From assembly GCA_025766275.1 (NCBI GenBank), contig JAFKAC010000125.1, forward strand, positions 83,472 to 147,471: 64,000 bases of DNA. Reading direction: 5' to 3'. How positions within the stretch are numbered: the stretch's first letter is position 1; each line of letters starts with the position of its first letter. Source of the stretch: Lactarius indigo. Taxonomy: Eukaryota; Basidiomycota; Agaricomycetes; Russulales; Russulaceae. Under the pieces are notes generated by a model. The model saw only the letters and a list, made by a program, of their open reading frames with translations. It did no database searches and was not told the origin of the DNA. A program made the position numbers and the translations under genes. This document shows positions 1 through 64,000 of this stretch, in pieces.

Positions 1-122
1 GCTGGAGATATCCTCTTCTTTCCACTTAGCGTAGTAAAGGTTGTTGGTAAGGGAAAAATAGGGGTCGAGGAAGTATACTGGGATGTGGGCTTTTTCTTCG
101 TTTGTGAGGGTTCGTTGCGTGT

Positions 123-824
123 TCATTCACCTCTTCTGGTGAGACGGGTGACAGTCCAACTGTCCAGGTTCCAGGGGTAGTAGACTTTGTATGCAGGGAG
201 GAGGATAGCTCTATCCGGTCGATGGGGTCTTTGTGAACGACGGATCCAATGGTATTCTTCCCAAATACCAAAATGGGTCAAGGTTGTCTTACTTCTCCAC
301 AAGAAGTCTTGGAAATACAAGGGGCTTGTCGAGACTTCGCTTATGCGCGTAAGCGGCTGGGAGAAGTACAGGGTTTCAAGATTGTGCCGGTTTTGGTACA
401 ACAGAGAACAGTGCCTTCTGAACACGTCGAGTTCTCGGGGGGTTCGGGTTGGTAGGCTCTTGGTTACTAGGATAGCCTCGGGGAGGTGACAATGGATTTC
501 TCGGGGTTGGGTCTCGAGATACTGAGCTTCGTCACTGCTCGTGGAATGCTGTCTTGTAGTCGGAGTTGCTTGGATACTGGGGTACACTGGTTCGCTTGGA
601 CCGGCTTGGTTAATACTTGGAAGGGGAATCTGGGTGTTGGTAGCTCGTCGAGCTCTGGGGGCTCTTCTTGGGGTAACAGGGGTACTAGGGGTAGAGGCTA
701 TGGGTCGATCGTCCACTTGGAAGCGACGATGAGTTCTTCTTTGGGTGGCGTGTGAGGATGCCAGGTTAATTGCCCAATGAATTGGATCCAGGGTTTGGCT
801 CGAGAATTTATCAAATTTTACACT
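123..824 (-). CDS. Unrecognised ORF C of the left three-ORF cluster
   Basis: I do not recognise this protein (about 197 residues). The N terminus is rich in Pro, Thr, Arg and Ser; the C-terminal half is aromatic and Arg-rich (many Tyr, Trp, His) and ends in TRLTRRGE before the stop. There is no internal Met. The open frame begins with GTG at 716, immediately after an AAG acceptor. If an intron at 716-823 (GTGTAA...CCAAG, 108 bp) is removed, the A at 824 joins TG at 715-714 to make ATG. It is the third ORF in the same orientation after those at 1890 and 3264. It may be a cellular gene or cargo of a repeat whose other end lies left of the window. The coding frame is moderately certain; the 5' exon is inference. 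Confidence 0.4.
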   Translation of the reverse strand, partial: SVKFDKFSSQTLDPIHWAINLASSHATQRRTHRRFQVDDRPIASTPSTPVTPRRAPRARRATNTQIPLPSINQAGPSEPVYPSIQATPTTRQHSTSSDEAQYLETQPREIHCHLPEAILVTKSLPTRTPRELDVFRRHCSLLYQNRHNLETLYFSQPLTRISEVSTSPLYFQDFLWRSKTTLTHFGIWEEYHWIRRSQRPHRPDRAILLPAYKVYYPWNLDSWTVTRLTRRGE

Positions 825-854
825 CGTAAAATTTATCTCGACAATCTATGCTAT

Positions 855-1890
855 CTAGTCCCTTTTTCTATAAGGTAGATAGTTAACTCCAGGGGACCAC
901 AATACTACGTTGGGGGGTGTCGGGGGGGTGTCGGGACGATAACCGCAGGTGCAAACTTCTTGAGAGCACCAACAGGGGCCGGAGGTCAAAGTTGGTCCCC
1001 AACCGTCGTTTGGACTAGGCGGCTGGTTAGTGTCTCCGTTGTGAAGGGAGATGTCGGAGTCTGAAGATTCGTCTTCAGTTTCAGGAGAACTAGGGGGAAG
1101 CCGATCTGTTATTCGGCGGAGCAAAGGCGGAGTCCGGAAAGTTTCTCTGGCGTTGAGAATTGACACTAGTTCAGGGTCGTCCGAGGTCGAAGGGGGATAG
1201 TGCCAGATGCTAGGGTTGACCAGGTTCCGGTCAGGGTTTGACAAGGTAGTTTCCCACACAGAGGTGGCGAAGGAGTAAGTGAATTCCGAACTATCGGAGA
1301 TGACTAGACGGGGGGCGGAGTCAGGGTGAATGATCACTCGGATTTCTTGGAAGGAAATTTGTATTTCCTGATATGTGAGGCGGAGTCGGTCGACAAAGTG
1401 AAGAGAGAAGCCGTCTTCGAGTTGCCGGACGTAGTGGTCACGACGAGGAGGAACGTGGACAAACCAAAGATAGTCGCTTTTGGTCCACACTAGGAGTTGA
1501 TCTGTTGGGTGGTTGGTGGCAGAAACAGAGTTCGAAAGATGCCAATAAAGGAGTTGCTCGTCAGCAGCCTTGACGACTTCAGAAAGATCGTCAATAAACT
1601 CGTGGTAAACCCTTTCGGGGATGACTTCTCCAAAGTCAAAGAGGTCGATGAGGGTTCGTAAGGCAGTAGGGGGTTCTGTCCAACAGTCAAGTCGGGGGTT
1701 ATCGATGAGGTCGTACGTGGAGGTGACGGGGTAATAGCGGTCAAGTTGCCGCTGTCTGTGGGACTCGAAGTTAACTCGGGCTCATGCGAGCCTTTGTTCT
1801 TCAGATAAGTTGAAAGTGAATGGAGTAGAAGGAGGCACTTAAATCACTCGATTTAAGTCCAAAACCCAAATAAGTAAACACTTACTTACT
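855..1890 (-). pseudogene. Unrecognised ORF B with one in-frame TGA
   Basis: This is a conserved-looking protein of about 326 codons that I cannot name. The first 30 residues contain the run FNLSEEQRLA, then an in-frame TGA at 1782-1784, then a long globular part rich in Trp, Tyr, Asp and Leu. The C terminus is acidic (SSDSD) followed by a Cys-rich run CWCSQEVCTCGY and Pro repeats. No ATG exists in the frame. Intron 1838-1889 (GTAAGTAAGT...TTTAAG, 52 bp) would join A1890 to TG1837-1836 and give MPPSTPF. The TGA could be a decayed CGA (a CpG transition) or could lie in an unrecognised intron. A TATA-like TATATA sits at 1931-1936 just upstream. Confidence 0.4.
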
Positions 1891-1925
1891 TTGCGTTGCA
1901 CTTAAAACACTCGTTTCAAGACAAG

Positions 1926-1940
1926 GCAAATATATAACCA
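1926..1940 (-). promoter_or_regulatory. TATA-like box for ORF B
   Basis: On the minus strand the sequence GGTTATATATTTG lies about 40 nt upstream of the inferred first exon end at 1890. It occupies the short gap between the stop of ORF A (1946) and ORF B, so ORF B probably has its own promoter. Confidence 0.35.
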
Positions 1941-1945
1941 CTTAT

Positions 1946-3264
1946 CTAAAGTGGTTGGTCGTCGGGGAAAGTGGTAATGAAACTAAAAGGGTCGGCAGGG
2001 ATACGGGGGGAAAGGCTATAGGCAAGAAGATGAGGGGCGGAACGAACCAAGTCCTCAAAGAAGTAGGCCTGGTGGTAAGCGTAAATTTGTCCGTTAAAAG
2101 AAAAGCGTAAATGTCCGTAAGTGGTAACAACCCTTCCGTCCAAAAAGTCCTGGATTTCTAGGGTTACTAGAGAGTCAATGTAACCCGCTCTGTGGACGTT
2201 AGTAAGAGGGGCAAAGACACGTCTCAGGCCCTCCCTGAAATCGTAGCGGATGGTCCCAAAGGGGGTGTCGGGGGAGGGGAGGTCGTATATGGCCTTGGAA
2301 CAGACGTATAGGGGAGGGAAGTCGGGGTGTTGAGCGGGGTCAACAACGCGTGGGAAGAGGGTGTAGACGTGAGGGGGCAGGAGACGAAAGGGGGTGACAG
2401 AAGGAAAGATTGGGGGAAAGGTGACGAGGGAAGTGGCGAGGGGAACTTTGGTGATCAGTTCCCGAAGTGTGGTGGAGGCGGGCCGCCAAGACTCTCCTTG
2501 GGGGGTGATGACGGCGATGTACTGGTGAGGGTGTTCTCCTTGGTGAAGGAGACAAGGGGGGGCTTGGTAGGCAGTAGCGCCAAGTGGGGGAAGGTTCTCC
2601 TGGTCGGGGTGAGGGGCCGGAGGGAAGACGGGGCCTTGTTCTGCTACTCGCTCGTAGTTAATCGGCGAGTCGGGGGTCGCAAGGCGGGAGGGGACCGGAA
2701 CAGGAGACGGAGAGCGACGAGGAGTCGGAGGAAGAACAGGAGGTGGCGAAGGAGAGCCACGAAGGGGAACAGGGGGGCGGGGGGTCGGGATTCGGAGGGA
2801 AGGCGCAGACTCAGCGCGGGGTTCAGGGGACAAGGGGACAATGTTCCCATTGAGGTCGATGATCTCGAGGACCTCTTCGTAGAACTGGGCGACACTGGGG
2901 GACAGGGAACGAGGGGAAGGACGAGGGGTGGCTTCTTCAGCCGGAGCGTAGGGGTAAACTAGTTCGGGGGTTGTGTCCCGAACGAGGGCAACAGGGGCGG
3001 GGGGCTCGTTACCACCGAAGGTGGCGGGGGTGTAGGGGGCGGTGAAGCGGAGGCTGTCGAGACGGACAGCAGAGGAGGAGGGGACAGGGGAAGTTCGGGA
3101 AAAGTCGAGGGGGCTACCTTGGTTATCGAACTCCGACTGGTAGCTGGCAGAGTCTCCGTCCCACTGACCGTACTGCGAGAAGTCGTACTCGTAGTTGTAG
3201 TCAGTCACTGGAACAGCCCGGGGTCAGTCTATTGGAGAGACTGTCCAAGTGTGGTGAACTCACT
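1946..3264 (-). CDS. Unrecognised proline-rich ORF A of the left cluster
   Basis: A 420-residue open frame that I do not recognise. Residues 1-60 are acidic and aromatic (TDYNYEYDFSQYGQWDGD). Residues 75-230 are a low-complexity Pro/Ser/Arg region. Residues 240-420 look globular, with a block ending YAYHQAYFFEDLVRSAPHLL. There is no internal Met. The frame opens with GTG at 3208, preceded by CCAG. A GTGAGT...TTCCAG intron at 3208-3263 (56 bp) would join A3264 to TG3207-3206 to make the start ATG. No ATG occurs between the TATA box near 3470 and the donor, so splicing would create the first ATG of the mRNA. Whether it is a cellular gene or repeat cargo cannot be decided here. Confidence 0.45.
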
Positions 3265-3433
3265 GTCACTCGACAGCGAGGGATGCGTTTGAAGACGACG
3301 GCGGGCGAGATGGAGACGGAGAGAACGTCGAGGGGGCGAAGAGGAGGCGTTCTTGGCTCAGAGGAGGTAGTGGCGCACACAAGGTGGGGCACTCGAAGGA
3401 GCTGAGAGGCAAGAGAGGGAAGATGTCACAAGT

Positions 3434-3477
3434 GGACAGTCTGAGGGACTGTCCGATAGATTGCGCTAGCTTATATA
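3434..3477 (-). promoter_or_regulatory. TATA box and hairpin upstream of ORF A
   Basis: The minus strand reads TATATAAG at 3477-3470. About 16 nt downstream is a perfect 8-bp inverted repeat, GGACAGTC-TGAGG-GACTGTCC (3434-3454). The same GGACAGT core recurs in the ORF A leader intron (near 3240) and near 150-165. It could be an operator-like or 5'UTR hairpin; function is unknown. Confidence 0.35.
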
Positions 3478-3930
3478 CTACAGGGGGTGGTCTGTGCGTA
3501 AGTTTAGGGCAGGCTTAGGGCCTGTCCACGGGTGCTGCGCAGTACTGCGCAAAGGAACATTCTAGAGACATCTAACAATAGAGTCCAATAAGAAGAGGTT
3601 TAAACATAGAACAGCTGCGCCGCAGTCGATGGCGCAATCTTGCGTGAGGATGGCGTGATTCCGCAGTCAATACGGGAATCCCCGAGGGGTGGTGACTTGG
3701 TTGATTATCTTCGTTGATTGATCAACAATCAACTGTTGATTGTGTACACAACACGTGGCTTGAGAGACGTGACTGATCACGTGACTGATCACGTGATTGT
3801 TTAAGAACAGAATTCAAACTCCGATTCGGAATTCCCCTTTAGGAAGGTGATTACATAAGACCGGACCGACGCGGACCGGTCCTAAGCGCCCTTGAGTCAC
3901 GACCGGGTTATAGGTTCGTGACACTATCCC
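3478..3930. other. Gene-free stretch with short inverted and tandem repeats
   Basis: No gene is seen. It contains an inverted repeat ACAATCAAC-T-GTTGATTGT (3725-3743), a 12-bp direct repeat ACGTGACTGATC in about 2.7 copies (3767-3798) carrying two CACGTG palindromes, and a GC-rich dyad near 3858-3881. The left breakpoint of the truncated copia-1 element lies at the right end of this stretch. Confidence 0.4.
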
Positions 3931-6900
3931 ATGTTCAAACACAAATGGGCCAAGCTTCAGGATGTGTATGGCGGTGCTTCGGGCAGCACCACCATCTTTA
4001 ATTTGTGGATTCAGATAACTCAAGCCCGCCTCGACGACTCTGCACCCATGGCCTCACAACTGGCCAAGCTCAATGAGCTTAGGGTTGCCCTTTCCAATGC
4101 ACAGATGGGTGTCTCTGACACTCAGTTCTGTCTCATTCTCCTACACGCACTGCCGCCCTCCTACGAGGTGTTGGCCTCTACTATCCTCACCAGTGGGGCC
4201 CCCTCCACACTCAAGCACGCTGAAATAATTGCGCGCATAGTGTCGGAAGAGGCTCGCCGCTCCGGGCCCTCTGGCTCCTCCCTCAACAAGGTGGCCCCTG
4301 TCAAGTCGACAGGCAAGAAGGGCAAAAAGGACCACTCTGGTCTGACTTGCCACTATTGCAACAAAAAGGGCCATATCAAGCCTGATTGCAGGAGGAAGAA
4401 GAAGGACGAGGCTGACGCAAAGGAGAAGGAGAAAGCAGGCAACAAGGCTGCCAATAGTCATATTCTTGTACCTACCACCGCCTCCATTAAGGAGGTCGAA
4501 GAGCCCGCCATAGACTGGGCCTCTGAATCAATTGGTGTTGCCTTGTATGCTGCCTCGCATGTGCGTTGGATGATGGATAGTGGTGCTACACACCACATCA
4601 CCCCACATCGGTCTGACTTCAAGGACTACACCCCAACCAAAGGCACTGTACGCCTGGGTGATAAGTCCACTATAGACCAAGTGGGTGTTGGGTCTGTCGT
4701 CTTTACTATGAGCCAGGGTATTTCTATCACCCTCAGCAATGTGCTACACCTACCACAGGTGAAGACGCGCTTCTTGTCGAAGCGCGCCCTAGCACAAAAG
4801 GGTGCTGAAATTGCCTTTGACAGTGGCTCATTTAAAATATCTGTCAACCAAAAGTGTGTGGCCAAAGGCTACCTTGAGGACAACCTATACTGGTTGGACG
4901 CAGCCAGCGTCGGCCTCAACGCCCACACAAAAACAAGTGCTGCCACACTTGACATCTGGCATCAACGCATGGGACACATCTCCTCTGCGGCGCTGAAGGC
5001 GCATGGTCCCTCTGCCACTACCGGCATGGACATAGATAGCTCCACCACGGCCCACACAGTCTGCCGTGGGTGCGAAATGGGCAAGTCGACTCGCCAACCC
5101 TTTTCTGCGTCCTCCAATAAAAGGACAACTCGTCAATTTGAGATTGTACACAGTGACCTCGCCGGTCCTATGCAGACTCAGTCCCTGCAAGGCTCGACCT
5201 ACACAGCCACCTTCATAGATGACCACACTAAGTTCACTGTGGTCCACTTCCTTAAGTCGAAGGATCAGTTTGCTAAGTCGCTGCAGATGTATTTGGCCTG
5301 GGGTGAAACCCAGTCTGGCCATAAATTGCACGCTCTGCACTCTGACCGCGGTGGCGAGTACATGTCGAGTGTCACGCAGGACATTCTTAAGCAGAAAGGG
5401 ATAGAGCATCACCTCACGATGCCGGGTTCACCACAGTCCAACGGGAAAGCCGAGCGGTTTAACCGCACCATTATGGATAAGGCAATGTCCATGCTTCACA
5501 CAGCTGGCATGTCTAAAGGCTTCTGGGAGCATGCAGTGTGCGCAGCTGTGCACATCTATAATCGCTCTCCAGTCCGTGGGCTTAAGTGGCACACTCCCTA
5601 TGAGCTCTGGCACTCTGGCAAAGTGCCCGATGTCTCACATCTTCGCGTCTTTGGATGCAAGGGGTACATGCACGTACCCGCTGATAAGCGTCGCAAATTG
5701 GATGCGAAGGCCATTGAGGTCACGCTTATCAGGTTTGAGCCCGAATCTAAGGGCTATAAGCTCTGGGACCGCTCAACCCGCTTCGTCTGAGTGTCCAGGG
5801 ATGTGACATTCGACGAGAGTAGCTTCCTGTCCCTTCAGGGTGTTGAGACACACCCCACACCTTCACCACCAGTCATGCCTAGCACAACAGTGACTGCCGT
5901 GCCTCACCCGCCGGCGTTACCACCAATGCGAGCCCCCTCCCCTGCACACTCCAGTAGTAGTGAGGAGGAGGATGTTGAAAAGCTCTTAGACCCCCCACAA
6001 GTCCAACCACGCCCCACCACTCCACCACCTGCTCTGCCAGCTCCGCCCACCACACCAAAGCGTGAGCATGCCACTCCCACTTCACCCCCACCACGTCCTA
6101 GTGCAACGCGCATTATGCGCCATGTCCCTCCTCCCTCACCAGAAATGCCTGGGGGTTTTGAGGATCGTGCACAGCGTAGTCAGCTGTTGCACGAAATGGA
6201 CAATGCACCAAGGCGCACTGCTCGTGTCCCTGTGCCTAATCCGCGTTACTTCAATGCGGACAATGCGGCATGGCGCGGCAGGCGTTTGGGGTATGCGGAG
6301 TTATTGGCTGCTGCCTTTATAGGCCGAGACCCTGCAACTTATGCAGAGGCCATGCGGTCTGCAGCTGCAGATGAGTGGACTAAGGCGTGTCAGTATGAAA
6401 TGGACGCCCTAGCTAAAAATGGGACTTGGGAGTTAGTGGATCTCCAGCCTAATCGTAAGGCAGTAAAATCCAAATGGGTCTTTAAGCTCAAAGCGGATGG
6501 CCGCTACAGAGCTCGCTTGGTGGCTAAGGGATTCATGCAGATCCCTGGCGTAGATTTTGATGAAACCTTCTCTCCCGTCGCACGATTTGAGTCGCTACGT
6601 TTACTTCTGGCGTTGGCCGCGCTGGAGGACTGGCACATCCATCAGATGGATGTCAAGTCTGCTTTTCTCAATGGCGTGCTTGACGAGGAGATATACATGG
6701 AGCAGCCACAAGGTTTCACTGTCACTGGCTCTGAGACGAAGGTGTGTCGCCTGGTTAAGGCGATCTATGGTCTCAAACAGGCCTCCCGCACATGAAACTT
6801 GCAATTCCATGGAGTGCTCACTGCACTCGGCTTTAAGCGGACGTTTGCTGATGCTGGCATATATGTGATGCCTCAACGGGAGGGGTATGATCCACTCTTC

Positions 6901-7872
6901 GTTATTGTCTACGTTGACGACATCACTATACTGGGTCCCTCGTTGAGTGGAATTAAGCGTCTTAAGTCAGACTTGTCTGAACGCTATGAGATGACAGATC
7001 TCGGGGAGATAGAGTCCTATCTTGGTATGCGCATTGTGCGCAACCGCTCCCTTAGACGCATTGAAATAGATCAGTCTGGCTACATCAAGGATGTCCTTGA
7101 ACGCTTTGGCATGTCTGATGCCACACCACACAACACACCCTTGCCCGCTGGTGCTGACGAGCACCTGGTTAAATATACGTCGCAGGCAACTGCCTCAGAT
7201 ATCTCTCACTACCAATCTCTTATTGGGAGTCTGCTTTACGTGCAGATTGGCACTAGGCCAGATATCTCCTTCGCTGTGTCACGTTTGGCGCAGTACGCAG
7301 CGAACCCTTCACCACAACATCTGCGACTTGCGCAGTATGTCCTGTCCTACTTAGTGGGAACTATGGATATGCGTATTGTCTATGATGGTGCCAATGGCGA
7401 TGGCCTTCACGGCTACACTGATTCCAGTCTGGCTGATCAGACTGACGACTGCCACTCCACCTCTGGTTATGTGTTCCTACTAGCTAACGGTGCAATAAGC
7501 TGGTCTTCGCGCAAGCAAAAGACTGTTGCCCAAAACACAACGGAAGCGGAATACATGGCCATGACCGACACGGCTAACCAGGCTGCATGGTATCAGAGCT
7601 TCCTCACGGAACTCGGGTACGAGGTCGACGACCCCATCCCACTTCATGGTGACAATAAGGGTGCCATTGACTTGGCCTTGAACCCTGTCACTGGGAGACG
7701 GTCTAAGCACATTGCCATACGGCATCATGTCATTAGGGAGTACATCGAAAAGGGGACCATCACCCTCATTAGAACTCCTACTGTGGATATGGTTGCGGAC
7801 GGCTTTACAAAGTCACTACCGCGTGTCCTGCTGCAGAAGCACAACGATGACATGGGACTTGTGTGTACTTAG
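3931..7872 (+). pseudogene. Ty1/copia gag-pol (copia-1), 5'-truncated, two TGA stops
   Basis: One continuous frame is broken only by TGA at 5788 and TGA at 6793. Order: UBN2-type gag with knuckle CHYCNKKGHIKPDC; aspartic protease MDSGATHH; pre-integrase WHQRMGH; integrase core with D (HSDLAGP), D (LHSDRGGEY) and E (NGKAERFNRT); reverse transcriptase with YVDD; RNase H with TEAEYMAM and HGDNKGAIDLA. The domain order integrase-RT identifies Ty1/copia. The gag start and 5' LTR are missing, so the element is truncated near 3930. The second TGA replaces the Trp expected in ASRTWN. Apart from the two stops the frame is intact, implying a fairly recent death. Confidence 0.93.
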
Positions 7873-7891
7873 ATTGTAGATCACAGGGAGA

Positions 7892-8509
7892 TGTTGATAA
7901 GTGACCCTTGCGCACTTAGCAGCTCGTACGGACCGGACTTGCAGCATGGACTGCTTTAGATTAGATTAATTGGACCTGTAGATTACTTACATTTGATCTG
8001 TACAATCTAGCGCTAATCATTGCGTCATGTATGACATCATGTACTATGACATCATGTAGAACACTCCAGACACTTCATTGTACTCAGTACTTTGTTCTCT
8101 TTTAGTTCTTATCTTTATTATGATGTCACTATGATATCATCTTTGTCTGGACTTTCCTTGTTCTTGCACGCCTTGTTCCCTTTACACACACTCCTTTGTC
8201 CTGTTGTAGAACAATGCGTCCCTTGTATTCTGTGACACTCTGTTACCTACCTTGTAGTTGTGTCACCCTCCTGTATAGTATAAGTAGTAGTGCCTGTATG
8301 CTCCTGGTCCACATCAGTTCCCTCACTGTTGTGTGCCAGGTATGTCTTTTCCTCTCAATTGTAATATCAGTTCCCTCACTGTTGTGTGCCAGACAATCTC
8401 TCTTGCTTTCACTTGCTTGACACCCTGTGCTGCTTCTCAGTCACCTTCTATATCTCACCACAGTCCTATCAGTTCACTGTGAGTATAGTCCTTATGTGTC
8501 TGTTCATCA
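7892..8509 (+). repeat. LTR-A copy, probable 3' LTR of copia-1
   Basis: It runs from TGTTGATAAGTG to TGTTCATCA (618 bp). It begins 20 bp after the copia-1 stop and is preceded by a purine tract (CACAGGGAGA), as expected for a 3' LTR. Flanking 5-mers differ (GGAGA / AAGAT), consistent with loss of the 5' end rather than a solo insertion. It contains a TATA-like TATAGTATAAG near 8273 and a short internal duplication of CAGTTCCCTCACTGTTGTG. Five other copies occur in the window. Confidence 0.8.
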
Positions 8510-8557
8510 AAGATAAGCAAAGAAAAGAACAAGTCCAAAAGATAAGAAATCATAACA
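8510..8557 (-). repeat. Stub of a gypsy LTR (LTR-C start)
   Basis: Read on the minus strand from 8557, the sequence TGTTATGATTTC and the following 36 bp match the first bases of the gypsy-1 LTRs at 12379 and 22082. It joins directly to the protease fragment on its right and is cut off by LTR-A on its left. Confidence 0.65.
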
Positions 8558-10149
8558 AGTTGATTGTGGGTTCATAGGTCACCAGCCAGGGGTATCCAAG
8601 AACTATGTCTTTACTTCTGAGGTTGGTGACAAGGAATCTCATGGTCCTGTGAAGCCCTTTGGCACAGATGTCTAGGTTGGAAAAATGAGTGATAGACCCA
8701 GCTTTGTTTTCAGTATTGTCTATGTTCCATATTTTTCATGCTTTGTCCAGTGAGTGGTTGGGTTCCAATGCCCAATTTTTGTGTGAAGTTTGGATGTATG
8801 AAGTTGTCAGTAGCTCTGGAATCTACCAATGCTCTAATGTTGGCCATTTGGTAATTTGTGTGAATCAATACTGGAATTCGAAGAGATTGAAAGCAAGTCA
8901 TGATTACAGAATTACAGTTAAATACCCTCACCCAGGCCAATGGGTTCAAGTGTTCCGAAAACCCTCCTTTCCCCATAGATCCTGCAGTATCAGGTCCTTC
9001 ACCTCATCTGGGGTGTTTGCTACTCCTGAGAGCCATTCCTTGGCCCGTTCTTCAGCCATCTTGCTGGTTGATGTGGCATTGATTTGTGCCATCATTTGTT
9101 CTTGAAAGTGGTCATTGGTCTCCATACTTCAGATGTTTTTTTGACTTGGTCCCACAGGCTGCCACTGTCTAGGCTGCCTTGGGAATGGACAATTTCATGA
9201 GAGATGTCCCAGCACATTGCAATTATAGCAAAGGACTGTCCTTAAATCTCGATGAGATCCACCTTGCCCTCACCCCTAACTCCTGGTCCTCCTTGAGGAG
9301 AGTAAGGAGGTGATGTGGTATATGGTGGGTTACTGTAATTGATCTCTTCAGACCCTGCAAGTCATGCTTTTGTTTGGTCTGTGGGGTGTCCATTGCCCAT
9401 GGATTTGCTAGGTTTTGTGACACTGTCCAGCCAGTGTTGCCTGTCCTCTTCTTCTGGTTGTTGTCCTTGTACCCATCTAGACGTGCTTGAAGATGGATGT
9501 AGTTCTTTTGCCTTTGGAGTACCACCTGTTTCCATTTGTCAAACATCTCCAGTTCGTCTAATTTGAATGTCTTCTTGTATAACTTCTTTGGCAGTCCTCT
9601 GGTGAACAGGTCTATGGTTTGAGGGTCATTCAGTCGATATCCTGCTTTCCTGGTTGCTTCTTTGAACTCGTTGACATATTTGTTGATGTCTCCATTGACC
9701 ATTTTGAGGCCCTTTCACAGAAGTGCTTGAGCCTGTTCTTGTTGAAGGGTGTTAACAAACCTTTGGTTAAACCCTTTTGTTACTGTGTCCCATAGTGTGT
9801 GTGTGTGTTGGTCGATTCCTTGTTGAATTTGTCTGTTGAGCCACTTAAGGTAGGAGAGTACCCATTCACTGACAGTGGTGCCCTTGACGTATGACAGAAA
9901 CAGGAGACAACACCTGTAGTCATTGTGCATAATGGTGGTATCAAGGTTCATTCCCCAATACACATGCCACTGAGTCAGGAACACGTCTACTTTAGTTCTG
10001 TCTCCATCAAAAATAGTGGGGAGCTTGCCAGTTAGTTTCTCATGTCCATTTGGACTGTGCCCTCCTCCACCTCCTCCAGGTGCTCCCCCACCTGGTGGTC
10101 CTCCTGGGAAGCCATCTCCTCTGGGTAGGTCCAGAGGGAAACCTCCACC
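8558..10149 (-). pseudogene. Gypsy-3 gag-protease fragment
   Basis: A Ty3/gypsy remnant on the minus strand. It has a Gly/Pro-rich N terminus, a retrotransposon gag core (LWDTVTKGFNQRF) with one in-frame TGA near 9715, and a broken zinc knuckle CYNCNVLGHLS-stop-NC near 9210. The gag terminator at 8948-8946 overlaps the pol frame. The protease reads VDSRATDNFI (Gly to Arg in the usual DSGATDNFI) and then VLGYPWL. Everything after the protease is missing, and the sequence runs straight into an LTR-C stub. It is a more diverged relative of gypsy-1 and gypsy-2. Confidence 0.85.
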
Positions 10150-10701
10150 TGATGAACAGCACACAAAGGTAGCATACTCACAGTGGACTAAGAGGACTGT
10201 GGTGAGATAGGCTGGGTGGCTGGAAAGCAGCAACAGGAGTCAAGCAAGGTAAAGCAAGAGTGTCTGGCACACAACAGTGAGGAACTGATGTGGACCAGGA
10301 GCGTACAAGCCTACTACTTATACTATACAGGGGAGTGACACTAGTACAAGAGAAGTAACATAGAGTCACAGAATACAAGGAGCATTGTTCTACATACAGG
10401 ACAAAAGGAATGTACTAAAGGAGAACAAGGTGACCAGAACAAGGAAAGTCTAGACAAGTATGATATCATAGTGACATCACAATAAAGATAACGCTGCAAA
10501 GAGAACAAGGGATGGAGTACAATGAAATGTCCAGAGTGTTCTACATGATGTCATTGTACATGATGTCATAGATAAGCTAAGAAGTCCGAGATTGTACAGA
10601 TCATATAATCTAATCTACAGGTCCAATATATCTTATCTAAAGCAGTCCATATCTGCAAGTCCTTTTAGAGCCGCTAAGTGCGCGCGGGCCACTTATCAAC
10701 A
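10150..10701 (-). repeat. LTR-A copy, minus orientation
   Basis: On the plus strand it runs TGATGAACA...TTATCAACA (552 bp). Flanks are CCACC and TATGT, with no target-site duplication, so at least one flank has been rearranged. It separates the gypsy-3 fragment from the MULE remnant. Confidence 0.8.
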
Positions 10702-12378
10702 TATGTATCCCATACAAACAGATGGTGTCATCACCTCAACCAGAAACAAAGGAAGACATATAATGGGAATAAAGGGAGGTCATAAGTGGAACAAGGATGA
10801 ATCACGTGGGCTCGCATGTGAGTGGGAACAAGGCAGAAACTAGCACATGTCAAGCTTTATCAAAGGAGATCATCGATAAGCAGGGTGCACAATAGGAACT
10901 GGTAAAACGTAAAGTCTGTGTAATCATACAGGGCTCACACAGTAATGGATAAGGGATGATAAGTCAAAGAAAGAGTGAGTCCAAAAGTAAAAGATCGTAA
11001 CATGTGTGTGGGTCAGAACATCCAATCAAATCGAATTTGATTCTTGGTGGGAAGAGATGCAAACCAGTGATTCAGTCAGTCCCTCAAAGCCTTGTAAAAT
11101 ATCTCAAGGTGAATTGGATGGGTATTGTACCACTTTGGTCAGGGACATACAGGAAAGATTGGCCAATCTTCCAAGAGGGCGACAGAAACATGCTAATTGA
11201 GTCGTAAGTAGGCTTATTGCTCCAAGGGATAAGAGGGATCGCTCAAATCTATGTTTATCTAGCTACCACCATGTACTCAAATCAATGTGGCTTAAGGGGA
11301 AGTGAAATCGGTGCACTGATCATCTTGTCCACACACTTGTAATTGATATGCTCCCACACTACCAGGCCTGCCATGATGGCCAAGAGGTTGGTTTCAGTGG
11401 TTCAAACCTGGCTGAGAAGTGTTGCAAAGAAATTCTTACTAGAACCCTGGAAATAAACACCGACTCCATCCATGGCCTAGGCAACAATCACTATTCTGTG
11501 CAATCAGCAGTGGATACATTGTGTAACTATCTAGTTAAGCTTAGCAAACAGTCTTGTGACTGTCCAGACTGGCCCAGGGTCTGGCTGTGCAAACATGTCA
11601 CTGTGGTTGCCCATTTTTTTTGAAGATGGCGATCAGCTGGTGGAGCTGGCAGCAGGCAATGGTGCAGCCCCTAAGACAGCGCAGCCAGTTGAATCAGAGT
11701 GCCCAGTGGATGCACACAGCGATGCAACAGCTGCAACAATTTTGGAGAATGTAATCACTGTCTCCAAAGAATTTCTAAGCAATGGTATGCCCAAGTCTCC
11801 AGGCACTGTCCAGAGTCTTCACAGCATTCAGGAACACCTGACTGCTGTTGTCTGAAACTTACACTCTTCAGAAAGCCCACTCCCAGACAAAGAAGACATC
11901 CTGCCAAATCAACACATATGGACCAAGACCACCCAGCAAATGGGAGTACAGCAGCAGAAGAAGAGACCTCGTGCTACCACCACATCCTTCCCAGAACCCT
12001 CAGCAACAGAACACATTGGGGATCTCAATTGCAAACAACAATGCATGAAGATCACAGATCCCTACAGTGGCAGGGTCAACTCTGGCAAATGTTCTGCCCC
12101 TGATGCACAAACTGCTGCCCAAAATGCCCAAGCACAAGCACGTGCATGTGCTGCAGCCAATGGTGTGGGGCCTTCTCTCTCACAGCCCCAGGAACACGGC
12201 CACAGCTGCACAACCCCAGCCCCAGCTGTCCCCCCATCACTCACCCCCTTCCAATTGTACCCACCTTCTTCAGCGGTTCTCCCACCTGCCTTGGTGCCTC
12301 ACACATGGTACACAGTGCAAAATGGTGGAGCATACACATCTGCCAGTCCCAGTGTACTGGGAAACTCTTTCCCACAAT
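10702..12378 (+). pseudogene. Mutator-like (MULE) transposase remnant with SWIM finger
   Basis: Degenerate plus-strand frames. A segment near 11220-11350 resembles the region after a MULE catalytic domain (NLCLSSYHHVLKSMWLKGK, then DHLVHTLVIDMLPHYQ). A SWIM zinc finger follows, CDC...WLCKH, with CxCxnCxH spacing at 11554-11610. The tail is Pro/Gln/Tyr-rich. Stops and frame changes are frequent (11201, 11310, 11622). The tail is interrupted at 12378 by gypsy-1 and appears to resume at 30699. SWIM fingers after MULE transposases are well known; the assignment rests on that and on the order of motifs. The transposase core itself is not seen. Confidence 0.6.
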
Positions 12379-14167
12379 TGTTATGATTTCTTTACTTTTG
12401 GACTCATTCTTTCCTTAGCCTTGACATCCCTTTCCTGATACTATACGAGCCCTGTATGACTATGCAGACACTTGACATGTGCTAGTTTCTGTATCATTCC
12501 TGCTCACGCACAAGCCTGCGTGATTTGCCTTTGTTCCATTTATAACCCTGCTTTGTCCCCTTTATGTACTTCCCTTTGTCTCTTGATCTGGCGATGGTGC
12601 CATCTGTTTGTAGGAGCCAAACAGGGTCTCCCCTATTTAAACCTAGTCCTATCTAGCTTGTACGGTGTAAGGATACCTCGGGCTCTGGGCCCGAATACGT
12701 CTATTTTCGCTAGTTTCGGCCATACTTGGTTAACTAAATCCTTCAGCCACTGCAGCCACCAGATTTCAAGTCAAATTGTCGCCGTTTGCATATTTCGCTC
12801 TCCGTCCCTTCCGACCTCGTTCTCATTGTTTCCTTATTCCCCCTCTCATACGCTAATACTACTCATAATCCAACCCTTGCCGCATCATCTCTGTTTCAAT
12901 CTTTTCCGTCTCGTCATCCCTCTATTCCCTCACGTCGTTGCCGCTGCCCTGTCTGACCCCGGACACCCGCAGATCGCCACCAGGCCTCATGCCTCAAACA
13001 TCAGCCCGACCCATCCTTTCTTCGCATCGCCCATTCCCGCGTCGATCATAGTTGATTTCTTTCAACCTGTCAACACTCCTTTTTCACTCCACTAACCTAT
13101 GTCTCCACCCTTTGTCTCCTGCCGATCCACCTGGTCAGTTCTCCTACCCGCTCACAAGACGCCGTTGAAAATCGCGCGAGCCTCTGCGCCGCCGTTGGAG
13201 TCGGAGAAGGATTCCCATTGTCGTGCGTCATAGCGTCACGATTTTCTATTGTCTCTTGTCTCCTATGCTCGCTTCCTTTTACTTAGATTCAGGAGGGTGC
13301 TCTCCTCATGGTCGCGCCCATATCCCCTGCTAGCTCGTACCTGTGCCACTTTCGTTCGTCGTCCTGTTCACCGTCCATTCTGTTTCCCCTCCGTCCCCCT
13401 ACCATTACTCGCACTATACGTTCGACTTAGCCTCAGATCGCATCGCATACTGGCTTCCATGTATTTAAGACACTCTCTCTGACTCAGGAATGAAACCGTT
13501 GTTCACCTCTTCTCTTCCTTTGTCTGCCTCTAAGTTTTAATCCTCGCCGTGCTAGTCCGAAGCCCTCGCAACAAGCAGCTATCATCTTCAACATCCGAGT
13601 CATCAATTTCGGACTCCAGTCCGCCATCACCTCGCCACAGCCTACCTTCGCCGTCGCCTTCGTCATTGTCAGCCGAGCCGCTACACTCGGTCTTCCAGTC
13701 AGCTGTTGCCCAAAGCCATAATCCTCGACCTCGCTTTCGTCTTAGCCATCTGCCAGTGCCTGAACTATCAACTTCGGACTCCAGCCCACTGTTGCCTCAC
13801 CACGTCCTGCCACCTTCAATCCCGCCCACTCCCCTTTTGGCTCGCTAAGCCCTTTAACTTAACTTCAACACCGAATCCTCTCCGCCACGAACTCACAACA
13901 GACGTCACTCCGTACAATGGTAGACTAGACTTCTTGTGTAATACTACACTTGTCTATACGAAGGTTGCCTTTGCGCATTCCCCAGTCTCACGAACCCCAG
14001 TTTTATGCTAGGTCTTCACACCTTAGCATCTCCACTACAGTCCAAGTGACTTACATCCTTGTGACTCTTGTGCATCATTCTACTAAAGTCAAGCCACGGG
14101 GCTCGTACTACTGTGTATTGACTGACTTGGTAAAGGTCATACCTAATGCCCCTGTAGTGGCGTTACA
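12379..14167 (+). repeat. 5' LTR of gypsy-1, split by LTR-D
   Basis: Segments 12379-12665 and 13921-14167 total 534 bp. The first part carries the TATA-like CCTATTTAAACC near 12637. The second starts at the likely transcript start, AGACTAGACTT (13922-13932), and ends GTAGTGGCGTTACA. Confidence 0.88.
12666..13916 (+). repeat. 1.25-kb LTR-like insertion (LTR-D) in the gypsy-1 LTR
   Basis: It runs from TGTAAGGATACC to CACTCCGTACA, ends inversely related (TGTA-GGA), and is flanked by ACGG / ATGG (one CpG transition). It interrupts the gypsy-1 LTR exactly between its TATA box and its transcript start. The body is pyrimidine-rich, with no convincing coding sequence and a TATA-like GTATTTAAGA near 13461. 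It is best read as a solo LTR of a family with no other member in the window. Confidence 0.65.
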
Positions 14168-14169
14168 TT

Positions 14170-14180
14170 AAGTCTAGTCT
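14170..14180 (+). promoter_or_regulatory. Gypsy-1 primer-binding site, self-priming type
   Basis: AAGTCTAGTCT starts 2 nt after the 5' LTR end. It is the exact reverse complement of AGACTAGACTT at 13922-13932 inside the same LTR. See the matching finding. Confidence 0.7.
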
Positions 14181-14189
14181 CCTTGCACA

Positions 14190-14816
14190 TGATGAACAGC
14201 ACACATGGAGGACATACTCACAGAGGGACAAAGTGTTCTGTGGTGAGATATGAGGGGTGGCTGGAAGCAGCAAACAGGAAGTCAAACAGTGGAAGCAAGA
14301 TGGTAATCTGGCACACAAACAGTGAGAACTGATGTTATACATTGGAGAGGAAGGAGCTTACCTGGCACACAAACAGTGAGAACTGATGTGGACCAGGAGC
14401 GTACATGGTACTCTACTTATACTCCTACAGGGAGTGACAATAGTATAACACTAGTAACACTAGTCACAGAATACAAGAAGGTATTGTTCTACAAACGGAC
14501 AAAAGAGTGGACGCTTTGAGAACAAGGGCATGGAGAACAAGAAGAGTCCAGAGCTAAATGATATCATAGTGACATCATAATAAGGATAAAGCTAAGTACG
14601 AAACAAAGGAAAGTACAAAGGCATTTATACAATGCAGAGTCCGGATGTATGATGTCATAGAAGTACAGTGATGTCATGTATGATGCAATGATAAGTCCAG
14701 ATTGTACAGATCAAATAGTATCTAATCTACAAGTCCTGTATATCTAATCTAAAGCAGTCCATGCTGCAAGTCCAGTCTGTACAAGCCACTAAGTGCACAA
14801 GGGTCACTTATCAACA
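14190..14816 (-). repeat. Solo LTR-A with perfect TSD GCACA
   Basis: It runs TGATGAACA...TTATCAACA (627 bp) and is flanked by GCACA (14185-14189) and GCACA (14817-14821). It inserted just downstream of the gypsy-1 primer-binding site; gypsy-2 shows the uninterrupted sequence CTGCACACTGTGG at the equivalent place. Confidence 0.92.
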
Positions 14817-14829
14817 GCACATTGTGGCT

Positions 14830-16434
14830 CTCACCAGCCGAAGCTGAACCAAGTTTGTCCAGGAGTTCCTGGAATGACACCCCCACAACAACCTCCAATC
14901 TTCTGTCAAAGGAACTGCTGTCTGGAGAAACACCCCTCATGACGAAGGATACTATGTCTTCGACCCTGACAAAAACACTTATGACCCTATAGAATACATC
15001 AAAGACCAACACATTTGGGCTTACATTGCCTACTCCAACAGAAAACAATCCTGGTATTCCATTAAGCCGGTACTACAGTCTCTTGGATTAGGACCAGGAA
15101 AAGGAAATATCCAAGCAATTGATGCCAACTCTGACATCAAAGAACCTGACACCAATTTGGAAGATGAAAACAACCCAGCACACACCCCTACCATTACAAG
15201 ACCAGTTGACTTCACATTGTATGCCAACATGTCCACCACACAACTCTCGACCACCCTCACCAGCACCACAGGAGGACAACCTGCTGTGAGCTCATCAGTG
15301 GCAGTGCATCCTTCAGGTAGTGGAGGACATTCTTTGGGAGGAAGTATGCTGACAGGTAGAAGTGGCCCTTCAGGAAGTGCAGGAGGCAATCCTGGAGGCG
15401 GTGCACCTGGAGGTGAAGGCGGCACTGGAGGCATCGCTGCTGCACCTGGTGGACCCCTGCCCCCAAATGGACGACTTGGAGGAAACCCCCCTCCAGAATT
15501 CACTGGAGATCAAGAAACCAGCTGAGCATTTCTCAATGCTTTTGCCCTCTACCAAGGAATGAACCCACACATCCAACAACTAGTGCTCCCCTATTCACAA
15601 GCCATAACCCTGCTATCCTATATCTGAGGGCCATTGGTAGATGATTGGGTAGAAGAACAGATCCAATGGCTGGTAGATCAACTGGCCAGAGGAGTGGCCA
15701 TGAATGCCAAGAACCTATGGAACACCATAGAAACACGCTTCATTCAAGCCTATACCAACACTACTCAGCAACAGAAGGCACGACACGCTATCCAGACACT
15801 CCAAATGGATAAAGAAGATATTGATATGTACATTGCCAAGTTTTCCAATTTGGCAAACAAAGCTGGGTACAACAAAGACGAAGCCACCACCCTGGAAATC
15901 TTCCAGAAGGGACTACCAGGAGCATTAGTGGTAAATGCAATCAAATTCCACCACCCAATAATGTGGGACAACTGGAAGGCCACGGTCACCCTTGTACAAG
16001 CAGAGTACCTCCTCCTCAAAGACAAACTCACCAAAGGAAGAAACGACAAAAGAGAAGGAGCCTCTTGGGACCAATGGTTGACAACCCTGAACAAAACCAG
16101 GGACCTGAATGCAATGGACGTTAGCTGTACCTGAGCCTGTGCAGCCATGACAGATGACAAAAAAAGACAACTTCAAAAAGAAGGGAGATGCTTCCAATGC
16201 TGAGGACAAAGGGACATTTTGCACTTCTGCCCTCAGAAGCCAGCAGCAACTGCCAAAACTGTGGACACCACCACTCCAACCACAGCCACCATATCCATGA
16301 CCTCCTTGAGACCCCTTTCCAATGAGGAACAAGCCAAAGCACAAGTAGCTGCTCTATTTGCGCAAAGTCCCAAAGTCCATGAACTCATGGTGGACAAACT
16401 ATTTGGGCAGAAAAAGGATTTTCTGAACGCTTGA
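14830..16434 (+). pseudogene. Gypsy-1 gag, degenerate
   Basis: Aligned by eye with the gypsy-2 gag. The N-terminal region (TRPVDFTLYANMS), a short Gly-rich region, and a capsid core with IQWLVDQLARGVAMNAKNL and IDMYIAKFSNLANKAGYNKD are followed by a broken zinc knuckle (CFQC-stop-GQ near 16195) and the tail LFGQKKDFLNA with stop TGA 16432-16434. Internal TGAs at 15523, 15625 and 16132 replace sense codons in gypsy-2. No ATG is present at the expected start; GTG stands in its place, as in gypsy-2. Confidence 0.85.
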
Positions 16435-19400
16435 ACCCAGTGGCCTGGACTAAAGCACTTAAACTTAGTGTGTACAATAGCAGATTTCGATCTATGTGAA
16501 TTCCAGTTCTTTTCAAATCCACACACATGACAGCTGAACGAAATGTCCTTATCAACTCAGGAGTGACAGACAACTTTATAAGCATGAACCTCCTAAAACG
16601 ACTTAGAATTGCCTGCCTCCCCACAGAACAATCCATCAAAATATGGCATGTAGACGGAACTCATAACCAAGGAGGGGAAATCACATCGTTCACCAACTTG
16701 ACCATTCGAACTGGGGAAAAGACCCAAAATCTCCAATTCCTTATCACTGATCTGGGAAACAATGAGGTGATTCTAGGATATCCCTGGTTCACAGCTTTTG
16801 AACCAAAATTCCATTGGAGAGATGCCACCATTGATGAAGAATTCCAACCAGTTGTTATTACCAGCCTAAATTTGTTGGACGAAGCCATGCCCATGGAATC
16901 TACCATTAAGGCATTGGAGACATACCAACTCAACAAATTAGCTTGGGAACAACTGGAACGAGAAGATGACCCATATATTAAGTTGCAGAAGACCACCACT
17001 GCCTCAGAATTGGCCCAATGAGAAGCAGCGAATAAACCTCAAAAGACCTTCAAAGAAATGGTCCCTAAAGAATACTGGAGACACCAAAAGGTATTCAGTG
17101 AGGAGGCATCACAATGCTTTCCCCGTTGAGACCCTGGGACCATGCCATTGACCTCATCCCCGAAGCTCCCAAAACCATGGACTGCAAAGTCTACCCCCTG
17201 ACTATCCCAGAAACTGAAATCCTCACAGAATTTGTCACCAGACATCTAAAGAAGGAGTACATTCAACCTTTGAAATCACCCTATGCATCCCCTTTCTTCT
17301 TCATCAAGAAGAAAGATGGGAAGCCACGTCCAGTACAGGACTATTGCCACCTTAATGACATCACCGTAAAAAACCATTACCTGCTCCCCCTTATCCCTGA
17401 GCTTATCGATTGAATCAGAGAAGCACAACTCTATTCAAAGTTAGACATACAATGGGGATACAATAATGTTCGCATCAAACAGGGGGATGAATGGAAGGTG
17501 GCATTCAAAACCAACCAGGGGCTATTTGAACCCAGAGTGATGTTCTTCAGTCTCACAAATTCCCCCAGTACCTTCCAAACTATGATGGATACTATATTCT
17601 GAGAATTGGTACTCACCGGGGAGGTGATTGTATACATGTACGACATCCTCATTGCAATGCCGGACAATCTTGAACATCACCCATGAGTATTACATCAAGT
17701 CCTAGACTTATGTGATGAACATGATCCTTATATCAAACCAGAGAAATGTGTGTTTGAGGTCTACGAAGTGGAGTATTTGGGGCTCATTATTGGCCACAGC
17801 AAACTGCGCATGGACCCCATCAAGGTACAAGGGGTATGTGAGTGAAATGAGCCAAAATCCCTCAAAGAAGTACAAGCCTTCTTGGGGTTCTGCAACTTTT
17901 ACAGATGCTTCATATGGGGGTTTTCCATGATTGCTAGACCACTGCATGACCTTACCAAGGAAGAACACTCCATGGGAGTGGACCGAGGCAAGACAAAAGG
18001 CATTTGATACCATCAAAGAGCAAATCAGTAATGAACCAGTGCTCCTCTTTCCCAAACTGGATCAACCCTTTGAAATCGAAGTGGATGCCTCCAGTTATGC
18101 CTTAGGGGCTGTACTGAATCAGAAAGGAGAAGACCAAAAATACCATCCCATTGCGTCCTACTCTGAGTCCTTGACAGAAATGGAATGCAATTATGACATC
18201 TATGATAGGGAATTACTGGCTATTGTCAAAGCCCTCTGAACATGGCACACATATCTCATTGGGCCCCCTCACCTCATAACTATCCACACCGACCACACCA
18301 ACCTTCAATATTGGAAGGAACCACGAAAAATCAACCAACAAGTAGCCTGGGAATTCCAAGAACTTTCAGAGTACAACTTCGTACTCAAACACATCCCAGG
18401 CACAAAGAATACACAAGCGGATTCCTTATCCAGACACCCCAATTATGACAATGGTACCAACAATAACGATCACATTATGGTATTACCAGAAGAAGTATTC
18501 TTAAAAATCACACAAACATCCATGCACAATATGGACATATGGACCCAAATCGCACAGAATATGGACAAGTCTGTGTTACTTCCATGGATCGAACCTCATA
18601 ATCTAAAGAAGCATGATGGGCTATGGTGGAAGGGAGATGCCCTCGTTGTTGTGGGAAACAACGACCTTAAGTGGGGGGTGATCACCTTTTTCCACAATAC
18701 ACCAAGCGCTGGACACCTGGGAATTGCAAATACACTCAAACTAATATGACGTGATTTCTGGTGGCCAAATATGCAAAAAGACATAGAGGCCTATGTCAAG
18801 GGCTGTGCCACATGCCAGAGCAATAAAATCAATCCCCATCAACAGAAACTACATCTATTCCCTATCATAACCGACCCCTCTGCAGAACCATTTGAAGTAG
18901 TATCCATGGATTTTATCGTGAAGCTCCCCAATTCCCAGGGATATGATTCGATCCTCACTATCACCAACCACGATTGTTCAAAAGCCACTATATTCATCCC
19001 CTGTAACAAAGCAATCACATCAGAAGGGGTAGCAAAGTTATATCTCCAACACGTATACCCTCACTATGGACTACCCAGAAAAATCATATCCAATTGGGAT
19101 CCCAGATTTGTGTCCACATTTATGAGACAGCTATGTTCCACACTTGGAATACAACAAAACATTTCATCAGTGTATCACCCTCAAACCAATGGACAGTCCA
19201 AGTGCACCAATCAATGGCTAGAACAATATTTATGACATTGGTGTAACACAAAGCAAGATAATTGGGCAGAGCTCCTACCCATGGCACAATTCACACATAA
19301 TTCATGGATGAATGCCACCACTAAACACTCCCCATTCTTGCTACTAATGGGATGGGAACCCTAAACCCTCGAGTTGTCCTGCAGTAGATCAGCGGTTGGA

Positions 19401-19947
19401 AGAACTGCTCATCCTCAGACAACACGCTCAAGACAGCATTAAACACACACAACAACTTATGGCGCAATGAGGGAAAACAAAATTCACCCCTTATCAGCAA
19501 GGAGACCAAGTATGGTTAGAAGGGACCAATCTCCATACCTTCTATCCCACAAGCAAGCTCACCCCCAAAAGATATGGACCCTTCAAGATAATGAGGGTTC
19601 TATCAGATGTTTCCTACGAGCTGGAACTTCCTATGTCATGGAAGATCCACCTGGTGTTCCATGCGAACCTTCTCATGCTGTATAAGGAGATGGAGATGCA
19701 CGGAACAAACTTCACCCAACCACCACCTGACCTTATCAATGGAGAAGAGGAATACGAAGTGGAGCGAATTGAAGATGCCCAGGAATGAGGCCAAGGGCAC
19801 AAACTTCACTTCCTAGTAAAATGAAAGGGATTCCCCACAAGTGACAATACATGGGAGCCTGCAACCAACCTGACACATGCCAGAGACGCAATCAAAGATT
19901 ATTACCATCTATATCCATCTGCCATGGGGGCTGGACAAAAGATATAA
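16431..19947 (+). pseudogene. Gypsy-1 pol with chromodomain, degenerate
   Basis: Protease motif INSGVTDNFI (Asp to Asn and Ala to Val against DSGATDNFI) near 16550. Reverse transcriptase from 17180, whose catalytic box reads YMYD instead of YMDD near 17635. RNase H with EVDASSYALGAVLNQKG near 18080. Integrase zinc finger (GHLG...CATCQSNK) and catalytic D-D-E region 18890-19230. Chromodomain near 19800, reading LVK-stop-KGFPTSDNTWEP. More than ten TGA stops lie in frame. The RT active-site change alone would abolish activity. Confidence 0.88.
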
Positions 19948-19990
19948 GACACCATCTATCACACTTGAACCCCCCAACTGCAAACACACC

Positions 19991-22056
19991 ATGACCACCA
20001 CTCCAGTATCCAACACCACCTTGGTTAACATCCTTGACATCGACCCCTGCCTCATTGCCCTCTTCTCGGGTGAAACTGTCACTGTCACCAACCTATCCTT
20101 TACCATCCCTGGTATTCCTCAACTATCACCACCACCAGTGGCGGACTCCCCTTGCTCCACCATGACCATCGACCCCATACCCATTGTACCTCACTTCCCT
20201 GAATGAGAGCCAGGGGAACTCACCCCATCCACACCTGAAGAAGGTCAATACTTGCCAACACCTCCTCCACAGCAACATCCAATACCACTGCCCAAAGAAC
20301 CCATACCTTCCCCCCCATCATCAAGACATTCGACTCCACCACCACCACTTGAATCCCCTCTTACTCCCCTTACTCCTGTTTATGTTCATACCCCTATCAA
20401 CTACGACCATCCCAACACCCCTGAAGAAGAGACTGACAACCCAGGTGCCCCCTTCCAAAACACCCCAGGGAGGCCCAAGTACTACCCACTGCAAATCCCA
20501 CTACCTGAGGGGGGATTCCATATCACAAAGTACATTTACTATCACAAGGGATTCACCAAGGTAGTGGGGACAATGGGGAAAAGGCAGCCATGTTACGGCA
20601 AAACGGTCTACTTATCTACCTTGCGTCCTAACATCTCTGCTCCCCCGTTCACTGCCAAACAACTCCAATTCTTTGACCCAAATGACATCCACGCCTGTGC
20701 CCTTGACAAGACACTCATTGAACTCAACTTGCCGCAACTTACTGCAGAGATAATGCAACTGCACATGGGGCTGGCGGTGATGAAAGAACTGGACAAGAGG
20801 CATGACAAGCTGGAGGAAGAGAGTCGAAAGCTCAGGGCTGAGCAACTTACTGTGGACTTGATGCTGGCTAGTACTAAAAGACACCTACAATATGCTGGAG
20901 CCCTCGTGACCATAGCCAACAAGTACGCTTGTCTCACAGCACTCCCCACTCCACTATGCCATTCCCACCACACTATCCCCTTCTCCACCAGACATGGAGG
21001 ACCAGTCAAGTTCCCTAGGCTCCACAACAGACCCTGCCAACAACAGTGTTACCACTGCAACAGTCCCCACCACCTCGTACGCAATTGTCCTATGAGACCA
21101 AGACCGGCTTGCCAACACTGTCAGAGTCAAGAACATTAATTGCATCGGTGCATTTTCCACCACATGGAGATGGTCTCAGAGGTTATCACCATGCAGCAAG
21201 TGGAAGAACGGATTGTTGATAAGTGACCCGTGCACACTTAGTGGCTTATACAGACCAGACTTGCAGCATGGACTGCTTTAGATTAGATTAATTGGACTTG
21301 TAGATTACATAGATTTGATCTGTACAATCTAGCCCTTATCATTGTGTCATGTATGGCATCACTGTATTTCTATGACATCATACTTCCAGACTTTGCGTTG
21401 TACTCAACGCCTTTGTACTTTGCTTTGTTCTATACTTATTATGATGTCAGTATGATATCATTTGGTTCTTGTCTATTCTTGTTCTCCCCCTCCTTGTTCT
21501 CAAAGCATCCACTCCTTTGTCCCTTTGTAGAACAACACTACCTTTGTATTCTGTGACTAGTGTTACTAGTGTTGTACTATTGTCACTCTCTGTAGGAGTA
21601 TAAGTAGAGTACCATGTATGCTCCTGGTCCACATCAGTTCTCTCACTGTTGTGTGCCAGATTACCATCTTGCTTCACTTGCTTGACACCTCCTGTGCTGC
21701 TTCTCAGTCACCCTCTATATCTCACCACAGTACTTTGCCCCACTGTGAGTATAGTTCCTATGTGTCTGTTCATCATGGATACATTGTGAAATGTCTCCCG
21801 ATGAAACCACCTCCTTCACTGCACCTTCTCCACCAACTATCGCCACCAACACTCAAGGGAGGTGGTGTGGGTGATGTTTCCACTCCAATGCCAACCACAA
21901 TGAGATCTGTTGCCTGCAATACGAGATGTGTCACAAGTGCAGGGCACGGGGCCCCTTCCTTTTCCTCTGCACCCATTACTGCTCCAGGGACATCTCAGAA
22001 TGGCCGGAGAATGACTTAGACACAGACATTTACAACCTGGTAGACCCTGAACCCTG
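19991..22056 (+). pseudogene. Gypsy-1 third ORF (zinc-knuckle protein), interrupted
   Basis: Starts with ATG 44 nt after the pol stop. Order: a short N-terminal part (MTTTPVSNTTLVNI), a TGA at 20204, a Pro-rich stretch, a conserved block (YYPLQIPLPEGGFHITKYIY), a coiled coil (about 20700-20880), then knuckle CYHCNSPHHLVRNC and a second one starting CQHCQSQEH. A stop at 21137 and the LTR-A insertion at 21214 break it. The C-terminal part with the third Cys-rich motif resumes at 21776-22056. It is homologous throughout to the gypsy-2 copy at 28424. Confidence 0.75.
21214..21775 (+). repeat. Solo LTR-A inside the gypsy-1 third ORF
   Basis: It runs TGTTGATAAGTG...TGTTCATCA (562 bp). Flanking CGGAT (21209-21213) and TGGAT (21776-21780) are a 5-bp duplication with one CpG transition. 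The gypsy-2 sequence GAGCGGATACGCC shows the empty site. Confidence 0.92.
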
Positions 22057-22081
22057 AAGTCAAGACCAAAACAGGGGGTAA

Positions 22082-22460
22082 TGTTATGATTTCTTTACTT
22101 TCAGACTCATTCTTTCCTTAGCCTTGACATCCCTTTCCTGATACTATACAAGCCCTGTACGACTACACAGACACTTGACATGTGCTAGTTTCTGTATCGT
22201 TCCTGCTCACATGCAAGCCTGCGTGATTCACCTTTGTTCCATTTATAACCCTGCTTTGTCCCCTTTATGTACTTCCCTTTGTCTCTTGATCTGGCGATGG
22301 TGCCATCTGTTTGTAGGAGCCAAACAGGGTCTCCCCTATTTAAACCTAGTCCTATCTAGCTTGTACAGTAGACTAGACTTCTTGTGTAATACTACACTTG
22401 TCAATACAAAGGTTGCCTTTGCACATTCCCCAGTCTTGCAAACCCCAGTTTTACACTAGG
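22082..22460 (+). repeat. 3' LTR of gypsy-1, left part
   Basis: Begins TGTTATGATTTC after the purine tract CAAAACAGGGGGTAA. It is interrupted at 22460 by gypsy-2 and continues at 30544-30698; the two parts sum to 534 bp. Confidence 0.9.
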
Positions 22461-23033
22461 TGTTACGATTTTTGCAGACTTGTTCGTTTCCTGCTTCATT
22501 TTCCATTCCCAACATTATACGAGCCTTGTACGACTACGCGGACTTTATGATTACCCAGTTCCTATCGTGCGCCTTGCTTATCGACGATCCCCTTTGATAA
22601 AGCTGGACATGTGCTAGTTTCCGTTCTGTTCCTACTCACATGCAACCCTGCGTGATTTGCCTTTATTCCCATTATGTTTACACCTTTGTCCCCTTTATGC
22701 TTTCTCCTTTGTCTCCAGATTGAGTGATGGCGCCATCTGTTTGTAACAACAACACCACTCGCCTAGTACTTAAGCCTAGTCCTACCTAGCTTGTACGGTA
22801 GACTAGACTTCTTGTGTAATACTACACTTGAAAAGCCTTCGCACCTATCCCTGTCTTGTGACCCTCAATTCTGCTAGGTCTTCGCACCTTAGCTCTCCAC
22901 TACAGTCCAAGTGACTTGCATCCTTGTGACTCTTGTGCATCATTCTACTGAAGTCGAACCTTCGAGTTCGTACTCCCGCATTTCTGACTGACTTGGTACA
23001 GGTTGTACCTAATGCCCCTGTAGTGGCATTACA
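22461..23033 (+). repeat. 5' LTR of gypsy-2
   Basis: TGTTACGATTTTTGC...GTGGCATTACA, 573 bp. A TATA-like TACTTAAG lies near 22767. The probable transcript start AGACTAGACTT is at 22800-22810. Confidence 0.92.
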
Positions 23034-23035
23034 TT

Positions 23036-23046
23036 AAGTCTAGTCT
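23036..23046 (+). promoter_or_regulatory. Gypsy-2 primer-binding site, self-priming type
   Basis: AAGTCTAGTCT lies 2 nt after the LTR end and pairs perfectly over 11 nt with AGACTAGACTT at 22800-22810 in the LTR. No tRNA 3'-end complement was recognised at this position. Confidence 0.7.
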
Positions 23047-23060
23047 CCCAGCTGCACACT

Positions 23061-24854
23061 GTGGCTCTCACCAGCCGAAGTCGAACCCAGTTTGTCCAGG
23101 AATACCTGGAACGACACCCCCACGATGATCTCCAACCCTCTATCAAAGGAACTGCCCTTTGGAGGAACACCCCACACGACAAAGGGTACTACATTTACGA
23201 TCCTGACAAACTTACATACGAACCAGTCAAATATATTGAAGATCAACACATTTGGGCCTATGTTGCCTATTCAGATTCGAAACACTCCTGGTACTCCTAT
23301 AAACCAGTCCCTGCACACCTAGGATTAGGGCCAGGGAAAGGCCAGATCCAAGCCATCAACACAGACTCTGACATAGAGGAACCTGACTCTGCATCAGAAG
23401 ACAACCCCACCCTCACCCCCACTATCCAAAGACCAGTTGATTTTGCATCATATGCCAACATGTCCGCCACCCGACTCTCCACCACCCTCACCACTGCTCA
23501 ACCCTCAGGAAGCTCTGCAGGGACCATGTCAGCAAATCCTTCAGGTAGTGGAGGACATTCTCTGGGAGGAAGTATGCCGGCAGGCAGAAGTGGCCCTGCA
23601 GGAAGTGCAGGAGGCCATCATGGAGGCAGTGTGCCTGGAGGTGGAGGTGGTGCACCTGGAGGTGGAGGTGGTGCACCTGGAGGTGGAGGCGGTATGCCTG
23701 GAGGTGGAGGCAGTGTGCCTGGAGGTGGAGGTGGTGCGCCTGGAGGTGGAGGCTGTGCGCCTGGAGGTGGAGGCGGCGCACCTGGAGGTGGAGGCAGCAC
23801 ACCTGGAGGCAGAGGTGGCGCGCCTGGAGGCAGAGGAGGTGCTGGAGGTGGCACTGCTGCCATCGGAGGAGCCCCACCAAATGGACGACTTGGCGGAAAC
23901 CCGCCCCCAGAATTCACCAGGGATCAAGAAACCAGCCAGGCATTCCTTAACGCCTTCTCCCTCTACCGAGGAATGAACCCGAATGTCCAACAGCTCACAC
24001 TCCCCTACTCTCGAGCAATGACCCTGCTTTCATATGTCAGAGGACCTCTAGTGGATGACTGGGTAGAGGAACAAATCCAATGGTTGGTCGACCAACTAGC
24101 AGGAGGTGTGGCCATGAACACCAAAAACCTATGGAACACCATAGAAACACATTTCATTCAAGCATACACCGACACCACCCAGCAGCAAAAGGCAAGACAC
24201 GCCATTCAGAATCTCCGGATGGAGAAAGAAGATATCGACACATACATCGCCAAATTCTCCAACTTGGCAAACAAAGCTGGATACAACAAGGACAAAGCCA
24301 CTACCCTGGAAATTTTCCAAAAAGGATTACCAAACACACTTGTGGTCAATGCAATCAAGTTCTACCACCTGATAACGTGGGATGACTGGAAAGCAGCGGT
24401 CACTCTCCAACAAGCCGAATACCTTCTCCTTAAAGACAAACTTACCAAAGGAAAAGGTGACAAAAGAGGAGGGGCCTCCTGAGATCAATGGCTATCCACG
24501 CTGAACAAAAATAGGGACCCAAATGCGATGGATGTAAGTCGCACCCAAGCCCACGCCGCCATGACAGACAACGAAAAGAAGCAACTCCAAAAAGAAGGAA
24601 GATGCTTCCGCTGCAGAGGACAAGGACATATCTCCCACTTTTGTCCTCAAAAACCAGCAACAACCGCTAAAGTCGCGGATGCCACTACTCCCATCCCAAC
24701 CATGGCTACAATCTCCATGACAGCCTCATGACCCCTCTCGAATGAAGAACAAGCAGAAGCACAAGTCACCACCCTCTTTTCTCAGAGCCCCGAGGTCCGC
24801 GAACTCATGGTAGACAAATTGTTTGGACAGAAGAAGGATTTTCTCAACGCTTGA
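23061..24854 (+). pseudogene. Gypsy-2 gag with expanded Gly-rich repeat
   Basis: A long frame from a GTG (no ATG) through 24481, where TGA replaces the Trp present in gypsy-1, then on to the gag terminator TGA 24852-24854. Features: N-terminal domain (IWAYVAYSDSKHSWYSYKP), ten 7-residue Pro-Gly5-X repeats (23631-23840), capsid core with WLVDQLAGGVAMNTKNLWNT, and an intact CCHC knuckle CFRCRGQGHISHFC near 24605. The last codons overlap the pol frame. Gag binds and packages element RNA. Only one or two internal stops separate it from an open frame. Confidence 0.88.
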
Positions 24855-27800
24855 ACCCAGCGGCCTGGGCTAGAGCTCTTAAACTTAGCGTGTATACTAG
24901 CAGATTCCGATCTATGCGAATTCCAGTACTTTTCAAATCTGCACACATGATGGCCAAACGAAACATCCTGATTGATTCAGGAGCAACAGACAACTTTATA
25001 AGCGCAAATCTGCTAAAGCAACTCAAGATCGCCTGGCTGTCCACAGAACAGCCCATCAAAATATGGAACATAGATGGAACTCACAACCAAGGAGGAGAAA
25101 TAACCTCCTTTACCAACCTAACTGTTCGAACGGGGGACAAAGTTCAAAACCTCCGATTCCTTATCACCGATTTGGGGAATGACAAAGTTATCCTAGGATA
25201 CCCATGGTTCATGGCCTTCGAACCAAAGTTCCACTGGCGAGACACCACTATTGATGAAGAGTTCCAACTGGTCGTAATCACCAGCCTTAACTTGTCAGAC
25301 GAAGCCATGCCAATGGAATCTACCATTAAGGCATTGGAGACATACCAACTCGACGAATTGGCTTGGGAACAACTAGAACAAGAAGATGACCCACATATCT
25401 GACTGCGCAAAACAACCACAGCTTCGGAATTAGCCCAAAGGGAAGCGGCAAAGAAACCTCAGAAAATGTTCGAAGAAATGGTCCCCAAAGAATACTGGAG
25501 ACACTGAAAGGTCTTTAGCGAAGAAGCATCACAATGCTTTCCCCCATCAAGAACATGGGATCACGCAATCAACCTAATCCCAGAGGCCCCCAAGACTATG
25601 GACTGCAAGGTGTATCCATTGACAATTCTGGAAACGGAGAAACTCTTGGAATTCGTTATGGAACACCTGGAAAAACAATACATCCAGCCATTGAAATCAC
25701 CCTACACATCTCCATTCTTCTTTATCAAAAAGAAAGATGGAAAGCTACGCCCCGTACAGGACTACCGACACCTCAATGACATTACCGTAAAAAACCACTA
25801 CCTGCTCCCCCTTATCCCCAAGCTTATTGATTGAATTCGAAACTCGCAGCTATATTCAAAACTGGACATACGATGGGGATATAATAATATCCACATCAAA
25901 GAAGGAGACGAGTGGAAGGCAGCATTCAAAACCAATTAGGGGCTATTTGAACCACGAGTAATGTTCTTCGGCTTGACAAACTCTCCCAGTACCTTCCAAA
26001 CGATGATGGATACCATCTTCCAAGAATTGGTACTAACAGGAGAAGTCATTGTCTATATGGATGACATACTCATAGCAACACTGGACAACCTGGAACATCA
26101 CAGATGCGTACTCCACAAAGTGCTGGACCTTTGCAACGAGCACAATCTCTATATCAAACCGGAGAAATGCGTATTTGAGGTCCATGAGGTGGAGTACCTA
26201 GGACTCATCATTGGACATGGCAAACTGCGCATGGACCCCATTAAAGTTCAGGGGGTATGGGATTGGAAAGCACCAACATCACTCAAGGAAGTACGAGCTG
26301 TTCTGGGATTCTGCAACTTCTACAGATGCTTCATAAGGGGGTTCTCAACCATCGCTAGACCACTGCATGACCTTACCAGGAAGGATGTACCCTGGAACTG
26401 GACCAAGGCAAGACAAAAGGTGTTTGACCCTATCAAAGACTGAATCAGCAGTGAACCCGTACTCCCATTTCCTCAGTTGGATCAACCCTTCAAAATCGAA
26501 GTAGATGCCTCCAGCTATGCCCTGGGAGCTGTACTGAACCAAAAAGGAAATGATCAGAAACTCCACCCCATGGCATTCTACTCCAAATCCCTTACAGAGG
26601 CTGAATGCAATTACGACATTTACGACCGTGAGCTACTTGCAATCGTCAAGGCACTACAAACATGGTGCACATACCTTATAGGCTCCCCTCATATCACAGT
26701 CATACATACCAACCATGCCAATCTCCAATACTGGAAAGAGCCAAGAAAAATAAACCAAAGAGTAGCCCAGGAATTCCAAGAACTCTTGGAGTACAATTTT
26801 ATGCTCAAACACATCCCTGGCATGAAGAACACACAAGCCAACTTGTTATCTAGGCACCTGGACTATGATGACAGCACCATGGATAACAATCACGTTATCA
26901 TATTACCAGATAACGTATTCCTCAAAATCACCCAAACGTCCATGCACGACATGGACATATGGACCCAGATTGTACAGAACATGGATGAATCAACACTCCT
27001 CCTGTGGATCGAACCCCACAACCTAAAGAAACACGACAGATTGTGGTGGAAAGACGACGCCCTTGTTGTTGTGGGAAACAACAACCTTAAATGGGGGGTA
27101 ATCACCTTTTTCCACGATACCCCAAGTGCCGGACACCCAGGAATCGCAAACACCCTGGAACTAGTACGACGTGACTTTTGGTGGCCCAACATGCGAAAAG
27201 ACATAGAGGCCTACGTCAGAGGATGTGCAACATGCCAAAGCAACAAAATCAACCCTCATCGACAGAACCCCCACCTATTCCCCATCACGACCGACCCCTC
27301 AGCCGAACCCTTTGAGGTAGTAGCCATGGACTTCATAGTCAAACTCCCTACCTCGAACAGCTTCAATTCAATCCTCACCATCACTGATCACGACTGTTCA
27401 AAGGCAGCCATATTCATCCCATGCAATGAAGCCATAACATCAGAAGGAGTGGCCAAACTTTATCTTCAACATGTATACCCTCATTATGGCCTACCCTGAA
27501 AAATCATATCCGATTGAGACCCCAGATTTGCATCAACCTTTATGAGGCAACTATGCAAGACCCTGGGAATACAACAAAACATAACATCGGCATACCACCC
27601 CCAGACCAATGGCCAGTCAGAACACACCAACCAATGGCTGGAACAATATCTATGGCATTGGTGCAACGTGAGACAAGATAATTGGGCAGACATTTTACCA
27701 ATGGCGCAGTTTGTGCACAATTCATGGGCAAACGCCACGACCAAACACTCGCCATTCTCACTCCTTATGGGGTGGGACCCTTGAACGACATGGAACCCCA

Positions 27801-28381
27801 AACCATCAAGTTGTCCAGCAGTAGATCAACGATTAGAAGATTTACTAATCCTTAGACAACACGCCCAAGATAGCATCAAGCACATGCAACACCTAATGGC
27901 ACGACAGAGCAAGATGAGGTTCACACCTTATCAACAAGGAGACCAAGTATGGTTAGAAGGGACGAATCTCCATACCTTCTACCCCACAAGCAAACTTGCC
28001 CCCAAAAGATACGGACCCTTCAAAATTGCAAAGGTCTTATCAGACGTCTCTTACAAACTTGAACTCCTGACATCATGGAAGATCCACCCCGTTTTCCATG
28101 CAAACCTTCTTACACCATATAAGGAGACGGAGATGCATGGCACGAATTTCACCTGACCTCCACCTGACCTTATTGACGGAGAAGAGGAGTATGAAGTGGA
28201 GTGAATAGAAGATGCTCAGGTACGAGGAAGAGGGCACAAGCTCCACTTCCTAGTAAAGTGGAAGGGATTTCCCACAAGTGACAATATGTGGGAACCGGTG
28301 GCCAATCTAACACATGCGCAGGATGCAATCAAAGATTATTACCAACTGCACCCATCTGCCGAGGCTGGACGAGAGATATAA
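24851..28381 (+). pseudogene. Gypsy-2 pol: protease, RT, RNase H, integrase, chromodomain
   Basis: Enters in the -1 frame relative to gag. Aspartic protease IDSGATDNFI near 24975. RT from 25600, with VYMDDILIA (catalytic Asp pair intact) near 26057. RNase H with EVDASSYALGAVLNQKG near 26500. Integrase HHCC finger (HDTPSAGHPG...CATCQSNK) near 27115-27245; catalytic Asp in AMDFIVKLP, second Asp near a TGA at 27515, and Glu in NGQSEHTNQWLEQ. Chromodomain HFLVKWKGFPTSDNMWEP near 28245, which in chromoviruses steers integration to modified histones. Stops are mostly TGA. Confidence 0.92.
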
Positions 28382-28423
28382 AGAGAAGACATCCCCAGCC
28401 CAATCCCATAGCCAACACAACAC

Positions 28424-29931
28424 CATGACCACTACCCCAGTCTCCAACACCACGCTCATCAATGTCCTCAAGATGGACCCCTGCCTCACTGCCCTTTTCA
28501 ATGGGGAATGCATTGCGGTTACCAACCTATCGTTCACCATCCCTGGAATCCCTCGACTATCCCCACCACCACCATCTGCAGACTCCCCCAGATCCACCAT
28601 GACTATCGACCCCATACCCATCGTCCCCCGCTCTCCTGAATGAGAACCAGGAGAGCTTAAACCATCCACACCTGAAGAAAGACAGTACTCTCCGACACCC
28701 CCACCTCACCAAAATCCTACTCCCCCACCTGAACCGCCTATACCATCACCCCCATCATCAACACCTTCCACGCCCCCACCACCATTAGAAACACCACCCA
28801 CTCCACTCACTCCTGTCTGGGTCCATACCCCCATTGACTACGACTGGCTGGATTCTCCTGCTGAAAGTACTGACAACCCAGGAGCACCCTTCTTCCCGAA
28901 CACCCCAGGCTTGCCAAAATATTACCCCCTTCAGATCCCATTACCTGAGGGTAGATTCCATATTGCGAAGTATATTTACTATCGCAAGGGATTCACCGAG
29001 GTAGTAGGAGTGATGGGGGCACGGCAACCACACTATGGCAAAACGGTCTACTTGTCCACCCTGCGTCCCAACATCTCCGCTCCTCCCCTCACCGCTGAGC
29101 AACTCCAGTTCTTTGATCCCAACGACATCCGTGCCTGCGCACTCGATGAAACTCTGATCGAGCTTAACTCCCCACAACTGACTGCAGAAGTGACTCGACT
29201 GCATACTGGACTCGCGGCGATGAAGGAGTTAGATGAAAAACACGAGAAACTAGAAGAAGACGCTCAGAAGCTAAGGGCAGAATGACTCACAGTGGACCTC
29301 ATGTTGGCTAGCACCAAAAGACATTTGCAGTACACTGGGGCCCTCACTACCATCGCCGATGAATATGCATGTCTCACAGCACTCCCTGCCCCCCTACGCC
29401 ACTCTCGCTATGCCATACCCTTCGCCCCCCAGATGTGGTGGACCCATTGAGTTTCCCCGGCTCGACAACAGGCCTCGTCGGAGACGATGCTACCACTGTA
29501 ACAGCCCCCATCACCTGGTGCGTGACTGCCCCACAAGGCCACGACCAGCTTGTCGACACTGTCAAAGTCAGGAACACCAATCGCACCGGTGTATCTTCCG
29601 ACACACAGAAATGGTGACCAAAGTTATCACCACACAACAGGCAGAAGAGCGGATACGCCGGGAAATGTCGCCTGATGCCACCATGTCTTTCACGGTCCCT
29701 TCCCCTCCAACCACTGTGGCCAACACTCAGGGCAGATGGTGTGGAAGGTGTTTCAATCAGAACGCCAACCACGATGAGATCCAATGCCCACAATACGAGA
29801 TGTGTCACAAGTGTGGGGTGCGAGGCCCTCTCTTCTTTCTCCGCACCCATTTCTGCTCAACAGATGTGACAGGATGGCTGGAGAACGACCTGGACGCTGA
29901 CATCTATGACCTTGTTGATCTGGAGTCCTGA
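28424..29931 (+). pseudogene. Gypsy-2 third ORF: Pro-rich, coiled-coil, three CCHC-type knuckles
   Basis: A separate ATG lies 42 nt after the pol stop. Order: MTTTPVSNTTLINVL leader, TGA at 28641, Pro/Thr-rich linker, conserved block (YYPLQIPLPEGRFHIAKYIY ... QPHYGKTVYLSTLRPN), heptad-rich coiled coil (29150-29290) with TGA at 29283, a frame change near 29430, then CYHCNSPHHLVRDC, CRHCQSQEHQSHRC and CGRCFNQNANHDEIQC followed by CHKCG...HFC. It ends acidic (NDLDADIYDLVDLES). It lacks signal-peptide or membrane features, so it is not env-like. A nucleic-acid-binding or particle role is inferred from the knuckles. Confidence 0.75.
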
Positions 29932-29965
29932 AGTCAAGGCACCTTCAGACCAAGACGGGGGGTAA

Positions 29966-30538
29966 TGTTACGATTTTTCCGGACTTGTTCGTTTCCTGCT
30001 TCATTTTCCATTCCCAACATTATATGAGCCTTGTACGACTATGCGGACTTTACGATTACCCAGTTCCTATTGCGCACCTTGCTTATCGACGATCCCCTTT
30101 GATAAAACTGGACATGTGCTAGTTTCCATCCTGTTCCTACTCATGCACAACCCTGTGTGATTTGCCTTTATTCCCATTATGTTTACACCTTTGTCCCCTT
30201 TATGCTTTCTCCTTTGTCTCCAGATCGAGCAATGGCGCCATCTGTTTGTAACAACAACACCACTTGCCTAGTACTTAAGCCTAGCCCTACCTAGCTTGTA
30301 CAGTAGACTAGACTTCTTGTGTAATACTACACTTGAAAAGCCTTCGCGCCTATCCCCGTCTCGCAACCCTCAATTCTGCTAGGTCTTCGCGCCTTAGCTC
30401 TCCACTACAGTCCAAGTGACTTGCGTCCTTGTGACTCTTGTGCATCATTCTACTGAAGTCGAACCTTCGAGTTCGTACTCCCGCATTTCTGACTGACTTG
30501 GTACAGGTTGTACCTAACGCCCCTGTAGTGGCGTTACA
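29966..30538 (+). repeat. 3' LTR of gypsy-2
   Basis: TGTTACGATTTTTCC...GTGGCGTTACA, 573 bp, same length as the 5' LTR and preceded by a G-rich polypurine tract. The pair differ at scattered sites, largely CG/TG/CA. Confidence 0.92.
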
Positions 30539-30543
30539 CTAGG

Positions 30544-30698
30544 TCTTCGCACCTTAGCATCTCCACTACAGTCCAAGTGACTTACATCCTTGTGACTCTT
30601 GTGCATCATTCTACTGAAGTTGAGCCACAGGGCTCATACTACCACGTATTGACTGACTTGGTACAGGTTGTACCTAATGCCCCTGTAGTGACATTACA
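30544..30698 (+). repeat. 3' LTR of gypsy-1, right part
   Basis: Continues the LTR cut at 22460 and ends GTAGTGACATTACA. The following GCAAT matches ACAAT before the 5' LTR at 4 of 5 bases. Confidence 0.9.
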
Positions 30699-30855
30699 GC
30701 AATCCTTTGAACCACAGCATGCACACAGAGGTACCCTAGCCCCATCCACACCCCTGGCATCCTCAAGCCCGTGGTACCCTGTTCACTCAGCTTACCCCCC
30801 CAGGATGTATATGCAGACCCCGTATCAAGTACCATACCCCATATACTGGCCCTAT
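30699..30855 (+). pseudogene. MULE remnant tail after gypsy-1
   Basis: Encodes a Pro/Tyr-rich peptide (SPWYPVHSAYPPRMYMQTPY) that fits the Pro/Tyr-rich tail ending at 12378. It is cut at 30855 by LTR-B. Confidence 0.45.
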
Positions 30856-31576
30856 TGTAATGTTACAGTAGGAATGTTCAGCTCAGCGTGAGCAAATCTG
30901 GTCTTTCTATGTCAGTGAGCAAGGGTTCAGCCAGTAGTGGCAAGGTTTAAAGTGGTTAACAAGGATCTCAGAGTATGACACAATACTCAAGATGTGAGTG
31001 GAGTTCAGGGGGTTCAAGAGGTTTGACGGTTCAGCAGAGAGTTACCCCAAGGGAATGGGAAAACAATGTATACTGTGATGGTAAAGAAGTCGAGTCTAAG
31101 GATACAAGCTACTTAGGGCCACAACTTATATAGAAAAAGATTTGTTTGTGCAGAACAAACAAATGGTGCAATCTGCAGCAAGCATGAGAAGTAACACAGC
31201 AATCTGCAGCAAGTGTGAGAAGAAAGTACAGCAATCCGCAGCAGGCACAGGAAAAAGAAGAAGATGTGCACAGCTATCCGCAGTAAGTGTGAGAAGAAAC
31301 AAGGATATAAAAGGCAAGTGAGACATGTCTCAAAGTTAAAAATAGAAATGAGACACCTGCCATAAAAGGGTGCATTTAGCCCAAGTATAGTAGTAATAAA
31401 GACTTATAAGGACAATGAGTGTCTCATTGTCTCACTTTGCACTAGGAGAGAATCTTAAGGCTCCTAGTGCACAGCAAGTCCAAGAAAGGGAAAGCCAAGA
31501 AAGGAAAGACTTTCCCATAAACACAAGTGTAAGTAAGAAATCAAAGTAAAGTCAAAAACAAGTCTGGTCTGTAACA
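30856..31576 (+). repeat. Solo LTR-B with perfect TSD CCTAT
   Basis: TGTAATGTTACAGTAGG...TCTGTAACA, 721 bp, flanked by CCTAT (30851-30855 and 31577-31581). A TATA-like CTTATATAG lies near 31126. Four imperfect copies of a 32-36 bp unit with core GCAATCTGCAGCAAG are at about 31165-31300. Confidence 0.92.
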
Positions 31577-31807
31577 CCTATGGCCATTTTCAAACCCCCC
31601 AACCTCACTCCCAATAGAATACATAAATCCACTGTATTAGATACCTGGGAATAGATGTTTTGTCCTCCAAACCGTGTGCTCACTTTGTTTCCCCTCCTTG
31701 CTTGTTGGGATGTCACCCCTTCTCCCACACCACCTTCCACTACTCATGTTTGCAACACTTTACCCCCCTCAACCAGCCTGTGTTCCCCACTGCACTCATC
31801 CCCGCTC

Positions 31808-33357
31808 TACATCTTATATGTCAAGGTGTGTTTCCCTTCTAAGGGACCATCTGGACATTGTCTATTTATTTCTGCTTTCATGCTTGCTTCAAAGGTAATC
31901 TGTGATGACACCTACTTGAACAAGTCTTGCTGTATCATCCTTCACCTTTCTGTCACCTTCTTGCAACATCTCAAGGTATGTTTCCCATCTTCATCTTTCT
32001 ATCATATTAGCACTTACCCTTTCATGACCTTTACAGCCTCTATATCTTGCAACATCTTAAGGTGTGCTTCATGAGGCCTCAGGTGCTGGGCCCGCACTCT
32101 TGTGTTACCCCAGTGTTGCACCAGCACACACATCCCCATCAACTTCATGCTCTTCCCATTCATTCCTTTCACCATCGCTTTACTTGTAGAACACCTCTGC
32201 CACACCATCTCAGCTATATTTTGTTTCGCCCCTTACTCATACTTTACACCCTGATCCTGTGTTTTGTCTCCATTTTCAATTGCCTCATGTCACCTTGTGT
32301 CACTCATGCCCCCATTTCTTTCATCCTATTTTACCACCTTACTCCTACCTATTCTAAGCATTAGGATATGGTTCTCATGTACTTAAAAGGCAAACTCTCC
32401 ACTGCTGAATATCATCATTTTTTCTCCCTTTCTTCTCATCTTCTCTTGCACTCTCACTTCTAGCTACTTGTCCCAGCCCGTTCAAACTCCCATTGGTGCT
32501 TGCAAACACAGTCCTGCGGAATTGCTCTCCCCCCCTTCAAACTCACTGGACTCTTATGCCTTACATCCTTACACTGCTACCTTTACCATTGTCACCTTTG
32601 CACCCTCTACCTCTTGCATCTTAAGGTGCATCTCCCTACTTAGGGATCATCCAGACATCGCCTATTTATTTCTACCTTCACACTTGCTTCAAAGATAATC
32701 TACAACAACTCGAACAAGTCCTACTGTATCAAGGGTTTGCTCCTTTACCTTTCCATCACTTCCGCAACTCTACTCACAACATCTCAAGGTGCGCTTCATC
32801 CACCATCATTTTTCCACCACCCTTGTGCCTCTACCTCTTGCAGCATTGGCACTCACCCTTCCATCACATTAGAAGCACTCTTTTGCCACTTCACCCACCT
32901 TTGCCCTTCCATCACCTTTGCCCCCTCTACCTCTCTTAAGGTGCATCCCCCCACTAAGGAACCATCTGGACATCGTCTATTTATTTCTTCCTTCATAGTA
33001 CTTGCTTCAAAGATAATGACACATACTCGAACAAGTCTTGCTGTATCATGGGTTTGCTCTTTCCACCCTTTCATCACCTTTGCCCTCTACCTCTCTTAAG
33101 GTGCATCTCCCCGCTAAGGGATCATCTGGTCATCATCTAATTACTTCTGCCTTTATGTTTGCTTCCAAGATTGTTTGCAGCAACATACTCAAACAAGTCT
33201 TGGTGTATTGTGGATCAAGGGGTGTTCTCTCTGGGAGGTCAAACACATGGAGCATGAGATGTGCTCCTATCTGGAGGGGCAGCTGAACATCAAATCTTCA
33301 ATCCTACACAACTTGGGGAGTTGTGTTCACCACAATTTCCTGGTGGACCATAACTAA
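31808..33357 (+). pseudogene. Tandem array of broken cyclin-box fragments
   Basis: Four imperfect repeats (about 31810-31940, 32597-32720, 32925-33060, 33075-33357) each encode part of a fungal cyclin N-terminal box: a LLQ-LK segment, then SGHxLFISAFMLASKV, then a D-TY-NKS-like segment. The best unit reads PSGHCLFISAFMLASKVICD. Only the last continues into MEHEMCSYLEGQLNI, the typical cyclin helix after the first block. Frames shift and stops occur throughout. Recognition is from general knowledge of basidiomycete cyclins; no full-length source is in the window. Pyrimidine-rich spacers between units contain nothing else I recognise. Confidence 0.6.
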
Positions 33358-33875
33358 CAGTACATCTATTCTCCATCTACCCCCCATCTCTTTGTGCTTA
33401 CATTTGGTCATCGTCCACTCGTGTCGCCACATGCCTTGTCATCACCAACCATCCCACCATTGTCCACAATGACAATCCCACTGCCTGTGTCACCTGCCAT
33501 GTCCCTGTCTTCCCTAGTAATTTTTCACACAATCACTCTCTCGTTAATGTGTCCTTATTAGTAAGAAATACACGTTGATGATTTGCTAAGATAGTCTAGC
33601 TGAAAGTTAAGGGGTATTATTTAATCAAATTTATTAGTCAATAGTTGTTTAACTTGCTGCTTGAATCAGCAATAAAAAAGTCTTTTGAGCAGAGTCTGAA
33701 CTTTTGGCCAGTTCCGATCAGACCAGACTGTGGGATGTATGTGAAAAGTACACAACTCTCACCTCCATCACTGATCTCTTTATTGGGGTAGGACTTTCCT
33801 AGCTGGGTAACTGCAGTTGACAATGGAGCAGCACCATTGGCACTCACACCCCCACCATTCCTGTGCCCAAGAGTG
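33358..33875. other. No clear gene; left part of an interrupted minus-strand ORF
   Basis: The segment 33360-33540 could be a decayed cyclin C-terminal tail (Ser/His/Pro-rich). From 33875 down to 33638 a minus-strand frame is open and continues, without frame change, from the far side of the LTR-A/copia-2 stack at 41570. The product is not recognised. Confidence 0.35.
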
Positions 33876-34306
33876 TGTTGATAAGTAGCCTGTGTGCACT
33901 TAGTGGCTCTAATGGACTTACAGATAATGGACTGCTATAGATTAGATATACTGGACTTATGTAGATTAGATTTGATCTGTACAATCTAACACCTCCATGA
34001 CATCACTGTACAATGACATCATATGGACTACTCCAGACTCTTCATTGTACTTCATCCTTTGTTCTCTTTCTAGCGTTATCTTTATTGTGATGTCACAATG
34101 ATATCATACTTGTCTGGACTTTCCCTTGTTCTAGTTGCCTTGTTCTCTTTCAGTACACTCCTTTTGTCCTGTATATAAAACAACACTCCTTGTACTTTGT
34201 GACCCTATGTTACCTTCCTTGTATTAGTGTCACACCTCTGTATAGTATAAGTAGAGTACTCTGTACACCCTGGTCCACATTGGTTCTCACTCTGCTGTGT
34301 GCCAGA
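33876..34306 (+). repeat. LTR-A, left part, split by copia-2 (TSD GAGTG)
   Basis: Starts TGTTGATAAGTAGCC, preceded by GAGTG. It is interrupted after TGTGCCAGA by copia-2 and resumes at 41455 after the duplicated CCAGA. Confidence 0.93.
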
Positions 34307-34561
34307 TTTTAAAACCTAAACCAGAGTATGCTACCTTAGATCCTCGTGGAGTGGAAGGAACTAAGTATATAATCACCTAAACCAGAGTATGCTACTACAT
34401 GTAAATGAGTGGGTGGTATGGAAGTAAGCGCACTAAAACTTACCCTTAGATCCTCGTGGAGTGGAAGGAACTAAGGGTTAGAACGGACGAATATCAAGTC
34501 GTGTATAAACTACTGGTCACATGTCCGCAGGCTGAGATGGTGTGATCACTCGACCTCAACA
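34307..34561 (-). repeat. 3' LTR of copia-2
   Basis: Minus-strand start TGTTGAGGTCGAG, end GGTTTTAAAA (no terminal CA). It carries a 61-bp internal duplication starting CCTAAACCAGAGTATGC that is absent from the 5' LTR, accounting exactly for the length difference. Confidence 0.9.
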
Positions 34562-35034
34562 CTCCTCCTCGTCATTGAGGTTGTGGACTACCATATCTAA
34601 GTAACAGATAAATAACTGTATCCAAAATCATGTCCGAGAAAGGGGTATCCAAGAGAGTTCTGAAATCAAGAGAAAAAAAAGATATAAAGAATAAACATTG
34701 GAGAATGCGCAGTCTATTACTCCTCCTCGTCTTCAGGTTGATATGCCTCCAATGTTGACTCCCAAATAACGATGCAGGCGGAGGAAGTCGATGCGTCCGA
34801 GGGGCTTTGTGAGTATGTCGGCGGTGTTGTCCTTTGAACTGACTCACTGGATGACTAATTCCCCAGAGAGAACTTGCTTGCGGACATAGTGGTATTTGAC
34901 CCAGATGTGTTTGGTGCGTGAGTGCCACACATGATCCTTGGAAAGTCTGGAGGCCACGTCGTTGTCACAGTAGAGTGGGGACGGACCAGAAGGGAGGAAT
35001 TTGAGACCATCAAGTAATTGTCGGAGGAATATTG

Positions 35035-35640
35035 TGTTGATAAGTGACCCTTGCGCACTTAGCAGCTCTAACAGACCAGACTTACAGATATGGACTGCTG
35101 TAGATTAACTAGGACCGCTTTAGATTAGATTTGATTTGATCTGTACAATCTAGGACTTCTATGACATCACTGTTCAATGACATCATATGGACTACTCCGG
35201 ACTCTTCATTGTACTCCTTGCTTTGTTCTCTTTCTAGTGTTATCTTTATTGTGATGTCACTATGATATCATACTTGTCTAGACTTTCTTTTGTTCTATAC
35301 GCCTTGTTCTCCTTATGCACACTCCTTTGTCCTGTTGTAGAACAATGCATCACTTGTATTCTGTGACACCCTGTTACTCACCTTGTAGTAGTGTCACCCT
35401 CCTGTATAGTATAAGTAGTAGGCTTGTATGCTCCTGGTCCACATCAGTTCCTCACTGCTCTGTATGCCAGGTATGTCTTATCCTCTCAATTGTATCATCA
35501 GTTCCTCACTGCTCTGTGTGCCAGACTCCTCCTGCTTTACCTGCAAGACTCCCCTGTTCACCTCTGCTTCCAGCTACCTCTATATCTCACCACAGTCCCC
35601 TAGTCCACTGTGAGTATAGTTCTATGTATGCTGTTCATCA
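35035..35640 (+). repeat. Solo LTR-A in copia-2 pol, TSD TATTG
   Basis: TGTTGATAAGTG...TGTTCATCA, 606 bp, flanked by TATTG on both sides (35030-35034, 35641-35645). It is the youngest layer of the right-hand stack and of the same family as the outermost layer. Confidence 0.95.
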
Positions 35641-35681
35641 TATTGACTTGTGTGAGGCTTCGTGTAGAGCCATGTACTCTG

Positions 35682-36368
35682 TGTTACGGACTGGACTTGT
35701 TTTTGACTTTACTTTAGTTTCTTACTTACACTTGCATTCGCAGGAAAGTCTTTCCTTTCTTGGCTTTCCCTTTCTTGGACTTGCTGCACACTAGGAGCCT
35801 TAAGATTCTCTCCTAGTGCAAAGTGAGACAATGAGACACTCATTGTCCTTATAAGTCTTTATTACTACTATACTTGGGCTAAATGCACCCTTTTATGGCA
35901 GGTGTCTCATTTCTATTTTTAACTTTGAGACATGTCTCACTTGCCTTTTATATCCTTGTTTCTTCTCACACTTACTGCGGATAGCTGTGCACATCTTCTT
36001 CTTTTTCTCGTGCCTGCTGTGGATTGCTGTGTTACTTTGCACGCTTGCTGCGGATTGCGCCATTTGTTTGTTCCGCACAAACAAACCTTTTTCTATATAA
36101 GTTGTGGCCCTAAGTAGCTTGTATCCTTAGACTCGACTTCTTTACCATCACAGTATACATTGTTTTCCCATTCCCTTGGGGTAACTCTCTGCTGAACCGT
36201 CAAACCTCTTGAACCCCTGAACTCCTCTCACATCTTGAGTATTGTGTCATACTCTGAGATCCTTGTTAACCACTTAAACCTTGCCACTATTGGCTGAACC
36301 CTTGCTCATTGACATAGGAAGACCAGACTTGCTCACACCAAGCTGAACATTCCTACTGTAACATTACA
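35682..36368 (-). repeat. Solo LTR-B in copia-2 RNase H, TSD CTCTG
   Basis: 687 bp, minus orientation, ends TGTAATG/TAACA, flanked by CTCTG (35677-35681, 36369-36373). Removing it rejoins the RNase H codons SPCYAEYMALHEAS. It has one internal repeat unit fewer than the copy at 30856. Confidence 0.95.
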
Positions 36369-39300
36369 CTCTGCGTAACAGGGGGAGTCTGCCACAGTTT
36401 CCTGTTTGCGCGAGCTCCAGGAAATCATACCCGACCCCAGAGTGAAACAGTAGCCGCTGACGGATTGACTAGTCTCAGTACAGTTCGCATAGTCTGAGTC
36501 CAAGTAGCCAACCAGCCGCAGTTGATTAGTACCTCCAAGCTCCAAGCACGCAGTCCAAGTTGTCTTAAGATATTGCAGGACCCGTATGGCGGTGGACCAG
36601 TGCTCTGGCCTGTAGCAGTTGCAGAAGGCGGACAGGCGTCCTACCACGTATGATATGTTGGGTTGAGTCGCGACAGCAATGTACATCAAACTTCCAACTA
36701 GGGAGCGGTAGGGAGTGCGTGAGCTCCAAGCGGTGATGTCAGGGAGTACTGGAGAGGATGTGTCAGGGTGCTGTAGTTGCAGACTGGCGACCATGGGTGT
36801 TTCTACTGAGTGAGCTTGTGATTGTCTGAACTCTTCCACAATGCGGTCTATCAAGGCTGATTGAGATAGTGATATGGTTCTCTTGTTGCGATCGCATGTG
36901 ATGCCGATACCCAGCACATATTTGGGTTCTCTGAGGTTGGATATTTCCCACCTGGAGGTTAGCTCTGACTTGAAGCGTTCAATCTCATTGGGGGAAGACG
37001 CAGTAGCATGGATGTCATCGACGTGGACCACAAAGATAATGGTCCCAGTTGGGGAGTGTCATCGATATACACACCACTCACATGCAAGGCGTTTGAATCC
37101 CCAACTCACGATGGCGGCGTTGAAGGTCTGATTCCAAATCCTGCTAGCCTGCTTCATCCCGTATATGCTCTTCATGAGTTTCATCACCCAGTCCTCCTTT
37201 CCCGCCTCCTCGAACCCCTCTGGCTGCTCCATGTACATTGTTTTGTCTTCTGGCAAGATTCCATGGAGGAAGGCCATCTTGATATCGAATTGTCAGAGGT
37301 CCCAGTCCATCGTTGCAGCGATATGAAGCATCGCGTGGAAGGACTCTAGACAGACCATTGGTGTGGTTGTCTTGTCGTAATCAATCCCATAGCGTTGCGT
37401 GTACCCTTTTGCAACATATCGGACTTTGTATCGTATGATGTTGCCAGCATCGTCACATTTGTGTTTGCAGACTAGTTTGCCTTTGAGGGGTCGTTGACCG
37501 TGAGTGACTTCGCTGCAGGGCACGAGTATGAATACTTTCAGGTCCTCCAGACTCTTGAGCTCTTCTTGTCCCCCGGCAATCCAATACTCACGTTCGGGTG
37601 ACACTAGAGCTTTGGTCCATGATGGTTCATTGTCTAGATCTACTTCCGGTTCGACACTCCCATCTTCTAGAGCAGAGAGGACCCCGTCTATTGAGTTAAG
37701 TCCGTGCCCAGTGTGGGTATCTAGTGGTAGTAGATCATGTGAGTCGCACATTGGGGAGAATAGGGAGACGAAGGCCATGGTGTGGTCACTATTGGAGGTC
37801 TCACCGCTGGTGGAGGTCTCACGCCTGCTGTCCCTCTCCTCCTGATGACAAGCGCCGGAGGCGCGGACGTCAGCCATGGCAGCAGCAAGGCGAGAGTTTC
37901 TGGCAAGGCTGTCATTAGTGGCGAAGTGGCTGGAGAGGATGGGGATTCAACTTGAATGGCGGAGTGGGGGTAAAGAAGGGGGAGGCAAGGGAGTCAGGGT
38001 GGGGAGTGAAGATAAGGTAGAGGATGATGAGGCGGTGGAGGGTGTGGGGGGTGGTATCGTAATATCTAATGTAGGGGCTTCATTATGTTGCTGTCTATCA
38101 TTATGTAAAGTATGTTGTTCTGATGGAGTGTTTTGATTTCGTAAAGTACTAGATGATGGTATATTCGTTGTTGGAGTATCTGTATCACTACTGGGTGGCA
38201 CGTTTGCGGTTTCATTTGATGTGACGCAATTTCTAAAATGGGAAGAAGAAGTAGAAGATGGAGAAGGAGGAGACGCAGAAAGAGGAGATGGATGAGATGG
38301 AAGAGGATCATCATTGGGGATAGGAGGAGAAAAGGGGTCGCAGAAGATGAAGGGGGAGGATGAAGGAGGTGCTGAGGAGGAAGGTTTGTACCTGGGGGCA
38401 TCCCAGGACGCAGGCTCTGACAGAGAGGAGAGACCACTGGTTGTGCCAGGAAGGAGTGGAGCCGGTGCGGAATGAAGATGTTTGATGAAGGAAACGTGAA
38501 AGGAGTTGAACACGCGGTGAGAGGAGGGATCCCAAAGGCAATAAGCCTTGGCGTGTGGGGCACACCCAATCAATACACATGGTGCAGATCATTGTGCGAG
38601 CTTTGAGTGGTGAGTCAAAGTTAGGGCGAAGGCCTGGCAACCGATTTCCCATAGATGAGACAGACAGGGGCGCCGACCGAACCAAAGTTTGAAAGGGGTC
38701 TTTCTGTCATTGGCAGTTGCAGCGGTGAGATTGGTGAGGTAAGTCGCTGTTAGTACGAATTCATCCCATAGATTAGCCAGCACATTGCATGCGAAGTGCA
38801 TCGCGCGTGCCTTTCCAAGGAGTGTTCGATGGAGATGTTCCACATGCCCATTTTGTGCTGATGTATAGGGGGCAGTGAGCTGATGATCTACACCCTGGGA
38901 CTGACACCACTCTTCCATGTTCTTTGAGACGAGTTCCCCATTGTCGGTTAACAGTGTTCCCAATTTGTCTCCCACTTGAGTGGTGACGGTGCGATGCCAC
39001 GTTTGAAAAGTAGAAGCAGCATCACTTTTGAGTTTCAGAGGGAATGACCAGACATAACTGGAGAAATCGTCGATGATATTCATGGAATACAAGGCACCAT
39101 CTTTGGATGCTGTCAGCATTGGGCCACACAAGTCAACAAACACTTTTCCCAACCGTCTAACCGCCTTCGTGCCTTCACGTATACTTGGAACCGACGAACG
39201 AGTCTGCTTGCCAACAATGCAATGGTCGCATTTAGGAGGGAGGCAGGATAGATCGATAGGCATACCTTGGGCCACCTCCGAGCGAGCCATCTCCACGATA

Positions 39301-41243
39301 GTGCATACGTTGCAGTGGCCAAGACGGTGATGCCAAGTCTCGACATCAGGGACGCGCTGGGCATACATGGCTTGTGCAGTCACTGGACTCTGGGTGGTTA
39401 GGGTGTATGCAGAAGGGGGGATGGAGAGTGTGTAGAGATTCTGGTAGGGGGATACTGTACCACGTGCAATGACAGCGTTGTTCTTGCTGGTGATCCAGCA
39501 TGTCTTGGCGTCGAAGTGGCAGGCATAGCCATCATCTTGGCTAAGGGAGATCACGGAGATCAGGTGAATGGTGGCATCTGGAATGTAGAGTACGTTCCGG
39601 AGAACGAGCTTGTGGCCACTCGTGATACGCAGCTCTATGGTTCCTGTGCCGACAGCGAAGACACAAGATCCCCCGAGTCCCTTCACAGGGTGATTTGGGA
39701 TGACAGAGAAAGATTTGAAGTCGGATCTGATGGGGGAGATATGGCATGTTGCGCCGGTGTTGAGAATGAAGGGAGAGGTACTTGACAGGTCATTGGGGCC
39801 ACGCATGTACACCGCCCAGTCAAGTGAGGCCAGCGGGGGCTTATCTTCGCTCGCCAGAAGTGCTCTATATTCCATCATGTCGGCTTCACTCATATTGTAG
39901 TTGAAGCCAGGCATGGTCACTGCTGTCAGTCTGGTGCTCTCGGAAATGGTGGCTGGTGGCTGCGGAACAAGCATGTATGCATGCCTGTTGACAATGATGG
40001 GACCCCCGAGCGGGGCCGAGGGGGGTGCATTGGGAGACGGTGTGACCAGCGTGTTGGTCATTTGGGCAACTTGGGCAGTGGACGATGATGAATTCTGCAT
40101 GCGATTGCCTCGCAGAGGCTTGCCCGAAGCAGCGCGCTGTGCATTGCGTGCTTCATCGACCATCTTGCCTGCCATCTTCCCACCTGGGAGGATACAAAAA
40201 TCAGTCTGGTGGTTGTTGCACTTGCAATTGGTGCAGACTGGTTTCGGAGTGTTTGTCCTCGTTTGCGTGGTAGCGGTGAAGGCAGCATTTCCCACTCCAC
40301 CCTTGGTGTGTCGATCCTGCAAGGAGTCCTCATCTTCAATGCGTTCCATGACTTTGTCAGACGAGAACATTGGTTCATTCAGGAGCCCGTTAAGGAGGGA
40401 TTGAAGCTGGGGGAAGTTGTTGGTGAGGGCATGTAGGAGCAACACCATTAGGAGTTTATCGTTGTCAACATTGCCCATTTTTACAATGCATTCCCATAGC
40501 TGTTTGATTTTGTTCGCAGTAATGACAAGCAATACATTGGGCTCAAAGCGGACGCTGAGGGCTTCTTTGATGAGGAGGATTTGGGCATGGAGGCCGATCT
40601 GTTTGTGGCGCTTGTGAAGCTTCTCATAGACTTCATGCACAGTCCCAAGCCTGCGCACAAAATCGAGGTTGATCCTGGATGTGCATTCCAAGATGAACGC
40701 CCGCAAGGCCCAATCATTGATCTTCCAAATTTGCGCTCCCCTAGTGTGAAGGGCCGGATTGGGGCATGGAATGCTTCCATCCAGCCACTCCGTAAATGCT
40801 TGCCTGTCAACAACGTAGCTGAGGTGTAAATTCCAGTCTTCCCAGTTGGATTTGCTCCTGTCGAGGATGAGGTCGGATGGCCATGTGGAATCCAGCATGA
40901 GTGTGTGCTCAGTGAGGAGGATACCATTGATGAAGATGCTGCAGGCCTGATCACCAGGGGAGGTGCCAGACGAAGAGGTGCTAGTAGTGGTACCAGAAGG
41001 CGCCGCAGGAGTAGTAGCGGTAGTTGCTGCCGCAGTGGTTGTTGCCCCAGATGTAGTGGTTGCACCAGTTGTTGTCATGTTAGGCACGTTCGCACCCACT
41101 GCTGCCATGTTAGGTACAGTTCCACTGGAAGGCATGATGGAGTCAATGGTTTGGTGATTGGAGAATCTGGAGATGAGCAGGGAGTATAAACAGAGAGGAA
41201 CTTGTTCTTCTGGCTAGGATGTCAAGGTTATAGACAGGCAGCA

Positions 41244-41255
41244 GGGCCCATAACC
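41244..41255 (-). promoter_or_regulatory. Copia-2 primer-binding site
   Basis: GGTTATGGGCCC directly follows the 5' LTR on the minus strand. Eukaryotic initiator tRNA-Met has GGGCUCAUAACC in its anticodon arm; the complement differs from this site at one base. Drosophila copia is primed by an internal cut of that tRNA, so the same mode is inferred. Confidence 0.55.
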
Positions 41256-41449
41256 TTTTAAAACCTAAACCAGAGTATGCTACTACATGTAAATGAGTGG
41301 GTGGTATGGAAGTAAGTGCACTAAAACTTACCCTTAGATCCTTGTGAAGTGGAAGGAACTAAGGGTTAGAACGGACGAATATCAAGTCACATATAAACTA
41401 CTGGTCACGTGTCTGCGGGCTGAGATGGTGTGATCACTCGACCTCAACA
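41256..41449 (-). repeat. 5' LTR of copia-2
   Basis: 194 bp, TGTTGAGGTCGAG...GGTTTTAAAA; collinear with the 3' LTR except for the 61-bp duplication there. Confidence 0.9.
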
Positions 41450-41569
41450 CCAGACACTATCTGCTTCACTCTGCTTGACTTCCTGTTGCTGCTTTCCAGT
41501 CACCCTATCATATCTCACCACAGTCTCCTTTGTCACTGTGAGTATGATCTTCTTGTGTACTGTTCATCA
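41450..41569 (+). repeat. LTR-A, right part, split by copia-2
   Basis: Repeats CCAGA, continues the LTR-A sequence and ends TGTTCATCA, followed by GAGTG (41570-41574), the partner of GAGTG at 33871. Confidence 0.93.
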
Positions 41570-42124
41570 GAGTGGCCTCATCCTCTGGCCTATTGGCACA
41601 CGTGTTGTGTGCAAGTGAACTTTCCTCACTAGTCATGGCGTGCTAAGCAGCTAACTGATCCATCAGGAAAGATGCCAGTGGAGGAGCCATAGGATATTGT
41701 GCATAACCCCATGGTGGAAGTGGTGCAGCACTCATCCCTGCACCATAGGAGTGGTGGTACGGGACTGGTGGGTATGCTGGTAGGTAGAACATTGCACCAT
41801 AAGAATGTGCATATGTCAGTAGGGCATTTGCAGCCAGACCAGCCAACATATGCTGACTATCATTTGGAATAGGAAGGCCTGCCACTGAGGGCAGCAGATG
41901 CAGAGGCAGGTAAGGGACGTCAAAAGGTGGTGGTGACATTGGCAGCAGCAAGTCTGGAGCAGATGGCTGTGACAGATGTAGGGTAACCTCATGCACACAA
42001 GATTGTGGCTGTTCAGCAGACAAGCTATCTTGGGCACACGCACTCTTGCAATGACATTGAGTAGGAGACATGTCCAGGTATGTCTATGATCCTTTCTGTA
42101 AGATCCTTCTGGTATCAAAGTCAT
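41570..42124 (-). pseudogene. Unrecognised minus-strand ORF interrupted by the LTR-A stack
   Basis: Frame 41643-42071 encodes a Pro/Tyr/Ala-rich peptide (LPAYPPVPYHHSYGAGMSAA) ending in a TAG at 41643. Six bases later an ATG (MTSEESSLAHNTC) opens a frame that reads into 33875-33638 once the inserted elements are set aside. The composition resembles the Pro/Tyr-rich MULE tail at 30699, but homology is not shown. No function is assigned. Confidence 0.35.
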
Positions 42125-42866
42125 CTTTTATACCTCCCATTTCAGGGTTTGCTCTTCCATGTTTGCATTGAACTTCCCCCCCCCCCCCCCCCCCCATCAC
42201 TACCTACCAGTCCCCTGTTTCAACCCTCAAACACTACAGCTACAAGTCAATTCTATCTACAAAGGCAGCTGTTGACAACGAGAGTTGTGCTGGTAGCCCT
42301 TTTTCCAAAGGGCAGTTGAGTTGAGCTTCATACCATGCACATGAACCATTATGCTGATATTTGTCTTGACAATGAGACATGTAACAGCTACATTTTATAT
42401 GAATATTGACCCTATTTTGTCAGGCCCTTCCCCACATAGAATGGGGTGGTACTCACCTAGTGCCCATAGCACTTTGACTTGAAAACAACTTCATGAAAAC
42501 AATAAGTGTATTATATAAATTCATTTTTTAATTAATATAATTAGTTCTTGTGAGAAGATTACTTGGCATGGTTGCCAAAGCACTCATTCAAACCCCATTG
42601 TGTGTGAAAAATCATTGTAAGGTATCTATCATTATGAAAACTGCTGTAGGGTGAATTCTGAATATCACAATCAATTTGGATGAATATCATCCAAATTAAC
42701 TTTAGCAGTGAGCCAACTGTGAGAGGATAAAACATATTCCCATTGACACATCATCAATTATAAGCGACCAACTCAACTTTCCCAAGGGAACAAGCAGATT
42801 GCCACGCTCCTAGGAAGTGGGAACGAGCAAGGAACGAGACACCGCAAGAACAGCTGAGCGCGGGAT
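42125..42866. other. AT-rich intergenic stretch with a 20-C run
   Basis: No gene is seen. C20 at 42176-42195; AT-rich from about 42490 to 42540 (TTCATTTTTTAATTAATATAA). It marks the edge between the repeat block and the host gene block. Confidence 0.5.
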
Positions 42867-42901
42867 CGTGGCAATTGCCACGTCAGTGCTTTCACTATAT
42901 A
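42867..42901 (+). promoter_or_regulatory. Core promoter of the PDI-like gene with UPRE-like site
   Basis: A perfect 16-bp palindrome, CGTGGCAATTGCCACG (42867-42882), overlaps CCACGTCA (42878-42885), which is the complement of the UPRE core TGACGTGG. TATATA follows at 42896-42901, 53 bp before the ATG. Confidence 0.45.
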
Positions 42902-42953
42902 TTCACACACATAAAGACCATCAAGGTTCCCCTTGACAATACGACGCACCAAT

Positions 42954-44509
42954 ATGCTCCTGCCTTTTCTACATCTATTGGCCTTAACTCTGGCCCTCGT
43001 GCCATCCTTTGTCACCGCGGCCTTGTACCCCAAGGACTCCCTAGTCAAGATGATCAACACGAAAGGGTTCAGGAACGCACTGAAAGACAATGTATGCGTT
43101 TCGACTAAACTCAGTTGTGGAACATTCTGAGTATCAGGTAGCGTACAAGTGTCGTGGCATTCGTCGCATCGTGGTGTGGCGTACGTGTTGTCGGCACTCA
43201 TGAATGACCTCCCATTGACACGACGCTCTTCTAAGCATTGCAAGGCCATGGTCCCCGAATATAGCAAGGCGGCGCTCGGGCTCCATCCGCTCATCCCTCT
43301 CTATGCTGTCGACTGCGATGAGAATCGGTCCTTGTGCGCAGAGCAAGTGTGTTCGTTTTCTTTGTAACCCTCAGCAGGATAGCTGATATTTTCTTAGGGT
43401 GTGAAGGGCTATCCGACCGTGAAATTGTTCCCACGTGGCAGAGAGCAGACGCCCATATTATTCGAGCATTCAGACCGTACTGCGAGCGCATTCTTCTATT
43501 TTGCCACGCGACGCGTACCCCACAAAAATAAGAAGCTTTACCGTCTTGAAGAGTATGAGCCATGGGTCAATGATGTACGTCAATCGACCTTTTTGGATTC
43601 TTGATACTGCATGACCAGCACAGAAAATCGACCAAACACGAGTATTGCTCCTTAGCAAGGCCAAGGATATCCCACTCATGTGGAAAGTGCTTGCAAACAA
43701 GTACCGTGACGACTTCGCTTTTGCAAATCATAGGGATCGTAAGGGAAAGTCCTCCGTTGCGCTCGGATTCGAGGCTGGAACCAAGAAGGAGAGCAAGATT
43801 CTCATCTTTCCTGTCGGCTCGACCAAGCCCTTTCTCTTTAAAGGTACGTGGTCCCTGCTGCTTCCTTTACTATTGCAATGTGTGACTTCTATTCGCTCCC
43901 GCAGGCGCACTCAGATATGATTCCATCTCGAAATTCTTCGATTCGATACTTAACGGTACCGCAAACCTATCCTCCCACACACGGGAGGAGACTCAGGAGC
44001 CAACGCCTGAGGAAGAGGAAATCGAACGTCAGCAGGAGGCACAGCGCATTGCACTCTTACACGGTGGGTTCACCGATATGATCGACTTTGAGGAGGCTAT
44101 AAAAAAGTATGGCCCTGACTTCCATGGCGCGCACGGGTATGGCGCGTCGCTCGGGGACACGTTGAAGAAAGGACAGAAGGTGGACCCGGATGAAGACCCG
44201 ATACACAGGGCCATACGTATTCAGCGTGAGAAGGAAGAGCAGGAGGCGAAAGAGGCGCTTAAACACTCCATGCCCAAGACGGATGACCCGGAACAAGTTG
44301 TCCTCAATGTTCGCACGGCCGCTGATACGAATCACTTCGCCACGGGGACAAAGGTGACACAGGCATCCCCTCCGACTGAGGCACCTGATCTTGACGGATC
44401 AGAAGGGGCAACATCACCTCTCGCCCCCCTACCTTCCGTCGCGGAGGGGGTCCCTGGCCCCGAGAGGACCGCACCATCAGCTGCAGAGCACATTAAGGAC
44501 GAGCTTTAA
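42954..44509 (+). CDS. ER-luminal PDI-like thioredoxin-fold protein ending in KDEL
   Basis: Predicted oxidoreductase that forms or isomerises disulfides of secretory proteins in the ER. The ATG opens a signal peptide (LLPFLHLLALTLALVPSFVTA). A thioredoxin a-domain follows: VVAFVASWCGHCKAMVPEY with active site CGHC, then VDCDENRSLCAEQGVKGYPT with its cis-Pro. A second, redox-inactive-looking domain (KSSVALGFEAG, ILIFPVG) and an acidic Glu-rich C terminus end in IKDEL, a retrieval signal. Exons by eye: 42954-43091, 43151-43180, 43236-43346, 43398-43574, 43624-43843, 43905-44509. The first junction lacks a clean GT-AG pair in frame. An intron falls inside the CGHC motif. It resembles the MPD1/PDIA6 group; the exact orthologue is uncertain. 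Confidence 0.88.
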
Positions 44510-45887
44510 TCGTGTTAACATTCGGGTTCATATGTCTTGTACTGCGGTAATAAGGGCACATTCATAAAGTTTATAGATAACATTTGGTATCGAGCGCTGT
44601 GGCCAACCTTATTTTGAGCCTTGAAAACAAGTTCGAAAGAGTAGTCGAAGGTGAGGGACTCCAGGGATCATGGAAAGGGGTTCCGAATCAGTTATGCTCT
44701 AGGGACCGCCGAATGGATCAGGATGCTGCGGACATGTGTTTGGGGTAGCGGACGCGCACGAAGAATAGCAAGCAACGGGATACTCACCCGCACAGATGAG
44801 CTGCCCATGTCGCTTCACCTGTTGTACCTCTCTTGCTCTCCTTCTCCCCGAGGGCAGTCGTTCAGTCATTCATCAGTTAATATGGTTTTCAATCGCACCA
44901 CTGTCGAGGATCCGAAGAGACAAGGCATCGACTGACTGAAACCAGATCTAGTCTATACTTGTTTCGGCGGGAGGCTGATGTGATGGAACCAAGTATGGAA
45001 GTACAGGGTTCTAACACGCAGACGAGATCAAGAAGGACGGGTCATACGAGAACATGCGAAGAAATATCTGATCCGATGGGCGGGAATGCTGGCTAGAAAA
45101 GGGATAAAATTGAGCACTGAAACCGAAGAGCAGACAATGACGTGTGGAAGCCGTTTTGTAGTAGGAAGAACAGAGAGCGACAGTGGCAGCGGCGATATAC
45201 GGATCGGGACCCGCGTGAGTCTCGAGGCGGAACCATGATGATGAGGGGGGGAGGAGAGCCAAGCAAATAGAGAATAAAAAGAGATCCAGTTTCTGGATGT
45301 AGAAGCAGCACGATGGCTCGAATGACCATCTGAGGCCTCGGAGGAACCAAGACCTCAGGAAAAGCGCGGAGGTAATTTTTGAGGTAATTTGGGACGACTT
45401 GGAACGAAAGCGAGAGCGTCCAAGGCACAACAAGGATGATATTTCGGGGTCGGCAAATTGTCTTTACATACACGCGATTCTGGTGCGTAGCTAATATTTC
45501 GATGGGGAAAGGGAAAGGCGGGAATTCGTGGTGTAGGGGTGTTTTCTGGGCCATTCCGGGTCAACGTGGACGGTTATTGTCCGGTGGTCCAGAGCTTCTT
45601 CATGAGATGATCATCCGCGCGGCCATTGCAACGCACGTTAACGCGACGTATAGTGATAGCCGCTCTCGTGTGTACGTACAGAACGAAACCCCCATTCAGT
45701 GAGGAAGGATTAGTCCTGAAATAAACTTTGTGGGAGGCGGCGCAATGTGGAAGTCCAAAAAAGAGTATCATGCACTGTATTTTTGCCCCTACTTAGGTCA
45801 TGAACTTTTCTTATGCTAGGGCCAGAATGATGGTACTGTACACCTCTGATACGAAAAATCCAGGTCAATGCCATTGTAAACACAGAG
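44510..45887. other. Convergent intergenic region, no convincing gene
   Basis: It lies between the 3' ends of the PDI-like gene (+) and NTO1 (-). Several 60-150-codon frames exist on both strands (for example minus 45093-45554), but none shows a recognisable motif, plausible introns or codon bias. An unannotated short gene cannot be excluded. Confidence 0.4.
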
Positions 45888-48800
45888 CTACTGTGGGGCT
45901 GTCGGGGCTTTCTCAAGAACAGCCATCTCGACATTGTCATTTGCCACTGGTTGAAGTTCGTCGGTAACATTGGTCGCTTCACCAATGGATGTCGCATGCA
46001 TATCTCCCTCCACGGCCGCATCGTCTTCGGTCTCCATCTCCATCTTCGCCTGCCTGTTTTAAGTGCATCAGACACAAGTTTCAATACGCTTCAAGTTGGT
46101 ACCTATATGAATCTCGACAACCCTGACGCATCTTCGCAGAGCTAAACTTCTGTCTCTTAGACGTTGTTAGAAGCGATTGGTCCAACTCTGTAAAACATAA
46201 CACTCAGCGAGTATTGAATCGTGCAAGCTCCGCTCGCGCTTACCATCACTCTCGCCTAGTAATAAGAGTTGGTCGAGCTCAACCCATTGCCTTACGGTGA
46301 TCATTTGGTCAGCCTAATTATCCTCTACTCCAACCAACAACCGACATACCATGACTTGGATGAATCATAGAATCGTACAAGATGATGTCCCATTGGCGAC
46401 TTTGACTTGGTAGGGCGTGACTTGAGCACCTTCGGGGGTACTGTCGGGTCGTCAGGCTCAAAAATGACAGCGGCCCACCACGGAAAGTTCTCTATAGATC
46501 GAGCTAAGAATATGGCGGCCCCACGTCATGACCAGGATAGAACATACTGGCTTTGGCCCAGACTGCAACTCGCCTCAGACATCAGAATTCGATGGACATG
46601 AGAGGGAACGGTCTTACCCAAGGTTCCGCCCTCTAGCATCTTTCCATCCTCCAGAATAACTTCCCCAGGTTGCGCTGCACTTGCCCTGGTCTCATTCGTC
46701 TTTGTTTTGACACGCACGCTCCCATCCTCGTCTTCGCTCAGCTCGCTGAGTGAACTGAGATCTGAGCCGTCTAGCTCAGAATTTGCGTTAATGGCGGGTG
46801 CAGCAAGCCGTGAGCGGGCCTGCTTCCTCCGCATCGCTTTCTCGCGACGTGTCACCGGGGAGTCGAGCTCTTGTATGACGATTTTGCCATCAGGATCCTG
46901 TGAAAGGGTCATATTTGGTTCAAGTTTGAGTCTTAATCTCGCCTCTGCAAGTGTCAGAGGGAGGGTTGGCTGATCGCTCTCCGGGGCTGGTATCAATCCT
47001 GGCGGCTCTGGTGGCTCTGTACGTTCCTGTACATCGGGTTGCTCTTCACATATTTCCTCACATATTTCCCCCTCGTAGTTTGGGCTTCGGTGGTCTTTCG
47101 TGGCAGATGTTGGCACAAAAAATTTGAGTTCTCGTACAAAGTCTGAGCTCACCTAGTTCCCCTGGCGAAGACTGGTCCGGGATCGCAGACCGCTGGTCAT
47201 CGAATGATACTACCTCGCCATGCCGCGAGTCTAGCGTATCTAGGCTATGCGCAGGATCTTGTGGCAAAGATACCACGCTTTGCCCAGGAATAACTCCAGG
47301 CCCTGACAGAAATCTGGTACTGTCAGGAGCAAAGGCAGAAAACTCTTCGGCCTTGAGTGACCAAGCCTCTGTCCTGTCGTGAATATTTGCGTCGTCCATA
47401 TCATGCGAGGCCCCAATTGTCCGGTGGTAATCTTCGGGGGGTTCTGACACAATACTTGGACCTGCGACATGTGGAAAGAAATCCATTGACTGGTCTAATG
47501 GAACAGCGCCATCTTCCGCTATGGACGCCTCGACTGCGTCTGTTTTTGATGCTACGGCCTGTCAGTGTCTCGTACCGTCTTATGCGAACAAGGCAGTTAC
47601 GGCAAGGGTCACGTACCCTTGGTCCTCTTCTTCGGTAACGGTTGGGGCAGCTGAACGACGCGACGTCGGCGCACACCGGGACCCAAGATCCACCCTTTGT
47701 CGAACAACGCGAACGACGCTTTTGGGTTGATGTCTGTCAAAACCTCCGCGTCTGGGGCATGTTGCGATGGAGCAAGCTTGATGCGCTTGCGCTTCCCCAG
47801 GACCTGTTCTGTTTCCGACGAGTTCTCCGGATCGACGTTGGCAAAGACAACCTCTGTTGCTGTTGTCCGTGCTGTGCCAGTGTTCGATACCTCCTCTGTC
47901 ATGCGGTGGTCGCTAATCGAAGGGCCAACCGGCTTCAAGTTGGTTCCGGTATCAAGTCTTGCTGCACGCCGTTCTGCGCGCCTTCTCACGAGCTCTGCTT
48001 TGCGCTCGCGCTTGGTTTTGCGAGACGAGGGAGTCGGCAGTGCTGGGGTTAGGGGTAGTGGTTTAGCTTCCGGGAGCTCATAGGCAAGCAGGGACTGAAT
48101 TGGGTTGGACTTGAGGACAATACTGAGGTCATTAGCGATGTCCAAAGAAGTAAGCAGATCAACTACGGCCAGAGGGGGTTCAAGGTCGCCAATGGGTGAG
48201 ATGTTTCGCTGTAAGAGGACTTTGGTATACTCGTCGTGGCCGTCAAGTTCTAGAGGTGCGAGGGTTTTCAGGTTGTCAAGTTCCGCCAGCAGGGTCGCCG
48301 AATTTGACTTGATGCGTTGCGCTGCCTTATAATATGGCGTTCCGGGCTTGTTGTATCGCATTGCATTTTCAATGACAAGATTTACGTCGGCCTAAAAAGA
48401 TCAGTTGCTGTGACAATCGGAACGATATAAGATATACCCTGAAAATATCGATATCCCAGTACTCGTGTCGGTCAAGCTTCTCGTCAATGGCCCCCCACCA
48501 CATAGGTTGTTGGATAATGTCGAAGTAGTCGGGAACCTGCGACTTGGATATAGGATTCTTGAAAAAACCCTGACGATCGAACCTGGAGCATAATCATTTA
48601 TGAGGGCCAAAGGCAAACGAGAAATGCACGGACGCAACAATGTTCTCGAACGTCATGCGAAGCCCTGCCTCGTGTGCGAAGATGATCTCGCTGAGAATCT
48701 CCTGGACAATTTGGGCTTGCCTCAGCTTACGGCTCTCGCGCTTACGGCTGAGGTCGGCGAGAGTCCGGACATCGGCAAGGTCTTTGCGTAGGCATTTCGT

Positions 48801-50495
48801 TAGCTGTGTTACACACATGAGGTCGCGCAACTCCGATTCCGGAACGCCGTACTCACGTCTAACTTAGCAACTTTCTCCTCGTCCGTTTGCACACGACCTC
48901 CAGCTGATGCGGTCCAGGGCTCCAGATGGAGCCGCCTCAAAAGGGGTGCACCCCTACGCGCCTCGCGCTTCAGGCTCCAGTATCGACATACCAATTCAAC
49001 GAACTCGCTACGCTTACGCATAACGATCTTGTTGATGTACTGGAGAATGCGAGACAGAATGAGCGAAGGCACGACAGGCGGGCCAGGTTTGTAAGTCCTG
49101 GCATACGCCCGCGCTGACTTGCTCGACTTTGCCTCAGAGTGCTCCGATGCAGCCTCAGCCTTCAGTGCCTCTGCGCGTGCTTCGAGCCTTTCACGCTTGT
49201 AAAGCACTCAGCACATATATGCGAAAAGTAACGTTGCAACGAACAGGCATGTGTTTCTCGCAAAAGCACTGCAGAGGAGGGGGTTCTAAGCCGGACGAAG
49301 CCTTCATCGGCATCAGAAACTTCAGTTTGCGCGCGCAAGTGACGTGATAGGCCAGGAAACAGGAGTTCTTGCTACATTGGATGCATGCGCCCTCACGAAT
49401 ATCACAAACCGAGCATTTCTGGAAATTCGTCCTAAGAACCGAAAAATCAGAGCGAAAAAGTTTACACTTACCAGTTTCCAACGTTGCTTCGATATGCGTT
49501 CAACCCCAGTGATAGGCTCCATGAACACCTCATTCGCGACTCGGGTCTCCGGGATCCAGATCGCGCACAGTAAATGAACCCACTCTCCATGCACAGTCTG
49601 TTTAAATGCACCGCCTTCATTTGGGCACAGAAAACAAGTCTAACACAACGCCATCAAGCCTTCCAGCGCCGAATGAACGGGGACGCACCACTGCATTCTC
49701 CGGCGACACTGTACACTTTCGACATAACCACTGCCCTTCTGGAATGTAAGGGACGCCATAACAATCTGGAACAGTCGACGCTCAACCTAGAATTATCACT
49801 CCCAACTAGGCGCGAGCAAACCTTGATGAACAGCTAGGTTGCACCCATCGCAGAACACGATTGCGTTGGTATTCTCTCCCTCTGAGTCATCGCAGATTGC
49901 ACAAGTAGAATCTTCTGAAGGTAGTGCCAGGTCGGGTTTCGGAATGTTCTTCGTCTGCGCACCAAACAAGTTAGGGCCAAGAGGAAGGAAAGCCACCGCT
50001 TACCAAGTCGAACCACTCCTTCTCCAACCTGTCCATTACGATCTCAAATGCCTCATATGATATCTTATCCAGTTGTTCCTTCTTTCGGTCGGCATTAAGG
50101 GAATCGAGCCATTCTTGATCTGCGGAGTTATTAGCTACAACACACACGGTCCAACTGAAGGGACGCGCACCTTGCTCGTCCATGTCATACTCAACCTGAA
50201 CAGCGAGTTCACTTTCGAGTGGTTCTGTACCACAGGGTCATTTTTAGAGCGCGCCTCCATTCAGAGGGCATACCGATGTACCGAATATAGTGTTGTGGCC
50301 TTTCAAACAGCGAGAAATCATTGTCTGTACCACAATGAGCACGCAGGCAAGAGAATAGCACATTCGCGTACACCCATATGAGCGCTGTTGATTGTCATGC
50401 ACTCCGGAACGAGTTGTCGAGTTTTCTCCAGAGACTTTAACGAATGAAACTTTGGGCAGGGACGCTGGGCTAGGAGATGCCACACCGCGAGCCAT
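45888..50495 (-). CDS. NTO1: NTO1/BRPF-type NuA3 subunit: EPL1-PHD-ePHD-bromo-PWWP
   Basis: Scaffold of the NuA3 (Sas3) histone H3 acetyltransferase in the nucleus. Order on the minus strand: ATG 50495 ([21 protein letters not shown]); Enhancer-of-polycomb-like segment with [18 protein letters not shown] and [20 protein letters not shown] finger [20 protein letters not shown] to CRKC (49950-49690); Cys/His-rich extended PHD with [14 protein letters not shown] and [14 protein letters not shown] (49600-49240); bromodomain with [12 protein letters not shown] and YNKPGTPYY (48590-48330); a disordered basic/acidic stretch; PWWP domain with [13 protein letters not shown] (46500-46380). The last, 34-bp intron precedes an acidic tail ending TAPQ-stop at 45888. 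At least ten short introns; the start is tentative. It follows VPS34 in tandem with about 100 bp between. Confidence 0.9.
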
Positions 50496-50596
50496 TGGAT
50501 CCTGTTCAGAGACGCCAAACTTCAGATTTGGACATGGATCCATAATTCCAAGTCCGCTACGGTAAGTTCCAGTGTTTACATAAGCGTAGTACGCGA

Positions 50597-53500
50597 CTAG
50601 CTCCTCCAATACTGTGCGATGTCGTGGAACCGATCCACTACCTTGGTGAAATAAGATGTCTCATTCAAGAGGGTCTCGAAATGCTTGATTGCTTCTTCCT
50701 CCGTGAGATCGGGCATAAACTTCTCCTGCAATAACTCGTGCACATTGCGACCCTTTATATCGGGTACGTTGGCATCGACCATGAGGGTAACGAGGTTGAG
50801 AATGAGATTTGCACTCTGCCGTAGAATGCTGAACGCCGTAAAGCAGAAGTTCGTGAAGCGGGCGTAGTGTTGCGAGTGCACCCCTCCCATGCCATCGACC
50901 ATCTCTTTGCAAACCTTTACCGCAGGTGGATACAGCTTTGGATCATGCCCAAGGATATAGCCAAAATCAACATGAAAGAAATGACCTGAGCTAGCCTTCA
51001 GCCCATCAACCCATATTGACACACGACGGGCTTACCATCTGGTGCGACGAGTAGATTATCAAGATGGCGATCCCCAACACCCAATATATATGTGACGACA
51101 CAATACCCCGCTGAGACGCACGTGAAATGAGGGATACAGCTCACGAGTCATTGCACTTACCACAGCTACGGACAAATGTGTCAATGACGACCGGATCAAC
51201 GCCATACGTCCCAACGCTACCCTCGTCGGGGTAATGCGCCCGCATATAATTCAGGAGCGACCCATTCTCACTAACGATGTTTGCAATGGTCTTGCTTGGG
51301 ATGAATTGCATCATGCCCTGCTGCGGTCCCGTGGCCAGTACCGGATATGGCGTTAGCTTTACATCAAGATTTTCTTGACGGAGCAGCCGATCCATGAGAG
51401 TGAATAGCTGGATGACGAGCTGATCCTGCCGCAAGTCGTCCCCATCCTTAAAAATGATGGGGTACTCTGAACCGTCGGAACAGCTGAAATACAGTAATAG
51501 CGGAGACAAACTGGACTTGAAGATCGAAGCCTTTTCTGGTATAATACCTACCACTTCAACATTGCCGTTGAGGGGAAGCGGTAGGGGAGCCATCGAAAGG
51601 AGATTGTTTCGAGAATCAGCAAGGAAAGATCGCAGCTTCTCGATTCTCTTGGGTCGCGGCTCCTTCGGATTACTAAACTCCTTCGCACGTTTTGCGAGCG
51701 AAGTGACCAATTCCGCCTGGCGGCCAAGGAGTTCTTTGCGCTCCTTACCGTTCTCTGACTGAAAAGCAAAGGCTAAGCCCCAGTACGCAAAATTGCAGCG
51801 AAGTAAAATCTGTACCTCTTGCAACTGCTTTAGGAATTTGAAGATGACTTTACCATACATCTTCCCCATCAAGCGATCCTCCAGGGCAACCTCCACAGTC
51901 AAATACCAGTACAACCTATACTCGAGGACGCGATTCTTCACTGCGCGGGTCACCAGAAAGTCTGCCAGGCCACTGTCATCATACGATACAGCGCTCGCGG
52001 TCGACCGCGAGGATCTTGTGTCGCTGGCCGAACTTTCAAATTTGAGGGCTTGTACCAGTTGCAACAGATATAACATGAGCTCCTGGATATATCAAGTCAA
52101 GGCGGATCCCACTGCGCGGGATATCACACTCACGTCGTCATCTGCTCTGGCGAGTTGTTTGACTGCAAAAGCCCGCACTCGCGAGTCGACAGTACTAGGG
52201 CCAAGAAGCTCTAGCGCGTCATCTGTGTCGATCTCTGTCCACATAGGAAGCAGCTCTTCCACCGCCTGCTTGACCTCCATTGGGTCCCGCCAAGTCACCG
52301 ATTTGACAAACTTGGTGAGCCCACGTTTGTCTCGAGCAAGGTAGAAACGATATTTCCAGACGAGATCCTTCTCCTCAGATGTGAGGACTCTACTCGGCTC
52401 ATAGCCTAGAATGACCTATAAGATAAAACTATTCCTTGAGTGTGCGCCTAGCCACAATGAGAATGAAGCGCACGCCAAGCTCGTCTCGCAACTTTGTGTT
52501 GGGCTTCAATTCGCGGTCATAGGGGCTACTGCGGTGACTGCGCACAAGGCGACGATGCTTATCTTCGACGGGATTGTCGCGAGGGATGTCCGGGTCTACG
52601 ACAGCCCACATGTATGGATCGGTGTGAAACGACGCGGGGAGTAGCGGAGGAATTGGCGCGTGCGTCACAGGTGGCAAGGCAGGCGATTGGGAGGTCGAAG
52701 CCACAGCTTCCTACATGGAGACCAATCAGGGAAGGGTAGCAATGTGCAGTCATAGAGAGTAACCGTACAAGCTCGCTGAATATGATAGGGAAATCGAAGC
52801 GTGGCAAGTCAATATAAAGGTAGAGACTGTTCGATTTCTCGGTCTCCACCTTCATTGCACTTAGCCGTGTCGACAACACGAGACAGCGCAGGAATAAACG
52901 CACCGCATGAATTTCTGACATCCTTCGGAATACTAACTTATCCAGCCACTCTGACTTTGGCATGTCCCCACGTTCGTGCTTCTTCACAAGCTGCGCCAAG
53001 CCTAAGTTTTGCTCCATAGTCGGTGGCCGGGTATCGCACCTTTTCCAATCTCCCCATCTCATCTCTAGTTCCCGACTTGCTCGGGGTTGTGGTCTCCAGA
53101 CTCCCATCGGCTTCCTTTCCAAGCCATAACAACATTCGGTGCTTGCCCCTCCTTAACGTCCTACCAGCCGCAAGAATTACCAATCAACCTCGGGTATAAT
53201 AACACAAATCCTGAAGCCACTACGTGCCATTTCTTGCTGAATAACCTGAAAGTCGTGCCACCCACTGGCACCGCTGCACGAGGACCAGCTATGTCCCATA
53301 CGGTAAATGTGATTTGCGAACTGAGAGGGAGATCGCAATAACGAATTGGTAGTGTAATCCACTCGTTCCATCTAATGGGAGATGGTCAACAAAAGATGCA
53401 CACCAAGTGTGTTCAGTACGACACTGACGTATAGCTATTCTTGAATGCCTTGTAGGACGTCCGGAATGGAATGGTGAGTGGCTTATTGTCTGCGAGGAGC

Positions 53501-53804
53501 TGGCAGGTAACATAGAGGTCTGAAGGCGTGCTAAAAAGAGCCGTCAGCTGCCGTGGGCCACAGGACACCGTGTAGTAACTGGACGAACGGGGATTGAACC
53601 CCGTGGAAGAGTAACTCTGGTCTTTCGATAAGCTCTGTAAAAGGTCGAGGGTGACGCACGCCCTCGAGCTGAGATCTGCAACTGAGTCAGTACAATGGCA
53701 ACGACTTTCTTGCGTAACACAATTACCGACATTCGAAAGGTGACAGGAACCTTCAGATCGCAAGAGCGACCAAAACTGAAATCTTCCTTGTTTTCCTTAT
53801 CCAT
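50597..53804 (-). CDS. VPS34: Class III phosphatidylinositol 3-kinase
   Basis: Makes PI3P on endosomes and autophagosome precursors, with VPS15. Starts [14 protein letters not shown] at 53804. C2 region: [62 protein letters not shown]. Helical (PIK) region: [36 protein letters not shown]. Kinase domain: [19 protein letters not shown] with the ATP-binding Lys, catalytic loop [11 protein letters not shown], activation segment [15 protein letters not shown], and C terminus [13 protein letters not shown], the conserved membrane-binding end of VPS34. About ten introns of 45-67 bp. One (53161-53227) appears to be GC-AG. All catalytic residues are present. Confidence 0.95.
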
Positions 53805-54057
53805 TCAAAAGAGTCGGATCGATACGATAGAATATGAACAAAATTCAATGCTCGAGCGCTCAAGCTCAAGCTCAAGTACAGTGCGGATGATGTGGTAAAA
53901 CCCGCCACAGAGCCCCGGAGCCATGTCCGTTCCCGCGAGACTTCCTGATTCGGAAACAAGCGTGGGCATTCCGTGTCTAAGAACTCGTACGTTATGATTG
54001 TAGATTGGTACACACAGCAACACCTAATTCATCCTTTGATACTCGGTACAGTAGCAT

Positions 54058-55773
54058 TCAGACACGAACGCCATATACGTCCTTTGGCTCAACCCCACTT
54101 CGACCCTTGAGGAGGTTCGCTTGTGCCCATCTAGGGCCAATGGCGGTAAAGATCGAATCAACAGTAGAACAATGCACGACATACTTTTTAATGCGAATAG
54201 ACTCGATCTGAATGAAACCCGTTGTATCGGTCGGCTCAAACCCTCCCAATTCGTCCATCGACGATTGCTTCTCGTCGTATAGACCCTACATAAACCGTCG
54301 GTGTTGAGGCAAATGGAACCGATCTTGTAACTTACCTCGTCTGACGAACGGCCCTCAACAACCACATTTCCCTTGTACAATTTTAAACGGACGACTCCAT
54401 TCACCGTACGTTGGCTAGCGGGGATAGCGCTCGTGACAAACTCGCGTTCTGGGGTGAAAAAGTGGCCGTTGTACAAGATGCGCCCCAACTCGATGGTGAC
54501 AAATTGGTCGCGAAGCGCACGGACGTTTCGATCGAGTGTCAAACCCTCTAGATCAATGTGAGCCACGCGTAGGATTGTAGCTCCAGGAGACTCATAACAT
54601 CCGCGCGACTTGACGCCAATGAAGCGGTTCTCGACAATGTCGATGCGTCCGATACCGTGCTTACGACCTAGTGAGTTTAAGACAAGGAAAATGTCGACCG
54701 CGTCCGTGTGCGTCTCCGAGCCTACAACCACTTTCACCGGTAGACCAGCCTTGAATTCAATCGAAATGGATTCGGGGGAAGTAGGCGCATCACCAAGCGA
54801 GGAGGTGAGCTTCCACATATCAGCGGGCGGTGTGATGTTCGGATCTTCCAGAATCCCTGCTTCGTAAGAGATGTGGAAGAGGTTCTCGTCAGTAGACCAT
54901 GGTTTAGCAACCGTTTGTGTTACAGGAATCTGCTTCTCGGCAGCGTAGGAGAGTAATGCTTGGCGACCCGCGAATCGGTGATAGAACTCTGCATGTGGTC
55001 GATGCACAAAGCGTCGAGGGTCATCGAACCTGGCATGGGAATGGATCTGTACATACCAGGAATTCGCCACGGGGCTATGACCTTGATGTCGGGCTTGAGA
55101 CCGTAGAATGCGAGCTCAAATCGGACTTGGTCGTTTCCTTTCCCCGTGCAGCCATGGGATACGAAACTGAAAAGTGAAAGCTGAGGATAGTAGCTTCGTA
55201 TTTGGCAGACGCGCATACTCGCAACCTTCCTTATCTGCGATAGCGATCATTCCACGAGCAATGACGGGACGTGCTAGCGAAGTTCCAAGAAGGTACACAT
55301 TCTAGAGGGGAACAGACGAGTTAGATAGTGCCTTTGATACACGTGAGGGCAAAAAGCTAACCTCGTAGATGGCATTGGCTTGAACAGCTGGATAGATGAG
55401 TTCGGTAACAAACTCGCGCTTAAGATCCTATGGGCCGCCACCCAATTAGCGTATCCATGGCAAGGACTGGGCCACCCCGGCGAACCTCAAGGAAGAACTT
55501 CTTTGCTCCGACAGCAAGGGCTTTCTTACGAGCAGACTCGAAGTCCTTTATGGAAAATGATAAGCGCTCGTCATTGATTTGGGTCGCAGATTACCTCTTC
55601 CTGACCGATGTCTGCCATGAATGCGTAGACTTCGTACCCTTCTTCAATGAGCCAGGCAAGGATACATGAAGTGTCTAGAAACGACTCAGCAATTGCAGAT
55701 ACCCGTGACAACGAAGGCACAAACCTAGTCCTCCAGAGTAAGCTAAGAGAACACGACCTTTCGAGGAGGACAT
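54058..55773 (-). CDS. ARG1: Argininosuccinate synthase
   Basis: Joins citrulline and aspartate with ATP to argininosuccinate, the penultimate step of arginine synthesis; cytosolic. ATG 55773 gives [20 protein letters not shown], the PP-loop nucleotide motif SGGxDTS, split by a 49-bp intron after Leu. Then [88 protein letters not shown] ([18 protein letters not shown]) and near the end [20 protein letters not shown]. Seven or eight introns. The end is set at TGA 54058 using a last intron that yields KKYG, the usual family ending. Length is about that of fungal homologues. Confidence 0.95.
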
Positions 55774-56047
55774 TCTTGTTATCTCTCTTTGTTGTGAATG
55801 TGGTTGTTGGTGGTATGAAGGAGAAAAACTTGTGGGCGGACTTAGATTGGGTAGGAGTTAAAAAGTTAGATCGCCTGATAGATAGATCAGCTTGATCAAA
55901 GTTACTGACCAAATACCTTCTTCGGTACAGGTTAAAATCAGATTATGATAGTAGACAACCCACTTGCATTAATTAAAGTACAGTGTAATGCCGTTTTCTA
56001 TGGGGCCTAAGTCACGCTATCACTCATCCACCCTGGGCCACGTATCA

Positions 56048-57290
56048 CTATGCCTGCAGAGCGACAACGTTATTGGCGAACGGGTAATCGATGTATCCCA
56101 CCGCAGCCTCCATAGTGTAGGAAGTGTCGCGGTTATAGCGCGTCAGAGCCCCTCCTTCAGGCGCAAAGGAAAGTCGGGCTGCTGTGGTCTGAGAAATGGC
56201 TCGACTAATTGCCAAGACGACTCACGTTTGGAATGACTTTGAAGTGGCGACCAAATGCGACCCAACCTCCGTACTTCTCCACCGTGTCAATTGCAGGAGC
56301 GAGGTCCATGCCACCTGCCGCGATATAAGGGCGATCACCCCAGATATTCCGCGATACCCCTTTTGATTGAGGGCGGTTTTTCGTCTGTGACGTCTCCGTT
56401 GATGATGCTATCGATGCGCGGCTTGACAACGTGAATGTAAGCGAAATTCGGGTGAGCATCATGGATGCGTTCAATGAAGGTGTGAAGTGGGAAATGGGTC
56501 CTATAAAGCTGCATTAGGGGCTTGGGAAGCACCATTCCTCACCCTGGAATTTGAACCAGGGGTTGATGCAGACGGCCGTCCTTTCCGTCTCCACGGCCGC
56601 GTCGATCACCTCGAGAAGGAAGCGCTCACGGCAGTCTACAGACCTCCCACATTCACCCGTCCGTCCATTTGACACCGTCTGCAAAAACTGGTCCAGGAGG
56701 TAGTCATTGGCTGCATGTACCTCCACGCCGTCGAAGCCTGCCTCGATAACGTTGTCTTCTGCCTTGGAGTACAGTTGAAACGTATTCTTTAACCTCCGCA
56801 ACCGTGAGTTCGCGCGGAACAATTACTACTTCGTCGCCAGAATGTAGCCCGCCAATACGGAGGGAGATAGGGCTAGGGGCAACGAGATCAAAGCCACCCC
56901 TCTTCTCGAGGACGGCAGGATCAGCAATACGGTACGTCCAAGGGCCCAAAGTTGGAGGAAGATGTAGGAGCCGTTGACGTGAAAGGCATCCGTAATCTTC
57001 GTGCAGAAAATCAGCGCGCAGCAGTCATAGGACGTGGAAAATATAGACCGTTTTCCATCCAGAAACTTGCACATCGTTCCAAATACTTGACACGTTCGCA
57101 TATCACGCTGCTTGAGGAACGAGTGGCCCCTGATATTATGAGCGTTCGTACACTCGAACGCTGCATGTAGTATATCTTGGAAATTTCACCGTAGATGTGT
57201 TCCCTATTCGCAGGAGATGTGTCAAAAGAGCCATCACGACTCGGTGCTGAAGCGCTGAAGGTTGGTAGCCCCGATGCGGGTTGGAAAAGA
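56048..57290 (-). pseudogene. Old yellow enzyme (NADH:flavin oxidoreductase) pseudogene
   Basis: Residual FMN-dependent ene-reductase. Recognisable pieces in order: FPTRIGATNLQ, LQHRVVMALLTH, HIYGEISKIYYMQRSSV, SSIWNDVQVSGWKT, ITDAFHVNGSYIFLQLWALG, ADPAVLEKRGGFDLVAPSPI, IEAGFDGVEVHAANDYLLDQ (substrate-binding His/Asn), HPNFAYIHVVKPRI, YIAAGGMDLAPAIDTVEKYG and GGWVAFGRHF. They lie in different frames with no introns to join them: about 5 extra bases near 56926, one extra base near 56778, breaks near 57110 and 57240, and a 3' shift near 56155. No start ATG is seen. Neighbouring genes in the same sequence are intact, so decay rather than poor sequence is likely. Confidence 0.85.
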
Positions 57291-57541
57291 GTAGACGAAC
57301 GAGGACGTGACTGAGTGGTGATGAGGTTATGAGAGTGGCAGTTGTAATACGGTGAAATTTGTCATTTAAACCACTTGTAAGAAGAAGGTTATAGCCTTGC
57401 GCTGAACAGTTGAAGCATTCGCTTGGTGGTCATCACCGTTTTAGCTGAAGAGCCCCCGTGTCGGTGATTTATAAGCAGACCGAGTGATTGACACCGATTA
57501 CCCATCTGATCTCGGGTAGTCTTTCTTATATCTAGTCCACC

Positions 57542-58103
57542 ATGGTTAAAAAAATCATTTTCACAGAAGAGGCTCTTCCCCCGCTTCCCATCTTTTGTAG
57601 GTGATGTTACTGTAGCATCTCGACTGAGTCTAAATAGATCTTATCGACCCAATCCAGCCCAAGCTGTGGTATCTAATGGCACCGTCTACGCTTCTGGAAA
57701 CATTGGCGTAAATAGGGAATCTAAGTTGGTGGGGGACGTAAAAGAGCAAACAGTGAGCCTAACCTAGTTCTGTAAAAATATAACGTACCAACGAAAAATT
57801 GCAGCGTGCAGCACTGCATAACCTGGGGAAAGTGTTACAGGCGTCCGGCTCTGGTCTGGAACATATCGTCAAGGCAAATATCTATTTGACCAACCTGGCG
57901 CGAGACTTTAGACCCATGAATGAGGCCTACGCGGAGGTTAAGACACCACGATCTGCCCAGAATGTGTTCAGTATCCGCTAATGAGTTTACTGCAGTTTTT
58001 CGAAAAAGGAAAATTTCCAGCGAGAACATGTATCGGGGTCGCTGCTCTTCCTCTCGGGGCAGATGTGGAAATCGAGTGTGTGGCCGAAGTCGTAGAGAAC
58101 TGA
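57542..58103 (+). CDS. RidA/YjgF-type enamine/imine deaminase
   Basis: Removes reactive 2-aminoacrylate-type enamines by hydrolysis (cytosol or mitochondrion). MVKKIIFTEEALPPLP, then AQAVVSNGTVYASGNIGVN, ALHNLGKVLQASGSGLEHIV, KANIYLTNLARDFRPMNEAY, FFEKGKFPARTCIGVAALPL and GADVEIECVAEVVEN-stop. The Arg in PARTCIGVA matches the catalytic Arg of the family. Three introns inferred, about 57600-57645, 57753-57802 and 57937-57990. Joined length is about 125 residues, normal for the family. Its 5' end faces the old-yellow-enzyme pseudogene across about 250 bp, so the two once shared a divergent promoter region. Confidence 0.9.
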
Positions 58104-58439
58104 ATACCGTGCTACTTCTAGGTCTTAGGCTGATGTTCAGACGTCGCCCTAGCGTAGGATAGGATAGCTCCGTGATCTTACAGTAAAGATAAACGTCACA
58201 TGAAATTCAGGCACGTGACGTGATTGCTTGCCTCACCGCAAACCTGTGGATCCGCTCGCCGAGGCGAACCAATTCTGGTGCATTGAGGACAACAGCCACC
58301 ACTACCTGCTCTGAGACCCCTACAAAATTCCTGAGTCAGTGAGCCCTTCACCGCTCAACCCTATTTGTGCTCAAGCATGCTTCGATTGATAGCACTTGTC
58401 TCATCCCTCTATAATCAATTGCTGTCGGTACCCCTGACG

Positions 58440-60261
58440 ATGGAGTCCAGCGCTTTAAATCATCGGCGCCGGCCTTCTCATGTGCGCGAGAACTCCACCG
58501 CCGGACCTGACCGCCCCTTCCTGGTAAAGAGAAACCGCGGAAAATCTCGTGAGCAAGCCCGCATGTTGTCCGATGACGACAACACCCCCATGTCAAGAGG
58601 CGAGAACCGTCGTCGAAAGAAGAAGACTTTCTCCTCGTCCCCGAACATTCCCTCAACTTCTGGCCACCATCCAGGACCATCCGTCGACCCAATTGTGGAG
58701 CGCGCGCACAAGTCTCACAAGTATAAGCACGACGTTTCGCGGACGTTTCCAGACGCGACCTCCCTAGCGCGCACAATATCCCGTGAGGGTAGACGCCCCT
58801 CCACCAAAGTACCAAGCGTCGCTGCAGCATCTGACGATGACGCGGGGCCGCAGGCTAGCTACAGTGGCCCCATTGCTACCATGGAGTTCAACAGGATGAA
58901 GAAAGAGCTGGAGACACTCAAGAAGGTCTGCCCCTTTCTCTACCTGCCTCTTTTGCGACCCACGAATGGAACTCATGGCATCTATCCAGCAAGCAACGGT
59001 TCAAAAGAGAACGATCGAAAAGCAAGCAAATGTGGGTTGGACTGGTCGCCCCCCTCCCCCCCCTCCATTTTTTACCTTTCTGATATCGGTATCAGACTAT
59101 TATGTCTTTGGAGAATGACCTGCTTTCAATGCATCAGGTTTGTCAATCACGGCGATGCTACGTTACAATTTCTAATCGACTCTTGTCAAAGACTCAAAAA
59201 GAGCAACTGTCTCAGATGGACGCGTTGAAAACGAAATTCAGAGAGTCTGACGAGGTATAACATCTCACTTTGCGACATCAACTAAGGATAACACTTGCCT
59301 AGCTTGCGTCCAACATTGAGGGGTCATTGCAATGCCAGATCTGCATAGACACGCTTACCAAACCTTTTGCGTGAGCGGATTAAAAAGTCTGCTTGTATTC
59401 ACACTCAAGTTGTTCTTCCAGTCTTTACCCCTGTGGTCATGTCCTCTGTCAAGGGTGTCTTCAAGATTGGTTCCGCAACGCCCCTGTACCTCAAGACGAA
59501 ATGGAGATGGACGAACCTTTACCCCTCATTCTTCGCAAGAAGACATGCCCATTCTGTCGCACTGTAATTCGGTCTCGCCCATTGCCCCTTTTTGTCCTCA
59601 AGAATCTTCTTTCCATTCTTGCCACGGCCCGGCCAAAGAATCCGACTGACTTATTACGACCGTCACCGCCCCCAGACCTGGAGGATCCATGGGCCGAAAT
59701 ATTCCCTCAATTACAAAGCGATAGCGAGTCCGGCGCGGAAGACGATGAGGACTACTCTGACGGGTGGCCCCTTGACGTTATGTATGACGACGACGACGAC
59801 GAAGACGAAGACCTATTTCAGGGATACGATAATACTTCCGACGACGAGTACGAAGGTGAATGGGTCATGCCTGGTTGGGAGCCCCCTGCGCACCGTGCCG
59901 CCACTCCGCTCGACCCAGAACCCGCACTGACATGCTCTTGCGCCGTGGCGCCACGTACGGCATGATCGAGATGTACGACGTGCAATACTCTCATGAAGAA
60001 GGGCTCTCGGCGCTCGTCGACGATACATGCCTCTACCTAGGGTGGAATATTGAGATCGCAGAAGAGGATGAAGACGGCGAGCGCTTCGTCGCATGGTGCC
60101 TTGGCGATACGGAAACTCACCCCCACCGGTGGTTCTTTTCGGACCACGGGCATAGACATAGACTTATACGGAGAGAGGCATTGGAGGAGTATAACTCGAC
60201 CGACTCTGAGAACTGGATCGGGACCGACGACGACGACGACGTGGACGCAGAGGATGAATGA
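58440..60261 (+). CDS. RING-finger (C3HC4) protein, probable E3 ubiquitin ligase
   Basis: ATG 58440 starts a basic, Ser-rich disordered region (MESSALNHRRRPSHVRE), then a predicted coiled coil (MKKELETLKK, QATVQKRTIEKQANV). The RING is encoded by two exons: CQICIDTLTKPF (59330-59365) and LYPCGHVLCQGCLQDWF ... CPFCRTVI (59410-59570), giving all zinc ligands. Then PLFVLKNLLSILATARP, a long Asp/Glu-rich region, and a C-terminal domain (MYDVQYSHEEGLSALVDD ... HRWFFSDHGHRHRLIRREAL). Between 59860 and 59980 the frame changes. A 114-bp GT-AG intron (59862-59975) would restore it, otherwise it is a frameshift. Target unknown. Convergent with DOA10. Confidence 0.75.
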
Positions 60262-60679
60262 GTTCGTCTATAGGACTGTAAGAAACGAGGTGTTGTAGTC
60301 ACCTACATATACAAATTGATTGTAGCATTTGTTTGTTTTGCCTATCACTCACACTGGCAGACCAAAGATGAACTGAAACTGTACTATCCTTACAATTCCT
60401 CAAGATTCCCTGTCTAGGTGTTAATCCCAATTTTGTATTGCCCAGGGCATGTAGCGGAGAGGTCAGGTTTTTCACTGTTAAAATAATCATTGAATCAGAT
60501 GTATTGATGTAGGCATCTATAAAGGCGTTGCAATGACAGTACTTTGTGACATAAAAAGTGCTACAATAATGTATATATATGGACGAGACTATTAAGTCCT
60601 AAGGCCAGACAATCGTGTCTGGGATGCTGTGAACTAATTGGTTGCGAGTCCTCCCACGGCCTCCTCCACACCGACTATA
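60262..60679. other. 3' intergenic region between two convergent ligase genes
   Basis: No gene is seen. AT-rich 3'UTR-like sequence with ATATATAT near 60575. Confidence 0.5.
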
Positions 60680-63600
60680 TTAACATCGGTTCTCCTTCTC
60701 CTTCTCCTCGATTTTCTCCTCTTCCTTCTCTTGCTCATAGTTGCGCAAGCGCATTTCGACAAGGAACTCAGTGTCACGAATAGACTGCGACCACCGTGAG
60801 AGCGCTCTTGAACCTGTCACACCGAGGCGGATTAGGCCTGCGACGGCAAATATACCAGGGTATACATGCATGACTGCGTCCGACCAATCAGGGACCACTA
60901 GCACAGTGATAGTGAAATAAAAGGGCTTACATATGAAGCGTTGGTCAATCCGTAGAGGGATAAGATGCCGCAAGAGGACGACGATGACAGGGGAAGAGCT
61001 AGCATGCCACTGAGGCCAACGAGCAGCGGCGCAATAAACTCAACAGTGGCACTAAGGGGCTCGGGATTTGTCCACCCGTGGACTTTGATCTGCGAAAGAA
61101 ACAGCTTTAACCACGTGACAAGAGAGTAACATCGGGACTCACATGATTGAAACCAGCCGTAATACGGTTCAACGGGCGCAAGCGCTGCGCATGAAGAATA
61201 ATTTTAGCATAGATGATACCGAGCGCCCACATGTCTGCTGCACGAATATTGGGAACCAAGTCGGGATCAACGACAAACGAATGGGCATGATCATGTACAA
61301 CTCCACACACGAGACCAACGAGGGCTGGGATGACGATACCGACGAAGAACACGATGTAAGATATCTTGGCCAGCCAGAGGATGCTTCGTTTGAGAAAGTA
61401 AAGCGGCCAGTTTCCGCGTGACTCGTCAGCGCCGCGTCGTTGGCGCCTCTTTTCCATGCGATCAAGGGTGTGACCGACCTACCAACAACCCCAGAGCGTA
61501 TAGGCACCCACGAGGAAAGAGTACCCATCATGCATCTGCCTTCTGGTGAAAAGGTTGAAGACGCCGCGACCAAGCAGGATGGGCATCGAAACGGCAGCAG
61601 TTATAAAGGACACAACCGACGACCCAGGTGCGAAGATGAATAGACCGACACGATACTGGAAATGAGGAGGAATGTAGACAACGGTGTAGTCGTCCTTTGG
61701 ATTTCGCTTCGCCTTTTCCGCTTCGGCATCTTGCGCCATAATCAACCTCTGGGCCTCGTCGTCCACAGGTATGCCAGTGACATCGACCCTAGCAGTAGCG
61801 CGCATATCTCGAGGAACTGCGGACGTTGTCGCTGTTGGGAACCCGTCTGTAACTGCCATGAAAATGTAGCGCGCCTTCTGCGACTTTATCACCAGAGTTT
61901 CTTGGGGCCCACCAACTACTGTAGGACACTCCGCGCTCCTCGTCCGGATGGCGGCCACCGAACATGTACGACGTGAGACGAAGCTGAGCGCAAAGGTACT
62001 TCCATATTTTGACTGAGACTTTGCGGACGACCTTCCTAGGCCGGAAAAAGCGGAGTGTGTAAGGCAAAAGAACATGAAGGAACAAGAGGTCAATAGGAAC
62101 ATCAGATAGCGGTTCACTGTTATCCGTGATAAGTCAGCCTTCACAGTTGACAAAAAGTTTTGGGGGAGCGCACCGGGGTTTCCAGCGAAGAGGTAATATT
62201 ATGCCCCTTCCAAAACGCATAAGCCCCCCTATGGACCCCACACCACAGGCGACAACCAATCCGTACATGATCGCGCTGACTGAAAGCTTGCGGAGCTGTA
62301 CGAGAGCAGGGCGCTCAAGGATATCGCGAATTGGGTGGAAATTCTGATCAGAGGGATCTTTGATGAACCACATAGCGCCGGGACGCATGATGGTACGACA
62401 GCTCGCTAATAAGATCGCAAATTGGTACCTGTCATGTACAAATGAACCTCAGAAGCAACAAAAGTGAAGCGATGGAGAACGACTCACATGAACATTGTGC
62501 CCACAACCCAATGATAAAATGTGGCAGTCAACGGCGCATACTGAAAGAATGCAATTCGGGACTGCAGACTTGCTTCGGGGAACAGCCAGATAGAACATAA
62601 GTCGAGGTTGATACCGCATCCAAGGGGGAACAAGACTAATTCGATGATGATGAACGCCGCTACCTGGGGACGACGTCAGCCAATGAGAGTGAATTTCTGC
62701 GAGTTTACCAACCTTGACTACGAGTAACTGCTGCCGCACGGCACTCCTCACTGCTCTTCCGGCACTCTTGACAGTCCCAACAGTGAAGACGTTAAGGTAA
62801 AAGGCGATCAATAGGCCAATGACCGCATAGCCAAGTACAATAGCGAACATCCTTTCTCCTGTACCATCCCCAAGGGCCATTCGCGTCCAACTGGTTGCGA
62901 CTTGATATGAACTTATCCTGACTTGCTTCCCCAAAACTTCCAAATAACGCTCTGCTGCTTTGACAGCCGGATGATTAGACTTTAGGATACGATCAATGAT
63001 GGACGAAGTCTCTGAGCGTTGACCAGACACCAGCTTGGAGGAGAGTGAGATGACGTAAGCGTTTACTCTGTCCCAAGGGAAATCTACGATACTCTTCCAC
63101 TATAAGACGATCAGCAAAGCCGCAGAACAAAAACAGCCCAGGGAATACATACCACAGTAAGCGCAAAATGAGTTGACTTTTCGAGCGCATTAGTTGGAAC
63201 AATACCCGAAAGGGCCCATTGCACAGCACTGAGTGACCCGCCCAGCAGGCGAGTAATGAACGGAAGAACCAGAACACTCATCAAGAAAAAGATGGTGTCG
63301 ACAACAGGATCCGTTACGATACGTATGACACGTATAGGCCAATGAAGCACTTGGAGAGCGCGCCTTGGGTCGAGCTACGAAGAAATAAGCTTGGGCTATG
63401 GCGACCACGAAGTAGACCTACAGAGAGTAAGGCAGTCGACTTGCCGAAAGTAAAAGGCAGCCAGACGCCTAAGCCGACAGCCGTATCGAGCACGAAGATC
63501 ATCAAGGCTGCCTACAAAGCCGAATTTGAGTATATCCATCGTCACAGGTATTAAAGGTCATACATTCTGCGCAACGACGTACAGTGGACCTCTCATACCG

Positions 63601-64000
63601 ATAGCTAGAAAAAGTAGGTTAGCAACCCCATTGCGCATACTAGGAGTAATTTACTTACCTTCAAGAGCGCCTTCCATATCATCCTCGACAGCTATGTCTT
63701 CATCAGCAAGCTGCGCTGCCAAGGCCGCATCGTCTGCGTCTTCACCCTCGGCGTCTTCGCCATCTTCATCAGCTTCGGCAGCCACACCCTCTCCGTCTGC
63801 GACGTCTGCTCGTCCTGCATCACCCCATTCGGGACCCCACGCTACGCGTCTTGGTCCACGTTGCGCGGCAACCTGTGGCTCTCTGGCATCCTCCTCGCCG
63901 TCCTCGTCGGAATCTACTAACAGTCCGGGGAGGTCACCTTCCTCTTCCTCCTCTTCAGCGCCGGGACCTATTTCTTTATCTGGTGGCTGTGCCACGGGGG
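60680..64000 (-). CDS. DOA10/MARCH6 (SSM4) ER membrane ubiquitin ligase, C-terminal part
   Basis: Multi-pass ER/inner-nuclear-membrane E3 ligase of the ERAD pathway. The N-terminal RING-CH lies right of the window. From the right: acidic low-complexity segment (63651-63995); several hydrophobic spans (PFITRLLGG..., MFAIVLGYAVIGLLIAFYLN near 62840); the signature MRPGAMWFIKDPSDQNFHPI with DILERPALVQLRKLSVSAIM (62390-62270); a long loop (RYIFMAVTDGFPTATTSAVP, DDYTVVYIPPHFQYRVGLFI); and more spans (SILWLAKISYIVFFVGIVIP). The end is DTEFLVEMRLRNYE and a Lys/Glu tail with stop TAA at 60680. The DPxDPNFHPI-like motif is diagnostic of TEB4/Doa10. Short introns throughout; boundaries not all resolved. 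Confidence 0.9.

Follow-up and report, generated by a model that had tools for sequence, protein, structure and literature searches.

How translation could begin in three adjacent reading frames that contain no internal methionine is the question raised by the window, a stretch of 64,000 nucleotides of contig JAFKAC010000125.1 from Lactarius indigo. The first-pass annotation described three such ORFs (A, B and C). On the minus strand, these indeed extend over 425, 308 and 240 codons from stop to stop, each with 0 Met. It was proposed that each frame obtains its AUG by splicing, in that an A in front of a donor is joined to a TG behind an acceptor. It was also suggested that the three ORFs are either a gene family or one transposing cluster.

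The latter suggestion holds insofar as all three ORFs lie in one transposing unit: A, B and C are accessory genes of an LTR retrotransposon, not host genes, and are located on the minus strand between its 5' LTR and gag. The idea of a gene family fared worse, since hhalign comparisons among A, B and C gave no clear relation (best probability 3.5). The parts of the element that frame the ORFs are as follows.

3250..3923, minus strand: 5' LTR, TGTCAC...CACCACA, 674 bp, with TSD GATAG
3471..3477, minus strand: TATATAA box, read in the sequence and presumed to be the LTR promoter
3433..3442, minus strand: AGACTGTCCA, complement of the PBS, where the RNA probably starts and which would be a Tf1-like self-primer; ATG depletion starts about here
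3238..3247, minus strand: primer-binding site (PBS-like) TGGACAGTCT, recognised by sequence, 2 nt past the LTR
1..126, minus strand: start of gag, with the AUG at 126-124 in an AUGA overlap with ORF C

Both gag and pol run on past the window on the same contig (in L009), where the 3' LTR also falls. Over their first 660 bp, the 5' and 3' LTRs are 98.2% identical and differ by 2 gap openings, with no mismatch. The element has the parts of a Ty3/Gypsy LTR retrotransposon, i.e., two LTRs with TG...CA ends, a TSD, a PBS and, preceding the 3' LTR, AAAAAGGGGATAC as the PPT. Gag matches Pfam Retrotrans_gag (PF03732), and the Pfam order in the pol of L009 is protease, RVT_1 reverse transcriptase, RNase H, integrase and a C-terminal chromodomain (Chromo PF00385, E 8.9e-14). 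Judged by this domain order, the element is a high-copy chromodomain Ty3/Gypsy retrotransposon (chromovirus), and its layout of gag followed by PR-RT-RH-IN-chromodomain is like that of fungal chromoviruses (MarY1, Tf1, Tcn and other clades). It sits within another element, which is probably Copia-like, judged by its motifs. Tf1 is self-priming, i.e., the 5' end of its RNA is complementary to the PBS, and the PBS of our element may be of this self-primer-like kind. Here, AGACTGTCCA and the PBS are reverse complements, and AGACTGTCCA lies 35 bp downstream of the LTR's TATA box. By analogy with Tf1-like self-priming RNA, we infer that the RNA starts at AGACTGTCCA.

We exploited the many copies of this element in the genome. 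With window positions 100-1900 as query, at least 40 genomic matches were found, and all 40 that were scored (40 of 125 candidates) are 89-100% identical. Our alignment has 40 rows, namely the window copy and 39 others, which form 35 groups at 99% identity and have a median pairwise identity of 92%. When a relative of ORF B was the query, there were 119 matches, among them at least one more divergent family. The second family that we compared, L060, is from the same genome and is 76% (A) and 55% (B) identical to the copy L010; this comparison covers the leader to just beyond the end of ORF B (84 nt after B).

With these data, the three ORFs are delimited as follows.

1946..3207, minus strand: ORF A coding exon, Met-free, whose first base is the T of the TG of the spliced AUG; pN/pS 0.23; has relatives
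855..1837, minus strand: ORF B, broken in the window copy by a TGA at 1784-1782; pN/pS 0.17; has relatives
123..791, minus strand: ORF C, apparently from a CUG (A at -3, G at +4; CTG in 40/40 rows) to a UGA that overlaps the gag AUG; pN/pS 0.17; has relatives

The pN/pS values were calculated at polymorphic sites in each ORF's own frame, and the other frames gave values of 1.1-2.0. By this measure, A, B and C are all under purifying selection. The break in ORF B is not general, as the frame is intact in, e.g., L010. Public relatives number at least 37 for A (where only the best 7,987 candidates were scored), 23 for B and 5 for C, with 64 different proteins overall; some belong to Lactarius species, and the others have unnamed sources, most of them metagenomic. 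Neither Pfam nor the sequences in PDB gave a match to A, B or C, and a fold search for B, the sole ORF with a usable model, produced no convincing match. At its C-terminus, B has a C-W-C..C-x-C cluster that is kept in most aligned relatives and could be zinc-binding.

The first-pass annotation placed the donors of ORFs A and B at 3264/3263 and 1890/1889 and the acceptors at 3208 and 1838, exactly where our comparison locates the two candidate introns.

3208..3263, minus strand: intron 1, 56 nt, A/GTGAGT ... CTGAC ... CAG/TG, which holds the PBS and whose removal would create the AUG of ORF A
1838..1889, minus strand: intron 2, 52 nt, A/GTAAGT ... AAG/TG, whose removal would create the AUG of ORF B

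The donor of intron 1 (D1) is located inside the LTR, 14 bp from its end. D1 (A/GTGAGT), a branch-like CTGAC and the acceptor A1 (AG/TG) are each present in 21 of the 21 rows with data. Two copies (L005 and L032) carry one-base indels immediately 5' of the intron's AG, which implies that the conserved frame begins at AG/TG. Among the 64 relatives, 14 have SSDM and then S-D, which is the exact join of ...TCG AGT GAC A to TG. There are also gene models that read through intron 1 (P0005 and P0042), and P0005, by eye, reads through the PBS as well. The conservation of part of this intron has another possible reason, which counts against the splicing interpretation: AGACTGAC, within intron 1, is able to pair with the PBS.

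For intron 2, D2 (A/GTAAGT) is found in all 38 rows with data and A2 (AG/TG) in 38 of 39, the exception (L051) having a deletion there; the unspliced D2 site of the main family has 63 exact occurrences in the genome. The corresponding join, NATM/P, appears in 5 of the 64 relatives, and the gene models P0042 and P0045 have the donor of intron 2 joined to other acceptors. The named relatives that exhibit the joins are automatic gene models from Lactarius. Both introns take the same form in L060, which shares with the main family the hairpin at the LTR end, the PBS, CTGAC and CAG/TG. The D2 of L060 has an altered context, yet the base before it is still A (AAATA/GTAAGT), and AAG/TG again precedes B. 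Thus, the arrangement of an A at donor position -1 and an in-frame TG after the acceptor is found for A and B in both families, and splice-created AUGs for these two ORFs are well supported by their conservation, by L060 and by the Lactarius gene models. DNA copies of the spliced junctions were not found in an exact-pattern search of the genome, and a search for the L060-type spliced junction with at most 2 mismatches gave three scattered 2-mismatch matches, where the control gave 1. The lack of intron-2-less DNA copies counts against splicing, because such an RNA keeps the PBS and should be reverse-transcribable.

The proposal of a third spliced start, for ORF C, was not borne out. The proposed acceptor lies 25 codons inside the coding stretch; the frame ahead of it is LDPIHWAINLASSH-like and conserved in 40/40 rows, and frame-shifting indels precede this stretch. 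The proposed acceptor, AG/TG, is AG/TA or AG/CA in 11 of the 40 rows, and the proposed donor, A/GTGTAA, belongs to a conserved hairpin (812..835). The conserved frame opens with a CTG that has A at -3 and G at +4 in 40/40 rows. At this point the relatives P0060 and P0061 have L-E-P, P0062 has no aligned Leu, and P0063 and P0064 do not extend to it. ORF C apparently initiates at this CUG, which is in good context. Its UGA overlaps the gag AUG, with ATGA present in 38/40 rows. Such AUGA stop/start overlaps occur in cases of termination-reinitiation. The gag AUG has U at -3, which is a weak context under the Kozak rules.

A wider pattern than the first-pass annotation had seen is that the 3.3-kb leader, which is presumably transcribed, is nearly AUG-free in all frames. 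Between the inferred RNA start and gag, 18 near-complete copies contain 20 ATGs, versus 569 occurrences of CAT, in 59,541 nt, and 8 of these copies have zero ATG. Their U3 region, in the 14 of 18 copies that cover it, has 77 ATGs in 6,782 nt, and gag-pol of the window copy has 13.8 ATGs per kb. When all 40 rows are considered, with decayed and partial copies included, the leader has 1.03 ATGs per kb, with up to 20 in one copy (L042). The leader of the window copy has 2 ATGs versus a Markov expectation of 19.6 (the lowest of 400 simulations had 9), and in each of the 3 sequences in which we ranked the 64 trinucleotides, ATG was the most depleted. In L060, the 2,754 nt that follow the inferred RNA start have 0 ATGs, and the 347 nt that precede it have 6. 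None of the ATG sites is common to more than 7 of the 40 rows.

We compared out-of-frame ATGs in L010 with codon shuffles. ORF A has 0 versus 2.9 expected and ORF B has 1 versus 4.5 (P ~0.02 each), whereas gag (13 versus 12.2) and pol (47 versus 36.5) have no depletion. For ORF C, whose frame comprises only 118 codons, the difference (0 versus 1.6) is not significant (P 0.066). Beyond the first residue, 28 of the 33 non-NCBI relatives are without Met; this count leaves out the 31 NCBI entries because joined-exon gene models add Met.

Structure search and folding revealed five hairpins within the leader.

3259..3280, minus strand: GAGT-loop hairpin with a 9-bp stem, containing D1 (structure search and folding)
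1936..1956, minus strand: hairpin whose loop holds the stop codon of ORF A (structure search and folding)
1901..1920, minus strand: GAGT-loop hairpin upstream of D2 (also compared in L060)
1837..1858, minus strand: GAGT-loop hairpin over the 3' end of intron 2 (also compared in L060)
812..835, minus strand: GAGT-loop hairpin of 10 bp between B and C, holding the donor once proposed for ORF C

The loop is C-GAGT-G in four of these, which are the hairpin of the LTR end, the one preceding D2, the one over the 3' end of intron 2 and the one in the gap between B and C. Counting Watson-Crick stems of at least 5, the leader has three GAGT hairpins versus 0.017 expected (300 simulations), although the loop was chosen post hoc. 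In L060, three GAGT hairpins were found, of which the first is at the LTR end and the other two precede B; the fourth, between B and C, was not seen in the 84 nt after B in L060. By eye, the stems at intron 2 in L060 differ from those of the main family by paired changes. Relative to shuffled sequences, the folding z of the A-B segment is -5.9 for the window copy and -2.6 for L060, and that of the LTR end is -3.0 and -2.0; the segment with the B-C hairpin (-1.6) is not unusual. In the window copy, D1, D2 and A2 are all in predicted stems.

Taken together, these data make it likely, in our judgement, that the element combines a single LTR promoter with a coding leader that is free of AUG and whose introns, kept or removed, decide which AUG comes first (that of A, B or Gag), with C translated via its CUG. 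A single RNA would begin in the 5' LTR. If this RNA stays unspliced, scanning ribosomes would encounter ~3.3 kb essentially without AUG, would pass A, B and C, and would start at gag, while some would start C at its CUG by leaky scanning. If intron 1 is removed, ...GACA would be joined to TG to form the first AUG, and protein A would be made; the PBS would be lost, so this RNA would be unable to prime itself in the manner of Tf1. If intron 1 is kept and intron 2 is removed, the first AUG would be that of B. The two small introns would then be start-codon switches, and AUGs would be selected against so that each switch works. Depletion of AUG in every frame, ending at gag, along with two introns that would create AUGs, makes a rule in which the first AUG decides the simplest account. 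Points against this mechanism are the weak context of the gag AUG, the long scan of 3.3 kb, the hairpins, which would be expected to hinder scanning, and the fact that older copies, L042 above all, hold more ATGs.

An extension of this mechanism concerns the control of splicing. Intron retention would select the start codon, the unspliced, packageable RNA would make Gag, and GAGU hairpins that mask splice sites would set the balance, possibly by binding a protein of the element. We see about even chances of this being correct, and any role of the hairpins in regulating splicing or packaging, or in protein binding, is speculative.

It is also conceivable, although we consider it unlikely, that there is no splicing, and that initiation occurs on unspliced RNA at non-AUG codons (GUG for A and B, CUG for C), with the structured segments serving as IRES-like elements or pause sites. 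An in-frame GTG is indeed present exactly at the proposed acceptor in both A and B. Moreover, the A-B segment folds far beyond shuffled sequences, hairpins with a common GAGT loop recur before the ORFs, a CUG start is apparent for C, and spliced DNA copies were not found with exact patterns. However, C or U at -3 makes a poor context for GUG, and the conserved A/GTGAGT and A/GTAAGT are left unexplained. Pairing within the hairpin does not account for the former, in that the GTGAG of D1 persists in copies whose partner strand, CTCGC, is CCCCC or CCCTC. In addition, the introns are used in Lactarius gene models.

It is quite improbable that B (and C) have promoters of their own, with short leader introns that create the AUG, as the first-pass annotation had proposed from TATA-like boxes before A and B. 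The box before A is retained in our interpretation, as the LTR promoter. In the main family, a TATATAT box lies ~45 bp before D2, but it is missing in L060, which makes a private promoter for B unlikely. Individual promoters also give no reason for an AUG-free ORF A upstream, and C has no such intron. Finally, we give almost no credence to the idea that the scarcity of ATG arises from base composition or shared repeat history instead of translation: the leader is C-rich, and the expected number of ATGs drops from ~32 (zero order) to ~19 (Markov), but CAT is common on the same DNA, the depletion starts near the inferred RNA start, stops at gag, and is seen again in L060 and, for in-frame ATGs, among unnamed relatives, and the minority ATGs are mostly derived from ACG (63 of 96 occurrences are where most rows have ACG).

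The preferred mechanism, in which introns choose the first AUG, resembles known systems in part. Errantivirus env and other retroviral proteins are made from subgenomic RNAs spliced at a donor close to the LTR, and our element similarly has a candidate donor near the LTR. However, its accessory genes are 5' of gag, whereas the errantivirus env is 3' of pol. The closest known strategy is leaky scanning in RTBV and badnaviruses (Caulimoviridae), where, according to PMC5902531, ORFs I and II are AUG-free for this purpose, over ~900 nt in RTBV. As in those viruses, accessory ORFs without internal AUGs precede the main structural polyprotein, the first start of RTBV being non-AUG (PMC5902531), and the upstream ORFs of our element are nearly AUG-free up to the main ORF, with 20 ATGs over the 18 near-complete copies and 2 in the window copy. 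The principle is therefore already known, and it is the splice-made AUGs and the length that differ. In RTBV, the ~900 nt contain two ORFs and are reached after shunting past a structured leader, as against ~3.3 kb and three ORFs here. Our element is, moreover, an LTR retrotransposon in which the AUGs of A and B are absent from unspliced RNA. The P4 protein of RTBV is similar in that an accessory protein gets its start through splicing of the genomic RNA (PMC5902531), but P4 imports an existing AUG together with a uORF, whereas the AUG of our element would form across the junction, and would do so twice.

A survey of fungal chromoviruses found that most elements have one or two ORFs, and one of its figure legends names an "additional ORF" of unknown function (PMC2864245). 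AUG-free upstream ORFs are absent from the portions of the main text of this survey that we examined. A literature search, in which reports were mostly judged by titles and the openings of abstracts, gave no prior report recognisable as this element.

The analysis reveals three unnamed protein families that occur in Lactarius and metagenomes, and gene finders will probably overlook their starts. If the mechanism is true, the element would provide a natural test of the scanning range of eukaryotic ribosomes, over ~3.3 kb. One promoter and two tiny introns would then choose which protein the RNA of a retroelement makes, and would separate message from genome in a simple way.

The Copia-like element, so named from its motifs, is the target into which the retrotransposon inserted, and its reading frame is broken by this insertion:
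3922-7872, Copia-like element, target of retrotransposon insertion

Beyond it lie two inverted-repeat pairs (8027-8164 with 10436-10573, and 8221-8290 with 10311-10380), both 86-87% complementary. Downstream of the retrotransposon, same-contig DNA outside the window (L009, 1-1816) holds reading frames that, judged by motifs, belong to another Ty3/Gypsy-like pol, a broken one.

In L010, another genomic copy, gag ends in GAT TTT TAG (about 6526-6540) and pol resumes one base back; judged from its sequence, this junction is a predicted -1 frameshift site, with the T run at the stop codon. At the other end of gag, the ORF C stop overlaps the gag start in ATGA (window 126-123; 38 of 40 aligned copies). 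Overlapping stop and start codons of this kind occur in coupled termination-reinitiation, cases that the ORF C/gag overlap would resemble.

Four hairpins share a GAGT loop, and their stems differ:
835-812, minus strand, GAGT-loop hairpin
1858-1837, minus strand, GAGT-loop hairpin
1920-1901, minus strand, GAGT-loop hairpin
3280-3259, minus strand, GAGT-loop hairpin

In proposed intron 1 (window 3223-3247 for the segment concerned), the primer-binding site is predicted to pair with the branch-point-like AGACTG or, alternatively, with the RNA 5' end. It is possible that these alternative pairings form a switch between splicing and priming.
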